From Pseudovibrio sp. M1P-2-3 (lineage in GTDB: Bacteria; Pseudomonadota; Alphaproteobacteria; Rhizobiales; Stappiaceae): a DNA stretch of 64,000 nt. Under the pieces are notes generated by a model that was not told where the DNA came from, ran no database searches, and worked only from the letters and a program-made list of their open reading frames with translations. The position numbers were made by a program, and so were the translations under genes. The number at the start of each line of letters is the position of its first letter. Positions within the stretch are counted from its first letter, which is position 1. Below, one piece after another: positions 1-64,000 of this stretch. The stretch covers positions 124,001-188,000 of the forward strand of contig NZ_JARRCW010000002.1 of assembly GCF_031501865.1 (NCBI RefSeq), in the 5' to 3' direction.

Positions 1-3000
1 ATTGAAGAATCTTCTTTCAAACTGGCTGTCGTATGCATCGTGAGTGGGTTGGCAGCTACTACGAAATGGTGTTGCGCAGTAGCCTTCATTCCTGCCAGTG
101 TATTGAGTGTGCCCTGTACCAGAAGGTTTTGGTCTGCAATGGCGGCAATATCTTGCCCTGGAACAGTCACCTGCCATTTATTGCCTTGTACAGTTGCCGA
201 ATAATGGATTCCGGCTATTTCAAGATCAACTTTACTTCCGTCAAGAGCATTAGCTGTCTCCCCGTTGATGAGGAGAGGTTTCCCATGCTCTCCGCTGTCA
301 ATCAGGTCATCCCCGCCAACACTGTTGATCACAAGTACTGGCCTATCGTGAGCGATATAGACTTTCTGAGTGATAAAATTCCCTGCCTGCATATCATAGA
401 ATCTGAAATTGTGATCGCCAGTCAATAGATTGAAGTTGCTACCATCAATCGACCAATGACCACTGGCATCTACTATGGCAGAAGCATTACTCCCATAAAG
501 TAAGACGATTTCATGCCCAGGTGTGCCTGTACCATGATAAACTAGTGTATTATCCGTTGTAATAAAATCAGAATGACTAAGTCCTGTATCCTGACTGATG
601 GACGAAACTGCTAGAGGAATGTGGTTGATATCCAGCAATCCGTGGGAGAGTATTGTTTCATGACCATCTCCAATTGTCATTGTCACTGGGATATCGGTTA
701 TTGTTTTGCCGTGAACGGGCGTAAACACCCACTCGCCATTGCTGTTTTGAGCAAATGAGCCATATTGAGCGTCCACATCCACTTGAGTAACTGACAAGTT
801 ATCATTGTCAGGATCAGTCGCACCGGCCAACTTCAGCAGATCGCCCGGACTAAATGTTTTTGTTAAACCGTCTGTTACCTCGCCCATATCTACTGGTGCG
901 GCGGATGTTGCTGTCACAACCGGTCGGTCATTGGTACCCGTGAGGTTTATTGTAAGGTTCTGCTGCGCTTGCCCTCCATCTCCATCGGTCACGGTAATGG
1001 GTATAGTTAATGCCTTGTGAGCGCCCTCAGCCAAGCTGTTATAAGCCGCATTTGAGGGATCAAATCGATAGTGCCCATTTGCGTCAATTTGAAACCCATC
1101 TATCTGGGCTGTGCTGGTATAATGCAAGCTACTCTTAGGACTGTCTATATCCGTCGCTGTCATGTGCCCTGTGACAACTCTTCCGCCCTCCGTTGCTGCA
1201 GTTGTCGCAGCACTTAAAACTGGAGCATCATTGGTGCCGCGCAGTTCAACAACAATATTGTGTGTTGTACCATCTGCAGAAGATACCCGGTACGTCGCAT
1301 GCTCTACTTGCCCTGCGGCAAGTTGCTGAACTTGTTGGTTACTGTTATCTACCACATAACTCCAGTTCCCAGCGGCATCGATGTGTAGGTTCCCCCCAAA
1401 TGGGTCGGAAATCGCGTGCTCCCCAAACTGGCTGAACTGGAAGTGTTCTTGTGTAGGCCCATCAGGATCGGTGATATTAAGATTCCCGCTGATGACGATA
1501 CGTCCAGATACTTTGTCTTCTATTGCTGAGCCAGTATCCGTTCCGGAGATTACCGCTTTGTCCGAGGCGGCAGCCAACGTTGTTGTTGCACCCGTGTGTG
1601 TTACCCCCCCATGAGCATCATGGACGTCGAAGCCAAAGTGCACTTGCCCGTTGTAATCTTTCTCAGGTGTAAATGTATAAGTTCCATCTTTGTTGTCGCG
1701 AACCGAGCCATGATCCACACGTAGGAGTTCGATACTTAATTTACCCACATCATTCGCGTCAACATCAACCGTATTGGCGAGAAGCTGCGCCTTGGTTAGT
1801 GTCTGGGAAATATCCTCGGTTCCACTGTTGAGTGTAACCGTAGAAGAACAGTAGGGCCGGTCATTACTGCCGTGAATAGTAATAGTGATGTCATGAGAAG
1901 TTCCATCCTTGGAATAAACTGTAATTGTATCTGTTACAGATTGACCGGCGCCCAGCTGGTCGATAGCAGTCCCGTGTGATGTTGCAAGCCCCCCCACGAA
2001 ACGGTTGCTTCCAGCGTCCGCATGGTAGTGCCATGTGCCATTCGGGTTTAATAGTAAATCTCCATACTGCCCGTGATAATTAAATCCATACCCCTTGCTA
2101 TCAAATTCTGCTTCTCCTGCATCAGGGTCTGTAATCGTTAGTTGCCCATCTACACTAAGAGTAGTTTTACCCAGTTTCGCCATACCGGGCTGGGCATAAT
2201 CGGGGGACATGTCAACACCAGCAGTATTCTCTGTAACACTGCCAGTATCTACACCGCCGATCACCGCTGCATTACTTGTGCCAGTAACAGAAATTACGAG
2301 GTTCTGGGTATCTGTTGCACCAGATTTGTCAGTGACGGTCACCGGGATTGATAGATGCTGTGTAGCACCTGCCGCCAAGTGTTCATAGGCCGAGTTTGTT
2401 GGGTCAAAGTTCCAACTGCCGTCTGCATTCAATACAAAACCTGCAGGCGCGGTTTGAGTCAGAGAATAGGTTTGGCTATCACCATGGTCTACATCTGTGG
2501 CTGACATCTGACCAGTTAAGCGCGTGCCCCCCTCTGTTGTAGAAGCGGTTGCGGCCTTTAGAACCGGCGCATCATTGGTCCCATGGATTGTGATCTGGAT
2601 CTGGTGTGTTGTACCGTCAACCGATTTTATTGTAACAGTATCCGTGGCCGTTTGCGATGCACCCAATTGTTGGATTGCAGGTTTTCGATTATCAATGTAG
2701 TAAATGAAGTCTCCATCTTGTTGAAGTAATACGTGACCACCCATCGAGGTGTCGTATCCTATACCCTGATAGGTTTGGGGGCCTTTATTGATATCAAATT
2801 TCGCTTCCCCCGGATCTGGGTCACTGATGTCCAGGTGTCCATAGACCTGCAGTTCATAGTGGGTGTTGATGTAACCGCGGTCCTCGGTGACCGATGGAAT
2901 TTGGGTGTCTGTAATAACCGCTGCATCCCCAACAGCTGTCAATGTCGTTGTTGCGCCTGTGTGTGTCAGACCTCCATGATCATCTTTTACATCATAAGTG

Positions 3001-6000
3001 AAATGAACAGTGCCATTGTAATCCTTCTCGGGTGTGAACGTGTAGGTTCCATCCTTGTTGTCCTGAATGGAGCCATGGTCTGAATGAAGGTTGGCAATAC
3101 TCAGCTTTCCAGCGTCATTTGCATCAACATCAACCGTATTCTGGAGCAATTGGGCCGCGGTGATGGTCTGACTTGTATCTTCGGTTCCTGGATGCAAGGA
3201 GACTTCAGAAGAACAGTAGGGCCGGTCATTACTGCCATGAATGGTGATGACTATATCGTGCGCAGTTCCGTCTTTTGAGTGGACGGTGATTGTATCCGTG
3301 AGGGTCTGGTTTTCACCCAGTTGGTCAATAGCCGTGCCTTGAGATGTCGGTCGCCCACCCACAACTTTTATGTTGCCTGCGTTGGCATGATAGTGCCACT
3401 CTCCATTTTCATGCAGCAATAGGTCACCATACTTACCATGGTAATCATAGGCGCCAGATTTTTTGTCAAAGCTGGCTTCGCCAACATCCGGATCAATAAT
3501 GGTCAATTTTCCACTGACATAAAGAGGAGCCTTGCCAAGCATAGATATATGCGGTTGAGCATAATCAGGGGATTTATCTTCCCCAGCAGCATTCTCCGTA
3601 ACACTGCCTGTGTCTACACCCGAAATTACAGCCTTGTCGTCGGTGCCGTTGATGGTGACGGTGAGTTGGTGGGCGGTGCCGTCTTTGGAGGTGACGGTGA
3701 GGTGGTCGGTGAGCTGGTCGCCATGAGCCAGGCCCTGCACCGCCGGCTGCTGGTTGTTGAGGCTGTAGCTCCACGCGCCGTCGGGCTGGATGGAGAAGCT
3801 GCCATGGGCGGCACTCACATGAGACTGCGCCACGAACTGATCCTGACCGGCGTCGGGATCGGTGATGGTGAGCTGACCGCCGGTGTGAAGCGCCGTCTCC
3901 TCGGTGACCGCCCCGGTGGCGGTGCCGCCGATCTGGGCCTTGTCGTCGGTGCCGTTGATGGTGACGGTGAGTTGGTGGGCGGTGCCGTCGATGGAGGTGA
4001 CGGTGAGACTGTCGGTGAGCTGGTCACCATGGGCCAGGCCCTGCACCGCCGGTTGTTGGTTGTTGAGGCTGTAGCTCCATGATCCGTCGGGCTGCACGGT
4101 AAAACTGCCATGGGCACCTTGGGCGTTTGGTTGCGCCACGAACTGGTCCTGACCGGCATCGGGATCGGTGATGGTGAGCTGGCCGCCGGTGTGAAGCGCC
4201 GTCTCCTCGGTGACCACACCGGTGGCGGTACCGCCGATCTGCGCCTTGTCGTCGGTGCCGTTGATGGTGACGGTGAGTTGGTGGGCGGTGCCGTCGATGG
4301 AGGTAACGGTGAGGCTGTCGGTGAGCTGGTCGCCATGGGCCAGGCCCTGCACAGCCGGCTGCTGGTTGTTGAGGCTGTAGCTCCACGAGCCATCGGGCTG
4401 CACGGTAAAACTGCCATGGGCGCCTTGGGCGTTTGGTTGCGCCACGAACTGGTCCTGACCGGCATCGGGATCGGTGATGGTGAGCTGACCGCCGGTGTGA
4501 AGCGCCGTCTCCTCGGTGACAGTGCCGGTGGCGGTACCGCCGATCTGGGCCTTGTCGTCGGTGCCGTTGATGGTGACGGTGAGTTGGTGGGCGGTGCCAT
4601 CGATGGAGGTAACGGTGAGGCTGTCGGTGAGCTGGTCGCCATGGGCCAGGCCCTGCACAGCCGGCTGCTGGTTGTTGAGGCTGTAGCTCCACGAGCCATC
4701 GGGCTGCACGGTAAAACTGCCATGGGCGCCTTGGGCGTTTGGTTGCGCCACGAACTGGTCCTGACCGGCATCGGGATCGGTGATGGTGAGCTGACCGCCG
4801 GTGTGAAGCGCCGTCTCCTCGGTGACAGTGCCGGTGGCGGTACCGCCGATCTGCGCCTTGTCGTCGGTGCCGTTGATGGTGACGGTGAGTTGGTGGGCGG
4901 TGCCATCGATGGAGGTAACGGTGAGGCTGTCGGTGAGCTGGTCGCCATGGGCCAGGCCCTGCACCGCCGGTTGTTGGTTGTTGAGGCTGTAGCTCCATGA
5001 TCCGTCGGGCTGCACGGTAAAACTGCCATGGGCACCTTGGGCGTTTGGTTGCGCCACGAACTGGTCCTGACCGGCATCGGGATCGGTGATGGTGAGCTGG
5101 CCGCCGGTGTGAAGCGCCGTCTCCTCGGTGACCACACCGGTGGCGGTACCGCCGATCTGCGCCTTGTCGTCGGTGCCGTTGATGGTGACGGTGAGTTGGT
5201 GGGCGGTGCCATCGATGGAGGTAACGGTGAGGCTGTCGGTGAGCTGGTCGCCATGGGCCAGGCCCTGCACAGCCGGCTGCTGGTTGTTGAGGCTGTAGCT
5301 CCACGCGCCGTCGGGCTGGATGGAGAAGCTGCCATGGGCGCCTTGGGCGTTTGGTTGCGCCACGAACTGGGCCTGACCGGCGTCGGGATCGGTGATGGTG
5401 AGCTGACCGCCGGTGTGAAGCGCCGTCTCCTCGGTGACAGTGCCGGTGGCGGTACCGCCGATCTGGGCCTTGTCGTCGGTGCCGTTGATGGTGACGGTGA
5501 GTTGGTGGGCGGTGCCATCGATGGAGGTAACGGTGAGGCTGTCGGTGAGCTGGTCACCATGGGCCAGGCCCTGCACCGCCGGTTGTTGGTTGTTGAGGCT
5601 GTAGCTCCACGCGCCGTCGGGCTGGATGGAGAAGCTACCATGGGCGCCTTGGGCGTTTGGTTGCGCCACGAACTGGTCCTGACCGGCATCGGGATCGGTG
5701 ATGGTGAGCTGGCCGCCGGTGTGAAGCGCGGTCTCTTCGGTGACCACACCGGTGGCGGTACCGCCGATCTGCGCCTTGTCGTCGGTGCCGTTGATGGTGA
5801 CGGTGAGTTGGTGGGCGGTGCCATCGATGGAGGTAACGGTGAGGCTGTCGGTGAGCTGGTCGCCATGGGCCAGGCCCTGCACCGCCGGCTGCTGGTTGTT
5901 GAGGCTGTAGCTCCATGAGCCATCAGGCTGGATGGAGAAGCTGCCATGGGCACCTTGGGCGTTTGGTTGCGCCACGAACTGATCCTGACCGGCGTCAGGA

Positions 6001-9000
6001 TCGGTGATGGTGAGCTGACCGCCGGTGTGAAGCGCCGTCTCCTCGGTGACAGTGCCGGTGGCGGTACCGCCGATCTGCGCCTTGTCATCGGTGCCGTTGA
6101 TGGTGACGGTGAGTTGGTGGGCGGTGCCATCGATGGAGGTAACGGTGAGGCTGTCGGTGAGCTGGTCGCCATGGGCCAGGCCCTGCACCGCCGGCTGCTG
6201 GTTGTTGAGGCTGTAGCTCCACGCGCCGTCGGGCTGGATGGAGAAGCTGCCATGGGCGGCACTCACATGAGACTGCGCCACGAACTGATCCTGACCGGCG
6301 TCGGGATCGGTGATGGTGAGCTGACCGCCGGTGTGAAGCGCCGTCTCCTCGGTGACCGCCCCGGTGGCGGTGCCGCCGATCTGCGCCTTGTCGTCGGTGC
6401 CGTTGATGGTGACGGTGAGTTGGTGGGCGGTGCCGTCGATGGAGGTGACGGTGAGACTGTCGGTGAGCTGGTCACCATGGGCCAGGCCCTGCACCGCCGG
6501 TTGTTGGTTGTTGAGGCTGTAGCTCCATGATCCGTCGGGCTGCACGGTAAAACTGCCATGGGCACCTTGGGCGTTTGGTTGCGCCACGAACTGGTCCTGA
6601 CCGGCATCGGGATCGGTGATGGTGAGCTGACCGCCGGTGTGAAGCGCCGTCTCCTCGGTGACCACACCGGTGGCGGTACCGCCGATCTGCGCCTTGTCGT
6701 CGGTGCCGTTGATGGTGACGGTGAGTTGGTGGGCGGTGCCATCGATGGAGGTAACGGTGAGGCTGTCGGTGAGCTGGTCGCCATGGGCCAGGCCCTGCAC
6801 AGCCGGCTGCTGGTTGTTGAGGCTGTAGCTCCACGAGCCATCGGGCTGCACGGTAAAACTGCCATGGGCGCCTTGGGCGTTTGGTTGCGCCACGAACTGG
6901 TCCTGACCGGCATCGGGATCGGTGATGGTGAGCTGACCGCCGGTGTGAAGCGCCGTCTCCTCGGTGACAGTGCCGGTGGCGGTACCGCCGATCTGGGCCT
7001 TGTCGTCGGTGCCGTTGATGGTGACGGTGAGTTGGTGGGCGGTGCCATCGATGGAGGTAACGGTGAGGCTGTCGGTGAGCTGGTCGCCATGGGCCAGGCC
7101 CTGCACAGCCGGCTGCTGGTTGTTGAGGCTGTAGCTCCACGAGCCATCGGGCTGCACGGTAAAACTGCCATGGGCGCCTTGGGCGTTTGGTTGCGCCACG
7201 AACTGGTCCTGACCGGCATCGGGATCGGTGATGGTGAGCTGACCGCCGGTGTGAAGCGCCGTCTCCTCGGTGACAGTGCCGGTGGCGGTACCGCCGATCT
7301 GCGCCTTGTCATCGGTGCCGTTGATGGTGACGGTGAGTTGGTGGGCGGTGCCATCGATGGAGGTAACGGTGAGGCTGTCGGTGAGCTGGTCGCCATGGGC
7401 CAGGCCCTGCACCGCCGGTTGTTGGTTGTTGAGGCTGTAGCTCCATGATCCGTCGGGCTGCACGGTAAAACTGCCATGGGCACCTTGGGCGTTTGGTTGC
7501 GCCACGAACTGGTCCTGACCGGCATCGGGATCGGTGATGGTGAGCTGGCCGCCGGTGTGAAGCGCCGTCTCCTCGGTGACCACACCGGTGGCGGTACCGC
7601 CGATCTGCGCCTTGTCGTCGGTGCCGTTGATGGTGACGGTGAGTTGGTGGGCGGTGCCATCGATGGAGGTAACGGTGAGGCTGTCGGTGAGCTGGTCGCC
7701 ATGGGCCAGGCCCTGCACAGCCGGCTGCTGGTTGTTGAGGCTGTAGCTCCACGCGCCGTCGGGCTGGATGGAGAAGCTGCCATGGGCGCCTTGGGCGTTT
7801 GGTTGCGCCACGAACTGGGCCTGACCGGCGTCGGGATCGGTGATGGTGAGCTGACCGCCGGTGTGAAGCGCCGTCTCCTCGGTGACAGTGCCGGTGGCGG
7901 TACCGCCGATCTGGGCCTTGTCGTCGGTGCCGTTGATGGTGACGGTGAGTTGGTGGGCGGTGCCATCGATGGAGGTAACGGTGAGGCTGTCGGTGAGCTG
8001 GTCACCATGGGCCAGGCCCTGCACCGCCGGTTGTTGGTTGTTGAGGCTGTAGCTCCATGATCCGTCGGGCTGCACGGTAAAACTGCCATGGGCGCCTTGG
8101 GCGTTTGGTTGCGCCACGAACTGGTCCTGACCGGCATCGGGATCGGTGATGGTGAGCTGGCCGCCGGTGTGAAGCGCCGTCTCCTCGGTGACCACACCGG
8201 TGGCGGTACCGCCGATCTGCGCCTTGTCGTCGGTGCCGTTGATGGTGACGGTGAGTTGGTGGGCGGTGCCATCGATGGAGGTAACGGTGAGGCTGTCGGT
8301 GAGCTGGTCGCCATGGGCCAGGCCCTGCACAGCCGGCTGCTGGTTGTTGAGGCTGTAGCTCCACGCGCCGTCGGGCTGCACGGTAAAACTGCCATGGGCG
8401 CCTTGGGCGTTTGGTTGCGCCACGAACTGGTCCTGGCCGGCATCGGGATCGGTGATGGTGAGCTGACCGCCGGTGTGAAGCGCCGTCTCCTCGGTGACAG
8501 TGCCGGTGGCGGTACCGCCGATCTGCGCCTTGTCATCGGTGCCGTTGATGGTGACGGTGAGTTGGTGGGCGGTGCCATCGATGGAGGTAACGGTGAGGCT
8601 GTCGGTGAGCTGGTCGCCATGGGCCAGGCCCTGCACCGCCGGCTGCTGGTTGTTGAGGCTGTAGCTCCACGCGCCGTCGGGCTGGATGGAGAAGCTGCCA
8701 TGGGCGGCACTCACATGAGACTGCGCCACGAACTGATCCTGACCGGCGTCGGGATCGGTGATGGTGAGCTGACCGCCGGTGTGAAGCGCCGTCTCCTCGG
8801 TGACCGCCCCGGTGGCGGTGCCGCCGATCTGGGCCTTGTCGTCGGTGCCGTTGATGGTGACGGTCAGCTGGTGGGCGGTGCCATCGATGGAGGTGACGGT
8901 GAGGCTGTCGGTGAGCTGGTCGCCATGGGTCAGGCCCTGCACCGCCGGCTGCTGGTTGTTGAGGCTGTAGCTCCACGCGCCGTCGGGCTGGATGGAGAAG

Positions 9001-12000
9001 CTACCATGGGCGCCTTGGGCGTTTGGTTGCGCCACGAACTGGTCCTGACCGGCATCGGGATCGGTGATGGTGAGCTGACCGCCGGTGTGAAGCGCCGTCT
9101 CCTCGGTGACAGTGCCGGTGGCGGTACCGCCGATCTGGGCCTTGTCGTCGGTGCCGTTGATGGTGACGGTCAGCTGGTGGGCGGTGCCGTCGATGGAGGT
9201 GACGGTGAGACTGTCGGTCAGCTGGTCACCACTCTTCAGGCCCTGCACCGCCGGCTGCTGGTTGTTGAGGCTGTAGCTCCATGAGCCATCAGGCTGGATG
9301 GAGAAGCTGCCATGGGCGCCTTGGGCGTTTGGTTGCGCTACGAACTGGTCCTGACCGGCGTCGGGATCGGTGATGGTGAGCTGACCGCCGGTGTGAAGCG
9401 CCGTCTCCTCGGTGACAGTGCCGGTGGCGGTACCGCCGATCTGGGCCTTGTCATCGGTGCCGTTGATGGTGACGGTGAGTTGGTGGGCGGTGCCATCGAT
9501 GGAGGTAACGGTGAGGCTGTCGGTGAGCTGGTCGCCATGGGTCAGGCCCTGCACCGCCGGCTGCTGGTTGTTGAGGCTGTAGCTCCATGATCCGTCGGGC
9601 TGCACGGTAAAACTGCCATGGGCACCTTGGGCGTTTGGTTGCGCCACGAACTGGTCCTGACCGGCATCGGGATCGGTGATGGTGAGCTGGCCGCCGGTGT
9701 GAAGCGCCGTCTCCTCGGTGACAGTGCCGGTGGCGGTACCGCCGATCTGCGCCTTGTCGTCGGTGCCGTTGATGGTGACGGTCAGCTGGTGGGCGGTGCC
9801 ATCGATGGAGGTAACGGTGAGGCTGTCGGTGAGCTGGTCGCCATGGGCCAGACCCTGCACCGCCGGTTGTTGGTTGTTGAGGCTGTAGCTCCATGATCCG
9901 TCGGGCTGCACGGTAAAACTGCCATGGGCGCCTTGGGCGTTTGGTTGCGCCACGAACTGATCCTGACCGGCATCGGGATCGGTGATGGTGAGCTGGCCAC
10001 CGGTGTGAAGCGCTGTCTCCTCGGTGACCGCCCCGGTGGTGGTGCCGCCGATCTGGGCCTTGTCGTCGGTGCCGTTGATGGTGACGGTCAGCTGGTGGGC
10101 GGTGCCATCGATGGAGGTGACGGTGAGGCTGTCGGTGAGCTGGTCACCATGGGCCAGGCCCTGCACAGCCGGCTGCTGGTTGTTGAGGCTGTAGCTCCAC
10201 GAGCCATCGGGCTGCACGGTAAAACTGCCATGGGCGCCTTGGGCGTTTGGTTGCGCCACGAACTGGTCCTGACCGGCATCGGGATCGGTGATGGTGAGCT
10301 GACCGCCGGTGTGAAGCGCCGTCTCCTCGGTGACAGTGCCGGTGGCGGTACCGCCGATCTGCGCCTTGTCATCGGTGCCGTTGATGGTGACGGTGAGTTG
10401 GTGGGCGGTGCCGTCGATGGAGGTGACGGTGAGACTGTCGGTCAGCTGGTCACCACTCTTCAGGCCCTGCACCGCCGGCTGCTGGTTGTTGAGGCTGTAG
10501 CTCCATGAGCCATCAGGCTGGATGGAGAAGCTGCCATGGGCGCCTTGGGCGTTTGGTTGCGCTACGAACTGGTCCTGACCGGCGTCGGGATCGGTGATGG
10601 TGAGCTGACCGCCGGTGTGAAGCGCCGTCTCCTCGGTGACAGTGCCGGTGGCGGTACCGCCGATCTGGGCCTTGTCATCGGTGCCGTTGATGGTGACGGT
10701 GAGTTGGTGGGCGGTGCCATCGATGGAGGTAACGGTGAGGCTGTCGGTGAGCTGGTCGCCATGGGTCAGGCCCTGCACCGCCGGCTGCTGGTTGTTGAGG
10801 CTGTAGCTCCACGAGCCGTCGGGCTGCACGGTAAAGCTGCCATGGGCGCCTTGGGCGTTTGGTTGCGCCACGAACTGGTCCTGACCGGCATCGGGATCGG
10901 TGATGGTGAGATGACCGCCGGTGTGAAGCGCCGTCTCCTCGGTGACAGTGCCGGTGGCGGTACCGCCGATCTGCGCCTTGTCGTCGGTGCCGTTGATGGT
11001 GACGGTCAGCTGGTGGGCGGTGCCATCGATGGAGGTAACGGTGAGGCTGTCGGTGAGCTGGTCACCATGGGCCAGACCCTGCACCGCCGGTTGTTGGTTG
11101 TTGAGGCTGTAGCTCCATGATCCGTCGGGCTGCACGGTAAAACTGCCATGGGCGCCTTGGGCGTTTGGTTGCGCTACGAACTGGTCCTGACCGGCGTCGG
11201 GATCGGTGATGGTGAGCTGACCGCCGGTGTGAAGCGCCGTCTCCTCGGTGACAGTGCCGGTGGCGGTACCGCCGATCTGCGCCTTGTCGTCGGTGCCGTT
11301 GATGGTGACGGTGAGTTGGTGGGCGGTGCCATCGATGGAGGTAACGGTGAGGCTGTCGGTGAGCTGGTCACCATGGGCCAGGCCCTGCACCGCCGGTTGT
11401 TGGTTGTTGAGGCTGTAGCTCCATGATCCGTCGGGCTGCACGGTAAAACTGCCATGGGCACCTTGGGCGTTTGGTTGCGCCACGAACTGGTCCTGACCGG
11501 CATCGGGATCGGTGATGGTGAGCTGACCGCCGGTGTGAAGCGCCGTCTCCTCGGTGACAGTGCCGGTGGCGGTACCGCCGATCTGCGCCTTGTCGTCGGT
11601 GCCGTTGATGGTGACGGTGAGTTGGTGGGCGGTGCCATCGATGGAGGTAACGGTGAGGCTGTCGGTGAGCTGGTCACCATGGGCCAGGCCCTGCACCGCC
11701 GGTTGTTGGTTGTTGAGGCTGTAGCTCCATGATCCGTCGGGCTGCACGGTAAAACTGCCATGGGCACCTTGGGCGTTTGGTTGCGCCACGAACTGGTCCT
11801 GACCGGCATCGGGATCGGTGATGGTGAGCTGGCCGCCGGTGTGAAGCGCCGTCTCCTCGGTGACCGCCCCGGTGGCGGTGCCGCCGATCTGGGCCTTGTC
11901 GTCGGTGCCGTTGATGGTGACGGTCAGCTGGTGGGCGGTGCCATCGATGGAGGTGACGGTGAGGCTGTCGGTGAGCTGGTCACCATGGGCCAGGCCCTGC

Positions 12001-15000
12001 ACCGCCGGCTGCTGGTTGTTGAGGCTGTAGCTCCACGAGCCATCGGGCTGCACGGTAAAACTGCCATGGGCGCCTTGGGCGTTTGGTTGCGCCACGAACT
12101 GGTCCTGACCGGCATCGGGATCGGTGATGGTGAGCTGACCGCCGGTGTGAAGCGCCGTCTCCTCGGTGACAGTGCCGGTGGCGGTACCGCCGATCTGCGC
12201 CTTGTCGTCGGTGCCGTTGATGGTGACGGTGAGTTGGTGGGCGGTGCCATCGATGGAGGTAACGGTGAGGCTGTCGGTGAGCTGGTCGCCATGGGCCAGG
12301 CCCTGCACAGCCGGCTGCTGGTTGTTGAGGCTGTAGCTCCATGAGCCATCAGGCTGGATGGAGAAGCTGCCATGGGCGGCACTCACATGAGACTGCGCCA
12401 CGAACTGATCCTGACCGGCGTCGGGATCGGTGATGGTGAGCTGACCGCCGGTGTGAAGCGCCGTCTCCTCGGTGACAGTGCCGGTGGCGGTACCGCCGAT
12501 CTGCGCCTTGTCGTCGGTGCCGTTGATGGTGACGGTGAGTTGGTGGGCGGTGCCATCGATGGAGGTGACGGTGAGGCTGTCGGTGAGCTGGTCGCCATGG
12601 GCCAGGCCCTGCACAGCCGGCTGCTGGTTGTTGAGGCTGTAGCTCCACGAGCCATCGGGCTGCACGGTAAAACTGCCATGGGCGCCTTGGGCGTTTGGTT
12701 GCGCCACGAACTGGTCCTGACCGGCATCGGGATCGGTGATGGTGAGCTGACCGCCGGTGTGAAGCGCCGTCTCCTCGGTGACAGTGCCGGTGGCGGTACC
12801 GCCGATCTGCGCCTTGTCATCGGTGCCGTTGATGGTGACGGTGAGTTGGTGGGCGGTGCCGTCGATGGAGGTGACGGTGAGACTGTCGGTCAGCTGGTCA
12901 CCACTCTTCAGGCCCTGCACCGCCGGCTGCTGGTTGTTGAGGCTGTAGCTCCATGAGCCATCAGGCTGGATGGAGAAGCTGCCATGGGCGCCTTGGGCGT
13001 TTGGTTGCGCTACGAACTGGTCCTGACCGGCGTCGGGATCGGTGATGGTGAGCTGACCGCCGGTGTGAAGCGCCGTCTCCTCGGTGACAGTGCCGGTGGC
13101 GGTACCGCCGATCTGGGCCTTGTCATCGGTGCCGTTGATGGTGACGGTGAGTTGGTGGGCGGTGCCATCGATGGAGGTAACGGTGAGGCTGTCGGTGAGC
13201 TGGTCGCCATGGGTCAGGCCCTGCACCGCCGGCTGCTGGTTGTTGAGGCTGTAGCTCCACGAGCCGTCGGGCTGCACGGTAAAGCTGCCATGGGCGCCTT
13301 GGGCGTTTGGTTGCGCCACGAACTGGTCCTGACCGGCATCGGGATCGGTGATGGTGAGCTGACCGCCGGTGTGAAGCGCCGTCTCCTCGGTGACAGTGCC
13401 GGTGGCGGTACCGCCGATCTGCGCCTTGTCGTCGGTGCCGTTGATGGTGACGGTCAGCTGGTGGGCGGTGCCATCGATGGAGGTAACGGTGAGGCTGTCG
13501 GTGAGCTGGTCACCATGGGCCAGACCCTGCACCGCCGGTTGTTGGTTGTTGAGGCTGTAGCTCCATGATCCGTCGGGCTGCACGGTAAAACTGCCATGGG
13601 CGCCTTGGGCGTTTGGTTGCGCCACGAACTGATCCTGACCGGCATCGGGATCGGTGATGGTGAGCTGGCCACCGGTGTGAAGCGCTGTCTCCTCGGTGAC
13701 CGCCCCGGTGGTGGTGCCGCCGATCTGGGCCTTGTCGTCGGTGCCGTTGATGGTGACGGTCAGCTGGTGGGCGGTGCCATCGATGGAGGTGACGGTGAGG
13801 CTGTCGGTGAGCTGGTCACCATGGGCCAGGCCCTGCACCGCCGGCTGCTGGTTGTTGAGGCTGTAGCTCCATGAGCCATCAGGCTGGATGGAGAAGCTGC
13901 CATGGGCGCCTTGGGCGTTTGGTTGCGCTACGAACTGGTCCTGACCGGCGTCGGGATCGGTGATGGTGAGCTGACCGCCGGTGTGAAGCGCCGTCTCCTC
14001 GGTGACAGTGCCGGTGGCGGTACCGCCGATCTGCGCCTTGTCGTCGGTGCCGTTGATGGTGACGGTGAGTTGGTGGGCGGTGCCATCGATGGAGGTAACG
14101 GTGAGGCTGTCGGTGAGCTGGTCACCATGGGCCAGGCCCTGCACCGCCGGTTGTTGGTTGTTGAGGCTGTAGCTCCATGATCCGTCGGGCTGCACGGTAA
14201 AACTGCCATGGGCACCTTGGGCGTTTGGTTGCGCCACGAACTGGTCCTGACCGGCATCGGGATCGGTGATGGTGAGCTGGCCGCCGGTGTGAAGCGCCGT
14301 CTCCTCGGTGACCGCCCCGGTGGCGGTGCCGCCGATCTGGGCCTTGTCGTCGGTGCCGTTGATGGTGACGGTCAGCTGGTGGGCGGTGCCATCGATGGAG
14401 GTGACGGTGAGGCTGTCGGTGAGCTGGTCACCATGGGCCAGGCCCTGCACCGCCGGCTGCTGGTTGTTGAGGCTGTAGCTCCACGAGCCATCGGGCTGCA
14501 CGGTAAAACTGCCATGGGCGCCTTGGGCGTTTGGTTGCGCCACGAACTGGTCCTGACCGGCATCGGGATCGGTGATGGTGAGCTGACCGCCGGTGTGAAG
14601 CGCCGTCTCCTCGGTGACAGTGCCGGTGGCGGTACCGCCGATCTGCGCCTTGTCGTCGGTGCCGTTGATGGTGACGGTGAGTTGGTGGGCGGTGCCATCG
14701 ATGGAGGTAACGGTGAGGCTGTCGGTGAGCTGGTCGCCATGGGCCAGGCCCTGCACCGCCGGCTGCTGGTTGTTGAGGCTGTAGCTCCATGAGCCATCAG
14801 GCTGGATGGAGAAGCTGCCATGGGCGCCTTGGGCGTTTGGTTGCGCTACGAACTGGTCCTGACCGGCGTCGGGATCGGTGATGGTGAGCTGACCGCCGGT
14901 GTGAAGCGCCGTCTCCTCGGTGACAGTGCCGGTGGCGGTACCGCCGATCTGGGCCTTGTCGTCGGTGCCGTTGATGGTGACGGTGAGTTGGTGGGCGGTG

Positions 15001-17936
15001 CCATCGATGGAGGTGACGGTGAGGCTGTCGGTGAGCTGGTCACCATGGGCCAGGCCCTGCACCGCCGGCTGCTGGTTGTTGAGGCTGTAGCTCCACGAGC
15101 CATCGGGCTGCACGGTAAAGCTGCCATGGGCGCCTTGGGCGTTTGGTTGCGCCACGAACTGGTCCTGACCGGCATCGGGATCGGTGATGGTGAGCTGACC
15201 GCCGGTGTGAAGCGCCGTCTCCTCGGTGACAGTGCCGGTGGCGGTACCGCCGATCTGCGCCTTGTCGTCGGTGCCGTTGATGGTGACGGTGAGTTGGTGG
15301 GCGGTGCCATCGATGGAGGTAACGGTGAGGCTGTCGGTGAGCTGGTCACCATGGGCCAGGCCCTGCACCGCCGGTTGTTGGTTGTTGAGGCTGTAGCTCC
15401 ATGATCCGTCGGGCTGCACGGTAAAACTGCCATGGGCACCTTGGGCGTTTGGTTGCGCCACGAACTGGTCCTGACCGGCATCGGGATCGGTGATGGTGAG
15501 CTGGCCGCCGGTGTGAAGCGCCGTCTCCTCGGTGACCGCCCCGGTGGCGGTGCCGCCGATCTGGGCCTTGTCGTCGGTGCCGTTGATGGTGACGGTCAGC
15601 TGGTGGGCGGTGCCATCGATGGAGGTGACGGTGAGGCTGTCGGTGAGCTGGTCACCATGGGCCAGGCCCTGCACCGCCGGCTGCTGGTTGTTGAGGCTGT
15701 AGCTCCACGAGCCATCGGGCTGCACGGTAAAACTGCCATGGGCGCCTTGGGCGTTTGGTTGCGCCACGAACTGGTCCTGACCGGCATCGGGATCGGTGAT
15801 GGTGAGCTGACCGCCGGTGTGAAGCGCCGTCTCCTCGGTGACAGTGCCGGTGGCGGTACCGCCGATCTGCGCCTTGTCGTCGGTGCCGTTGATGGTGACG
15901 GTGAGTTGGTGGGCGGTGCCATCGATGGAGGTAACGGTGAGGCTGTCGGTGAGCTGGTCGCCATGGGCCAGGCCCTGCACAGCCGGCTGCTGGTTGTTGA
16001 GGCTGTAGCTCCATGAGCCATCAGGCTGGATGGAGAAGCTGCCATGGGCGGCACTCACATGAGACTGCGCCACGAACTGATCCTGACCGGCGTCGGGATC
16101 GGTGATGGTGAGCTGACCGCCGGTGTGAAGCGCCGTCTCCTCGGTGACAGTGCCGGTGGCGGTACCGCCGATCTGCGCCTTGTCGTCGGTGCCGTTGATG
16201 GTGACGGTGAGTTGGTGGGCGGTGCCATCGATGGAGGTGACGGTGAGGCTGTCGGTGAGCTGGTCGCCATGGGCCAGGCCCTGCACAGCCGGCTGCTGGT
16301 TGTTGAGGCTGTAGCTCCACGAGCCATCGGGCTGCACGGTAAAACTGCCATGGGCGCCTTGGGCGTTTGGTTGCGCCACGAACTGGTCCTGACCGGCATC
16401 GGGATCGGTGATGGTGAGCTGACCGCCGGTGTGAAGCGCCGTCTCCTCGGTGACAGTGCCGGTGGCGGTACCGCCGATCTGCGCCTTGTCGTCGGTGCCG
16501 TTGATGGTGACGGTGAGTTGGTGGGCGGTGCCATCGATGGAGGTGACGGTGAGGCTGTCGGTGAGCTGGTCGCCATGGGCCAGGCCCTGCACCGCCGGCT
16601 GCTGGTTGTTGAGGCTGTAGCTCCACGCGCCGTCGGGCTGGATGGAGAAGCTGCCATGGGCGGCACTCACATGAGACTGCGCCACGAACTGATCCTGACC
16701 GGCGTCGGGATCGGTGATGGTGAGCTGACCGCCGGTGTGAAGCGCCGTCTCCTCGGTGACAGTGCCAATCGAAAGTCCACTAATAACAGCTCTATCTTGA
16801 GTACCTTGAATTCCAATGACTATTTGATGAGAGGTTCCATCGACACTATGAACCTGAAAGGTTTCGTAGCCTCTGCTACCTTCCGTTAAGCTTTGAACCT
16901 GAGGAAGTCCATTGTTTAGAGAGTATGACCAATGCCCTGAACTATCGATTTTTAAACTACCAAAACTGCTAGTAAGACTTTCGGGTTTAAAGGCAGCTTC
17001 CCCAGGATCAGGGTCAGTAATGTTCAATTGGCCAGTAACAGTAACCAATTTATCTTCGACAACTGTGCCCTGATTCCGACCGGATATAATTGCACCATCG
17101 GGGGTCGGCGCAATCTGGTACGGCAGCAGTGCTTGAGAATTTTTTCCGTCTGGTTGAACGGCGATAACCGTGAGAAAGCCATGACCGGACCAATCCGGCG
17201 GCGGTGTCATCTTTAGCTGGCTGATATCAGTACCGGGGTCTATTAGCCAGTGTCCTTGTGGGTCGGTATGACCAAGGTTCAGATGAGCTCCTTTTGGAAC
17301 ACCAGTGATCACAAGAGTAACGCCATCACCATTGCCGTGACTGTCTACTGTGCGAATGTGCAGTGGTAGGTCCTTATCCTCTTTACCTTGCGCCGTTAGA
17401 GCAGCAACTGCAGGTGTTCCGTTTTGACCTGCACTGACTACATTCCCAGTCTGCTTGTGTCCTGAACCACCACCACCTCCTCCCCCTCCACTTGTAGAGT
17501 GACCGGCATGAAAAGATGAAGTACCCGCAAGGCTTCCGTTTCCCAGATTAGGGAGAATATAATGAGAAGCCGCGCTTGCTGCACCCTTGCTACCAACAGG
17601 ATCTGTTCCGGTATGAATTGGATGCAAGCCCGAAATTGGGTTGCCTATCCCCGTAGGTTCACTACCTTGTGCGGCGGGAGGCGTATCTGGTGCTTCCGGG
17701 GCGCTAGTCCCCAACAGTTTTCCTAGCCCTTCCCCTGAAAAAACAAGCTCTCGGTGAGGTTGAGGGGAAGAGCCATGAAGCTCTTCCCCTGAAGGTTTAT
17801 GGAGTTCCTGCATAGTTTCCGGCGTCAAAGGCTCAGGATTTATTGTGACCCAGCCGAAAATTTCTTCTGGAGAAATTTGAGCTTTAGCTGCTTTTTTCAG
17901 CAAAGATAGTTTTTCCATGGGAGCTTTACTGCTCAT
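1..17936 (-). CDS. Giant VCBS/Ig-repeat type 1-secreted adhesin (3' end beyond window)
   Basis: One frame stays open from the ATG at 17936 to the window edge, about 5,978 residues, with no stop; the C-terminus lies outside. The ATG has a GAGAGG ribosome site and lies 10 bases after the HlyD stop. Residues 1-180 are low complexity and include an eight-glycine run (SGGGGGGGGSG). Two or three diverged VCBS-like domains follow, then about 43 near-identical 102-residue modules (about residues 391-4768), each carrying GGQLTITDPDAG, SYSLNNQQPAVQGL and LTVTINGTDD motifs. The last 1,200 visible residues are diverged VCBS domains (for example ITIHGSNDRPY, VHFTYDVKDDHGG) ending in a bacterial Ig-like domain (KWQVTVPGQD). 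The family comprises large surface or biofilm adhesins; the adjacent secretion genes are its likely exporter. The expected C-terminal secretion signal and any RTX calcium repeats cannot be seen. Confidence 0.93.
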   Translation of the reverse strand, partial: MSSKAPMEKLSLLKKAAKAQISPEEIFGWVTINPEPLTPETMQELHKPSGEELHGSSPQPHRELVFSGEGLGKLLGTSAPEAPDTPPAAQGSEPTGIGNPISGLHPIHTGTDPVGSKGAASAASHYILPNLGNGSLAGTSSFHAGHSTSGGGGGGGGSGHKQTGNVVSAGQNGTPAVAALTAQGKEDKDLPLHIRTVDSHGNGDGVTLVITGVPKGAHLNLGHTDPQGHWLIDPGTDISQLKMTPPPDWSGHGFLTVIAVQPDGKNSQALLPYQIAPTPDGAIISGRNQGTVVEDKLVTVTGQLNITDPDPGEAAFKPESLTSSFGSLKIDSSGHWSYSLNNGLPQVQSLTEGSRGYETFQVHSVDGTSHQIVIGIQGTQDRAVISGLSIGTVTEETALHTGGQLTITDPDAGQDQFVAQSHVSAAHGSFSIQPDGAWSYSLNNQQPAVQGLAHGDQLTDSLTVTSIDGTAHQLTVTINGTDDKAQIGGTATGTVTEETALHTGGQLTITDPDAGQDQFVAQPNAQGAHGSFTVQPDGSWSYSLNNQQPAVQGLAHGDQLTDSLTVTSIDGTAHQLTVTINGTDDKAQIGGTATGTVTEETALHTGGQLTITDPDAGQDQFVAQSHVSAAHGSFSIQPDGSWSYSLNNQQPAVQGLAHGDQLTDSLTVTSIDGTAHQLTVTINGTDDKAQIGGTATGTVTEETALHTGGQLTITDPDAGQDQFVAQPNAQGAHGSFTVQPDGSWSYSLNNQQPAVQGLAHGDQLTDSLTVTSIDGTAHQLTVTINGTDDKAQIGGTATGAVTEETALHTGGQLTITDPDAGQDQFVAQPNAQGAHGSFTVQPDGSWSYSLNNQQPAVQGLAHGDQLTDSLTVTSIDGTAHQLTVTINGTDDKAQIGGTATGTVTEETALHTGGQLTITDPDAGQDQFVAQPNAQGAHGSFTVQPDGSWSYSLNNQQPAVQGLAHGDQLTDSLTVTSIDGTAHQLTVTINGTDDKAQIGGTATGTVTEETALHTGGQLTITDPDAGQDQFVAQPNAQGAHGSFSIQPDGSWSYSLNNQQPAVQGLAHGDQLTDSLTVTSIDGTAHQLTVTINGTDDKAQIGGTATGTVTEETALHTGGQLTITDPDAGQDQFVAQPNAQGAHGSFTVQPDGSWSYSLNNQQPAVQGLAHGDQLTDSLTVTSIDGTAHQLTVTINGTDDKAQIGGTATGAVTEETALHTGGQLTITDPDAGQDQFVAQPNAQGAHGSFTVQPDGSWSYSLNNQQPAVQGLAHGDQLTDSLTVTSIDGTAHQLTVTINGTDDKAQIGGTATGTVTEETALHTGGQLTITDPDAGQDQFVAQPNAQGAHGSFSIQPDGSWSYSLNNQQPAVQGLAHGDQLTDSLTVTSIDGTAHQLTVTINGTDDKAQIGGTTTGAVTEETALHTGGQLTITDPDAGQDQFVAQPNAQGAHGSFTVQPDGSWSYSLNNQQPAVQGLAHGDQLTDSLTVTSIDGTAHQLTVTINGTDDKAQIGGTATGTVTEETALHTGGQLTITDPDAGQDQFVAQPNAQGAHGSFTVQPDGSWSYSLNNQQPAVQGLTHGDQLTDSLTVTSIDGTAHQLTVTINGTDDKAQIGGTATGTVTEETALHTGGQLTITDPDAGQDQFVAQPNAQGAHGSFSIQPDGSWSYSLNNQQPAVQGLKSGDQLTDSLTVTSIDGTAHQLTVTINGTDDKAQIGGTATGTVTEETALHTGGQLTITDPDAGQDQFVAQPNAQGAHGSFTVQPDGSWSYSLNNQQPAVQGLAHGDQLTDSLTVTSIDGTAHQLTVTINGTDDKAQIGGTATGTVTEETALHTGGQLTITDPDAGQDQFVAQSHVSAAHGSFSIQPDGSWSYSLNNQQPAVQGLAHGDQLTDSLTVTSIDGTAHQLTVTINGTDDKAQIGGTATGTVTEETALHTGGQLTITDPDAGQDQFVAQPNAQGAHGSFTVQPDGSWSYSLNNQQPAVQGLAHGDQLTDSLTVTSIDGTAHQLTVTINGTDDKAQIGGTATGAVTEETALHTGGQLTITDPDAGQDQFVAQPNAQGAHGSFTVQPDGSWSYSLNNQQPAVQGLAHGDQLTDSLTVTSIDGTAHQLTVTINGTDDKAQIGGTATGTVTEETALHTGGQLTITDPDAGQDQFVAQPNAQGAHGSFTVQPDGSWSYSLNNQQPAVQGLAHGDQLTDSLTVTSIDGTAHQLTVTINGTDDKAQIGGTATGTVTEETALHTGGQLTITDPDAGQDQFVAQPNAQGAHGSFTVQPDGSWSYSLNNQQPAVQGLAHGDQLTDSLTVTSIDGTAHQLTVTINGTDDKAQIGGTATGTVTEETALHTGGHLTITDPDAGQDQFVAQPNAQGAHGSFTVQPDGSWSYSLNNQQPAVQGLTHGDQLTDSLTVTSIDGTAHQLTVTINGTDDKAQIGGTATGTVTEETALHTGGQLTITDPDAGQDQFVAQPNAQGAHGSFSIQPDGSWSYSLNNQQPAVQGLKSGDQLTDSLTVTSIDGTAHQLTVTINGTDDKAQIGGTATGTVTEETALHTGGQLTITDPDAGQDQFVAQPNAQGAHGSFTVQPDGSWSYSLNNQQPAVQGLAHGDQLTDSLTVTSIDGTAHQLTVTINGTDDKAQIGGTTTGAVTEETALHTGGQLTITDPDAGQDQFVAQPNAQGAHGSFTVQPDGSWSYSLNNQQPAVQGLAHGDQLTDSLTVTSIDGTAHQLTVTINGTDDKAQIGGTATGTVTEETALHTGGQLTITDPDAGQDQFVAQPNAQGAHGSFTVQPDGSWSYSLNNQQPAVQGLTHGDQLTDSLTVTSIDGTAHQLTVTINGTDDKAQIGGTATGTVTEETALHTGGQLTITDPDAGQDQFVAQPNAQGAHGSFSIQPDGSWSYSLNNQQPAVQGLKSGDQLTDSLTVTSIDGTAHQLTVTINGTDDKAQIGGTATGTVTEETALHTGGQLTITDPDAGQDQFVAQPNAQGAHGSFSIQPDGAWSYSLNNQQPAVQGLTHGDQLTDSLTVTSIDGTAHQLTVTINGTDDKAQIGGTATGAVTEETALHTGGQLTITDPDAGQDQFVAQSHVSAAHGSFSIQPDGAWSYSLNNQQPAVQGLAHGDQLTDSLTVTSIDGTAHQLTVTINGTDDKAQIGGTATGTVTEETALHTGGQLTITDPDAGQDQFVAQPNAQGAHGSFTVQPDGAWSYSLNNQQPAVQGLAHGDQLTDSLTVTSIDGTAHQLTVTINGTDDKAQIGGTATGVVTEETALHTGGQLTITDPDAGQDQFVAQPNAQGAHGSFTVQPDGSWSYSLNNQQPAVQGLAHGDQLTDSLTVTSIDGTAHQLTVTINGTDDKAQIGGTATGTVTEETALHTGGQLTITDPDAGQAQFVAQPNAQGAHGSFSIQPDGAWSYSLNNQQPAVQGLAHGDQLTDSLTVTSIDGTAHQLTVTINGTDDKAQIGGTATGVVTEETALHTGGQLTITDPDAGQDQFVAQPNAQGAHGSFTVQPDGSWSYSLNNQQPAVQGLAHGDQLTDSLTVTSIDGTAHQLTVTINGTDDKAQIGGTATGTVTEETALHTGGQLTITDPDAGQDQFVAQPNAQGAHGSFTVQPDGSWSYSLNNQQPAVQGLAHGDQLTDSLTVTSIDGTAHQLTVTINGTDDKAQIGGTATGTVTEETALHTGGQLTITDPDAGQDQFVAQPNAQGAHGSFTVQPDGSWSYSLNNQQPAVQGLAHGDQLTDSLTVTSIDGTAHQLTVTINGTDDKAQIGGTATGVVTEETALHTGGQLTITDPDAGQDQFVAQPNAQGAHGSFTVQPDGSWSYSLNNQQPAVQGLAHGDQLTDSLTVTSIDGTAHQLTVTINGTDDKAQIGGTATGAVTEETALHTGGQLTITDPDAGQDQFVAQSHVSAAHGSFSIQPDGAWSYSLNNQQPAVQGLAHGDQLTDSLTVTSIDGTAHQLTVTINGTDDKAQIGGTATGTVTEETALHTGGQLTITDPDAGQDQFVAQPNAQGAHGSFSIQPDGSWSYSLNNQQPAVQGLAHGDQLTDSLTVTSIDGTAHQLTVTINGTDDKAQIGGTATGVVTEETALHTGGQLTITDPDAGQDQFVAQPNAQGAHGSFSIQPDGAWSYSLNNQQPAVQGLAHGDQLTDSLTVTSIDGTAHQLTVTINGTDDKAQIGGTATGTVTEETALHTGGQLTITDPDAGQAQFVAQPNAQGAHGSFSIQPDGAWSYSLNNQQPAVQGLAHGDQLTDSLTVTSIDGTAHQLTVTINGTDDKAQIGGTATGVVTEETALHTGGQLTITDPDAGQDQFVAQPNAQGAHGSFTVQPDGSWSYSLNNQQPAVQGLAHGDQLTDSLTVTSIDGTAHQLTVTINGTDDKAQIGGTATGTVTEETALHTGGQLTITDPDAGQDQFVAQPNAQGAHGSFTVQPDGSWSYSLNNQQPAVQGLAHGDQLTDSLTVTSIDGTAHQLTVTINGTDDKAQIGGTATGTVTEETALHTGGQLTITDPDAGQDQFVAQPNAQGAHGSFTVQPDGSWSYSLNNQQPAVQGLAHGDQLTDSLTVTSIDGTAHQLTVTINGTDDKAQIGGTATGVVTEETALHTGGQLTITDPDAGQDQFVAQPNAQGAHGSFTVQPDGSWSYSLNNQQPAVQGLAHGDQLTDSLTVTSIDGTAHQLTVTINGTDDKAQIGGTATGAVTEETALHTGGQLTITDPDAGQDQFVAQSHVSAAHGSFSIQPDGAWSYSLNNQQPAVQGLAHGDQLTDHLTVTSKDGTAHQLTVTINGTDDKAVISGVDTGSVTENAAGEDKSPDYAQPHISMLGKAPLYVSGKLTIIDPDVGEASFDKKSGAYDYHGKYGDLLLHENGEWHYHANAGNIKVVGGRPTSQGTAIDQLGENQTLTDTITVHSKDGTAHDIVITIHGSNDRPYCSSEVSLHPGTEDTSQTITAAQLLQNTVDVDANDAGKLSIANLHSDHGSIQDNKDGTYTFTPEKDYNGTVHFTYDVKDDHGGLTHTGATTTLTAVGDAAVITDTQIPSVTEDRGYINTHYELQVYGHLDISDPDPGEAKFDINKGPQTYQGIGYDTSMGGHVLLQQDGDFIYYIDNRKPAIQQLGASQTATDTVTIKSVDGTTHQIQITIHGTNDAPVLKAATASTTEGGTRLTGQMSATDVDHGDSQTYSLTQTAPAGFVLNADGSWNFDPTNSAYEHLAAGATQHLSIPVTVTDKSGATDTQNLVISVTGTSNAAVIGGVDTGSVTENTAGVDMSPDYAQPGMAKLGKTTLSVDGQLTITDPDAGEAEFDSKGYGFNYHGQYGDLLLNPNGTWHYHADAGSNRFVGGLATSHGTAIDQLGAGQSVTDTITVYSKDGTSHDITITIHGSNDRPYCSSTVTLNSGTEDISQTLTKAQLLANTVDVDANDVGKLSIELLRVDHGSVRDNKDGTYTFTPEKDYNGQVHFGFDVHDAHGGVTHTGATTTLAAASDKAVISGTDTGSAIEDKVSGRIVISGNLNITDPDGPTQEHFQFSQFGEHAISDPFGGNLHIDAAGNWSYVVDNSNQQVQQLAAGQVEHATYRVSSADGTTHNIVVELRGTNDAPVLSAATTAATEGGRVVTGHMTATDIDSPKSSLHYTSTAQIDGFQIDANGHYRFDPSNAAYNSLAEGAHKALTIPITVTDGDGGQAQQNLTINLTGTNDRPVVTATSAAPVDMGEVTDGLTKTFSPGDLLKLAGATDPDNDNLSVTQVDVDAQYGSFAQNSNGEWVFTPVHGKTITDIPVTMTIGDGHETILSHGLLDINHIPLAVSSISQDTGLSHSDFITTDNTLVYHGTGTPGHEIVLLYGSNASAIVDASGHWSIDGSNFNLLTGDHNFRFYDMQAGNFITQKVYIAHDRPVLVINSVGGDDLIDSGEHGKPLLINGETANALDGSKVDLEIAGIHYSATVQGNKWQVTVPGQDIAAIADQNLLVQGTLNTLAGMKATAQHHFVVAANPLTMHTTASLKEDSS
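3632..16766 (-). repeat. Tandem array of about 43 units of 306 bp within the adhesin
   Basis: Near-identical 306-bp units (exactly 102 codons) repeat head to tail, with landmarks such as ctgccatgggcgcc recurring every 306 bases. Units differ mainly in one cassette: most encode PNAQGAHGSF and a minority encode SHVSAAHGSF. There are scattered synonymous and conservative changes. Both strands are open in several frames across the array, giving long spurious ORFs. Variation in copy number by recombination is expected, and assembly across this array deserves caution. Confidence 0.95.
3815..8710 (-). repeat. Two adjacent 2,448-bp super-repeats (8 units each)
   Basis: The segments 3815-6262 and 6263-8710 are both exactly 2,448 bp (8 x 306). 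They carry nearly the same order of unit variants and both begin with the rarer SHVSAAHGS-type unit. This is a duplication of an 8-unit block on top of the basic 306-bp periodicity. Between 9.3 and 16.7 kb, mosaic matches at offsets of 2,448 and 3,672 bp (8 and 12 units) indicate further block duplications. Confidence 0.85.
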
Positions 17937-17946
17937 GATAAACCTC

Positions 17947-19248
17947 TCAACGCTCTGACAGGGCAAGATCCAGATTTGTGTAAACTGGCTTCCAAATATA
18001 CTGGAATACCGTTTTGGAACCGGTGAGGATATCTGCTTCACCGGTCATACCGGATTGAAGCGTTAGACCTGCTTTAGGCTCTCGGAAAAAAGTGCGGTCC
18101 ACGCCAACTTCAACCAAGTAAAACGGCACACCCCGTTCATCCATATGTGTCGTTGGAGAGACTTCTTTGACAACCCCGTTTAAGGCACCATAACGGCTAA
18201 AATCGAAGCTATCTATTTTCAATCTGACTGGTTGCCCAACTTCGACAAAGCCGACATCTCTGGGCGATAGTCTGCCTTTGAACTGCAACCCACCTTCAAT
18301 TGGAACCAAGGTAATGACAACGCCGCCAGGGTCTATAACATCCCCTATGGTCTCATCAGGGAGGGATTGGACAATGCCGGCAACCGGAGTACGTACGACA
18401 GTTTCCTCCAGTCGTTGCTTTAACCCTTTTACTTCTGCCCGTAGTGCTCTGCGTTCGCCGGTTGCCTCCGCGATGCGAGTACGGGCTTTTGCCGCCTGAT
18501 CCAGATCAATCCCAACAAGCTGTGACTGTAGTTGCTCCACTTGAGCTTCCAGTATGCTTTTACGCCCAGCCAGCTGCGCCAATTCAAAGCGGTATCTGGC
18601 AGCTTGCTCTCGAAGTTCGACAAGCCGCGGACGTGAAGAAAGGCCACGCCCAACCAACCCTTCCTCGATGCTACGCTCTTCTTCCGCAACGGTAATTTGC
18701 GCCATCAGTTCAGGTTTTTCAGCCTCAACGGCGGCAATTTCTGCTTTTTTTTCCATTATTTGGGCTTCTAAAACGTCTTTTTGGGAGCGCATCAGATCAC
18801 GTTGGGCCGGTAATGCTGCAATCTCTTTTAGAACGAGTTCAGGATACTGATCCCCCAACTGCCCAAAGTTTGGCTGACGTTTGTCGACCAGCGCGCTGAG
18901 CCGCTCAATCTCTAGCGAAAGCCCAGCAATACGGGCTTGTGCTGCTTCAAGCTCTGAACGGGCTTCAGTTTGATCAAGGAGGGCAACTCTGTCTCCTGCA
19001 TTTACAGTTTGCCCGAGTTTTACGTCGATCTGTATAAGATGCCCACCATGACGACTTTCAACTCGTTGAACTTGAGCGACCGGTTCTACTGTACCTCTTG
19101 CCTTGGCAATTTCATCAAGGGGGGTGAATATCATCCAGATAATTAGAAGGGCGATACCAACTATTGTGACAATAGCTGCCCTTTTTTTCCACTTAAAGAC
19201 TTGGGTGTCCCCGAGCTCAAAACTGTGTTCACCTTTTTCCTTTGTCAT
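17947..19248 (-). CDS. HlyD-family type 1 secretion membrane fusion protein
   Basis: A 433-residue periplasmic adaptor that would link the inner-membrane ABC exporter to a TolC-type outer-membrane channel. It has a short cytoplasmic N-terminus and one transmembrane segment (about residues 23-41, AAIVTIVGIALLIIWMIF). A lipoyl/barrel half follows (VESRHGGHLIQIDVKLGQ), then a long alpha-helical coiled-coil hairpin (about 95-265), the second lipoyl half (VVRTPVAGIVQSL) and a beta-barrel C-terminus (about 310-420). Length and layout fit the LapC/HlyD/PrtE family. It lies 40 bases downstream of the second ABC gene and 10 bases upstream of the giant adhesin, so it is almost certainly the adhesin's dedicated adaptor. 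No TolC-like gene is present in the window. Confidence 0.93.
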   Translation of the reverse strand: MTKEKGEHSFELGDTQVFKWKKRAAIVTIVGIALLIIWMIFTPLDEIAKARGTVEPVAQVQRVESRHGGHLIQIDVKLGQTVNAGDRVALLDQTEARSELEAAQARIAGLSLEIERLSALVDKRQPNFGQLGDQYPELVLKEIAALPAQRDLMRSQKDVLEAQIMEKKAEIAAVEAEKPELMAQITVAEEERSIEEGLVGRGLSSRPRLVELREQAARYRFELAQLAGRKSILEAQVEQLQSQLVGIDLDQAAKARTRIAEATGERRALRAEVKGLKQRLEETVVRTPVAGIVQSLPDETIGDVIDPGGVVITLVPIEGGLQFKGRLSPRDVGFVEVGQPVRLKIDSFDFSRYGALNGVVKEVSPTTHMDERGVPFYLVEVGVDRTFFREPKAGLTLQSGMTGEADILTGSKTVFQYIWKPVYTNLDLALSER

Positions 19249-19288
19249 TTAGTGTCTCCGGTCCAGTTCAGCCACTTGACTTGTTTTA

Positions 19289-21202
19289 TTAATTTTGAGT
19301 TGGTGCTTGTACTGGGCCAAAGTAGGCCTGAGCACCATTTTCCAAAACAATAGCCAAATCGGCTTGGGGTACTAAATCAGTATCGTGGCTAGAGAAAAAT
19401 ACAGTTGCTTTGCCGCGCTTTTCTTCAAGAAACTGTTTGATTATTTTTCGGCAGTACTCACCGCCAGAGGAGAGAGGATCATCGAGAATATATAAAGGAG
19501 CATCTTTTTGGGTCACGCCTTGCCAGGCTTCCCGCTCAGCTTCAACTATAGACCTTCGGCCCTGACTATTGGGCCCGTGTGTACTTGATTTATTCGAGCG
19601 CGGATTTGCATCCAGATAGGCGCAATATTCCGCCATATCGTCACTATCATATTGGGAAACAGTACGGCCATTAATGTAGTAGCCGCCCGATTGTGCCCTC
19701 AAGTACCCAGCAATTATTCTTAGGAGGGTCGTTTTACCTGAGGAGTTAGGACCAATAACCGCGACAACACTTCCATGAGGAACATCGAACGTGATTCCAG
19801 AACACGCGGGCCCCAGCCCTCCATCATAACGAAAGTATACTCCTTGTGCTGATAAAGTAGACACATTTTGAGGAAAAGGCTCTTGTGAGTGAACATTATG
19901 TGCCACCGTCGGGAGCTGCATGGAATCGCGCAGTTGCCGCCATGCTACCCAGATACTTCCAAGTCGTGGTAAAGCAAAAAACAGAGCCTGAGCTGGTGCT
20001 GTTACTCTCCATGTCAACAACATGGTGCCAATCAGTGCTCCTGGCGTTATGGAACCGGCAAGCGCAAGATCCACTCCTATAATCAAGGTCAAGAGAGCGG
20101 TACCGGTACCCAAAGCAGTTCCCAGAGACTGCACTGCAGCCATGCGCTTTTGCAATTTCACGTTGTGCGGTATAATCGCCATCATAGACCGTTCAAACCG
20201 CTGCAGCCATGTATTAGCAAGACCGCTGCGGTAAATCGCGCCTTGGCTATCAACCACCTCTGATGTCATACTCTGTTTTATTTGTGAAAGACGTGCCACC
20301 TGTGGGTCCGTTGGCGGGCTTGTCTTAATAAGGAATATGCCAAAACCCCAAAAAAACAGCAAATAAGCTGCGGGTATAAGCGCCAGAATACCACCAACAA
20401 AAATAAGTGCAATCAGAGTGAGTACAAGAAAAGGGGCATCGTATATGGCAGCAATATTGGGACTGGCGAAAATGCCTGCCGCTTGTTCGCTCGACTTCAA
20501 ACGAGACCCGAGTGCATCAGTTGACATTCTCTGTTTCACGGCTAGCGGTTGCCTGAAGATTTTTTGGGCAACAGCTAAACAGATACTTGCTGATAAACGT
20601 GCGTATTCTGCAGCTGCCAGATTGGAGCGAATGCGCCTTAGGGTAATCATCAGTATTAGAACAATCGTCACGCCACCAAGGAGTGCAGGAAGCGTGGCAA
20701 TTGCCCCTCCCCCAAGAACACGGTCATAAACCGCCATGGTAAAGAAGGGGACACTTAAAGCACACAAGTTGATACCCAGAGACTGCCAGGCAACAGCAAA
20801 GGCGCCCTGTCGGCTTCGCTTCACAAAATCTGCATAGGAAACTTCTGCCATTAAGGCTTCTGGCAGCAAACGAATATGTAATAAGTTTTTTGAGGCGCGA
20901 ATATGATCCGCAGTACACTTTGTATCACTGGGAATGAGCGTTTCTTTTCCTGCACAGCGCACGAGTGCCACCCATTGACCATGATGACGGGTCACAATCG
21001 CGCCTTCAAGTCCATCACTCCAGCTGACCGGGAGACGGTGATAGTGTATCGCGGTAGCCCCAAGTAATGCACAGGCCTGCTCAATCTGGCGGATATGTTC
21101 GGTATTTTGTTGCCCCAACACAGCTTCCACCAGCTTCTTGCTTCTCCGGCCGCCAAGCGCCGCCAAGGTTTCAAACAAAAAATTTGCAGCGTTCTTGCTC
21201 AT
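19289..21202 (-). CDS. Type 1 secretion ABC subunit with Walker A but no signature motif
   Basis: A 637-residue ABC exporter subunit. The start is taken at the ATG that overlaps the upstream stop (TAATG, translational coupling), 11 codons inside the longest frame. Residues 1-130 resemble a C39-like domain with no obvious catalytic cysteine, as in exporters of large adhesins. The membrane domain spans about 140-420 and the nucleotide-binding domain about 445-637. Walker A is intact (GPNSSGKT, 484-491), Walker B reads LYILDDP (570-576) and the switch histidine is in SSHD (606). Where the LSGGQ signature should be the sequence reads GPNSQGRRS, which is degenerate. It is best explained as half of a heterodimer with the neighbouring subunit. 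Confidence 0.88.
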   Translation of the reverse strand: MSKNAANFLFETLAALGGRRSKKLVEAVLGQQNTEHIRQIEQACALLGATAIHYHRLPVSWSDGLEGAIVTRHHGQWVALVRCAGKETLIPSDTKCTADHIRASKNLLHIRLLPEALMAEVSYADFVKRSRQGAFAVAWQSLGINLCALSVPFFTMAVYDRVLGGGAIATLPALLGGVTIVLILMITLRRIRSNLAAAEYARLSASICLAVAQKIFRQPLAVKQRMSTDALGSRLKSSEQAAGIFASPNIAAIYDAPFLVLTLIALIFVGGILALIPAAYLLFFWGFGIFLIKTSPPTDPQVARLSQIKQSMTSEVVDSQGAIYRSGLANTWLQRFERSMMAIIPHNVKLQKRMAAVQSLGTALGTGTALLTLIIGVDLALAGSITPGALIGTMLLTWRVTAPAQALFFALPRLGSIWVAWRQLRDSMQLPTVAHNVHSQEPFPQNVSTLSAQGVYFRYDGGLGPACSGITFDVPHGSVVAVIGPNSSGKTTLLRIIAGYLRAQSGGYYINGRTVSQYDSDDMAEYCAYLDANPRSNKSSTHGPNSQGRRSIVEAEREAWQGVTQKDAPLYILDDPLSSGGEYCRKIIKQFLEEKRGKATVFFSSHDTDLVPQADLAIVLENGAQAYFGPVQAPTQN

Positions 21203-22689
21203 TATGCCACCATTGCACTTTGGGGATCGAAACACTCAGGTATATACCGATCAGCAATGGCATGCAGTTCGGGTGAGGCCGTCGTCATGATGACAGTTAC
21301 AGACCCCCTTAATGTCGCAAGTGTTCGTTTCAGTGATTTTATTCCTGCTGCATCCAGCGAGATGTCAGGGCGTTCCAAAATGACTAGTTTGGCATTTCCC
21401 ACGAAGGCCTGCACAAGAGCCGCCCGTTTTACGGCTCCATCAGACAAGGGGGGCATGCCTTGAGCCCCAACCTCAGTTCTGTAACCGTCGACGAGCCGCC
21501 CTACCATTGCATCGAGCCCAAACATTTCCGAAAGCTGAAAAGCCTCCCGCTCCAAACCCGGGGTAAAGCGGGTCAGGTTTTCCAAAATACTCCCTCTTTG
21601 TAATTCGGACCGAGCTGGGACGTATCTTGTATTCTCATTTACACTCAGTGTCCTCTGACCTTCAGGCCAAAGTTGATCGACAAGCTCACGCAGAACTTCA
21701 AAGGCTTCTTGATCGGGGCTTTCATTGATAACTATTATCTCGCCCGAGCTAGCTTCCACCTGGCTTTCTCGCAATGAAATTAAGGTTGGCTGGTTAACCT
21801 GATTAAGCTCGGGAAACTCACTCTCTGGTATATATTCAGAGGCAATCTTGGCAGGTGTTTGCCGCATTAAGGTAGCTGCAATGCCCATAAGCTGAGCCGA
21901 AGCACGCCCTCCCAGTAGAGTACATGCAGCCAAGCCGCCAGTTGTCATGTTTCCGGCGAGCACCGAGGTTGCTCCAAACCCCACAACAAGGACAGTTGTC
22001 AGCAAAGCCCCACTTTGCAACAAATCCTGCTGTAGACTGGAAATCCGCTCGACTTTCTCCAATGCAATTGCACTGTTCCGCTTTTGCATACTGAAGGCGT
22101 TGAAAACCGCCCCAAAACAACCCAGAAAAATTCGATGTGGGGCCAACTTACTTATACTGCCCTCCAAATCGCGAAGGGCAGAATCTTGCTCAGCTGTGTC
22201 CCTTAGCGCTGTTCTATATGTATTTTTGTAATAGAGAAATAGAAGGGCGGAGCCCCCCCCCACAATGAGTGGAGCCAGAACCACTATTCCACCGAGATAC
22301 CAAATGAGAATGAGAAAAACGACAGCAAAGGGGGTGTCGTAAAGACCTATACGACTTTGCCCAACCCCTACATCTTTTGCCTTGTTTACAGAGGATATGG
22401 CACGGTGTGCCATCTCAGTTGAGTAACCACCATAAATGAGATTGGAGACAATTCGCTGCCAAAGGGGGTAATCATTTTTCGCTGATAGTATTGCAAATAT
22501 ATCAGAGCGAACAATTCGCAGGAACGCGGCAAGCAGAAGTGCAACAAGAACCGCAAAGAAAATTACAGCAGCAGTACCCCACGATTTATTGGGTAGAATT
22601 CTATCGTAGACTTGTAACAGAGCTAGAGGAAGAGCTAGGGCACAGATATTGACGCATACAGTGAGAAGACTCAGCCAAATGCGAGACAT
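21202..22689 (-). CDS. Type 1 secretion ABC subunit with signature motif but no Walker A
   Basis: A 495-residue protein that starts directly in the membrane domain (about residues 5-280, several hydrophobic helices) and has no N-terminal C39-like domain. In the nucleotide-binding domain the P-loop position reads INESPDQEA (321-329), so the Walker A lysine is gone. A signature-like motif LSDGAVKR (415-422) and a Walker-B-like KLVILERPD (434-442) remain. It is the first gene of the operon and overlaps the next ABC gene by one base. This protein alone should not bind ATP normally; with the downstream subunit it can form one composite ATP site. It could instead be a decaying gene, but the long intact frame and coupled start argue against that. 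Confidence 0.85.
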   Translation of the reverse strand: MSRIWLSLLTVCVNICALALPLALLQVYDRILPNKSWGTAAVIFFAVLVALLLAAFLRIVRSDIFAILSAKNDYPLWQRIVSNLIYGGYSTEMAHRAISSVNKAKDVGVGQSRIGLYDTPFAVVFLILIWYLGGIVVLAPLIVGGGSALLFLYYKNTYRTALRDTAEQDSALRDLEGSISKLAPHRIFLGCFGAVFNAFSMQKRNSAIALEKVERISSLQQDLLQSGALLTTVLVVGFGATSVLAGNMTTGGLAACTLLGGRASAQLMGIAATLMRQTPAKIASEYIPESEFPELNQVNQPTLISLRESQVEASSGEIIVINESPDQEAFEVLRELVDQLWPEGQRTLSVNENTRYVPARSELQRGSILENLTRFTPGLEREAFQLSEMFGLDAMVGRLVDGYRTEVGAQGMPPLSDGAVKRAALVQAFVGNAKLVILERPDISLDAAGIKSLKRTLATLRGSVTVIMTTASPELHAIADRYIPECFDPQSAMVA

Positions 22690-22926
22690 GACGAATACCT
22701 TTTTGAGGACATAGTAAACCGCTCAACTTTCCTCCATCAAGCACCCCTGTTGTTTAGGGTTAGCCATTTACGTATTTGCGGCAAATAAACTATGGGCTTG
22801 GATCAGTACTCATTAACCTGAATGTAAGCGACGTTTTAATATTATTTAATGATCCGTAGTTATTTCGATATAGGTATCGTAACAAGCCGAAAGCCCTGAT
22901 ATTACAATGCAGCTCCGCACTTCAAA

Positions 22927-24552
22927 CTATTCGCATTCAGGCTCCGCCTGTTTTTGAGCAGCCTCAAAATTCCACGGCAGTAGTTCATGGATGCGTTTCT
23001 GCTTGTGTCCGTTGGCGATTCTGGTCAGCGTTGTGGTGAGGTATGCCTGCGGGTTGATACCAGTCAGTTTGCAGGTCTCCATCAGTGACGCCAGAACGGC
23101 CCACGTCTTGCCGCCCGCATCATGGCCTGCAAAGAGAGCATTCTTACGATTAAGAGCCACAGGTCTGATCGTCCGCTCGACACAGTTGCTGTCCAGCTCG
23201 ATGCGGCCATCGGTCAGAAACAACGTCAAGCCATCCCACAGTTTGGCAATATAGGTGAGGGCCTTGCCCAACGGGCATTTGGGCGACACGCGGGCGCGAT
23301 GAGTGCTGAGCCATTGATGGAAGGCCTCAATAAGCGGTTTGCTGTGCTGCTGCCGTGCCTGGTGCCGCAGCTCTGCCGACTGACCGCGGATACGCTCTTC
23401 GATTTTATAAAGCTGTCCAATCTGGCGCAGGCCTTGTTCAGCTATGGGCGCTGATTTGTTGCGGGCCACTTCAAACAGTTTACGGCGGGCATGGGCCCAG
23501 CAATAAGCCAGAGGAACCGGGGAACCTTGTCGCTCCTGCAATCGATTATAACCGGTATAGCCATCCACCTGCAGCATCCCTTCAAACCCTTGCAAGATCG
23601 CTTCTGCCACCGTGCCAGATCGGGAGGGGGCGTAGGTAAACACCACGCCGGGCGGCTCCGCCCCGCTCCACGCCCGATCATCCCGGGCAAGTGCCCAGAG
23701 GTACCCTGTTTTGGTTTTCCGGCGCCCGGGATCTTGAACCGGCACCACGGTCTCATCCATGAACAACTTACTGGAGCCTTTGAGGTGGTCCTTTAGCGCC
23801 TCATAGACGGGGGTAAGTTCATAGGCACAGCGGCCCATCCAGTCGGCCAGTGTCGAGCGGTCGAGCTCAAGGCCCTGACGGGCATAAATCTGGGCTTGCC
23901 GGTAGAGGGGAAGATAGTCGCCATACTTTGAGATAACCACATGGGCCAGCAGCGCTTCGGTGGGCAGACCGGCCTCCACAATATGGCTTGGGGCTGGCGC
24001 CTGCGTAATGCCCTCTTCACAGGTACGGCAGGCATATTTGGGACGGCGGGTGACAATCACCCGAAACTGGGCCGGAATCACATCCAGGCGCTCCGATACA
24101 TCCTCCCCGATCTGATGGTACGCATGACCACAGGTACAGGTGGTGCTCTCAGGCATCACCATCACCTCAATCCGGGGCAGATGGGTCGGCAGATTGCCGC
24201 GGTTGGTGTTGCGTTTCTTCTTGTCCTTTTTCTTAGGCTGGCTGTCTTCGTCCGCTTCAGCCTGAACAGACGCGATTGCGGTTTCCAGTTCTTCCAGTTG
24301 CAACTGGATCTGGTCCGGATGGATCTTTTCCGATCTTGAACCAAACAAGGCGCGCTTGTAATCTGCCAGCAGTTTTTCCAGCTGTACGATACGCGCATCC
24401 TGCGCCGTTACCCGCTGTTCAGCGGCGGCGAGCTTGACTTTTAACATGTCAATGTCATCGGGACAGGAAGCAGGATTTTGCATGGCAAAGGTATAGCAGA
24501 AACAGTCAGTTACCCCTAGGTCACTCATTGGATATTCCTGACTATTCAACAC
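22927..24552 (-). CDS. tnpC: IS66 transposase TnpC
   Basis: A 541-residue transposase catalysing movement of the IS66 element. It has an N-terminal coiled coil (LKVKLAAAEQR... about residues 36-75), a lysine-rich linker, a zinc-binding segment (CTCGH ... ACRTCEEG) and the IS66 catalytic core (for example LFMDETVVPVQDPG, YCWAHARRKLFEVA, DSNCVERTIRPVALNRKN). The ATG at 24552 overlaps the tnpB stop by 11 bases; an internal ATG at 24483 (MQNPAS) is a possible alternative start. The frame is intact, unlike the second copy, which has a one-base deletion in the zinc-binding region. Confidence 0.92.
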   Translation of the reverse strand: MLNSQEYPMSDLGVTDCFCYTFAMQNPASCPDDIDMLKVKLAAAEQRVTAQDARIVQLEKLLADYKRALFGSRSEKIHPDQIQLQLEELETAIASVQAEADEDSQPKKKDKKKRNTNRGNLPTHLPRIEVMVMPESTTCTCGHAYHQIGEDVSERLDVIPAQFRVIVTRRPKYACRTCEEGITQAPAPSHIVEAGLPTEALLAHVVISKYGDYLPLYRQAQIYARQGLELDRSTLADWMGRCAYELTPVYEALKDHLKGSSKLFMDETVVPVQDPGRRKTKTGYLWALARDDRAWSGAEPPGVVFTYAPSRSGTVAEAILQGFEGMLQVDGYTGYNRLQERQGSPVPLAYCWAHARRKLFEVARNKSAPIAEQGLRQIGQLYKIEERIRGQSAELRHQARQQHSKPLIEAFHQWLSTHRARVSPKCPLGKALTYIAKLWDGLTLFLTDGRIELDSNCVERTIRPVALNRKNALFAGHDAGGKTWAVLASLMETCKLTGINPQAYLTTTLTRIANGHKQKRIHELLPWNFEAAQKQAEPECE

Positions 24553-24895
24553 CTTGCGGCGCTTTTACTTCCAAAGCTCTCACCTTGCGCCAGTCAAGAC
24601 CGCTAAACAGGGCTTCGAACTGGGCGTGAGACAGGTTCATCACCCCATTGCGGATTTGCGGCCAGCAAAACAGCGTCTCTTCGAGCCGTTTATAGACCAG
24701 CACCAAGCCGGTACCATCCCAATAAACAAGCTTCATGGCGTCCCCGCGTCTGGAGCGAAACACAAACACCGTGCCGGTAAACGGGTCCAACCGTAACTCG
24801 TTTTGCACCAAGGCGGCCAGGCCATTATGGCCTTTGCGAAAGTCAACCGGCTCTGTCGCTATCAAAATCCGTAGATGCTGCGCCGGCAGGATCAT
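24542..24895 (-). CDS. tnpB: IS66 accessory protein TnpB
   Basis: A 117-residue IS66 TnpB (Orf2 family) needed with TnpA and TnpC for transposition. Family motifs are visible: PVDFRKGHNGLAALV, GTVFVFRSRRGD, LVYWDGTGLVLVYKRLE and FSGLDWRKVRAL. Start and stop overlap the neighbouring genes (ATGA with tnpA, 11 bases with tnpC), typical of translational coupling. Confidence 0.93.
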   Translation of the reverse strand: MILPAQHLRILIATEPVDFRKGHNGLAALVQNELRLDPFTGTVFVFRSRRGDAMKLVYWDGTGLVLVYKRLEETLFCWPQIRNGVMNLSHAQFEALFSGLDWRKVRALEVKAPQGVE

Positions 24896-25317
24896 CGATG
24901 CGCCTCCAACGCCAGGACAAGCTCAGCAAGGTGGCTCACTGGAATGTCAGATGGCAAATCCAGCTTAACCCGGCCAACCTTCAGCCGAATGGTTCCAAGG
25001 GACGCCTTATCGCGGGGGGAGTGAATGGGGTCTGAAGAATACTCAGGCGGAAGGCTTTCCAACTCCTGCTCTTGCGCAACCTCCTCTTGAAGTACCAAGG
25101 CTGCAAAGTTGGGCAGCGCCGCATTTTGATCTATTTGATCTTCATCTTCGGAGCTATCTGGTTCACTGACCTGTCGGCGCCAGTGGTAGATTTGCGAGCG
25201 GGAGACACTGTGGCGTCTGGCAGCGTTTGTAACACCAAGGCTATAGCTGTCCTTGAGTATCTGCACCCGCTGTAACGCTTGTGCTGAAGTGCTATTTAAA
25301 CTTGTAAGGTCAGACAT
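24892..25317 (-). CDS. tnpA: IS66 TnpA (helix-turn-helix)
   Basis: A 141-residue protein with an N-terminal helix-turn-helix (YSLGVTNAARRHSVSRSQIYHWRRQV, about residues 25-50) and a C-terminal conserved segment (IRLKVGRVKLDLPSDIP). It is the first gene of the IS66 operon. Its start follows a GGAGGAT ribosome site. Confidence 0.92.
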   Translation of the reverse strand: MSDLTSLNSTSAQALQRVQILKDSYSLGVTNAARRHSVSRSQIYHWRRQVSEPDSSEDEDQIDQNAALPNFAALVLQEEVAQEQELESLPPEYSSDPIHSPRDKASLGTIRLKVGRVKLDLPSDIPVSHLAELVLALEAHR

Positions 25318-25395
25318 GGATCCTCCTGATGTGATTTCGGAGGACTATGGAAGTCCTAACTACCTATGAACAGGTGGGGTGAAAACACCACATAC

Positions 25396-26129
25396 AATTT
25401 TTTGGCAGAGCAGTTGAAAGAAACGCAAACACAGATCAAGGCGCTGGAAAGAAAGCTTAACGAGTGGCACACCGACAATGAAGACAGCAAACGGCTGGAG
25501 ACGATTCCCGGAGTTGGCGTCATCACTGCGACCGCGCTGGTTGCAACAATCGGCGATGTTACCCAGTTCCGCAGTGCCCGCCAGCTTGCCGCATGGCTCG
25601 GCTTGGTGCCTAAACAGTACTCGAGCGGCGGTAAGGAAAAATTAGGAAGAATATCGAAACGCGGTGACGGCTATCTGCGCAAGCTTCTGGTTCACGGGGC
25701 AAGGACAAGTTTGGGCTGGTCCCGGCGAAAACAGGACGGTTTGTCCCAGTGGCAAAAGGCATTGCTTGAACGGCGCCCGACCAACGTAGTCCTGGTTGCC
25801 ATGGCCAATAAAATGGCGCGCACCGTCTGGGCCCTGCTCAGCAAGTCGCAAACATATCGGTACAACTCAGTGGAAGTATAAAGCGTCGTATTAAAACCAA
25901 TTGCGAGGGTGATCGTGATGTGATGGCAAAACAGGGTAACCGGGACCAACTAACCCCGTGGCATTGTCGGAGCTTCGAGCTCGCCAACTTGATTGGGTGT
26001 TGGTCTACGAATTCCATCAGGGCCAGCGGAATAGACCGCGCAAACAGGCCGGATAGATGACTGAAAACCTACATTGCTAAAACTCATAAAACGCTTGCAA
26101 TCCGGGGCGTGTTCATAGATGGCAATGCC
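25396..26129 (+). pseudogene. 5'-truncated IS110 transposase plus element 3' end
   Basis: From 25396 the sequence matches the intact IS110 copy at 35422-36155 for 734 bp with only about three differences (for example S in place of N in KQYSSGG). The coding part ends at 25881. The first half, including the DEDD catalytic acids, is missing and replaced by the IS66 edge. An apparent start (MNRWGENTTY) comes from that edge and is not authentic. The C-terminal part with IPGVGVITATALVATIGD is retained. With the full copy it forms direct repeats around the azapteridine-like gene island. Confidence 0.9.
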
Positions 26130-26295
26130 TGTTGCACTGTTGAAACTGCAAAGTGCGTCGTCCACATTGAAGGCCCTTCCTGCGAAGCCCTATCATGCGG
26201 CGACACGTCTCAACCGCGAAGACAACCATGCTCCTGGCTATCCCTCACTGGGGAAAATACTTGACTTCGAGGTTGCGATTAGACAACTCCATCAG
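26130..26295. other. Short unassigned stretch between IS110 scar and island operon
   Basis: These 166 bases separate the IS110 end from the ribA-like stop codon. No credible gene, terminator hairpin or known IS end was recognised. Whatever once followed ribA in the operon may have been lost here when the IS arrived. Confidence 0.4.
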
Positions 26296-26961
26296 CTATG
26301 TGCCCATTGGACCTTCAAGCTCATCGAGAGAATGCCCTTTATCTCTTTTTGCCATCAAATACTTTATGTTTTGCGTGGTCACATGTGTAGCGGTTTGCTT
26401 TACTTCCGTGATCTCTAATTGCGCACGACTTAACGTGGAGACTTTTTCAGGATTATTCGTAACCAATGAAAACCGTTTGATTTTCAGCGCCTTCAGCATT
26501 TTTGCTGCGATCAGGAAATCTCTCCCATCCTCTGGAAAATCTAAACTTCGGTTCGCCTCGAATGTATCTTGCCCTGAATCCTGTAGAAGATATGCCTCGA
26601 GCTTTGAGTACAGTCCAATTCCGCGGCCTTCTTGGCGAAGATAGATCAAAACGCCATCATTGTATTTCATTTGCTCTATAAAATCAGCAAGCTGGGCACC
26701 ACAATCACAACGTTTAGAACCAAACAAATCGCCGGTAATACATTCTGAGTGAACCCGTACGAAAGGATTTGTCGCAACTTCAGGATCACCAAAAATCACG
26801 GCAAAGTGCTCCTCGTCGTACCCTGCCCCTTTGAAACTAATAAAACGAACACGCTCGCTATCAAGACCGTCGAGATCAATTAAGACATCTGAACGAACTT
26901 CCATTTCATCCGCATTATCTACCAATTCTTGGTCATGTACGACACTTGCGAGATTTGTCAT
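26296..26961 (-). CDS. ribA: GTP cyclohydrolase II (ToxB/RibA-like)
   Basis: A 221-residue stand-alone GTP cyclohydrolase II. It would open GTP to 2,5-diamino-6-ribosylamino-4(3H)-pyrimidinone 5'-phosphate, formate and pyrophosphate. The zinc site is intact (HSEC, C74; RCDCG, C85 and C87). Also present are RQEGRGIGL, the catalytic tyrosine (Y124 in LEAYLLQ), and D145/R147 in DGRDF, matching D126/R128 of the E. coli enzyme. The ribosome site is GGGAGG. It is the last gene of the island operon, 24 bases after the second WD40 gene. No other riboflavin genes are nearby, and the company of WD40 and SUMF1-fold genes points to a ToxB-type role in azapteridine synthesis instead of vitamin supply. That assignment is inference from gene content. 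Confidence 0.92.
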   Translation of the reverse strand: MTNLASVVHDQELVDNADEMEVRSDVLIDLDGLDSERVRFISFKGAGYDEEHFAVIFGDPEVATNPFVRVHSECITGDLFGSKRCDCGAQLADFIEQMKYNDGVLIYLRQEGRGIGLYSKLEAYLLQDSGQDTFEANRSLDFPEDGRDFLIAAKMLKALKIKRFSLVTNNPEKVSTLSRAQLEITEVKQTATHVTTQNIKYLMAKRDKGHSLDELEGPMGT

Positions 26962-26985
26962 TTGAACTACCTCCCGTATAGTGAG

Positions 26986-28683
26986 TTAAGGATGTACTGA
27001 ATAGAGGCGACCATCATAGGAGCCTGCAATAAATGCCTGAGTTGCCTCATCCCAGGTTAGAGATGAGATACCTGACAACGTCGGTCTGACAGGTTTTCCA
27101 GTCCAGTTCTTCCTATTAACGTCAAATACTTGAATAGTCCCGCCATAACTACCAGAAGCGATCAAGTCTCCTCGACTGCTTGAAGCCACACATTTTATCG
27201 AATGTCGGTGAGAACTCTTAAATACATCAGGTGACGAAACTCCGTTTCTCCAAAGACGCAAAGTTAAATCTCGAGAAACAGTCGCAAAACCACTTTCATA
27301 AACACAAAGATCATTCACGATACCATCATGAGCACTTCCGATTTCGCTGGTTACTTCTAAAGTATCAACATCCGTATACTTAATCTCACCATCCGAGGTG
27401 CCTGTCGCAATGATACCGTTCTGACAAGCAATTCCTTTGATAGCTCCTGAGTGAACTTTGACTACTTTTGTCTCAGCCGGATCTTTTACGTTTAAATAGA
27501 TTACATGACCCGAATATGTGCCCACAGCAAGAAAAGTAGCCGCAGCGGATTTCACGATTACTGCACAATTCAATGGTGAATTATGTCTATATAACTCGGT
27601 GGCTGTTAAAGCATCAAAAACGATGCCGGCTTGCCCCCCAGCAAAAATTTGCCCGTTATCCTCGACCACAAAATTGCATAACGTGCCTAAGTTAGCGATC
27701 TCCGCACCGCTCTTTTCCAAAACTCCGGCATCTCCGACGGAATAAATACCGTCGCTGCCAGCAAAAACAGCATTCACACCGGGGATTGGTCCTACACGAT
27801 CTGTATCCCAAACATCAGATGCTAAGTCCCAGGTTGCATATGTCGTCCCAAATGTTGCAAAAGCTATCACGTTTTCAGTTAGGAAACTCGCAGATCTAGC
27901 CCAGATACATCTTGGGAAGGTTGATGTTTTGATCTTTGCTTCTAATGATCCCTTATTCAGATCCCAGATATGAACTCGATTATCATACCCCAATGAGACC
28001 AAACGCCTTTCTGCATCATCAGCAAATAACAACTTGATTGCAGTTGTGTGGGCATCGAAAAAAGTAACATTATCATATGGATCGATGGACGCGATAGAAC
28101 CATCACTGTTCCCTGCCAGAATTGTTCCATCTGTCAGAGTTACAAGAGTATCTATATCTACCCCGTCAATCGATCTAACTGCACGACATTCCCCAGTAAG
28201 AGTATCCCAAGTACGAATTGTTCCATCCATGCCACATGATTGAAGCGTTCGATTATCTTTGCCCCAATCAAAATTCTCGATTAACCCTGTGTGTCCTACC
28301 AACCGCTTCTTGAACACACCATGAAGATCATGCACGGAAAGAGTGCCATCAAATGAACTAGTTGCTATTTGCTGCCCATCCGGAGAAAAAGCAGCTTTAG
28401 AAACATCATCAGCGTGAACAGAAATTACACCGATCAATCGCATATCGGGAACACTCCAAACTCTAGCGGTGTAATCACTGCTAGAGCTAACCAGTAGAGT
28501 GCCATCAGGCGAAAAGTCGCATTGATTGACGAGATGATCATGTCGACCACATGCAAGTGCTTTGTTGGTCTGAGCACACCACAGGATGAGCTGATTGTCG
28601 TAACCCGCAGTCGCAATATACTTATCAGAAAAAGTGGCCAGACCGCTGATTGGTCCGACATGAAAAATAGAATAAGCATTCAT
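26986..28683 (-). CDS. WD40 beta-propeller protein (ToxC-like), second of two
   Basis: A 565-residue protein made almost entirely of WD40-type blades. Typical strand/turn signatures recur about every 40 residues: HDHLVNQCDFSPDGTLLVSSSSDYTARVWSV, HADDVSKAAFSPDGQQIATSS, SCGMDGTIRTWD and SGSYGGTIQVFDV (shown in part). No enzymatic motif or signal peptide is seen. The ribosome site is GAGGAGG. It lies between the SUMF1-fold gene (12-base gap) and ribA (24-base gap). In toxoflavin clusters a WD-repeat protein (ToxC) accompanies GTP cyclohydrolase II and the SUMF1-fold ToxD; this gene is the closer match in length and regularity. A role as catalyst, carrier or scaffold cannot be read from the sequence. 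Confidence 0.85.
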   Translation of the reverse strand: MNAYSIFHVGPISGLATFSDKYIATAGYDNQLILWCAQTNKALACGRHDHLVNQCDFSPDGTLLVSSSSDYTARVWSVPDMRLIGVISVHADDVSKAAFSPDGQQIATSSFDGTLSVHDLHGVFKKRLVGHTGLIENFDWGKDNRTLQSCGMDGTIRTWDTLTGECRAVRSIDGVDIDTLVTLTDGTILAGNSDGSIASIDPYDNVTFFDAHTTAIKLLFADDAERRLVSLGYDNRVHIWDLNKGSLEAKIKTSTFPRCIWARSASFLTENVIAFATFGTTYATWDLASDVWDTDRVGPIPGVNAVFAGSDGIYSVGDAGVLEKSGAEIANLGTLCNFVVEDNGQIFAGGQAGIVFDALTATELYRHNSPLNCAVIVKSAAATFLAVGTYSGHVIYLNVKDPAETKVVKVHSGAIKGIACQNGIIATGTSDGEIKYTDVDTLEVTSEIGSAHDGIVNDLCVYESGFATVSRDLTLRLWRNGVSSPDVFKSSHRHSIKCVASSSRGDLIASGSYGGTIQVFDVNRKNWTGKPVRPTLSGISSLTWDEATQAFIAGSYDGRLYSVHP

Positions 28684-28695
28684 TGTATCGCCTCC

Positions 28696-29700
28696 TCAAG
28701 ATGCGTCCATAGCAACACGGAAACCCATAGCGTAAAGATCTGAGTGATAACGTCCATGGCGTCGAGTTACGCGACAAAGATCTGCATATCTTGCGAAGCT
28801 GCCACCACGAGCGATCCTATATGCTTGTCTATCCCGATTAAGGTCATCAGTGATATGTACCCCACCTGGGTATGGAGCATAATTACTACTCGTATACTCC
28901 TCGACATTGCCGGACATATCAAAGCATCCCACCCATGAGCGCCCTTGAGGGTAAATCCCTACAGGCGTCGTAAAATTTATTTTAGATTCAGCAGTGTTTG
29001 CATTCTCGACATGGAACTTATCTCCCCAAGGATAAACTTTCGATCCTGCTGCACATTCCCATTCAGGCTCACTTGGAAGACGAAAAGTTAGTCCTGTTTT
29101 GTCGCTCAACCACGCGCAGTAGTGATCTGCTGTCTTTTCACTAACCGTGAAAACAGGATGATTAGCGAACTCTGCAGGGTAGCGTCCTAATGACCATGAC
29201 GACGGTATTTCAGAATTAGGATTATCTAGCAAAAATGCTAAATACTCTGAATTCGTAACAGGATAAGTTGCGATTCTATAGGGAGATAGATGTATCGTAT
29301 ATCGTGGACATTCTTTTTCAATCCATTCGCGAATTACGCCCACATCAGAAAACTCAGAAACCACTTCATCAACGGCTTCATAAGGTAGCCCAAGATCTAC
29401 TTGACCGCCCTCTACTTGAACCATTTGGGGGACTTGCCCTGGTCTAATTCTAGGATCTCCCAAAAGGGCTAGAAGCATACCGCTTGCAAGACGATCATTA
29501 AACCGTCCAACCTCCAGTCCACGACAAGCCCGCTCAACTATCTCCTCTCCATCATTCCCAACTAAATGACTGATCGATTGCGACACCTCTTCAGGTAGAG
29601 ATAAATCAGAGCACACAGCAGGTGGTTTAGTCGCGTCGACATCCATCCCATCTTCAGAGAATGATTGAATATTCGGACATTCCTCGGCAATCTTCTGCAT
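28696..29700 (-). CDS. SUMF1/FGE-fold enzyme (ToxD-like)
   Basis: A 334-residue protein. About 130 N-terminal residues of uncertain fold precede a formylglycine-generating-enzyme/SUMF1 domain (about 135-334). Landmarks are YPVTNSEYLAF, RLPSEPEWE (207-215), YPWGD (223-227), GCFDMSGNVEEYT, RGGSF (298-302) and GFRVA at the end. Of the two cysteines used by true FGE, the position matching the second is kept (C309) and the first is arginine (R304), so sulfatase activation is unlikely. The family also includes oxygen-dependent enzymes of small-molecule pathways. It has a GGGAGG ribosome site and follows the flavoprotein gene. Together with GTP cyclohydrolase II and WD40 proteins this matches the toxD position in azapteridine clusters. 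Confidence 0.85.
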   Translation of the reverse strand: MQKIAEECPNIQSFSEDGMDVDATKPPAVCSDLSLPEEVSQSISHLVGNDGEEIVERACRGLEVGRFNDRLASGMLLALLGDPRIRPGQVPQMVQVEGGQVDLGLPYEAVDEVVSEFSDVGVIREWIEKECPRYTIHLSPYRIATYPVTNSEYLAFLLDNPNSEIPSSWSLGRYPAEFANHPVFTVSEKTADHYCAWLSDKTGLTFRLPSEPEWECAAGSKVYPWGDKFHVENANTAESKINFTTPVGIYPQGRSWVGCFDMSGNVEEYTSSNYAPYPGGVHITDDLNRDRQAYRIARGGSFARYADLCRVTRRHGRYHSDLYAMGFRVAMDAS

Positions 29701-29779
29701 TATCTTGCCCTCCCAAGATCAAAGTTTGCAGAAGTTTTGCGACATAACGCAAAACTATAATTATGAGCACGCCATCACG

Positions 29780-30382
29780 TTATGACATGCCGTACTTAAA
29801 CTCTACATCATTAACTATCCCGCTGTTTCGCACATTAAGAAGTGCAGCAGAATATTGAGCAAGCATACGAATGCCGTAGTCGAGTCTATCCCTCAAACGA
29901 TCATTGTCCTCATTTAGCTCGCCATTAAAAAGGCTCTCTACATTTCTCAAAATCACATGATCAGGTAGATAACAAATGTGACTGTTCTTATAGGCAAAGG
30001 CTCGTAACTCAGTCATCGGAGCAAATCCTCCTTCACCTGCTGAAACAGACACTATCAAAGCAGGCTTGTGACCAGTTTCTTTTACACTCGCGAGCATGAG
30101 TAGGTTTTTTAGACGAGGTGGAACCATCCCACCCCATTCTGGAGTAACAATGATAAAAGCGTCAGAAGATGCCAAGTTCTCTGAGGTTTCAAACCATCCA
30201 TCCCAAGAAGAATGTCCGTCCCACACTCCTTCATTCCATATCTCGATGTCAGCAGAACAAAGTTCAATTCTATCAACTTCACCAAAAGCATTTAGTACAG
30301 CAGGCATGTTAGACAGATAGTCTGTTATTCTACTACTTTGAGACTTTTCTCTATGACTCCCGTTAATTATACAAAGTTTCAT
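29780..30382 (-). CDS. NADPH-dependent FMN reductase-like flavoprotein
   Basis: A 200-residue flavodoxin-fold protein. The phosphate-binding loop reads GSHREKS (8-14) and the second flavin-contact loop reads TPEWGG (80-85), followed by VPPRLKNLL, as in NAD(P)H:FMN reductases of the ArsH/azoreductase-like group. Its start overlaps the stop of the WD40 gene upstream (ATGA), so translation is coupled. In this operon it may provide reduced flavin or carry out a redox step on the pyrimidine/triazine intermediate. I am not aware of a counterpart in the core toxoflavin gene set, so its role is inferred only from position. Confidence 0.8.
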   Translation of the reverse strand: MKLCIINGSHREKSQSSRITDYLSNMPAVLNAFGEVDRIELCSADIEIWNEGVWDGHSSWDGWFETSENLASSDAFIIVTPEWGGMVPPRLKNLLMLASVKETGHKPALIVSVSAGEGGFAPMTELRAFAYKNSHICYLPDHVILRNVESLFNGELNEDNDRLRDRLDYGIRMLAQYSAALLNVRNSGIVNDVEFKYGMS

Positions 30383-32211
30383 TGTAAGTTTTCCGCCTCA
30401 CTTAACGCTAAGTTTGTTTCACCTACAGGCAATATCTGCTCACTATGTATTATGTAGTTTTTTATTGTCCCACCACGCCCCATTATTGAAACTACGCCTG
30501 TCTTCGAAATATTAATCGCCTTCATGTGCTCGGCGCCGTAATAACAGGAGTCCAGCACATCCCCACTAACAATATCTCCTAAATATATCCTATTGGCATA
30601 GTTAATAAAAACAACGTAAGAACCAAATACGACAAAGTCTTCTACAGTATTTGCCTCAGAATTCACGAACTGAACATCGTGGTACCATACACCATCGTCT
30701 CTATATACTTTATCTATTGCCGATCTATGCGTTACAAGCAGTACATCAGGGCTTAACCACTTCATCCTCTTAGGCAGCTTACCTGAAGTCTTCTCAACAA
30801 CTTGATGGGAGTTTGTATCAAGTAGATATATAGAGCCTCCTCGCTCACCAACTGCTAATATCTCTCCAGTCGGAGAGACTGCAATCGACCAGATCGGTTC
30901 AGATGAGCGGAAAATTTCTATAGTCTTATCATTTAGGAGCTGAAGCACACGACCATCTTCAAGAGCGACATAGAAGCAACTGGTCTTAATACTAAAAGAA
31001 ATGTCCCTGACTGCTGCAGAAAAATCAAAAGACTTAATCTTCTGATTATCTTTAATTAAATAGCCCTTACCGCAAGTTGAACCGAGCAATGCTTCACTAT
31101 TTTTTCCGAGCTCAATACGTTTGAAATATCCACCTTCCAATGAAAGCTTCTGTAAGACTTGAGCAGTTCCCACAACCACTGGCCCTTCAGACTGCAAACC
31201 AATTCTTAAGACCAGACCCTCCTCACCACATGCAATAATATCATCATTATGATTACAGCATGACCAAACGGCTGGAGGTGTCTGTTTAAACTCAGAAATT
31301 CTCTCTCCAGTATCACAGTTGAACTTAATGATTGATCCATCGCGAACCTGCACAAAAGCTATAGAGGGATCCGCCTCACTAAACTTCACCCATCTCGTCT
31401 TAAATGGAGCTTTAAATGCAACTTTTATTGGATTTAGGTTGGCCGGATCGATTTCATAGACGTTTCTATCAAAACTTGATGCCAGCAAGCGTCCACCTTT
31501 GCTCCTCGTAACATGTTCAAGGTCATCATTAGTAAACAGCTCTCCAAATTGACAATCCAATGCGAAAGTATCAGTCTTACGAACAACAACTCTGACTAGA
31601 AATCGCTGATCACACGCTGCAATAAACTCATCTGAACCAACCTCCTCAAACCAATGAAAAGTTTCAACGATCTTGTGAGGAGAAACAAATGTCTCAACAT
31701 GACCATTGGCATAAACACCAATGCAGCCATTATTGGTTCCGAAAAGAGCATAACTACCACATGAAGAATACTTAGTTGTTATGATGTCATAGAAAGAAGC
31801 TCGACCAGAACTTAAAACGTTACCCTGAAAGTCCAACTCAACAATGGAAGAGTTACCCGTCCGAGTGATCAATTTCGCTTCAGTCGGATGAAGATCAACG
31901 GCTTGAGATGTCGAGTGAATAGGTTCGACATCGTCAATGCCTTCGAGGCGGATGTTTTTCCGAAAAATCTGACTGATGGAATTTTGATCTTCATACGATC
32001 CGAGAAAGATCTCACGGCCACCACCCATTGCAGCGATTAGTTTACGCGCAGGACAAATGGAAATTCCGTCGATCATTCCATCGTGAGCTGCAAACTCACC
32101 TTGAACATCAAGTTGCTCATTTAGTATCAAAATCTTGCCGTATCGAGTGCCTGCGAACAGCATCTTGGCTTGGCCATCATATGCAAATGAGTTAGCCGAC
32201 TGGTAGAACAT
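30379..32211 (-). CDS. Large beta-propeller (WD40-like) protein, first of two
   Basis: About 610 residues from the ATG at 32211 (MFYQSANSF), which follows a GGGGGCGG ribosome site. An alternative in-frame ATG at 32268 lies before the terminator-like hairpin and would add 19 residues encoded across it. The protein consists of divergent propeller blades (AAHDGMIDGISICPARKLIAAMGG, ILAVGERGGSIYLLD, VALEDGRVLQLL; parts shown) with no signal peptide or catalytic motif. It is more diverged than the second WD40 gene of the operon. It overlaps the next gene by four bases. It stands directly downstream of the 28-codon peptide gene, so it is a natural candidate for the partner that binds that peptide; this is inference. 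Confidence 0.8.
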   Translation of the reverse strand: MFYQSANSFAYDGQAKMLFAGTRYGKILILNEQLDVQGEFAAHDGMIDGISICPARKLIAAMGGGREIFLGSYEDQNSISQIFRKNIRLEGIDDVEPIHSTSQAVDLHPTEAKLITRTGNSSIVELDFQGNVLSSGRASFYDIITTKYSSCGSYALFGTNNGCIGVYANGHVETFVSPHKIVETFHWFEEVGSDEFIAACDQRFLVRVVVRKTDTFALDCQFGELFTNDDLEHVTRSKGGRLLASSFDRNVYEIDPANLNPIKVAFKAPFKTRWVKFSEADPSIAFVQVRDGSIIKFNCDTGERISEFKQTPPAVWSCCNHNDDIIACGEEGLVLRIGLQSEGPVVVGTAQVLQKLSLEGGYFKRIELGKNSEALLGSTCGKGYLIKDNQKIKSFDFSAAVRDISFSIKTSCFYVALEDGRVLQLLNDKTIEIFRSSEPIWSIAVSPTGEILAVGERGGSIYLLDTNSHQVVEKTSGKLPKRMKWLSPDVLLVTHRSAIDKVYRDDGVWYHDVQFVNSEANTVEDFVVFGSYVVFINYANRIYLGDIVSGDVLDSCYYGAEHMKAINISKTGVVSIMGRGGTIKNYIIHSEQILPVGETNLALSEAENLQ

Positions 32212-32237
32212 ATCCGCCCCCAGGAAGAAAAGATTAA

Positions 32238-32259
32238 AGCCGAGAGTTTCCCCTCGGCT
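32238..32259 (-). terminator. Intrinsic terminator/attenuator between peptide gene and operon
   Basis: On the minus strand AGCCGAG (32259-32253) pairs perfectly with CTCGGCT (32244-32238) across an 8-base loop and is followed by TTAATCTTTTCTT. It begins 29 bases after the stop codon of the 28-codon peptide gene and precedes the preferred start of the WD40 gene. Partial termination here would give many peptide transcripts per full-length operon transcript. Confidence 0.65.
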
Positions 32260-32288
32260 ATATTCCATAAGTAAACAAAAAACTAAGT

Positions 32289-32375
32289 TTACTTCTCACC
32301 ACGCACGCGGAGCTGCTTGTTTCCGCGAACACTATTCTTACCTGTACGCTTAGTAGTCTTTCTCAAGATAACCAT
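32289..32375 (-). CDS. 28-residue basic peptide heading the azapteridine-like operon
   Basis: An ATG-to-TAA frame of 28 codons too short for routine gene calling. It starts MVILRKTTKRTGKN and ends QLRVRGEK; about 11 of 28 residues are Lys or Arg, with no cysteine and no aromatic residue. It has the best ribosome site in the region (TAGGAGAT, 7 bases before the ATG), a sigma70-like promoter close upstream and an intrinsic-terminator-like hairpin immediately downstream. It shares strand and spacing with the biosynthetic genes that follow. These traits fit a small peptide that serves as substrate, carrier or leader for the downstream enzymes. It does not resemble any ribosomal protein or leader peptide I know. 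A transcription-attenuating leader peptide is an alternative, but there is no run of one regulatory amino-acid codon. Confidence 0.65.
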   Translation of the reverse strand: MVILRKTTKRTGKNSVRGNKQLRVRGEK

Positions 32376-32412
32376 GCTTATATCTCCTAATTAAAGCGTG
32401 AGTTACTAAGGA

Positions 32413-32441
32413 AATGTACTTATTAACTAAGTATACGTCAA
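32413..32441 (-). promoter_or_regulatory. Sigma70-like promoter of the peptide/azapteridine operon
   Basis: On the minus strand TTGACG (32441-32436) is separated by exactly 17 bases from TACATT (32418-32413). Transcription would start about 30 bases before the peptide ATG at 32375. The surrounding 240-bp intergenic region is strongly AT-rich and divergent with the MFS gene. Confidence 0.55.
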
Positions 32442-32455
32442 ACACAAAAGTGTTT
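32440..32455. promoter_or_regulatory. Palindrome next to the -35 box (possible operator)
   Basis: AAACAC (32440-32445), AAAA, then GTGTTT (32450-32455) form a perfect 6-bp inverted repeat that touches the operon's -35 hexamer. A DNA-binding regulator could act here on the operon and perhaps on the divergent exporter. No regulator gene is visible in the island. Confidence 0.4.
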
Positions 32456-32618
32456 AGATTAAATTTTCTAATTTTATAATTTGCTTTTTTACTTAATATA
32501 TAAACAATTACTCTTCACAAAGATGAATAATGCATAAAAATTTATAACTAATTCAAAGTAAGATATCCTGATATTCTCCGAATCAGAATTACAAAAAGGC
32601 GACTAAAGCGGAGATAAG

Positions 32619-33800
32619 ATGAAGCTTCTGATATTATTTTTTGCAAATTTCATAGCATCGATTGCGATGGGAATCTCACTCACAATTGTGCCTTGGGAAC
32701 TCGCTCAAACCAGCGGTGGTGCAAAATTCTTAGCCTTTACGGCCACCTGGTCTACCGCAGTGTTAATATTTGTTTCCCCTATCGCCGGACGTTTAGTCGA
32801 CAGCATATCACGACGCTATTCGCTAGTATTATGTGTTGTTATCATGGCAGTCGTTTTACAGCTAGCTGCTATCGCTTATGGTAGCCAAGTATTCAAGGTC
32901 ATCAGTTTAAGCATTTTCTATTTCTGCTCTCAAATATTTTTCCTGTTTTTTTACAATGCATTAAGCGCATTCATACAAGAAATTTTCAAAGATACAGAAC
33001 GTGGCAAAGTGAATGGTTGGATGCAGGCCGAGATGCAGGCCGCGACTTTCGTCGTCGGCCTTCTAATGATTTATTTAGTAAATGAAAGAGATTTCCAGCT
33101 TGCTCTTATGATAAATGGTGGCTTGCTGGTAATTGCTGCGATTTTACTCCGTTTAATTACATACACACAGAAAAAGAGAGCCGCGCGAGCAAAAACTTCT
33201 AAAGATGTCTATCGAGTGATATTTAGTCGGCTAGATCTAATTTTACTTGGCATTGGCGGTAACATTACCTTCGTCTGCGTAATGATGCTAAACATTATTC
33301 ATCCAGTCTATTTCAACAATGTACTTAACCTAGAAATTGCAGCCTTAGCACAACTTTCCATATCTTTCGGTATAGGCGCGGGCTTGGGAGGTTTCTTTAT
33401 TGGGAGGTTTGTTTCTGACACCTCCGCATTACCTATTATCAAAATCTGCCTTCTTGTCTATTCAGGATCACTTTTGACAATCTGCCTGAACCCTCAACTA
33501 GTGACAATCTTAGTACTGTATGGCGTTATGGGCGCTACTGGTTCTGCTATTCGAGTAGCCTTCAATACCTACGTCATGAGTGTGATAGATACATCGATTT
33601 TCGGAAGTTATTTAGGTGTCATCAGTACACTAACTTATATACAACGAACTATATTTGGCCTCATGCTTGGCTTGATAATAAGTGTTTTCCCAAACTCAAA
33701 CTATTACTGGTTTGCTTTTGCAATCATTTCGTTCGGGGCTCTTTGTATTCTAATCGCTTCGGTAACCACATCTGAGCAAAAACTAGAAATGGAATACTAG
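32619..33800 (+). CDS. MFS transporter divergent from the azapteridine-like operon
   Basis: A 393-residue integral membrane protein of the major facilitator superfamily with about 12 predicted helices. It has an MFS loop signature after helix 2 (GRLVDSISRRYSL), a charged central loop (TQKKRAARAKTSKD, about residues 186-200) and a short polar C-terminus. The ribosome site is GGAG, 7 bases before the ATG. It is transcribed away from the biosynthetic operon across the shared AT-rich region and is low in GC like that operon, so it most likely exports the pathway product and protects the producer. MFS exporters are commonly linked to toxoflavin-type clusters. Confidence 0.82.
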   Translation: MKLLILFFANFIASIAMGISLTIVPWELAQTSGGAKFLAFTATWSTAVLIFVSPIAGRLVDSISRRYSLVLCVVIMAVVLQLAAIAYGSQVFKVISLSIFYFCSQIFFLFFYNALSAFIQEIFKDTERGKVNGWMQAEMQAATFVVGLLMIYLVNERDFQLALMINGGLLVIAAILLRLITYTQKKRAARAKTSKDVYRVIFSRLDLILLGIGGNITFVCVMMLNIIHPVYFNNVLNLEIAALAQLSISFGIGAGLGGFFIGRFVSDTSALPIIKICLLVYSGSLLTICLNPQLVTILVLYGVMGATGSAIRVAFNTYVMSVIDTSIFGSYLGVISTLTYIQRTIFGLMLGLIISVFPNSNYYWFAFAIISFGALCILIASVTTSEQKLEMEY

Positions 33801-33918
33801 GAAATCAAAACACCACTATTAGCGTAACCGGCCGTTCAAGATCGCCTTACGGGCTTAGCGCTAATGGCTTATCTTCCCCTTCAGTTTTAAATGGAGGTGT
33901 GATTTGTCGAAGGAAAAA

Positions 33919-34041
33919 ATGGCACGCCGATCTTGGACCCAAGAGGAAAAGGCTGCAATTGTCGCCAAGATTGGTGTGGATGGAACCAGTATCCCAGCTG
34001 TGGCCAGGGCATTGCCAAGTTGTTTGATCTTGGGTAGCTAA
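33919..34041 (+). pseudogene. N-terminal fragment of a helix-turn-helix transposase gene
   Basis: A 40-codon frame beginning MARRSWTQEEKAAIVAKIG, like the start of IS66/IS3-type TnpA proteins. It breaks off in the helix-turn-helix after IPAVARAL. The adjoining sequence is an IS6-type transposase gene, so this is a truncated remnant. Confidence 0.55.
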
Positions 34042-34046
34042 CCGCG

Positions 34047-34757
34047 ATGAAAGTCCCAAGTTCATTTGCCCGCCTGAATGGTTTCCGTTTTCCTCGAGAA
34101 GTTATCGCTTACGCTGTCTGGGCGTATTATCGCTTCGCTATGAGTACGGCCGATGTTGAAGACCTTTTGGCGGAACGTGGCGTTGTTGTCAGCCGGGAAA
34201 CTGTCCGGTTATGGGTTAACCGCTTTGGGCGCCATTTTGCAGAATGCATCCGCAGGGACCGACCAAAACCCAATAGGAAATGGCATCTGGATGAGGTCGT
34301 CATTTCAATTAGTGGGAAATAATATTGGCTCTGGCGGGCCATTGACGGGGATGGGGATGTGCTCGATATTTTGGTGCAAACCCGCCGTAATATCAAAGCA
34401 GCTCGCCGTTTTTTCAAGAAACTGGTTGCGCAATATGGCGAGCCACGAGTGGTGGTGACTGATAAATTGCGCAGCTATATCAAACCGGTCAAGGCTCTTG
34501 CACCTAAAGCAGATCACCGGGCACACAAAGGGTTGAATAACAGTATTGAAAATTCTCATCGGCCCACAAGAAAACGAGAGAAGATCATGGGGCGGTTCAA
34601 GTCGCTCCGGCAAGCACAACGGTTCCTCTCGGCATTTGATCAGATCAACACTATTTTCCGTCCTCGCCGTTATAAACTATCCGCTCTCTCCTACCGCCAC
34701 GCCAGAAATGATGCCCTCAAACTTTGGACCGGCTACACAGCCAAAATGGCGGCCTGA
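34047..34757 (+). pseudogene. IS6-family transposase with in-frame stop
   Basis: Reading through one TAA at 34320-34322 gives a 236-codon IS6/IS26-type DDE transposase. It shows the helix-turn-helix (TADVEDLLAERGVVVSRETVRLW), WHLDEV (first catalytic Asp), VVTDKLRSY (second Asp) and ENSHRPTRKREK with the catalytic Glu. The stop falls between SISGK and YWLWRAIDGDGD, both well conserved, and the frame is unchanged afterwards. It is a point nonsense mutation and the element is probably dead. Confidence 0.85.
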
Positions 34758-34878
34758 ACCTTAAACAAATAAGGCTTAAACAACCCACATCAAACAACTT
34801 GATGAAATGAACACGCCCCTCCGGCCTCGCAGTGAGGCATACTGATGTGCGTTAATTAAGCGATCAAGAGGAACGTTC

Positions 34879-35907
34879 ATGACTAAGATTGTAACGGTTG
34901 GGTTGGATCTTGCGAAATCCATCTTTCAGGTACACTGCGCGGATGAAGCGGGAACCCCTTTGCTTCGCAAGCGGATGCGACGTGGTCAAGTCATAGAGTT
35001 TTTTGCGGGTATCGAGCCCTGCCTCGTTGGCATGGAGGCTTGCAGCAGCGCGCATTACTGGGCTCGTGAATTGCAAGCATTGGGCCATGAGGTGAAGCTG
35101 GTTCCACCGCAAGATGTCAAACCGTTTGTAAAGAGCCAGAAGAACGATGCGGCTGATGCAGAAGCAATCGCCGAAGCGGTTCAGCGCCCGACTATGCGTT
35201 TTGCAGCAATAAAAAGCGCGGAACAGCAATCTCTTCTAGACCTGCATCGCACTCGCGAACTTCTGGTACGCCAGAAGACAATGTTGATCAATGCAATCCG
35301 CGGCCATTGCGGCGAGTTCGGCCTCGTGGTAGGCGCTGGCGCAGCAAAGGTTAGCGAACTTATCATAGTCATCAAAGACTCGAAAGACACTCGTCTGCCA
35401 GCCCTAGCACGTAAAGCCCTGAATTTTTTGGCAGAGCAGTTGAAAGAAACGCAAACACAGATCAAGGCGCTGGAAAGAAAGCTTAACGAGTGGCACACCG
35501 ACAATGAAGACAGCAAACGGCTGGAGACGATTCCCGGAGTTGGCGTCATCACTGCGACCGCGCTGGTTGCAACAATCGGCGATGTTACCCAGTTCCGCAG
35601 TGCCCGCCAGCTTGCCGCATGGCTCGGCTTGGTGCCTAAACAGTACTCGAACGGCGGTAAGGAAAAATTAGGAAGAATATCGAAACGCGGTGACGGCTAT
35701 CTGCGCAAGCTTCTGGTTCACGGGGCAAGGACAAGTTTGGGCTGGTCCCGGCGAAAACAGGACGGTTTGTCCCAGTGGCAAAAGGCATTGCTTGAACGGC
35801 GCCCGACCAACGTAGTCCTGGTTGCCATGGCCAATAAAATGGCGCGCACCGTCTGGGCCCTGCTCAGCAAGTCGCAAACATATCGGTACAACTCAGTGGA
35901 AGTATAA
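34879..35907 (+). CDS. IS110-family transposase, intact copy
   Basis: A 342-residue DEDD transposase. The RuvC-like catalytic acids are visible: D10 (GLDLAKS), E53 (GMEAC), D90 and D93 (KNDAADAEA). The C-terminal Tnp20-type domain carries IPGVGVITATALVATIGD, ARQLAAWLGLVPKQYSNGGK and RGDGYLRKLLVHGAR. It begins after GAGGAACGTTC. This is the full-length partner of the truncated copy at 25396-26129. Its 3' end at 36155 joins a fragment of an IS6 transposase gene, suggesting insertion into that older element. Confidence 0.93.
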   Translation: MTKIVTVGLDLAKSIFQVHCADEAGTPLLRKRMRRGQVIEFFAGIEPCLVGMEACSSAHYWARELQALGHEVKLVPPQDVKPFVKSQKNDAADAEAIAEAVQRPTMRFAAIKSAEQQSLLDLHRTRELLVRQKTMLINAIRGHCGEFGLVVGAGAAKVSELIIVIKDSKDTRLPALARKALNFLAEQLKETQTQIKALERKLNEWHTDNEDSKRLETIPGVGVITATALVATIGDVTQFRSARQLAAWLGLVPKQYSNGGKEKLGRISKRGDGYLRKLLVHGARTSLGWSRRKQDGLSQWQKALLERRPTNVVLVAMANKMARTVWALLSKSQTYRYNSVEV

Positions 35908-36155
35908 AGCGTCGTATTAAAACCAATTGCGAGGGTGATCGTGATGTGATGGCAAAACAGGGTAACCGGGACCAACTAACCCCGTGGCATTGTCGGAGCT
36001 TCGAGCTCGCCAACTTGATTGGGTGTTGGTCTACGAATTCCATCAGGGCTAGCGGAATAGACCGCGCAAACAGGCCGGATAGATGACTGCAAACCTACAT
36101 TGCTAAAACTCATAAAACGCTTGCAATCCGGGGCGTGTTCATAGATGGCAATGCC
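35422..36155 (+). repeat. 734-bp direct repeat (with 25396-26129) bracketing the island
   Basis: This segment of the intact IS110 element is repeated at 25396-26129 in the same orientation with about three mismatches and an exact offset of 10,026 bases. The two copies enclose the GTP-cyclohydrolase/WD40 operon and its exporter. Homologous recombination between them would excise the whole island as a circle. Confidence 0.9.
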
Positions 36156-36255
36156 AAGTAAACCCATTTGCCTTTTACCTTGAGGTACGTCTCGTCCATG
36201 CGCCACGAGGTTCCCACTTTATGTTTTTGTTTTCTGGCTTCTTTTGCAATCAACG
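36156..36255 (-). pseudogene. IS6-family transposase fragment
   Basis: On the minus strand this stretch encodes, in frame, GTSWRMDETYLKVKGKWVYL, the highly conserved first-Asp region of IS6/IS240 transposases. It is cut off at 36155 by the IS110 end and has no remaining C-terminal part. It is a remnant only. Confidence 0.75.
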
Positions 36256-37046
36256 GCGAATACTTCCCCCCCCCTCAAACTCGTCGTTTCAAGTCAGTGG
36301 CTATACAACAAAAAAACAAAATTGGAATTTTCAGAGGTGCCCTGTAATGTCAGTCATGGATTCAGCCCCATGCTTGCCTCCCAGGTTTGCAAGGTCTGGG
36401 AGACCATACGGATACAAAAGGAATGCAGCTGTAATAATTGAAGTGAGTATAATAACCAAATTCATAATATAACTTCATATTATGAATATAAACTTCCCAT
36501 TACAGGTATCTATTGTTACTTATTATTTATCAATGAACATTTTACTTGAGCTTACACCTACATTAACGTAACCTACTAGATAGGTAAGTAATGTTGACCT
36601 ATATTCCAAATAGGAAGTAGAAATGATATCAACTTAGTTCAATACGCAATTATGTATGCGCGAAACTGATGTATAATTCCCAATTAGCATGACTTGTTTG
36701 AGTGAACATCTCTCTTAGGGGTTACTTTTATTACCGGAGCTAAGAGAAAGATGACTTAATTACTCCGTTGAATAGCTGTTGACGGGACTATTGGCTACGG
36801 TAACGCCATCTAACGCGCATGATGAAAAGAACAAGAAAGTAAGAGGCCTAGCGCTTCGCAGCTATAGAAAAGAAATTTACCCACTGATCTATGGAAATGG
36901 GCAAATACCCTGTTCAACAGTTCAACTCCCCCGAAAAGAGGTAAGCGTGTGATATCTTTGATTTAGCTATACAAAAATGCGTTTAGATTTGATCTGTCAG
37001 GTTGAGCGCATACCAATGCAATACCAAGATACGTGAAGAATATGAA
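36256..37046. other. AT-rich intergenic stretch without a recognisable gene
   Basis: About 790 bases with no supported coding region. Visible structures are a perfect 10-bp inverted repeat at 36461-36486 and a longer-looped pair, TCTCTTAG (36711-36718) with CTAAGAGA (36740-36747). It precedes the GNAT-like gene and may contain its promoter. Confidence 0.5.
36461..36486. repeat. Perfect 10-bp inverted repeat
   Basis: TTCATAATAT (36461-36470) and ATATTATGAA (36477-36486) are exact reverse complements separated by six bases. It is too AT-rich and lacks the U-tract needed for a strong terminator. An operator or a chance palindrome in AT-rich DNA are both possible. Confidence 0.45.
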
Positions 37047-37580
37047 ATGTCAGATGATCTACAATCAATAACCTATTTTGATCCTCCACATGAGATACCT
37101 TTACTGGATCAGATTGGAAAACTTCGCATAACTGCCTGGTGTCAACGAACTGGTGTTTCTGAAGAAATAAAAACAAAAGGAAAATGGCTTGATGATATGG
37201 ACAATAGTGCCCGGCACTATATCTTGAAAAACCAAGCATCAGAATTGATTGGTGCAGCACGGGTGAACTTTTTTGACTCAGTTGAGAAGGTTGATTACAT
37301 ATCCAAATTCCACTTCAAAAAGACGATGAGTGGCCCAATAGCGGTAATATCCCGGTTGGTAATTCTAAAAGAATTCAGCCATCGTAAACTGGGTAGAGAA
37401 TTTGATTTGCTTCGTATCAACCAAATCAGAGAAATGTGTGCCAGCGGAATTTTGGCAATTGCAGGCTTTTATCGGCTGAACGAACTAAAATGCATGGGCT
37501 TCCAACTAGCTGGTCCACCTTTCTCCGAAAGGGAGCTACCTAATCATGTCGCCTTCCCAGTATGCAACTATTTGGAGTAG
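37047..37580 (+). CDS. GNAT-like N-acyltransferase fold protein
   Basis: About 177 residues from the ATG at 37047 (MSDDLQS); a TTG 15 codons upstream is less likely. The arrangement resembles GNAT or acyl-homoserine-lactone-synthase-like folds: an N-terminal helix with RITAWCQRTGV, a strand SELIGAARVNFFDS, the core strand AVISRLVILKEFSHRKLGREFDLLRI, then FYRLNELKCMGFQLAGPPF (each partly quoted). A Q/RxxGxG/A acetyl-CoA loop is only approximate (HRKLGREF). The substrate is unknown. The nearby MFS-like and NRPS-fragment genes hint at a decayed secondary-metabolite locus. Confidence 0.6.
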   Translation: MSDDLQSITYFDPPHEIPLLDQIGKLRITAWCQRTGVSEEIKTKGKWLDDMDNSARHYILKNQASELIGAARVNFFDSVEKVDYISKFHFKKTMSGPIAVISRLVILKEFSHRKLGREFDLLRINQIREMCASGILAIAGFYRLNELKCMGFQLAGPPFSERELPNHVAFPVCNYLE

Positions 37581-37844
37581 AAAGACTCTCGCTGCCAACC
37601 CAAAAGCTAGGCACATAACCGGAAACAAATAGCCGCCACTCGGCTGGGAGTGGAAAGGAAGACCCGATGTCTTTATCATATCTGGCTGCTATTCCTAGTA
37701 ACTTCTTGTTTCAGCCTTCCTCCCCCATCTGTACAAGGTCAGCGAGTTAGCCCACAAATGGAGAGATACAGCGCAGCTGATTCACTGTATCTCAATTTCA
37801 AAGAGCAATGATCCTTTTTTGCCCACTTTCTTGAAGAATTCAGA

Positions 37845-38903
37845 ATGAAATATTCTATTAAGTTTGTCCTGATCCGTATTTTTACGGCCGTAACCCTGTT
37901 TGCTACACTAGGCAAGGCAAACGTTTGGCTGGATACAGCTTCCAATACCATCCTCGCTCTGGGGTATCGTATCGAGCTAGTTCTTCTCCCTCTTACTTTT
38001 GCTCTGCTGGGTACCAGAGCTTTGATTTTCTCTTTTGCAGTAATGTCTGGGGGGGTAGTCCTGTTTGCGCTGGGGGATAAATCGATGGTTACCTTGCTTG
38101 CGGCGCTCTTATTCGCCTATGGAGCAGCAATAAGTGGTTTTCTTTTAAAAAATGTGGCTGCTCAAAGCAAAAACGGAGCTGCAAAAAATCGCATGGCCCT
38201 AAACGCTGGTGCACTTATGGGGGGGCTGTGCATCATGATCCCCTTCCTAACGCCCACACTTTTCTTTTGGTGTTCCGCCTTAATCTTGGGGGGGTGTCTG
38301 TTTTTGGCGCTTCAATGCCCCCTTCGTTTAGCTGATGTACAAATGAAAATGTTTCGAGGTCTAAAGCTTGCAACCCTGTTCGCCTGGGTGCTGATGGGAA
38401 CGACCATGGGTATGGCAATTTTTGGCACCTTTTCAGTTTTACCCCAAACCCTTTTGGAAACAACAGGTACGCTGCCTGTCTGGTACGGCTCCATGGTCAT
38501 CTTGAACAGTTTTATTATTGTTGTCGCTCAAATGCCGGTTCTCAAATTGATTGAGCTCACCGGACGCTATCGAGTGCTTGTTATGATCGGGCTAATTTTC
38601 ATGGTATTTGGCCTTTATATTCTCATTGATATTATTCCCATTCACTCATTTTTCGCCGCCGCTATATGGACAGTTTTGGTCTCCATCTCAAAATGCACCA
38701 TTCCTCACCTTGACTACTATTCCGCTCGGCAAAAAGCTCTATTTGTCAAAGAAATCAGTGTTGGTCTAGGCGCTGGCCTTACCGTCTTCATTATGCGCTC
38801 GGTCCCAGGTGCATATAATGCATCGGTGATAGCGGTGCTGGGTATTTCTTTTACCCTTATTTGGTGGTCAATGACGTATCGTCAACTTCGTCTCTATGAT
38901 TAA
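37845..38903 (+). CDS. MFS-like multi-spanning membrane protein
   Basis: A 352-residue, highly hydrophobic protein with about 10-12 predicted transmembrane helices and few charged loops (for example AAQSKNGAAKNRMALN near residue 110 and YYSARQKALFVKE near 300). It has the general look of a major-facilitator efflux protein but is somewhat shorter than the usual 400 residues, and it lacks a textbook motif A. The substrate is unknown. It lies between the GNAT-like gene and an IS66 element that separates it from an NRPS fragment; export of an NRPS product is a plausible former role. Confidence 0.6.
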   Translation: MKYSIKFVLIRIFTAVTLFATLGKANVWLDTASNTILALGYRIELVLLPLTFALLGTRALIFSFAVMSGGVVLFALGDKSMVTLLAALLFAYGAAISGFLLKNVAAQSKNGAAKNRMALNAGALMGGLCIMIPFLTPTLFFWCSALILGGCLFLALQCPLRLADVQMKMFRGLKLATLFAWVLMGTTMGMAIFGTFSVLPQTLLETTGTLPVWYGSMVILNSFIIVVAQMPVLKLIELTGRYRVLVMIGLIFMVFGLYILIDIIPIHSFFAAAIWTVLVSISKCTIPHLDYYSARQKALFVKEISVGLGAGLTVFIMRSVPGAYNASVIAVLGISFTLIWWSMTYRQLRLYD

Positions 38904-38978
38904 ATGTATGGTCCCGCAGGGAGATGGAATCAATTAGAGCGATCGGGGACGCCGACCTATCTATCAAAAGAGGCCTCA

Positions 38979-40490
38979 CTATACTCCACTTTGTTGAGTA
39001 TAGTTCCATGGCAATAGCTCGTTAATACGATTGATCTTATGGTCTGCAATACGGTCAAGAACATAGGTAAGCCAAGCCTGCGGGTCGACCTTATTCAGCT
39101 TGGCAGTTTCAATGAGGGTGTAGGCGATAGCCATCGCCCTACCGCCCTTCTTAGAGCCGACAAACATCCAGTTTTTTCTTCCAAGGGCCACAGGTTTCAT
39201 TGCCCGCTCACAGCTGTTGTTGTCGATTTCCAGAAAACCATTATCCAGATAGGGCCGGACTTTCGGCAAACGGGTCAAGGCATAACGGATCGCTTTGGCA
39301 AGTGGAGACTTGCCCGAGATCTTTGGCAGCTGTGCGTGTAGCCACACTTCCAATTCATCCAGAACAGGTCTTGCATCTTGTTGACGAACGGCTTGCCGTT
39401 CCCCGGCGTGTTTCCCGCGAACTTTCTTCTCAATGGCGTAGAGTTTGGCGATTTTTAAGATCGCGTCTTGCGCTATAGCTGAACCGTTCGCTTGTTGGAT
39501 CTCTACAAATTTACGACGAATATGGGCCATACAAGCGACTTCTCGTGCCCGTTGTTCGCCAAAGACACCATTAAACCCCGCATACCCATCGGCATGAACA
39601 AAACCCTGATAGTTTTTCAAGTGCATTTGCGGATGTTCGCCCTTCCTATCAATCGTAAACTGATAGAATGCTGCAGGTGGCGCAGGCCCTGTCCAAGCCC
39701 GCTCATCACGTACATAGGCCCAGACCCTTGCGGTTTTGGTTCTCGATGTACCCGGTGCCAGGAGCTTGACCGGTGTGTCATCGGCAAAGAGCGCCTTGCC
39801 GGCTTGAACGTGTTTGCCAATGGCCTCGGCCAGAGGCTCCAGAAGGCATATCGATTGCCCCACCCAGCCTGCCAGAGTGGAACGGGACAGCTCCATCCCC
39901 TCACGGCCATAGATCTGGGATTGCCGGTAGAGCGGAAGGTGATCTCCGAATTTGCGCACCAGAACATGCGCCAGCAGGCCTGGTCCGGGGCGCCCTCGTT
40001 CAATAGGCCGCGATGGCAATGGGGCTTGTGTAAATGTCTCACAGCATGCGCAAGCTTTGCGGGGCCGCACAAGCCTGTTCACCACAAACCGTCCTGGAAT
40101 ATACTCCAGTTCTTCGGTAGTATCCTCGCCAAGTGTCTTCAGGGAGCCGCCTCAGCGCGCACATTCATCACCGGGCTCCAGAACCTGCGTGTTGCGTTGC
40201 AAGCTTTCGGGCAAAGACCAGCGCTTTGGTTTCGTTCTTTCCTCTTGGGTGACAACTGAATCATTCTCTTCAGGGACACTTGCAGCCAAAACCTCTTGAT
40301 GTTCAAGTGTCAGCAACAGCTGTTCAAGATTTTCTGACCGTGTCCCAAACCGGTGCCGATTGGCCCCATGCAGCTGATGTTGAAGTTGCTCTACCTTCAA
40401 GGAAAGCGCCTGCACCTCTTTGCTCAAAAGGGTTACGAGGCCTTTGAGTTCCCTCGGATTATCCGGCAAGTTGACAAGGACATTGAGCAT
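38979..40490 (-). pseudogene. tnpC: IS66 TnpC with in-frame TGA, copy 3
   Basis: Read through a single TGA at 40152-40154, this is a complete 503-codon IS66 transposase. It has an N-terminal coiled coil (KEVQALSLKVEQLQHQLHG), then LEPGDECAR, the stop, then [10 protein letters not shown] and [15 protein letters not shown] in the same frame. The catalytic core follows ([46 protein letters not shown]). The TGA stands where the second cysteine of a CxxC zinc knuckle is expected, one base change from TGC or TGT. The simplest reading is a nonsense mutation. It belongs to a different IS66 subgroup from the two other copies. Confidence 0.85.
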
Positions 40491-40570
40491 GGCAAACTTT
40501 TACCACACTCCACAGATACGCGGGTTATTAAAGCAGGATTTCCAACAGTAAATCTATGGAATTGAAAGGG

Positions 40571-40918
40571 TTAACCGTGTGTAAGCGGCTTCCATGTTGT
40601 CTGCGGCATACGCCAGTCAATTCCTTCTAAAAGGAGTGATAATTGTGATGCTGATAGACTGACCTTACCATCCTTAGCCGCGGGCCAGACAAAACTGCCG
40701 CGCTCCAATCTTTTGGAAAATAGACAACCGCCCTGTGTATCCCACCAGATGATCTTCAACAAATCGCCCCGTCGGCCGCGAAACACAAAAAGATGACCAC
40801 TGAACGGGTCTTCTTTTAAAATATTTTCCGCTCGGGCCGCCAAAGTATTAAAGCCACAACGCATATCTGTGATGCCTGCGGCCAGCCACACTCGTGTATT
40901 ACTGGGAACCGGAATCAT
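40571..40918 (-). CDS. tnpB: IS66 accessory protein TnpB, copy 3
   Basis: A 115-residue IS66 TnpB with [39 protein letters not shown] and [17 protein letters not shown] motifs (partly quoted). Its start overlaps the tnpA stop by four bases. Its C-terminus resembles the isolated tnpB remnant at 46371, showing that related elements occurred nearby. Confidence 0.92.
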
Positions 40919-41295
40919 GTGGTGAGCCCCGCGAGAACTGCGGTAAGCTGCTGCTCGCTCAAACAGCCACTCAGGCGCACTTCATGTCCTGCAATCAACC
41001 TGATTTCCATCACCAACTCTGAGGTAGAGGTAGTAAAGTTCGGTGAGCATTCAGGAGCTGACTTCTCAAATGCAGTTGCGTTTTCAACGCTAACCGGGAC
41101 AAAGGCTGTAGATACAGGGGTATCAATGGCAGGCTTTGGGGAAGGATTATAACGTTTGTCCTTAAGCCAATTATAAAGACGCCCTTTGTTAAGCCCGTTT
41201 CTGCGGGCAACCTGGGCGATAGATTCAGGGGACGACAAAGCTTCCTCACAAACGGAGCGTTTTTCCTCTTCACTCCAATACGTCTTATTATTCAT
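40915..41295 (-). CDS. tnpA: IS66 TnpA, copy 3
   Basis: A 126-residue protein with an N-terminal helix-turn-helix ([31 protein letters not shown], about residues 18-48) and the conserved C-terminal segment [15 protein letters not shown]. It is the first gene of the third IS66 element, overlapping tnpB. Confidence 0.9.
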
Positions 41296-41446
41296 GATTA
41301 TAAATCCAGTCCTGCATAATTAGATCAGGCCGAACTTAAACCACGAATTTCAAAGGCGTTAGGTCGGTCAGGCCAAACGCTCACCAGGTTGGTATAAGTT
41401 GCATGCTATAATATTTTATGGTGGGCAATGTAAGGTTAGATAGCCT

Positions 41447-42148
41447 ATGCGTAATTGTGACCCAAACACCCCAAATTATGTTCCGCCTCGTAACGAGTTC
41501 GAGTATCAACTCTGCCACATCTGGTCAGAAGTTCTTGGTCTTCAGAAGATCGGGGTAAATTCAAACTTTTTTCAAGTAGGTGGTGAATCCATTCATGCCA
41601 TTAAACTAGTAACACAAATTAATCAACAACTTGGTCGGCAACTAACTGTAGCAACAATTTTTAGACATCCCACGATTGCTACTCTAAGCGCGAGCCTTGC
41701 AGAGACTCAACACCAACCGCTCATTATTTCCAGAGCCCCTGACCAACCGCAGTACCCCCTATCCTTTGCTCAGGAGCGTCTATGGTTCATCGAGCAATAT
41801 GAAAGAGGGACTAGTGCCTATCATATGCCGATGCTTTTCCGTCTCTCCAATGAAGTGAACCATTCGGCCTTAAAAAGCAGCCTAGCATTGATTGTAAACA
41901 GACATGAGGTCTTGCGCACCTGCTTTGTTAAAGACACAGAAGGGACCTATTTTCAGAGAATCTGCGGAACCTCCTTTTCAATACCAGAGCATTTTATAGA
42001 GAATGGCTCGTGGGGCCACACTTTAAAAGATGTATTACATCAAACTTTCAATCTTGAGCATTTCCCTCCTATCCGTGCCGGGATTTACCATGTTAATGGG
42101 CAAGCCTATTTCGGGTCTGCTCCGGTAAGGGGCAGGATAGTACGCTAG
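41447..42148 (+). pseudogene. Truncated NRPS: carrier protein plus partial condensation domain
   Basis: A 233-residue fragment of a nonribosomal peptide synthetase. Residues about 12-85 are a peptidyl-carrier domain with the phosphopantetheine site FQVGGESIHAIKL (serine in GGES). From about 98 a condensation domain begins (YPLSFAQERLWFIEQYE, SALKSSLALIVNRHEVLRTCF). It breaks off near QAYFGSAPVRG, before the HHxxxDG catalytic motif, and the sequence changes to unrelated DNA. An in-frame stop lies two codons before the ATG. Adenylation domains and the rest of the synthetase are missing. The IS66 element just upstream probably took part in the deletion. Confidence 0.85.
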
Positions 42149-42309
42149 TGAAAGCTTTCGACTAAAGCTTCACGGTGAAAGATAGCAAAGATTTCATTTT
42201 GATCGGTTTTGCGTACCGGTCGGATCGCTACACTTGGATTGTCGTTGAAAATAGAATAGACGCCTGATCTTAGGCGGCACGACAATGTGAATGTGCTATC
42301 TACTTCACC

Positions 42310-43395
42310 ATGCTTTTCGATATCCCCGATCACGATACCCTTTACAAGGCGCTTTTGGCCCGTGACGCTGCCTATGACGGTCAGGTCTATGTCTGCGTTT
42401 CTTCTACCGACGTATTTTGCCGGTTGACCTGCCCAGCCCGTAAACCCAAGCAAGAAAATTGCACATTCTACGAAACCGTCGGAGAATGTATTGAAGCAGG
42501 ATATCGCGCATGCAAGCGCTGCCATCCTCTACAACCCATGGCGTTAGCAGATCCCGCGATTGCAGCACTTTTGGCTGCATTGGACGAGCGCCCGGACTAT
42601 CGCTGGCGCGAAGGCGATATCGAACGTATGGGCTTCGAACTTTCCACAGTCCGGCGGAGCTTTAAACGCCAATTCGGGATGACATTTCTGGAAATGGCGC
42701 GTCAGAGGCGGCTCAGGGATGGGTTTGAGACAATCGCAAAGGGTGGATCGGTGATCGAAGGCCAAATTAATGCAGGATTTGACTCTCCTAGTGCGTTTCG
42801 AACAGCCTTTCTAAAGCTGATGGGGAAGGCACCTGGCAATTTGTCCTCGGACCCGTTGCTATTGGCTGACTGGATCCCTACGCCGCTTGGCGACATGATC
42901 TCTGTCAGCAGCAAATCACAACTACATCTTCTTGAGTTCTTTGACCGTCGAGCATTACCAAAGGAGCTTGGTCGGCTTGACATGTTCACCAAGGGGCGCC
43001 TAGGCATCGGAAGAATGCCGCCGTCAGAGCAGATCAAAGAGGAACTGACGGCTTTCTTCACTGGAGCATCGTCAGATTTTCAAACTCCGCTAGCTTATCA
43101 TGGATCGGATTTCAGCGGTGCGGTTTGGGATTCGTTGAGACAGATATCGGCGGGGCAAACACGCAGTTATTCAGACATTGCCGCAAGTATTGGCCGTCCT
43201 TCCGCGGTTCGTGCTGTGGCCCGCGCGAACGGAGCTAACCAGATCGCTTTGGTCATTCCATGCCATCGTGTCATCGGTTCAGACGGATCACTGACAGGTT
43301 ATGGCGGGGGGCTTTGGCGCAAACAAAAGCTCTTGGAGATTGAACGGCAATATCTGCCAAAAAACACGAAGGGAAACCACCATGTCTCAAGCTGA
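42310..43395 (+). CDS. ada: Ada: methylphosphotriester/O6-methylguanine-DNA methyltransferase and regulator
   Basis: A 361-residue complete Ada. The N-terminal zinc domain has C37 (VFCRLTC), C41, C68 and C71 (CKRC), the first being the acceptor for phosphotriester methyl groups. An AraC-type helix-turn-helix region lies at about 85-178 (DIERMGFELSTVRRSFKRQFG, AGFDSPSAFRTAF; partly quoted). The C-terminal methyltransferase has the acceptor cysteine in PCHRV (C318). Its start matches the usual Ada N-terminus (MLFDIPDHDTLYKALLARD). The next gene overlaps its end by 14 bases. It repairs alkylated DNA and activates its own regulon. It appears intact amid mobile DNA. Confidence 0.95.
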   Translation: MLFDIPDHDTLYKALLARDAAYDGQVYVCVSSTDVFCRLTCPARKPKQENCTFYETVGECIEAGYRACKRCHPLQPMALADPAIAALLAALDERPDYRWREGDIERMGFELSTVRRSFKRQFGMTFLEMARQRRLRDGFETIAKGGSVIEGQINAGFDSPSAFRTAFLKLMGKAPGNLSSDPLLLADWIPTPLGDMISVSSKSQLHLLEFFDRRALPKELGRLDMFTKGRLGIGRMPPSEQIKEELTAFFTGASSDFQTPLAYHGSDFSGAVWDSLRQISAGQTRSYSDIAASIGRPSAVRAVARANGANQIALVIPCHRVIGSDGSLTGYGGGLWRKQKLLEIERQYLPKNTKGNHHVSS

Positions 43396-44140
43396 AAAGG
43401 CATCTCACTTCACAGGTCTGCATAAAAAAGGCAGCCCGGTTGTGCTCTACAATATTTGGGATGCAGGAGGAGCGAAAACATTGAAAGATGAAGGAGTTGC
43501 CGCCGTGGCGACAGGAAGCTGGTCCATTGCAGCCGCTCATGGTTATGACGATGGAGAAGCCATTCCTATGGACTTCTTTTTGAGCATTGTTGAGCGTATA
43601 TGCGCCACGGTAGATTTGCCTGTGACTGTGGATTTCGAAGGTGGGTATGCGACTGAACCTGCCGAGGTCGCCGAAAATGCCCGAAAAATTATTCGAGCCG
43701 GGGCCGTCGGGATCAATTTCGAAGACAGGATCGTCAAGGGCGAGGGGCTTCATTCAATCTCAACTCAGGTAGCGCGTATCAGGGCAATCAAATCTGTAGC
43801 CGCTGAAGAAGGCGTCCCTCTCTTTCTGAACGCGAGGACAGACCTGTTCCTTGGCTCAGATCCTGCCACGCACGGAGACAGTCTAGCGGAGGCGCTGCAG
43901 CGCGAAGCAGCTTATGCTGATGGAGGTGCAGATTGCTTTTTCGTGCCGGGACTAACAGAAATTGGACTGATTTCACGCGTTGTCGACACTGCGAAATTAC
44001 CAGTGAACGTCATGATGATGGGAGATCTTAGGTCGATCAAAGACGTGGCTGCCTTAGGTGTATCCAGAGCGAGCTATGGCCCCGGACCCTACCTACAGTT
44101 CCTTGCTGATCTCAAGAAAGCTCATGCAGATATTTCTTAG
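43382..44140 (+). CDS. PEP mutase/isocitrate lyase-family protein
   Basis: A 252-residue TIM-barrel protein from the ATG at 43382 (MSQAEKAS), overlapping the end of ada by 14 bases. Family features are LYNIWDAGGAK, ATGSWSIA, VDFEGGYA (D84, metal-binding region) and INFEDR (E114/D115). The KKCG-type catalytic loop of isocitrate lyase is absent. This is the group often annotated as oxaloacetate decarboxylase, methylisocitrate-lyase-like or phosphonomutase; the exact C-C or P-C reaction cannot be told from the sequence. Coupling to ada is commonly seen as an Ada-regulon layout, but its role in alkylation damage is unclear. Confidence 0.85.
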   Translation: MSQAEKASHFTGLHKKGSPVVLYNIWDAGGAKTLKDEGVAAVATGSWSIAAAHGYDDGEAIPMDFFLSIVERICATVDLPVTVDFEGGYATEPAEVAENARKIIRAGAVGINFEDRIVKGEGLHSISTQVARIRAIKSVAAEEGVPLFLNARTDLFLGSDPATHGDSLAEALQREAAYADGGADCFFVPGLTEIGLISRVVDTAKLPVNVMMMGDLRSIKDVAALGVSRASYGPGPYLQFLADLKKAHADIS

Positions 44141-44195
44141 TGGGATTTGCTGTTCGTGTTCGCAAAGCAATCATTAGTGTAGTCGTGGAGAGACT

Positions 44196-44777
44196 TTACT
44201 TTGGTTCACTGTTTCGCTTCAGGGTCCGATAGACCGTCGGCCGGGATACTGAGAAAACCTCTGCTAAATCGCTGATGGAGTAATCGTCAGTAGCACGCAT
44301 GCGGCAGAGTTCCTTTTGTTGCTTTTTGGAAAGCTTGGGCTGTTTGCCACGTAATTTACCTTTGGCGCGGGCAATAGCCATACCCTCACGGGTACGCATG
44401 CGGATAAGATCAGCCTCGAATTCGGCAAAAGTGGCGAGGATGTTGAAGAACATCTTCCCCATTGGGTCGGCTGGGTCGTAGATCGTCGCCCCGAGCGCCA
44501 GCTTCACGCCCTTTACTTCGAGCTGGCGGGCGATTTCACGGGCATCGGGAACGGATCGGGCAAGGCGGTCCAGTTTAGAAACAACAAGTGTATCTCCCGG
44601 ACGCACAGCTGCAAGCGCCTGATCCAGGCCTGGACGATGACGATTAGTGCCGGTCAACCCATGATCGATATAGATGCGATCTTCAGCAACACCAAGGGCA
44701 ATTAGTGCCTGATGCTGCACTGATAGATCCTGTTTATCGGTAGAACACCGCGCATATCCAAAGAGTATCGGTTCCAT
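44196..44777 (-). CDS. tnpR: Tn3-type serine resolvase
   Basis: A 193-residue serine recombinase. The start is chosen at MEPILFGYARCSTDKQD, which places the catalytic serine at S12; longer starts add residues not typical of the family. It shows YARCSTDKQDLSVQ, the arginine-rich VVSKLDRLARSVPDA and MGKMFFNILATFAEFEADLI, with a C-terminal helix-turn-helix (DYSISDLAEVFSVSRPTVYRTL). It resolves cointegrates in Tn3 transposition. The divergent tnpA remnant lies 160 bases away, and the gap should hold the res site. Confidence 0.93.
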   Translation of the reverse strand: MEPILFGYARCSTDKQDLSVQHQALIALGVAEDRIYIDHGLTGTNRHRPGLDQALAAVRPGDTLVVSKLDRLARSVPDAREIARQLEVKGVKLALGATIYDPADPMGKMFFNILATFAEFEADLIRMRTREGMAIARAKGKLRGKQPKLSKKQQKELCRMRATDDYSISDLAEVFSVSRPTVYRTLKRNSEPK

Positions 44778-44939
44778 GAGAAGAGTGTACGAATAGGGTG
44801 CCTCTTTTGAAATCATTATCGTACCACCTAAGTGAGACGATGGTATTCCTGATTTTTAAGGGTATGCGGATTGCATCTCAAACGTCCGCTGAACGATCCT
44901 CTTACGGACACTGCTGGCTGCATAGGACAGGATAGTAAC

Positions 44940-45211
44940 TTGCCAAGACGACAGATTCTGAGTGACCGACAGCGCGCAGCTCTCTTTGATCTTCCGACCG
45001 ATGAGCAAACGCTGCTTCGCTATTACACATTAGCTGATGATGATATCCAACAGATTCAGTTACGCCGTCGGCCTCAGAACAAATTTGGCTTTGCCTTGCA
45101 ACTATGTGCATTCAGATATCCAGGCCGCCTTCTTTCACCTGGAGAGGTCATTCCGGCTGAGATTACTGAGTTCATAGCAGCCCAGCTTGGCATTAATCCC
45201 ACCGCACTAAT
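44940..45211 (+). pseudogene. tnpA: Tn3-family transposase TnpA, 5' fragment
   Basis: Starting at a TTG (44940) after AGGACAGGATAG, the frame reads (M)PRRQILSDRQRAALF, LRYYTLADDDIQQIQLRRR, NKFGFALQLCAFRYPGRLL: the N-terminal domain of Tn3-family transposases. It stops after about 90 codons, where an IS481-type element begins at 45212. The continuation is not found on the other side of that element within the window, so most of tnpA is deleted. Confidence 0.88.
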
Positions 45212-46196
45212 TGTTAAGTCCCGCGAGGAGATGGTTAGGCTGTTTTATGAACCTGTCTGGCTCGTTTGTCCATTGTTTGGTAATGTATTCAAAGGGTGTT
45301 TGTCCTTTGAGAGCCTTGAGGCGTTTGGCGAAGTTATAAGCCTGTATGAACGTTTCCAGATGAGTGCGCAGCTGGTTGTGTGTCTGGTAATAATAGCGTC
45401 GAACCGTGGCCTCTTTGATGGTGCGGTTCATACGTTCGACCTGACCGTTGGTCCAGGGATGGGCCGGTTTCGTTAGCCGGTGGTCAATATCATTTTGAGC
45501 GCAGGCCAGAACAAAAGCATGGCATCGAAACCGCTGACCGGTCGCGAGCATACGCTTCACGTCCTGAGCATTCCAACTGTCGCCTTTGGGATCGGTGAAA
45601 TGGGTCCCGTTGTCGGTCAGCACGGTGTGGACTTTATAAGGTACAGTCATGATGAGGTTGCGAAGAAAGTTGCCAGCAATCCTTCTGGTGGCTTTCTCAT
45701 GCAGTTCCACAAAGGCAAACTTCGACGTTCTATCAATGGCAACGAACAAATAAAGCTTGCCTTCCGCAGTTCGCACCTCCGCGATATCGATGTGAAAGTA
45801 ACCGATCGGATAGGCTTTGAAAGGTTTTTTGGTCTTGTTCTTATCTGGGGCTGGCAGACGCGAAATCCCGTGGCGCTGGAATAGACGGTGGAGGGATGAG
45901 CGGGTCAACTTCGGGATCGTTTCCTGCAGAGCATAAAGGCAGTCATCCAGCGCGAGTAAAGAGTGCTTGCGAAAAGCAATACACGCAACCTCTTCAGCCA
46001 CAGTAAGAACGGTAGAGCGAGGATTTTTCCGGCCCATAGGTTGATCTTCTACGCTGCTAAGTTTTTTCCACTTCATAACCGTTTTGGGATTGATGTTATA
46101 TCGGATACTCAGCTCTTTGATTGTTGCATCCGATTTTTGGATGGCCGATCGAACCGCGTGAGTAGTCGTGGCGCTGCCGTGTAATACCTGTCCCAT
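45207..46196 (-). CDS. IS481-family DDE transposase
   Basis: A 329-residue transposase with an N-terminal helix-turn-helix (TIKELSIRYNINPKTVMKWKK) and an rve integrase core. The core shows YFHIDIAEVR (first Asp), VLTDNGTHF (second Asp) and HPWTNGQVERMNRTIKEA (catalytic Glu). It looks intact. Its stop codon at 45207-45209 lies just outside the inverted repeat, so the host sequence supplies the last codons. Confidence 0.92.
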   Translation of the reverse strand: MGQVLHGSATTTHAVRSAIQKSDATIKELSIRYNINPKTVMKWKKLSSVEDQPMGRKNPRSTVLTVAEEVACIAFRKHSLLALDDCLYALQETIPKLTRSSLHRLFQRHGISRLPAPDKNKTKKPFKAYPIGYFHIDIAEVRTAEGKLYLFVAIDRTSKFAFVELHEKATRRIAGNFLRNLIMTVPYKVHTVLTDNGTHFTDPKGDSWNAQDVKRMLATGQRFRCHAFVLACAQNDIDHRLTKPAHPWTNGQVERMNRTIKEATVRRYYYQTHNQLRTHLETFIQAYNFAKRLKALKGQTPFEYITKQWTNEPDRFIKQPNHLLAGLNN

Positions 46197-46258
46197 AGCC
46201 CCTCCTTACAAGATGGTGTCAACGATAAACTGATTCCATCTTCTCGCGGGACTAAACA
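45212..46258 (-). mobile_element. IS481-family element with terminal inverted repeats
   Basis: The left end TGTTAAGTCCCGCGAG (from 45212) and the right end (to 46258, reading TGTTTAGTCCCGCGAG on the minus strand) are inverted repeats with one mismatch, continuing as GAGATGG / AAGATGG. This defines an element of about 1,047 bp around the transposase gene. No clear target duplication flanks it, and tnpA does not resume beyond 46258, so the insertion was followed by a deletion. Confidence 0.85.
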
Positions 46259-46370
46259 ATCGGGCAGGTTTTGAAGGTCGAAAAACATACCAATCTTCTA
46301 GCATAGGGACGTGAATATTGCGCCTGAAAAGACAGGTGCATCAGCATAAAACCCCAAGGAATTTAGTCAG

Positions 46371-46526
46371 TTAGCCACTGATGAGCGGCCGCCATGTTTT
46401 TAGCGGCTGCCGCCAGTCAATCCCCTCCAGCAACATGGCAAGCTGGGCGGGGGAGAGGCTGACTTTGCCTTGCTTGGCTGCTGGCCATACAAAATAGCCT
46501 CGCTCCAGTCTTTTGCAGAAAAGACA
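46371..46526 (-). pseudogene. tnpB: IS66 tnpB 3' fragment
   Basis: About 50 C-terminal codons of an IS66 TnpB (LFCKRLERGYFVWPAAKQG, LEGIDWRQPLKTWRPL). They closely match the C-terminus of the TnpB encoded at 40571-40918. The 5' part is cut by the IS110-type element that starts next to it. Confidence 0.82.
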
Positions 46527-46540
46527 AGTATCCGTCTTGG

Positions 46541-47476
46541 TCAAGCCGTTTTTGGTTGCCATTGCCGGTCCGCTTTTATGAGAGCGTTTGCCAGTTCGAT
46601 TAGCTTACGCATGAGAGCTATTATGGCGATTTTGGGAGGCTTACCAGCCGCTCGCATCTGGTTGTATTTGGCTTTCAGGTCTGGATTATAACGGCTGGCA
46701 ACAACGGCAGGCATGTAGAGTGCATCGCGTACCGGCTTGCGCCCTGCTTGAATAAAAGCAGCGCCCCGCCAGCGTCCTGACTGGCGGGTCATGGGGGCCA
46801 GCCCCGCCAGAGCAGCGGCCTGTTTACGGGATAATTGTCCAAGCTCTGGCATTTCAATCACCAGCGCCGCGACGGCGACCTGTCCCAGCCCGGGAATAGA
46901 GTGTAAAATCTTTGCTGCCCGCGCCCTTTGAGGGCTCTGCTCAATTTGCTTTTGAGTTTCGGCGTTAAGGGCCTCCAATTGCTTTCGCACGAGTTTCAGG
47001 CGTTGCTGTGTCTGTTTGCGAACCAGGTTCACCCGTTGTGTTTTCAACCGGTTCTCCAGTTGCGTGGCTTCTTTTACAAGAGCTTGACGTGCAACGCGTA
47101 TCTCTTTGAGATGACATAGGCTTGCATCGACTGGCTTGTCTGGTTCCAACTGGAAATCCTGCCCCATTTGGGCCAGCAGGCGCGCATCAATCCGGTCCGT
47201 CTTCGCCCTCTTGCCTTTGGCCTGTGCAAACCGGCGTGCTTGCCATGGGTTAACTTTGCTCAGAGGATAGGAACCCGACAATGCCAACTCAAAAGCGCCG
47301 TGATAAGAACCTGTGGGTTCAAAAATAATTCGAGCGACAGGCAGGCCTTTCAGCCAGCTTTTTAACTGTCTGTACCCTGCAGCTGTATTGGTAAACTGCT
47401 TACTCTGCTCATCCGGCAGGCAGTACACATCAAGATGGTCTTTCGAAATATCGACACCAATGGTAACCTCAGACAT
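46541..47476 (-). CDS. IS110-family transposase (second type)
   Basis: A 311-residue DEDD transposase unrelated in detail to the copy at 34879. The catalytic acids are D9 (GVDISKDH), E53 (FEPTGSYH), D94 and D97 (KTDRIDARLL). The C-terminal domain reads HSIPGLGQVAVAALVIEMPEL and LAGLAPMTRQSGRWRG. It is intact and interrupts an IS66 tnpB gene. Confidence 0.92.
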   Translation of the reverse strand: MSEVTIGVDISKDHLDVYCLPDEQSKQFTNTAAGYRQLKSWLKGLPVARIIFEPTGSYHGAFELALSGSYPLSKVNPWQARRFAQAKGKRAKTDRIDARLLAQMGQDFQLEPDKPVDASLCHLKEIRVARQALVKEATQLENRLKTQRVNLVRKQTQQRLKLVRKQLEALNAETQKQIEQSPQRARAAKILHSIPGLGQVAVAALVIEMPELGQLSRKQAAALAGLAPMTRQSGRWRGAAFIQAGRKPVRDALYMPAVVASRYNPDLKAKYNQMRAAGKPPKIAIIALMRKLIELANALIKADRQWQPKTA

Positions 47477-48120
47477 CTTCGCAAGTATCCTATGCTTGTC
47501 GTGCAGAGCTTTGGGCTGCTGCGTATCCGTTCAGGCCTGTTGCGAAGACGGTGGCCGATCATACTCTAAAACGGTCCCTTGTGACCTAGCGCGTCCCGAT
47601 CCGACCACCGCCACTGCCCTCCCGACTCAATACGGTGGCCATTGGCCTATATTCGCAGAAGACACTAAAAAGCATAAGACAAGCGCGTTCCGTTTGATTG
47701 GGTTCAATCAAACGACAAGAATTCGCTCAAAATAAATAAGTTAGAGTGCACAGCGTGAATGCGAATGAACGCGATGTGCTTTAACATTGGATTTCATTCG
47801 ATCCGTTCCGCATGATCAATTTAGGCGGACTATATTTTAGGTGTTTCAAACCTGTAAGGTCGGGCAGACCGGACGGACACCCAGTTTCTCATATTCATTT
47901 TTAATAGTTACATAACTGGGCAACACATTTGTCATTAAGAACGTCCTGATGGCCTGGTTTTGTGATTTATGGCTTTGTGTTTCGATCAGTTTCAAGAGCG
48001 CCCAATATCCAAAAATATTATTGAGCATTCGACGGGGCGGTATTTTTAATGCAGGACTTTAAAATAGACAATAAATCAGCCTAAACAAGAGCTTAGAAAT
48101 GAAATATGGAACATATAATT
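47477..48120. other. Gene-free stretch between IS110 and amidohydrolase
   Basis: No supported gene was found. The first part probably contains the IS110 upstream end. A small hairpin-like sequence (TTTGATTGGGTTCAATCAAA) lies near 47693-47712. The remainder shows no recognisable domain on either strand. Confidence 0.45.
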
Positions 48121-48963
48121 TTACTTTATAAAATCTGCCCCTAGCTCACGTTGATCCAACTTGTAGACGCGAATTGCATTAGCGCTAAGGAAGAGTGATT
48201 TACTTTCTTCATCCAGCTTAAGGTCGTCCAAACCATCCTGTGCTTGCAGTGGGGTGATCATTGGGAAGTTCGTGCCAAATAGAACCTTCTTTCGCCCCTG
48301 CCCCTTCATGAACCTAACGAGCTCGGGTGGATAGCGTTTAGCGGTATATGCTGATGTGTCGATGTAGACATTTGTGTGCTTGGTTGCCACGGCAACAGCC
48401 TCTTCTGTCCAGGGGTATCCAATATGGCCCCCAACGATTGTAAGTTCAGGAAAATCTAAAGCGACTTGATCTAGATAGATAGGGCGCCCAACCTCACTGG
48501 GCATAAGAGGGCCAGTGTGACCTATCTGGGTGCAAAAGGGAACGCCCAGTTCCGCGCAGGCGGTGTAAATCGGATAAAACCGGCGGTCTGTTGGTGGGAC
48601 TTCCCAAAGCCAAGGTAAAATGCGAATGCCTTTGAAACCAAGGTCCTCAATACACCTGCGAACTTCCCTGACCGCCTGTACGGGTTTGGATATGCCTACA
48701 GACCCTATCCCGACAAGGCGGTTTGGGGCCTGTTCGACAAAGCCTGCGACTTCGTCGTTGGAGATCATGGAGTTGCGAGGGCCCTCCCATGCGCTGATCA
48801 GGCTGATATCAATATTCCCGGCATCCATCTGCGCAATGGTGTCTGTGACGCGAGGGGCGTGTGTGGGAACCGTATCTTTGGTCCACCGGCGAAGTGAATC
48901 GAAAATAGGATCTTGAATATGACGGAGAGTAGAGTGCTGGGCCCAAGCATCGATGATCATCAT
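48121..48963 (-). CDS. Amidohydrolase (ACMSD-like, PF04909 type)
   Basis: About 280 residues from the ATG at 48963 (MMIIDAWAQH); nine codons upstream is a longer alternative. It is a TIM-barrel metal-dependent hydrolase or decarboxylase of the amidohydrolase-2 family. Visible landmarks are IDAWAQH in place of the usual HxH strand, GFKGIRILPWLWEVPPTDRRFYPIY, PFCTQIGHTG, VGGHIGYPW and VLFGTNFPM. Because the first strand has the WAQH variant, metal binding and activity may differ from ACMSD itself; such variants are common in this family. The substrate cannot be assigned. It stands alone between IS remnants. Confidence 0.82.
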   Translation of the reverse strand: MMIIDAWAQHSTLRHIQDPIFDSLRRWTKDTVPTHAPRVTDTIAQMDAGNIDISLISAWEGPRNSMISNDEVAGFVEQAPNRLVGIGSVGISKPVQAVREVRRCIEDLGFKGIRILPWLWEVPPTDRRFYPIYTACAELGVPFCTQIGHTGPLMPSEVGRPIYLDQVALDFPELTIVGGHIGYPWTEEAVAVATKHTNVYIDTSAYTAKRYPPELVRFMKGQGRKKVLFGTNFPMITPLQAQDGLDDLKLDEESKSLFLSANAIRVYKLDQRELGADFIK

Positions 48964-49101
48964 AGGGTTCTCACGATTGCGCTGCTGCACAGCCTAACAT
49001 AAACTAGAGCCTGCCTCAAATACTCAAAACTGTGATGGCCACACTGAGAGAACCACGAGTACCGAGCCGTCCCCTCCCCCAAAGAAAACAAATCAGGCTG
49101 G

Positions 49102-49485
49102 TCGTCTTTCTTGCGTCATTTGATAGATCGCGGGCTTACCGGCGTGCAATTAATCATTTCCGATGCCTGTAGTGGGTTGATTGAAAGCATTGATGAGTAT
49201 CTGCCTGAGACCCGCTGGCAGTGCTGTATGGTTCACTTCTACAGAAACATATTCTCCCATGTCCCATCGACACTACCGGCCTCTCACCGTCATACCCGAC
49301 GACGAGAAAAGATCATGGGCCGGTTCAAGTCTCCGTGCCAGGCTCAGAGGTTTTTATCCGCACATGACCAAGTCGCTTCTCTCTTTCGTCCTAAACGCCA
49401 CCGCCTTTCAGCCAACTCATATCGCCATGCACGCAACGACGCTTTCAACCTATGGAACGAGTACACAGCCGAATTGCGCGCTTAA
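49102..49485 (+). pseudogene. Chimeric transposase remnant: IS256 piece fused to IS6 piece
   Basis: The open frame first reads an IS256-type segment (RGLTGVQLIISDACSGLIES, RWQCCMVHFYRNIFSHVP). At about 49270 it switches to the C-terminal end of an IS6 transposase (SHRHTRRREKIMGRFKSP, ANSYRHARNDAFNLW). Both halves are incomplete. The fusion stays in frame, which makes it look like a gene, but the two families are unrelated, so this is a recombination scar. Confidence 0.85.
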
Positions 49486-50034
49486 AAAGGTGGCACGCAA
49501 ACTTGTGCAGTTAACTTAAAATAACCTGACAAAGCCCGCTGCACACACAAGGGCTGTTGATTTGGAATATCGCTATTTTTGAGTTTAACACGGCCATTTG
49601 CGGCACGCCCAGAAACCAGACACAGGCCGCAGTCAATTGACCCGGCCTATGGCTTTCATTTTATCCCGCCGCGCTCGCGGCCAGCGATGACGGAACTACA
49701 CCGCTTGCCGCCCAACAGGCCAGTATCAAGGCGTAAACAGAAAACGCCGGTCGCAGATCCCCTTGCTGGTCCGGGCGCCCGGTTCGCCTTGCCACTTGAT
49801 GCGATCGTCTGGGGCATCTGGAAGCGCATCTCGCCTAGCATACGCCAACATACATGGCGGCCCCACAGTATTGGCGAGGCGCGTTACAGGCAGGGGGTTG
49901 AGGATACGTGTAAATTGCGCGCTCTTGCAATTATAGAGATTAGGACGATATCCTCATGTCCTTTGAGTAGAGGTAACGCAAAGTCAGAGCGGATACGCGA
50001 GAGGCCGTCGCTGTTCATTGTGTTTAGGAGGAAT
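49486..50034. other. No supported gene upstream of the dipeptidase
   Basis: The dipeptidase frame stays open back to 49579, but the added 150 codons are rich in Arg/Pro and have no ribosome site or recognisable domain, while a strong AGGAGG site lies at the ATG at 50035. The stretch probably contains IS debris and the dipeptidase promoter. Confidence 0.5.
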
Positions 50035-51225
50035 ATGATGGGTGTGTCTTACTGGAAGGTGATCGGCGGTGCTGTGATTGCAACAGCTATTTTGGGCATT
50101 GTAGCCGTCAATAGTGGCGGCGTTGCACAATATATCGACCGGCAACAAAACAAAACGCTAGCGCACGCGCCCTACCAAATCAGCCCTCAAGCACAAAAAC
50201 TACACCAATCCTTGAGAATCGCAGACCTGCATAACGACGCGTTGTTATGGGATCGACACCTGTCAAAGCACCAGAGCTATGGCCACACGGACCTGCCACG
50301 GCTAAACCTTGGTAATGTTGCCCTACAAGTTTTCACAAGTGTAACCAAGTCTCCTGCGGGGCAGAACTATGAAAAGAATAAGCAGGGTGCACGCGATAGG
50401 ATCACACTTCTCGGCTGGGCTCAAAACTGGCCGAAACGCGCGCGGGAGCAGCTCAGCGAACGCGCTCTTTTACAGGCCAGGCGCCTCTATCAGCTAGAAC
50501 AGAACCACCCTGACGAACTGAAAGTTGTTCATACCAGACAGGAACTGCAAACTGTTCTAAAACTTAGACAAGAGGGCGGCCGCCAGATAGCGGGTATTCT
50601 TGGAACTGAAGGGGGACACGCGCTGGATGGCTCCCTCGATAATCTTGACGTATTGTTCGCTGGAGGAGTGCGGGTCATGGGCCTCCAGCACTTCTTTGAT
50701 AACGCGTTGGGCGGCTCGCTTCACGGGCAAAACAAAGCAGGCCTTACAGACTTTGGAAAACAAGTTGTCCGCCTGGTGGAAGAAAAAGAGATGATTATCG
50801 ACGTGGCGCATTCATCGCCCGCAGTCATCGATGATGTCCTGAACATGACAAATCGTCCCATTATCGTTTCGCATACAGGCGTGAAAGGCATTTGCGATAC
50901 GCCAAGAAATCTCAGCACTCGGCAAGTGAAAGAAATTGCCGCCAAGGGAGGCTTGATTGGTATTGGCTTTTGGGGAGCGGCAGTATGCGACACCAGCCCA
51001 CTGGGAGTGGCAAAATCTATTGACTACGCGGTGTCTCTGGCTGGCATTGACCATGTCGCACTCGGCTCAGACTTCGACGGCGCAGTGACGACTGCATTGG
51101 ATACATCCGAGCTAGCCGCTATTACACAGGCCCTAATTTCATTGAACTATACGGACCAACAAATTGCAGCCATCATGGGCGAAAACACGATCAAGTTCAT
51201 GCTGAACGCTTTACCGCAAAATTAA
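50035..51225 (+). CDS. Membrane dipeptidase (peptidase family M19)
   Basis: About 396 residues from the ATG at 50035, preceded by AGGAGGAAT. An N-terminal signal-anchor (about residues 8-27, VIGGAVIATAILGIVAV) places the enzyme in the periplasm. The M19 binuclear zinc site is complete: HND (H66/D68), the bridging Glu in GTEGGHAL, His in IDVAHSS and VSHTGVKG, and Asp in LGSDFDGA. The family cleaves dipeptides, including some with D-residues. It is monocistronic and appears intact. Confidence 0.93.
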   Translation: MMGVSYWKVIGGAVIATAILGIVAVNSGGVAQYIDRQQNKTLAHAPYQISPQAQKLHQSLRIADLHNDALLWDRHLSKHQSYGHTDLPRLNLGNVALQVFTSVTKSPAGQNYEKNKQGARDRITLLGWAQNWPKRAREQLSERALLQARRLYQLEQNHPDELKVVHTRQELQTVLKLRQEGGRQIAGILGTEGGHALDGSLDNLDVLFAGGVRVMGLQHFFDNALGGSLHGQNKAGLTDFGKQVVRLVEEKEMIIDVAHSSPAVIDDVLNMTNRPIIVSHTGVKGICDTPRNLSTRQVKEIAAKGGLIGIGFWGAAVCDTSPLGVAKSIDYAVSLAGIDHVALGSDFDGAVTTALDTSELAAITQALISLNYTDQQIAAIMGENTIKFMLNALPQN

Positions 51226-51298
51226 TTTGTATTTCTGGAAATGGCCCGGTTCTGCTTGGTAAGCGAACTTGGTCATCGGCAAGAGTGCGGTGCCGCGC

Positions 51299-52606
51299 TT
51301 AAGAGGGGGCCAACCGGGCAAGCCGGATTGAAACCCCATTGAGTAGAGATTGAGTCAGCCTTGAAGGAAAGCCTGAGGGCAGTTCCGCGATCGTCTGCTG
51401 CAGCGCCGGCAAGGCTGTGGCATGGATGTCGGCAAGCAGGCCTTGCACCACCGTTTTAGAGTGCCCGCATGCGGCGCCGGTCTCGATAAAATGGCGCGGA
51501 AAGATCTTCTCTATCTTATAATGCTTAGACGTGCCCACCCGCATGGCCAGCCGGAAATCCTTGCGGGCAATCCGCCGCTGGTCCAACATGGGCTGCAGGG
51601 AGAGAACGTCATAAAACGGCGTCAAGCGAAAGCCGCCCCCAGGCATCAATGCAATGCTAAAATTCTTGGCGTGCCCGTCGGTGGCACCGATTAGCCAAAA
51701 TAAGATATTGGCTTTGAAAAATTCATGCCGATCTTGATTTGGCTCATCACTGCCTTTCAAGAACTCCATCATCTCAACAATCCCGGGCCCGCCCTCACTT
51801 TGATATTTTCGGTTTGGAGGGACCGACAGCGCCTGACACATGTCTTCTTGCGGCAGCCGCAGCAGCCGGCCATCGCCAGTCCAGTTTCGGTCAAAGCGCT
51901 CCACCACCAGCGTTTTGCGGGCACCAAAGGTTGCCATACTGACCTTTGCGGTGCGCAGGCCACAGGCATCCAGAAATTTCAGGCACAGATATTCATTTTC
52001 AACGCTGTCCGACAAGTCCATTTCGTTGGCCAGTTTGCCAATTTGGGGTTTAAGGATGTGCGTCGTTGGCGTGGTTCCGGAGGGTGAAATCCATTGACCA
52101 CCATGAAACAGCAGCGCAGTTTTCTCTTGAGCCCCGGCAATGGAAATTCTAAAATCATGCTCTTTACGGATGCCAAGCGGTGCGACATCAAGCTCATTCA
52201 ACAGCGCCTCGATCTGATCGTTAGTGCGCGGGTGCCCAGTCACTGTGCCAGCCGGTTGCGAGGGTGACCTATCGGGCAAGAATTGCAGGGCGCCGATACA
52301 TTCGCGGCCAATTTCTGTCAGCATACTATAGGCATCGGTGCCGGCGGCGCCGACACGGTCAGCAACACGGTTGAGAATATCTGGATTGTCCGGCAGCAGG
52401 TTGTCGAACACCGCGACAACTTTGGCGCCGACATAGGGCTGCGGTTGCAACGGCAAAGACCGGGAGACCGGCATGGCATGCGCCCATTCCAGCCAGTGGG
52501 GGGCATAGGTGAACGAAATCGCTCCGCTGCTCCGGCGGTCAAGGGTGCCTACCCGGCGCCCGTTCATAAACACGCTTAATGGTTGATTGCTGCGCCGCCG
52601 GCCCAT
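51299..52606 (-). CDS. hipA: HipA-type serine/threonine kinase toxin
   Basis: A 435-residue HipA-family kinase toxin; E. coli HipA phosphorylates glutamyl-tRNA synthetase and induces dormancy. It has an N-terminal HipA domain (about 8-110), the activation-loop region SIAGAQEK (S155, matching the autophosphorylated S150 of E. coli), the ATP-binding lysine in HILKP (K186), the catalytic Asp in ATDGHAKN (D310) and the metal Asp in FYDV (D333). All key residues are present, so it should be active unless held by HipB. Its ATG directly follows the hipB stop codon. Confidence 0.95.
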   Translation of the reverse strand: MGRRRSNQPLSVFMNGRRVGTLDRRSSGAISFTYAPHWLEWAHAMPVSRSLPLQPQPYVGAKVVAVFDNLLPDNPDILNRVADRVGAAGTDAYSMLTEIGRECIGALQFLPDRSPSQPAGTVTGHPRTNDQIEALLNELDVAPLGIRKEHDFRISIAGAQEKTALLFHGGQWISPSGTTPTTHILKPQIGKLANEMDLSDSVENEYLCLKFLDACGLRTAKVSMATFGARKTLVVERFDRNWTGDGRLLRLPQEDMCQALSVPPNRKYQSEGGPGIVEMMEFLKGSDEPNQDRHEFFKANILFWLIGATDGHAKNFSIALMPGGGFRLTPFYDVLSLQPMLDQRRIARKDFRLAMRVGTSKHYKIEKIFPRHFIETGAACGHSKTVVQGLLADIHATALPALQQTIAELPSGFPSRLTQSLLNGVSIRLARLAPS

Positions 52607-52858
52607 TTAGAAAATGTCCTCAAAGCTGGTTGCGCTGCCCTTGCTGCGGGGTTCTACGTGTATCTCAAGCTCCAGAGCCGCCAGCACACTAAAAATAGTA
52701 TCAAGCGAGCCGTTGGCCGTTCCGGTTTCAATTTTGGAAATGGTTTCCTGCCATAGGCCGCTTTTGGCCGCCAGTTCGGATTGCGACAGGTTCTGCGCCT
52801 TACGGGCGCTGCGAATGGCATGGCCGATGTCACTGGGGGTGCGGGCTAACTGTTTCAT
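52607..52858 (-). CDS. hipB: HipB-type antitoxin/repressor
   Basis: An 83-residue XRE-family DNA-binding protein from the ATG at 52858 (MKQLARTPSDIG), which follows TTGGAGATCGCAG. A longer frame from 52906 would begin inside an operator and the promoter, so it is rejected. The helix-turn-helix reads LSQSELAAKSGLWQETISKIETG. It neutralises HipA and represses the operon. The stop is immediately followed by the hipA ATG. Confidence 0.93.
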   Translation of the reverse strand: MKQLARTPSDIGHAIRSARKAQNLSQSELAAKSGLWQETISKIETGTANGSLDTIFSVLAALELEIHVEPRSKGSATSFEDIF

Positions 52859-52877
52859 CTGCGATCTCCAAGAAGGA

Positions 52878-52906
52878 AATATGATGGATAGATCATAAAT
52901 AGTCAA
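52878..52906 (-). promoter_or_regulatory. hipBA promoter
   Basis: Minus-strand TTGACT (52906-52901) lies 17 bases from CATATT (52883-52878), 20 bases before the hipB ATG. The -10 region overlaps operator 1 and operator 2 abuts the -35 box, consistent with autorepression. Confidence 0.6.
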
Positions 52907-52978
52907 TATGATGAAAGGATCATAATTTTAAAATATGATCAAATAATCATAAATATAAAATATGATGTATAGATCATA
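52880..52978. promoter_or_regulatory. Four HipB operators at 27-bp spacing
   Basis: Four 18-bp palindromes TATGAT-N6-ATCATA lie at 52880-52897, 52907-52924, 52934-52951 and 52961-52978. All arms are perfect and the starts are exactly 27 bases apart. They cover the hipBA promoter and extend upstream. Multiple palindromic operators are known for E. coli hipBA, with a different sequence. Confidence 0.9.
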
Positions 52979-53151
52979 AATCCAAAACGCAAAATCAGGT
53001 GGCAAGTCACATGAACGGCATGGATTAAATACGACCAAGAGTACGGCACTTTAGTCGTGCTTGACCTTCTTGGAAGAATCCACGCAGTTTGTGCGGGAAC
53101 AAGAAAACACTGGAAGTGTAGGCTTTGGTTAGAAATTGGATCTGGCGTGCA

Positions 53152-54084
53152 ATGAGCCAAATAGGCCTACAAGCGCTGATGATATGGTTCGCTCTTCTCG
53201 GGGCGCTCATTTCTGCAGAAAGTTTAGCAAAGGGGACCAATCAGCCGCTTTATGAGTCGGTGCTCCCGCCACTTGGCTTTATTTTGACAATAGAGGTCGG
53301 CTTGTGGCTTATACGCGGGCTCCACCAACGAGAACTGTCCAGCTGGTGTCTTCTGATTGGGTTCTTTCCCGTCGTGGGGCCCATAATCTTTCTGATCTTA
53401 TGGTTTTCCACCCAACCTCTCGCCCAAACAAGCGCGCGCGCAATGGAGGAGTTACGCCCCCCCGCTCCAGTCTCTGCCAGAACCGGTATAAACCCACCTT
53501 CGATCTCGGCCAATGATTGGCCTAAAGTGCTGATGCACCGCCGCGCGGCCGGTCCAAACCTGCGCGGGATCCAACGGCTGAGTTATGACAGCGACTTTTT
53601 CGGAGAAGAAAACGAAGTCGTGGACTGCGCCGGCACCCTGTTTACTGGAATTGTGGTTTATGTGGAGCGAGGGATTTTGGATGGAGAAGTGGCGTTCATC
53701 GGCGGAGTGCGGAAAGGCTATGACATCTCCTACCACCCCAACGGCACGATTGCTGATTTCCAGGAACTTAGCGGGAACGCAGAAGTAGGCCTTTATGCCG
53801 AATGGACGGAAACTGGCACCTTAATTAAGGCCAAGACCAAGTGGTTAGGTCTGGTGATCGAAACCCTGGAGGATGTGCAGGGCCAGTTGATTTACCGGCA
53901 AGTTGCCAGTGAGGCAGAGAAAATAGAACGGCGTGACTCCAAACTGACCAATATGTATCCTTACCGGCAAGAATCCATCTATACCTTGCTGGCTGAAGCC
54001 GAACACCGCATCAAAACCGGAACCGTTTTTGATGACCCGCGCCTTGTAACCGGTCCAAACCCAACCCAAGCTAGTGGGATCTGA
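53152..54084 (+). CDS. Membrane protein with MORN-like C-terminal region, function unknown
   Basis: About 310 residues from the ATG at 53152 (MSQIGLQ). Three hydrophobic segments lie in the first 95 residues (IGLQALMIWFALLGALISA, LGFILTIEVGLWLI, SWCLLIGFFPVVGPIIFLILW; partly quoted). A proline-rich linker follows, then a soluble C-terminal domain. The latter contains short aromatic/glycine repeats (CAGTLFTGIVVYV, KGYDISYHPNGTIADFQEL, VGLYAEWTETGTLI), as in MORN-type toxin-antitoxin or surface proteins. It ends one base before the endonuclease V start, so the two are likely co-transcribed. No function can be assigned. Confidence 0.65.
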   Translation: MSQIGLQALMIWFALLGALISAESLAKGTNQPLYESVLPPLGFILTIEVGLWLIRGLHQRELSSWCLLIGFFPVVGPIIFLILWFSTQPLAQTSARAMEELRPPAPVSARTGINPPSISANDWPKVLMHRRAAGPNLRGIQRLSYDSDFFGEENEVVDCAGTLFTGIVVYVERGILDGEVAFIGGVRKGYDISYHPNGTIADFQELSGNAEVGLYAEWTETGTLIKAKTKWLGLVIETLEDVQGQLIYRQVASEAEKIERRDSKLTNMYPYRQESIYTLLAEAEHRIKTGTVFDDPRLVTGPNPTQASGI

Positions 54085-54085
54085 A

Positions 54086-54742
54086 ATGAGTAGATGGTCC
54101 GAACGGGCGCGCGAGCAAACGACCCTGGCCCGCCACGTCTCCTGCGTCGATGAAATCGGAGCGTTGCACACCGTGGCTGGCATGGATGTCTCCTTTTGTC
54201 CTGATGGCACATACGGCTGCGCCGTGATTGTCGTTCTTGGGGCAAACGACTTGCAAGTTCGCGAGTGTGTCGCGTTTGAAGGGCCTGTCACGACCCCTTA
54301 CGTGCCGCAGTTTCTGGGTTATCGGGAAATACCATTGCTTGCCAAGGCCTTTGCCCAACTATCTGCCAAACCTGATCTGGTCATTTATGATGGCAATGGT
54401 CTGCTGCATGCGCGCCGGTGTGGGGCTGCCAGCCAATTCGGCGTGCTGTACGACCTGCCAGTCATAGGCTGCGCCAAAAGTGCCCCGGTTCCCCTTTTAC
54501 CGTTGCAAGGCTCGCGGGGCACGAAACAACCAATCCTTGTCGAAAATCGACCTCTCGGCGCGCAGCTGATCACCCGCGACGAAGTGAAACCCCTCTTCGT
54601 CTCGATTGGCCACAAAGTTTCTCTGGAGCGGGCATGCAACGAAATCTTGCGCTTTACACCTCAGTTCCGGCAACCCGAACCGATCCGGCAGGCTGACCAA
54701 CGCTCACGGGAACGGGTGCGGGCATGGAACAAAACACCCTAG
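54086..54742 (+). CDS. nfi: Endonuclease V
   Basis: A 218-residue endonuclease V family protein (ATG at 54086), which nicks DNA near deaminated bases such as hypoxanthine. The catalytic acids are present: D34 (AGMDVSF), E81 (YREIPLL) and D102 (YDGNG). The wedge motif reads PYVP (71-74) and the C-terminal conserved block reads FVSIGHKVSLERA. The usual DGHG motif is DGNG here. It follows the membrane-protein gene by one base. Confidence 0.9.
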   Translation: MSRWSERAREQTTLARHVSCVDEIGALHTVAGMDVSFCPDGTYGCAVIVVLGANDLQVRECVAFEGPVTTPYVPQFLGYREIPLLAKAFAQLSAKPDLVIYDGNGLLHARRCGAASQFGVLYDLPVIGCAKSAPVPLLPLQGSRGTKQPILVENRPLGAQLITRDEVKPLFVSIGHKVSLERACNEILRFTPQFRQPEPIRQADQRSRERVRAWNKTP

Positions 54743-54982
54743 AGGACGGCTGCACACGGGTTTAGGAAGTCCATAAGAGAATGTGCACAAAAGTTTTAGA
54801 GCAGGCTTTTTATGGTTTGAACCAAGTCGCCTCCCGCTGACCGGCGCTTTGCTTCACGGTGCTACAGGCAGGGGAAAGGTCATCGCTATTCTTTGGGCTG
54901 TGCTGTCTGTGAGCCCTCATGTCAATAAGGAGACTCCATGAGTATTTTAAAGGTATTTCTGGAACTTGATATGTTTGTATCT

Positions 54983-55325
54983 CTACAAACTGACTGGATC
55001 AGGGTAGTGTCGCAATCGCTTTTTTTCAAAGACGAAAAACACGTCCAGCGCTTCCCTGTCATAGATCATATATTTGCCGGGGGTGGGATCAGCCGGGTAG
55101 GAGGTGCCTTCCTTAAGCATTTGTTCAAACCGCTGATGGAAAGAAAGGCCGTGCACATCTTCAACCCACATTGGATTAAAGGCAAAGCCCCCCCCATTCC
55201 TCATTCCCCCCTTCAATAAACCCTGATCGTATAGGCGGGGAGTCAAATGTAAAGTGCTCGCCATATGAGAAGACGGTGCCTTCCGGGCATTTGCGGAAGT
55301 CTTCAGCGCTTTGGACTTTAGTCAC
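54983..55325 (-). pseudogene. Hypothetical gene with frameshift at an 8-base G run
   Basis: From a GTG at 55325 the frame reads (M)TKVQSAEDFRKCPEGTVFS, then FTFDSPPIRSGFIEGGNEEW. It then shifts at a homopolymer (eight C on the plus strand, 55189-55196) and continues in another frame as GFAFNPMWVEDVHGLSFHQ, GTSYPADPTPGKYMIYDRE, ALDVFFVFEKKRLRH. Joined, it gives about 114 residues of protein-like composition that I do not recognise. The shift may be real, phase-variable or a sequencing error. Confidence 0.5.
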
Positions 55326-55608
55326 GTTTTACGCCGCCTTTGTCGGACGTATATGGACACCCCCGATATGCAAGCAGTGATTTATGAAACTTTGGAAAGT
55401 GAGGTCAGGCACTGACGTATATTCGGCCTCTATTTGCGACCTTACTCCGTCGCGGGCCCCTATGGAGATCCGTCGAACCGGTCCAATTCGCTTACGCGCA
55501 CTTTAAATGTGCTCCGTCCGGCAGTGGTTTTCCGGTTCTGTCTCAATGACCATTTTCCTTAGCTTCTTCGGTCCTGCTCACATAGCTTATCAGGGAGCAT
55601 TGCCATCT

Positions 55609-56150
55609 TCAGCCGATAGCAGTCTCCCGATAAGATTCTTTTGTTTGCAATAAAGCCCAGACAATACGGGCCATCTTGTTGGCAAGGGCGACAGCCACCA
55701 GCATAGAAGGTTTACGGTCCAACATCCGTTGCAACCATGCCCCCTCACGGGCACCGCGCAGCTTGGCCCACCGGACCACTGCCATTGCCCCGGTAATCAG
55801 AAGGCGCCGAATATCTCTTTGTCCCATCTTGGAGGTGCGTCCCAACCGCTCCTTACCTCCACTGGAAAACTGTTTGGGAGTTAGACCGAGCCAGGCAGAA
55901 AAATCTCTTCCCTTTGTGAAGATCTCAGGTGGCGGCGCAAACGCCAGAATGGCAGATGCGGTGATCGGGCCGATACCAGGAACTGCCATCAAACGTGTCG
56001 CAACTTCCTCCTTTTCGGTTGTTCGGTTGATAGCCTTCAGGAGCTCATCAATTTTCTCCTGCAGGCTCACAATCTGATCGAGAAGCATATGACTATAGCT
56101 CACAACCGTTTCTGGCAGGTCCTGCCCCTTTGTTTGGAGCAGTTCTCGGT
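55609..56150 (-). pseudogene. IS110-family transposase 3' fragment
   Basis: The C-terminal half of a third kind of IS110 transposase (MAVPGIGPITASAILAFAPP, LGLTPKQFSSGGKERLGRTS, ANKMARIVWALL). The first half with the catalytic acids is missing. It is cut by the IS66 edge near 56150, which supplies the false start MNRWGENTAY. Confidence 0.85.
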
Positions 56151-56226
56151 ATGCGGTGTTTTCACCCCACCTGTTCATAGGTAGTTAGGCCTCCCATAGT
56201 CCTCCGAAATCACATCAGGAGGATCC

Positions 56227-56649
56227 ATGCCTAACCCTACAAGTTTAAATAACACTTCAGCACAAGCGTTACAGCGGGCGCAGATACTCAAGGACAGCTA
56301 TAGCCTTGGTGTTACAAACGCTGCCAGACGCCACAGTGTCTCCCGCTCACAGATTTATCATTGGCGCCGACAGGTCGGTGAGCCAGATCACGTCGAAGAT
56401 GAAGAGCACATAGATCAAAGAACGGCACTGCCCAACTTTGCCGCCTTGGTACTTCAAGAAGAGGTTACGCAAGAGCAGGGGTTGGAAAGCCTTCCGCTTG
56501 AGTATTCTTCAGAGCCCATTCACTCCCCCATCGATAAAGCGTCCCTTGGAACCATTCGGCTGAAGGTGGGCCGGGTAAAGCTAGATTTACCATCCAACCT
56601 CCCAGCAAGCCGCCTGGCCGAGCTTGTCCTGGCGTTGGAGGCGGGGTGA
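56227..56649 (+). CDS. tnpA: IS66 TnpA, copy 2
   Basis: A 140-residue close homologue of the TnpA at 24892-25317, with the same helix-turn-helix (YSLGVTNAARRHSVSRSQIYH) and C-terminal IRLKVGRVKLDLPSNLP. A GGAGGAT site precedes the ATG. It overlaps tnpB by four bases. Confidence 0.92.
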   Translation: MPNPTSLNNTSAQALQRAQILKDSYSLGVTNAARRHSVSRSQIYHWRRQVGEPDHVEDEEHIDQRTALPNFAALVLQEEVTQEQGLESLPLEYSSEPIHSPIDKASLGTIRLKVGRVKLDLPSNLPASRLAELVLALEAG

Positions 56650-57002
56650 TGTTGCTGCCTTCCCAGCACCTGCGATTTCTGGTGGCCACCCAGCCGGTGG
56701 ACTTTCGCAAAGGCCATAATGGCCTGGCCGCTTTGGTGCAAAACGAGTTGAAACAGGATCCGTTTACCGGCACCGTGTTTGTGTTTCGCTCCAAACGCGG
56801 CGACCGTCTCAAATGTGTTTACTGGGATGGTACCGGACTGGTTCTGGTCTACAAGCGTTTGGAGGAAAGTACCTTCTGCTGGCCGCAGATCCGTAATGGG
56901 GTGATGCACTTGTCTCCTGCTCAGTTCGAAGCCCTGTTTGGTGGTCTTGACTGGCGCAAGGTGAGAGCTTTGGAAGTAAAAGCACCGCAAGGTGTTGAAT
57001 AG
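56646..57002 (+). CDS. tnpB: IS66 accessory protein TnpB, copy 2
   Basis: A 118-residue TnpB with PVDFRKGHNGLAALVQNEL, GTVFVFRSKRGD and FGGLDWRKVRALEVKAPQ, very similar to copy 1. It overlaps both neighbours. Confidence 0.92.
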   Translation: MMLLPSQHLRFLVATQPVDFRKGHNGLAALVQNELKQDPFTGTVFVFRSKRGDRLKCVYWDGTGLVLVYKRLEESTFCWPQIRNGVMHLSPAQFEALFGGLDWRKVRALEVKAPQGVE

Positions 57003-58607
57003 TCGGGAATATTTAATGAATGACCTAGGGGTAATTAACCGTTTCTGTTATACCTTTGCCATGCAGACACCAGCCCCATTTCCTGATGATGTTGACGCGT
57101 TAAAAGTCAAGCTTGCCGCGGCTGAACAGCGGGCGGCGAGGCAGGACGAGCGTATCGCGCAATTGGAAAAACTGCTGGCAGATTACAAACGCGCCTTGTT
57201 TGGTTCAAAGTCGGAAAAGATCCATCCGGACCAGATCCAGTTGCAACTGGAAGAGCTGGAAACCGCAATCGCGTCTGTTCAAACTGAAGCCGACGACAAG
57301 AGCCAGCCCAAGCCGAAAGCCAAGAAGAAACGCAACACCAACCGCGGTAATCTGCCGTCTCACCTGCCGCGTATTGAAGTGGTGGTGGAACCTGAAAGCA
57401 CCACTTGTGCCTGTGGTCATGCGTACCATCAGATCGTGAGGATGTATCGGAGCGCTTGGATGTGATCCCCGCCCAGTTTCGGGTCATTGTCACCCGCCGC
57501 CCCAAATATGCCTGCCGGGCTTGTGCAGAGGGCATTACGCAGGCCTCAGCCCCTAACCATATTGTGGAGGCAGGGCTTCCGACCGAAGCGTTGCTGGCCC
57601 ATGTGATCACCTCAAAGTATGGCGACTATCTGCCGCTCTACCGGCAAGCTCAGATCTATGCCCGGCAGGGGCTGGAGCTCGACCGTTCGACGCTTTCCGA
57701 CTGGATGGGCCGCTGTGCCTATGAGCTTACCCCCGTCTATGAAACGTTAAAAGAGCACCTCAAAGGCTCCAGTAAGTTGTTCATGGATGAAACCGTGGTG
57801 CCGGTTCAAGATCCCGGGCGCCGGAGGGCCAAAATAGGGTATTTATGGGCGTTGGCCCGGGATGATCGGGCATGGAGCGGGGCGGAGCCGCCCGGGGTGG
57901 CGTTTACCTATGCCCCCTCCCGGTCTGGTACGGTGGCCGAAGCAATCTTGCAAGGGTTTGAAGGAACACTGCAGGTGGATGGCTATACGGGCTATAACCG
58001 GCTGCTCAGCCGCGAGCCAAAGCCAGTGCAGCTTGCGTATTGCTGGGCCCATGCCCGCCGTAAACTGTTTGAGGTGGCCCGCAACAAATCGGCGCCCATA
58101 GCAGAGGAAGGTCTGTCTCAGATTGGACAACTCTATAGAGTTGAAGAGAGGATCCGCGGCCACTCGGCAGAGCAGCGGCTGCTGGCACGACAGCAGCACA
58201 GCAAACCGCTTATTGAGGCCTTCCAGCAGTGGCTGAGGTACCATCGCACCCGCGTGTCGCCCAAATGCCCATTGGGCAAAGCCCTGACCTACATTGCCAA
58301 ACTATGGGATGGCTTGATCCTGTTTCTGACCGATGGTCGTATTGAGCTGGATTCCAATTGTGTGGAGCGGACAATCAGACCGGTGGCTCTGAATCGCAAG
58401 AATTCTCTGTTTGCAGGCCATGATGCGGGTGGCAAGACATGGGCAGTTCTGGCGTCCCTGCTGGAAACTTGCAAGCTGAATGGCATCAATCCGCAGGCTT
58501 ACCTCACCGCAACGCTGACCCAAATCGCCGACGGCCACCAACAGAAACACATCAATCAGTTGCTGCCTTGGAATTTTAAAGCTGGCGAGATCCCTGCTGT
58601 AAACTGA
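56992..58607 (+). pseudogene. tnpC: IS66 TnpC with one-base deletion, copy 2
   Basis: Compared with the intact copy at 22927-24552, a run written ATCGGGGAGG there is ATCGTGAGG here (near 57433-57441). One base is lost, and the frame shifts directly after CGHAYHQI. The remaining sequence from EDVSERLDVIPAQF to NQLLPWNFKAGE is intact in the next frame. The C-terminal tail also differs from copy 1. Confidence 0.88.
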
Positions 58608-59294
58608 TCCTATTGCTCCTGCCACAGCACTATAGCTTAGGGGGGATGGGGGCCAACATCTGCCGTTTGCGGCATCACAAAATACACCAAGAATGGAGGC
58701 TATGCGCAACTTTACTGAGTTTAATTATATTAATAATTCAGAAACTCATGAGTATTTTCGTTGATGAAAAACAGTCTGATAAAGCTCTCTTCACATATAA
58801 TTTAATTCAACGTTACCGCCAGTTCTGCTTATTATTATTACAGATAATTTAGGTTTCTTGCACGACCACAGCACGGCGCCATCAGTCCTTTTCATATGTA
58901 TTTTACGGATCACTTACGTAAGGTCAGTTACTATGAGAAGGACGGAGCAATGGATGTAAGATTGTGTAGAGCGCGAACTCTACTAAAGAACGTCAAGCAA
59001 GATAGCGCCTTAGGTGACACTGCTTTTTACCAAAGCATAAGTAACTTTACGGCAGGTGTCCTCCGCCGCTGTCAGCGTCATAAATTTTTCTTCAAACGAC
59101 TTCGTACAAGCTCGCAGTTCCCCCGATTTATCCCAGATCTTCGCTACGGCCGACGACGACAAACACTCCTTTAATCTAAACTGAAATACGCCATCGCCAT
59201 CGATCATCATCAGTAGCACCGGTAAGTGATACACCTTACCCCCAGTCCTTCCGGTTTCGCTGCGAGATAAAACCCAAAATGCAGGAATACGAGA
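58608..59294. other. Region between IS66 copy 2 and the second adhesin, no supported gene
   Basis: About 690 bases, AT-rich in the first half. A 92-codon plus frame at 58896-59174 and a minus frame through 59010-59260 are open, but neither shows a domain, a clear ribosome site or protein-like composition. The IS66 right end and the adhesin promoter must lie here. Confidence 0.45.
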
Positions 59295-62200
59295 ATGTCT
59301 ATTACCATTGGTTCCAATCGAGACGATACAATTACCACAACAGATTCCAATGATCTGGTTGTCTCTGGGAATGGTGATGACACGGTGGATACGGGGGCTG
59401 GGGACGATGTTGTGCTCACCGGCAACGGCGATGACACCGTGGATGCCGGCGATGGGGATGATGTTGTGCTCACCGGTAAAGGCGATGACACCGTGGATGC
59501 TGGCGATGGGGATGATGTTGTGCTCACCGGTAAAGGCGATGACACGGTGGATGCTGGCGATGGGGACGATGTTGTGCTCACCGGTAAAGGCGATGACACG
59601 GTGGATGCCGGCGACGGGGACGATGTGGTTCTCACCGGCAACGGTGATGACACCGTGGATGCCGGCGATGGGGATGATGTTGTACTCACCGGTAAAGGTG
59701 ATGACACGGTCATTCACATTGAAGCTGATAACTTGAATGCCCTCGATGTTTACTATGGAGGTTCTGGGTGGGACAGGCTTGTTTTGGTGGTCTCTCAAAG
59801 CATTTATGAGTCAGATGCATTTCAAGCTGATCTAAACCACTTCCAATCTATGATCGATAGCACCGGATCCTCTTCCGGCATGCTGTCTAGTCTCGGCATT
59901 GAAATTCACTCATTTGAAGAAATTGAAGTTGTACTAGATGACAGGAATACGGCGCCTACCGCCACCGCCGTTGACCTGGGCAGCCTTAAGGAAGATGGAA
60001 CCCGTCTCATTACGGCCCTAGAGCTTTTGAACGGAGCGAGCGATGCCGAGGGGGATCCCCTTATAATCACCAGCCTTGACATCCAGTCCGGCGGCGGCAG
60101 CTTGAATGACAATGGCGATGGCACGTGGACCTATCAACCGGCTGCCGATGACGACAGCGCGGTGACCTTTGCCTATACGGTGAGCGATGGCCAGCTGGAC
60201 GCCTCTAGCACCGCCACGCTGGATCTTACAGCGGTGAATGATGCACCGGAAGCCAGCGATGGCTCGGCCACCGTCCTGGAAGATGGCACGCTGAGCGGTG
60301 CGCTGCCCGCTGCGACCGATGTGGACGGCGATGCGGTGAGCTACAGTGCTGGCACCACGGCGCCTGCCAATGGCGCGGTGACCATCAATGCCGATGGCAG
60401 CTACACCTATACGCCCGATGCTGACTTCAACGGCACCGACAGCTTCTCCTACACCGTGTCCGACGGCAATGGCGGCGAGAACGAATACACCTTTACCGTC
60501 ACCGTCGATCCCGTCAATGATGCGCCGGTCACCGCCGACAGTACGCAAACCACTGCAGAAGATTCCGTCGTCTCCGGCACGTTGAGCGCCAGCGATATTG
60601 ACAGCACGGCGCTCACCTTTGCTCTGCTGTCCGGACCTGCCAACGGCACCATCACGCTGGATGCGCTCACCGGGGCCTATACCTATACGCCGGGTACTGA
60701 CTATAACGGCAGCGACAGCTTCACCTATTCGGTCTCAGATGGCGCGCTTGAAGCCTCAGCCACCGTGAGCTTGAGCGTCACCACCGTCAATGATCGGCCT
60801 GTGGCCACCGCTGTGTCGTTGGGCTCCATGGTTGAAGACGGCTCGCGCCTGATTGTGGCCGCCGAGCTGCTGGCCGGGGCCAGTGATGTGGACGGCGACC
60901 CATTAAGCCTGACCAGCCTTACGATCCAGTCCGGCGGCGGCAGCTTGAATGACAATGGCGATGGCACGTGGACCTATCAACCGGCTGCCGATGACGACAG
61001 CGCGGTGACCTTTGCCTATACGGTGAGCGATGGCCAGCTGGACGCCTCTAGCACCGCCACGCTGGATCTTACAGCGGTGAATGATGCACCGGAAGCCAGC
61101 GATGGCTCGGCCACCGTCCTGGAAGATGACACGCTGAGCGGTGCGTTGCCCGCAGCGATCGATGTGGACGGCGATGTGGTGAGCTACAGCGCTGGCACCA
61201 CGGCTCCTGCAAATGGCGCGGTGACCATCAATGCTGACGGCAGCTATACCTATAGCCCGGTGGCTGACTTCAACGGCACCGATACGTTCTCCTACATTGT
61301 CTTTGACGGCAACGGCGGGGAAAACGAATATACCTTCACGGTTGAGGTCAGTGCGGTCAATGATGCGCCGGTCACCGCCGACAGTGCGCAAACCACTGCA
61401 GAAGATACCGCCGTCTCCGGCACGTTGAGCGCCAGCGATATTGACAGCACGGCGCTCACCTTTGCTCTGCTGTCCGGACCTGCCAACGGCACTATCACGC
61501 TGGATGCGCTCACCGGGGCCTATACCTATACGCCGGGTACTGACTATAACGGCAGCGACAGCTTCACCTATTCGGTCTCAGATGGCGCGCTTGAAGCCTC
61601 AGCCACCGTGAGCTTGAGCGTCACCACCGTCAATGATCGGCCTGTGGCCACCGCTGTGTCGTTGGGCTCCATGGTTGAAGACGGCTCGCGCCTGATTGTG
61701 GCCGCCGAGCTGCTGGCCGGGGCCAGTGATGTGGACGGCGACCCATTAAGCCTGACCAGCCTTACGATCCAGTCCGGCGGCGGCAGCTTGAATGACAATG
61801 GCGATGGCACGTGGACCTATCAACCGGCTGCCGATGACGACAGCGCGGTGACCTTTGCCTACACGGTGAGCGATGGCCAGCTGGATGCCTCCAGCACCGC
61901 CACGCTGGATCTCACCCCGGTGAATGATGCGCCCGAGGCCAGCGATGGCTCGGCCACCGTTCTGGAAGATGGCACGCTGAGCGGCTTGCTGCCCCGGGCA
62001 ACCGATGTGGACGGCGATGCGGTGAGCTACGCCGTGGGCAGCACAGCGCCCGGCAACGGCACTGTGACCATCAACGCCTTTGGTGATTATACCTACACCC
62101 CCGACGCGGACTTTAGCGGCACCGATACCTTTTCCTACACCGTGTCCGATGGCAATGGCGGGGTGAATGAATACACCTTCACCGTGGACGTGCGCCCGAT

Positions 62201-64000
62201 CAACGACCGGCCAGAGATTGAGCCACTTACACCGCAAGAACTCACCGAGAACAACACCTCCATGACCTTGAACGGGGTGGTGCCGGTGAATGATCCAGAT
62301 CTGGGCGACACGCTGTCGGTCACCGTTCTGGGCGGCAATGCCTTTAACAATGGATCGCGTGTAGATCAGCAAATCTTTGCCGCCGAGCTGCTGGGACTGC
62401 TGGATATTGTATCCTCGGCCACCGTGAGCGGCAGCGGCCCCACAGCCTTGAACTGGACTTTTAACGCCGATCCCGCCTATTTTGATTATTTGGGGGAGCG
62501 CGACAACTTCCGCATTGAGTACGATCTGGAAGTCTCGGACGGCATCGCGTCCACCTTCACGATTTTGCAGATTGAAATCCAAGGCACCAATGATACGCCG
62601 GTGGCGTTTGTGCCGATCGGAGACCAAGCCTTTGACGAGGACACGGCGGTTGCCTTTAACATTGGGGACTTTGCCTTTTCTGATGCAGAAAACGATGGCG
62701 TGATCTTTGACGAACTGTTCGTGGATGCCCGGCTGAGCGATGGTGCCCCGCTGCCACAATGGTTGATGTTTGACCATCAAAACGGTGAGTTCACGGGCAC
62801 ACCGCCGCAAGACTTTAGTGGCGATCTCGAGATCCGCGTAGAAGCGCAAGATCCGCAAGGTGCCTCAGCAGAGCAAACCTTCACTCTCTCCATTACGCCG
62901 GTCAATGATGCGCCAGTGGCAGAAAACGGCTCTGATGTTATCGACGAAGACAGAGACCTGAGCGGCTTGCTGCCCTGGGCAACCGATGTGGACGGCGATG
63001 CGGTGAGCTACGCCGTGGGCAGCACAGCGCCCGGCAACGGCACTGTGACCATCAACGCCTTTGGTGATTATACCTACACCCCCGACGCGGACTTTAGCGG
63101 CACCGATACCTTTTCCTACACCGTGTCCGATGGCAATGGCGGGGTGAATGAATACACCTTCACCGTGGACGTGCGCCCGATCAACGACCGGCCAGAGATT
63201 GAGCCACTTACACCGCAAGAACTCACCGAGAACAACACCTCCATGACCTTGAACGGGGTGGTGCCGGTGAATGATCCGGATCTGGGCGACACGCTGTCGG
63301 TCACCGTTCTGGGCGGCAATGCCTTTAACAATGGCACGCGTGTGGACCAGCAAACCTTTGCCGACGAGCTGCTGGGATTGCTGGATATTGCGTCCTCAGC
63401 TACCGTGAGCGGCAGCGGCCCCACCGACTTGAACTGGACCTTTAACGGCGATCCCGCCTATTTTGATTATCTGGGTGAGCGTGACAACTTCCGCATTGAG
63501 TACGATCTGGAAGTCTCGGACGGCACCACATCCACCATCACGATATTGCAGATTGAAATCCAAGGCACCAATGATGCGCCGGTGGCGTTTGTGCCAATCG
63601 GCGATCAAGCCTTTGACGAGGACACGGCGGTTGCCTTTAACATTGGCGAATTTGCCTTTTCTGATGCAGAAAACGATGGCGTGATCTTTGACGAACTGTT
63701 CGTGGATGCCCGGCTGAGCGATGGTGCCCCGCTGCCACAATGGTTGATGTTTGACCATCAAAACGGTGAGTTCACGGGCACACCGCCGCAAGACTTTAGT
63801 GGCGATCTCGAGATCCGCGTAGAAGCGCAAGATCCGCAAGGTGCCTCAGCGGAGCAGACCTTCACTCTCTCCATTACGCCGGTCAATGATGCGCCAGTGG
63901 CAGAAAACGGCTCTGATGTTATCGACGAAGACAGAGACCTGAGCGGCCTGTTGCCCAGGGCAACCGATGTGGACGGCGATGCGGTGAGTTACGCCGTGGG
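59295..64000 (+). CDS. Second giant adhesin, RTX and cadherin/VCBS-like repeats (3' end beyond window)
   Basis: One frame runs from the ATG at 59295 to the window edge (about 1,568 codons) with no stop. Residues about 20-140 are nonapeptide-like RTX repeats (GNGDDTVDAGDGDDVVLTG pattern, 54-bp unit), here unusually at the N-terminus. A short unique segment follows (SSGMLSSLGIEIHSFEEIEV). From residue about 220 come tandem cadherin-like/VCBS-type modules (DGNGGENEYTFTVTV, TPDADFNGTDSFSYTVSDG, VNDAPV) and an Ig-like putative domain (LPQWLMFDHQNGEFTGTPPQ). Codons are GC-rich. No secretion signal is visible because the C-terminus is cut off. Export by the type 1 system encoded at 17947-22689 is possible but unproven. 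Confidence 0.9.
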   Translation, partial: MSITIGSNRDDTITTTDSNDLVVSGNGDDTVDTGAGDDVVLTGNGDDTVDAGDGDDVVLTGKGDDTVDAGDGDDVVLTGKGDDTVDAGDGDDVVLTGKGDDTVDAGDGDDVVLTGNGDDTVDAGDGDDVVLTGKGDDTVIHIEADNLNALDVYYGGSGWDRLVLVVSQSIYESDAFQADLNHFQSMIDSTGSSSGMLSSLGIEIHSFEEIEVVLDDRNTAPTATAVDLGSLKEDGTRLITALELLNGASDAEGDPLIITSLDIQSGGGSLNDNGDGTWTYQPAADDDSAVTFAYTVSDGQLDASSTATLDLTAVNDAPEASDGSATVLEDGTLSGALPAATDVDGDAVSYSAGTTAPANGAVTINADGSYTYTPDADFNGTDSFSYTVSDGNGGENEYTFTVTVDPVNDAPVTADSTQTTAEDSVVSGTLSASDIDSTALTFALLSGPANGTITLDALTGAYTYTPGTDYNGSDSFTYSVSDGALEASATVSLSVTTVNDRPVATAVSLGSMVEDGSRLIVAAELLAGASDVDGDPLSLTSLTIQSGGGSLNDNGDGTWTYQPAADDDSAVTFAYTVSDGQLDASSTATLDLTAVNDAPEASDGSATVLEDDTLSGALPAAIDVDGDVVSYSAGTTAPANGAVTINADGSYTYSPVADFNGTDTFSYIVFDGNGGENEYTFTVEVSAVNDAPVTADSAQTTAEDTAVSGTLSASDIDSTALTFALLSGPANGTITLDALTGAYTYTPGTDYNGSDSFTYSVSDGALEASATVSLSVTTVNDRPVATAVSLGSMVEDGSRLIVAAELLAGASDVDGDPLSLTSLTIQSGGGSLNDNGDGTWTYQPAADDDSAVTFAYTVSDGQLDASSTATLDLTPVNDAPEASDGSATVLEDGTLSGLLPRATDVDGDAVSYAVGSTAPGNGTVTINAFGDYTYTPDADFSGTDTFSYTVSDGNGGVNEYTFTVDVRPINDRPEIEPLTPQELTENNTSMTLNGVVPVNDPDLGDTLSVTVLGGNAFNNGSRVDQQIFAAELLGLLDIVSSATVSGSGPTALNWTFNADPAYFDYLGERDNFRIEYDLEVSDGIASTFTILQIEIQGTNDTPVAFVPIGDQAFDEDTAVAFNIGDFAFSDAENDGVIFDELFVDARLSDGAPLPQWLMFDHQNGEFTGTPPQDFSGDLEIRVEAQDPQGASAEQTFTLSITPVNDAPVAENGSDVIDEDRDLSGLLPWATDVDGDAVSYAVGSTAPGNGTVTINAFGDYTYTPDADFSGTDTFSYTVSDGNGGVNEYTFTVDVRPINDRPEIEPLTPQELTENNTSMTLNGVVPVNDPDLGDTLSVTVLGGNAFNNGTRVDQQTFADELLGLLDIASSATVSGSGPTDLNWTFNGDPAYFDYLGERDNFRIEYDLEVSDGTTSTITILQIEIQGTNDAPVAFVPIGDQAFDEDTAVAFNIGEFAFSDAENDGVIFDELFVDARLSDGAPLPQWLMFDHQNGEFTGTPPQDFSGDLEIRVEAQDPQGASAEQTFTLSITPVNDAPVAENGSDVIDEDRDLSGLLPRATDVDGDAVSYAV
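59428..59713 (+). repeat. 54-bp RTX-type repeats
   Basis: The string GGCGATGACACCGTGGATG or close variants recurs every 54 bases from 59428. Each unit encodes two nonapeptides of the form GxGDDxVxx, the calcium-binding RTX signature, about five to six units in all. Confidence 0.88.
60060..61905 (+). repeat. 843-bp tandem repeat in the second adhesin
   Basis: The same landmark (GGCGGCGGCAGCTTGAATGA) recurs at about 60089, 60932 and 61775, exactly 843 bases (281 codons) apart. Intervening sequence is nearly identical, covering two full units and the start of a third. Confidence 0.92.
61980..64000 (+). repeat. 981-bp tandem repeat in the second adhesin
   Basis: ACCGATGTGGACGGCGATGC recurs near 62000, 62981 and 63962, 981 bases (327 codons) apart, with two nearly identical full units and the start of a third at the window edge. 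The number of further copies is unknown. Confidence 0.92.

Follow-up and report, generated by a model that had tools for sequence, protein, structure and literature searches.

A tiny gene for a basic peptide marks a branch of toxoflavin-type gene clusters in three bacterial phyla

Results

A peptide gene at the head of a toxoflavin-type cluster

Our main finding, which is well supported, is that a short open reading frame (ORF) in Pseudovibrio sp. M1P-2-3 is a genuine, unannotated peptide gene and the marker of a peptide-bearing branch of the toxoflavin-type clusters. As established by comparison between genomes, this cluster type consists of a peptide gene, a beta-propeller gene that we label WD-B and homologues of ToxB, ToxC and ToxD, without ToxA, in three phyla. 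The ORF is probably a real gene whose product, a short ribosomal peptide, serves as the dedicated substrate (a RiPP-like precursor) of the enzymes encoded behind it. Tiny peptide genes at the same place in related clusters of other phyla suggest that these toxoflavin-like enzymes act on a ribosome-made peptide. In the open-licence PMC literature (titles and starts of abstracts; subscription journals lie mostly outside this scope), we found no description of a peptide in a toxoflavin-type cluster.

The relevant features of the window (the whole 64-kb stretch of DNA that was analyzed) are as follows:

32619..33800, plus strand: divergent MFS transporter, a likely exporter
32413..32441, minus strand: sigma-70-like promoter, TTGACG-17-TACATT (promoter scan; hexamers invariant in three Pseudovibrio sequences)
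32384..32388, minus strand: ribosome-binding site AGGAG of the peptide gene (sequence; kept in three Pseudovibrio sequences)
32289..32375, minus strand: basic peptide gene, 28 aa, MVILRKTTKRTGKNSVRGNKQLRVRGEK, ATG at 32375 and TAA at 32289 (sequence and Pseudovibrio comparison)
32228..32259, minus strand: terminator-like hairpin (32238-32259) plus T-rich tail, between the peptide gene and WD-B (scan, folding, comparison)
30379..32211, minus strand: WD-B, WD40-type beta-propeller, 610 aa, marker of the peptide-bearing cluster type
29780..30382, minus strand: NADPH-dependent FMN reductase, 200 aa
28696..29700, minus strand: ToxD homologue (SUMF1/FGE-like), 334 aa
26986..28683, minus strand: ToxC homologue (WD40), 565 aa
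26296..26961, minus strand: ToxB homologue (GTP cyclohydrolase II), 221 aa

The peptide has a net charge of +9, and AGGAG lies 9-13 nt 5' of its ATG. The hairpin has a stem of nine pairs (seven perfect pairs, a G-T pair and a G-C pair) and a loop of 4, followed by TTAATCTTTT. The original prediction had described a perfect 7-bp stem right after the stop codon; the stem is there and extends to nine pairs, but it begins 29 nt 3' of the stop codon. The scans found three promoter-like sites against 1.8 expected by chance, so that the promoter by itself is weak evidence, and one terminator-like hairpin against 0.4 expected. Because such sites are not much rarer by chance, the decision was left to comparison. 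The longest ORF of WD-B begins at 32268 and would overlap the hairpin. In P. ascidiaceicola, a 1-nt deletion lies between the WD-B ATGs at 32268 and 32211, which makes 32211 the likely start and the hairpin intergenic. An 8-bp inverted repeat seen by eye (AAGTAAAC...GTTTACTT, 32271-32296, minus strand) spans the peptide stop codon and is present in all three Pseudovibrio sequences, directly 5' of the GC-rich hairpin.

Pfam and NCBIfam gave no family match for the window peptide, and they revealed neither a recognised RiPP leader nor a known RiPP enzyme in the window cluster itself. The ToxB, ToxC and ToxD homologues, named after the genes of the Burkholderia glumae operon, lie side by side. 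Searches of the 64-kb window gave no match to ToxA or ToxE (Azospirillum queries, E 1e-3) or to the ATP-grasp protein of another ToxC/ToxD cluster type described below, and no LanB-like peptide aminoacyl-tRNA ligase was found among the ten window proteins scanned with Pfam. Transposase-like ORFs, noted by eye on both sides of the cluster (22927-25317, 34047-35907 and 38979-41295), may bear on how the cluster moved.

The peptide gene is conserved within Pseudovibrio

The Shine-Dalgarno (SD) site, start, stop, both promoter hexamers and the hairpin are kept in the window, Pseudovibrio sp. Ad37 and P. ascidiaceicola, so the 28-residue frame and the signals named in the original prediction are borne out in the sequence and in other genomes of the genus. 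Pseudovibrio sp. Ad37 has exactly the same peptide as the window, whereas that of P. ascidiaceicola has two other residues; the ToxD proteins of these two are 97-98% identical to that of the window. Six codons of the peptide gene are changed between the window and P. ascidiaceicola, four silent and two with a replacement (binomial p 0.038 against a nominal 25% silent, which is modest taken alone).

The 151-bp peptide region is present in 4 out of 16 Pseudovibrio genomes (identity 94-100%), and ToxD in three of the same 16. The fourth genome with the peptide region, G009, is split into 980 contigs; a 4,582-base contig carries the MFS gene, the peptide gene, a complete WD-B and a partial FMN reductase before it ends, and no ToxD was found elsewhere in these contigs. 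An MFS gene stands beside the peptide gene in G009 and also in L007 and L008. Comparison of the window peptide with 89 loci, and with 7,480 SD-preceded short ORFs from 85 of them, gave no relative outside Pseudovibrio. Since it has no sequence relatives there, its membership in the cluster type rests on position, layout and conservation.

Peptide genes precede WD-B in three phyla

A genome scan with a ToxD alignment confirmed at least 485 loci, of which the best 80 were used together with five plasmid loci. In this set, the only tblastn matches to the window WD-B from outside Pseudovibrio were in L038, L077 and part of L073, and two further loci (L009 and L078) were picked out through their FMN reductase. 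A short ORF lies 5' of the WD-B-type gene each time in L009, L078, L038 and L077. In L009 (65 aa) and L078 (61 aa) it encodes a precursor with a double-glycine leader, VAGG; in L038 and L077, both Aquabacterium, it encodes 23 aa and is followed by a GC-rich hairpin. The 38% G+C of the L078 locus makes its label as a Klebsiella pneumoniae MAG doubtful.

A profile of these WD-B proteins recognises WD-B in Paenibacillus, Halobacillus, Micromonospora and many Streptomyces loci. Upstream of these genes we found MVKKFVKPVRRIVKGNI, MKKATKKPVRRVVNVEQ, MIRKPVRRGVSSRKSAV, MTKLVRRVTRAAI, MRKIVRCTPWPWIS and others, with SD matches of up to 8 bases. Peptides of the MIRKPVRRGVSSRKSAV type occur as three tandem copies in L046 and in L066, and MTKLVRRVTRAAI as two copies in L050 and in L072. 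Tox-type clusters with WD-B are present in Pseudomonadota, Actinomycetota and Bacillota. The original prediction's test, a conserved short frame in related operons, came out in its favor: such a frame stands immediately 5' of the same beta-propeller gene in all three phyla, often followed by a hairpin.

The candidates are of three kinds: basic peptides of 13-29 aa with strong ribosome-binding sites and up to three tandem copies, double-glycine precursors of 61-65 aa, and PepSY-type proteins with a peptide-like tail. The last kind replaces the tiny peptide in seven actinobacterial loci (L033, L017, L067, L074, L108, L109 and L110), where a longer protein with an acidic (poly-Asp) stretch ends in a tail of 10-11 residues, for example GPIREGVTPSK, with a C-terminal lysine in all seven. 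The one tail protein scanned, that of L074, has a PepSY domain.

The layout closest to that of the window is found in L125, with a 29-aa peptide, a perfect terminator, WD-B, an FMN reductase (40% identical) and ToxB-ToxC-ToxD. An alphaproteobacterium (L124/L126) has ToxD, ToxB, ToxC, a ToxE-like gene and the FMN reductase on one strand and WD-B on the opposite strand, behind a longer ORF whose end, as cut by us, is GEGICCNPDLPSLKRLGKPLSPGSATGLAVTMNQ. On a Halobacillus plasmid (L127, 8961-12409), a DUF692 (MbnB/TglH/ChrH) gene and a gene for a hypothetical protein of 257 aa come after WD-B; these two genes would fit the partner pair known for RiPP enzymes of the MbnB/TglH/ChrH type.

In a sampling independent of ToxD, WD-B turned up in 10 genomes among 394 from the Streptomyces family, in 2 among 398 from the phylum to which the window belongs, in 1 among 296 from that of G064 and in 3 among 250 from the Aquabacterium family; these counts include each centre genome and are lower bounds because few candidates per genome were scored. 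The twelve stretches then compared contained ToxB in 12, ToxC in 11 and ToxD in 11, the exception (L117) being a contig of 13 kb. New places account for six of these stretches (L108, L109, L110, L114, L116 and L117), and the rest repeat known loci. The gene tables of two annotated records, which are incomplete, list no such peptide gene.

The association exceeds chance

Each of the 25 non-redundant WD-B loci whose upstream DNA is readable has a peptide candidate, 15 recognised automatically and 10 by eye (the seven tail proteins, L038 with its weak SD, L124 and L114). This set is without near-duplicates or repeats of the same place (L007, L008, L077, L066, L065, L111, L112, L113, L115 and L118), L039 (whose contig starts at the gene) and L073 (whose upstream bases are N). 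The automated test required an ATG-initiated ORF of 10-70 aa with an SD match at most 500 nt 5' of WD-B, and the other called genes of the same loci served as controls. With SD matches of at least 5, 6 and 7 bases, 16, 13 and 12 of the 25 WD-B genes scored, against 12, 5 and 1 of 195 other genes (Fisher p 4e-11, 1e-10 and 3e-12, values that overstate independence because several loci come from related Streptomyces). One of the 16 matches, in L067, was rejected as a chance ORF inside its PepSY gene. The sole control match at 7 bases is MFVKPVRRNVKAGIVTPV in L114, the displaced peptide of a WD-B cluster, which stands before ToxC instead of WD-B.

In the Streptomyces groups, most differences between copies are silent; in Aquabacterium and Pseudovibrio, silent changes do not strongly predominate. 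The MTKLVRRVTRAAI genes show zero replacements in 10 out of 10 comparisons and the RKPVRRG group 0-2 replacements against 0-6 silent changes over 28 comparisons; the Aquabacterium copies, with three changed codons, show two replacements against one silent change.

The pattern of an SD plus KPVRR was found at 14 sites in 11 of 394 Streptomyces-family genomes. Five in-frame ORFs of <30 codons match it, in three of the 394 genomes, each of which is one of the 10 that have WD-B (hypergeometric 1.2e-5, rising to 4.7e-4 when the genome behind the pattern is removed); as all three were known beforehand, this demonstrates specificity, not discovery. In-frame matches also occur in genomes without WD-B, in a 49-aa and a 191-aa ORF. 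A scan of the 85 loci (best 80 of at least 485, plus the five plasmid loci) for [KR]xVR[RC] near the start with an SD of at least 6 bases gave matches only in WD-B loci, and the match in L017 was set aside as chance.

The peptides are too diverse for one common motif. Across the 26 listed peptides (cores of long precursors cut by us), lysine is the only residue present in all 26, followed by arginine (25), valine (23), proline (21) and glycine (16); because the peptides are basic, the lysine is little surprise. The original prediction had stressed the glycines of the window peptide and its RGEK end. Neither argument is supported: 10 of the 26 do without glycine and among them only the Pseudovibrio peptides end in RGEK.

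When the spacers between peptide and WD-B were folded, 13 of 17 had z <= -1.9 (window -2.2). L125 and L009 have clear terminators and L010 a perfect 18-bp hairpin. Four spacers (L005, L119, L084 and L067) have no clear hairpin; the WD-B start is loosely matched in L005, L119 and L084, so their spacers may be cut short.

WD-B clusters differ from the canonical clusters

Clusters for toxoflavin, fervenulin and pseudoiodinine (tox, psd) combine ToxB (GTP cyclohydrolase II), ToxC (WD40) and ToxD (SUMF-like), as WD-B clusters do (PMC9911603). The WD-B type differs in its added peptide gene and WD-B, the absence of ToxA and the rarity of ToxE. With duplicates counted, ToxA-like genes occur in 0 of 36 WD-B stretches against 26 of 64 others, and ToxE-like genes in 2 of 36 (L124 and L125) against 25 of 64. 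This 100-row table is without the window, is drawn largely from the best 80 of at least 485 ToxD loci, and counts L006 and L126 among the stretches without WD-B, which in both cases lies elsewhere in the same record or genome. Given the absence of ToxA and the rarity of ToxE, the product need not be toxoflavin. The original prediction spoke of azapteridine-like enzymes; the ToxB, ToxC and ToxD homologues are there, but these are not plain azapteridine clusters.

In the midpoint-rooted ToxD tree of 93 tips, several of whose inner nodes are weakly supported, 24 of 27 canonical-labelled tips fall together and the WD-B tips lie in several clades. No conserved short ORF was recognised in the 26 loci with ToxA, by a test (E 1e-3) that could miss peptides of 13-18 aa. 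The 12 largest short-ORF clusters from these loci appeared by eye to be pieces of long genes or their out-of-frame shadows. Two Pseudomonas loci have a 'TGKN..GGK' look-alike ahead of ToxD, which was also rejected: it has no plausible start and sits in the ToxA-encoding stretch. The lack of a recognised short ORF fits the report in PMC9911603 that the operon of seven genes psdABCDEFG, without WD-B, yields the product in P. putida.

A further type of ToxC/ToxD cluster, the third, comprises 17 loci (L018, L019, L022, L031, L047, L049, L054, L060, L063, L070 and L080 among them) with an ATP-grasp ligase at least 40% identical to that of L019. Ten of the 17 encode small relatives of an L060 protein (123 aa, MGMRVGG...), and six loci have two of them. 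This kind may also be peptide-based.

Discussion

The WD-B clusters encode a putative precursor peptide beside conserved tailoring enzymes, the arrangement expected of a RiPP. Further RiPP-like signs are the double-glycine leaders, the HlyD gene in L078, the MbnB/TglH/ChrH-type enzyme behind WD-B in Halobacillus, the tandem precursor copies, and a stable enzyme set that goes with variable peptides. We identified no dedicated protease for the peptide. The VAGG leader shared by the L009 and L078 precursors and the HlyD gene recall the double-glycine-leader RiPPs (CTB-type bacteriocins); the L009 precursor scored 18.5 bits (E 0.0016) against the CTB family, below the curated cut-off of 32 bits, and the window peptide has no such leader and the tailoring enzymes differ. 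The enzyme directly behind WD-B in Halobacillus links that cluster to the DUF692 RiPPs, but it was seen in this WD-B cluster only (not every locus was searched) and the Halobacillus peptide has no cysteine. In PEARL pathways, a ribosomal peptide is the platform for small-molecule chemistry; in the WD-B clusters no PEARL ligase was noticed, and the enzymes present belong to other families.

That the window ORF is not a gene at all is hardly credible. The absence of sequence relatives outside Pseudovibrio and the modest silent-change evidence would allow it, but the ORF is kept with its SD in Pseudovibrio relatives, its position is matched elsewhere, and L125 has a 29-aa ORF, a perfect terminator, WD-B and an FMN reductase in the same order. 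The layout of short ORF, terminator-like hairpin and operon is also the classic one of a regulatory leader, in which translation of the ORF would control transcription past the hairpin (attenuation) and the peptide itself would be functionless. We consider this quite unlikely, given the tandem copies each with their own SD, the PepSY fusions and double-glycine leaders, the conservation of peptide sequence through silent changes, and the position of the peptide before ToxC in L114.

It is very unlikely that the gene encodes an independent, unmodified cationic peptide, such as an antimicrobial, immunity or regulatory one, that merely travels with the cluster: its basic sequence and the transporter nearby would suit that role, while its close association with WD-B and ToxB/C/D, which holds across phyla and in different cluster orientations, argues against it. 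The peptide might instead be a recycled carrier, with a small molecule built on its end or a side chain and then released, so that the peptide is not in the product. Building and release on a peptide platform is known from PEARL pathways, the basic leaderless peptides of 13-29 aa come without a protease gene, and ToxC/ToxD clusters of the ATP-grasp type have a ligase of the L-amino-acid-ligase kind beside small proteins. We nevertheless regard a carrier as unlikely, because the double-glycine precursor and HlyD gene of L078 suggest secretion of the peptide itself and no ligase stood out among those WD-B cluster genes that were classified. The original prediction, an order of peptide first, terminator and then enzymes with the peptide as substrate, donor or carrier, is matched at the level of gene architecture.

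Under the preferred reading of the peptide as dedicated substrate, the promoter would drive an abundant short RNA that stops at the hairpin, and read-through would reach the enzyme genes. WD-B, which is specific to the peptide-bearing cluster type, would bind the peptide, ToxB would open GTP to give a diaminopyrimidine, and the ToxC/ToxD pair would use an amine of the peptide, most likely of a lysine, in place of glycine. The FMN reductase would supply redox power, and the product would leave through the MFS protein or, in the double-glycine variants, through HlyD-type export. For pseudoiodinine, the proposal is that PsdC and/or PsdE (the ToxC/ToxD pair) join the pyrimidine with glycine, with formation of the N-N bond, and 1,6-DDMT feeding restored production in psdC and psdE mutants (PMC9911603). 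The simplest transfer of this proposal is that the WD-B branch takes the amine from the peptide, where lysine might replace glycine as a chemically natural amine donor. We tentatively put forward, as a possible though doubtful specific chemistry, that a lysine of the 13-29 aa peptide is where ToxC/ToxD assembles a GTP-derived pyrimidine or pyrimidotriazine, the lysine side chain (H2N-CH2-R) replacing glycine (H2N-CH2-COOH) in N-N bond formation and WD-B acting as the peptide-binding partner; this would be a new class of ribosomal peptide natural products.

If true, such a cluster type would be easy to miss, its key gene being too short to be annotated. The origin of the N-N bond and of the triazine ring in toxoflavin-type compounds is given only as a proposal in section 11 of PMC9911603. 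A branch that depends on a ribosomal peptide would open this question to direct tests, because its substrate is written in the DNA and is easily synthesised and varied.
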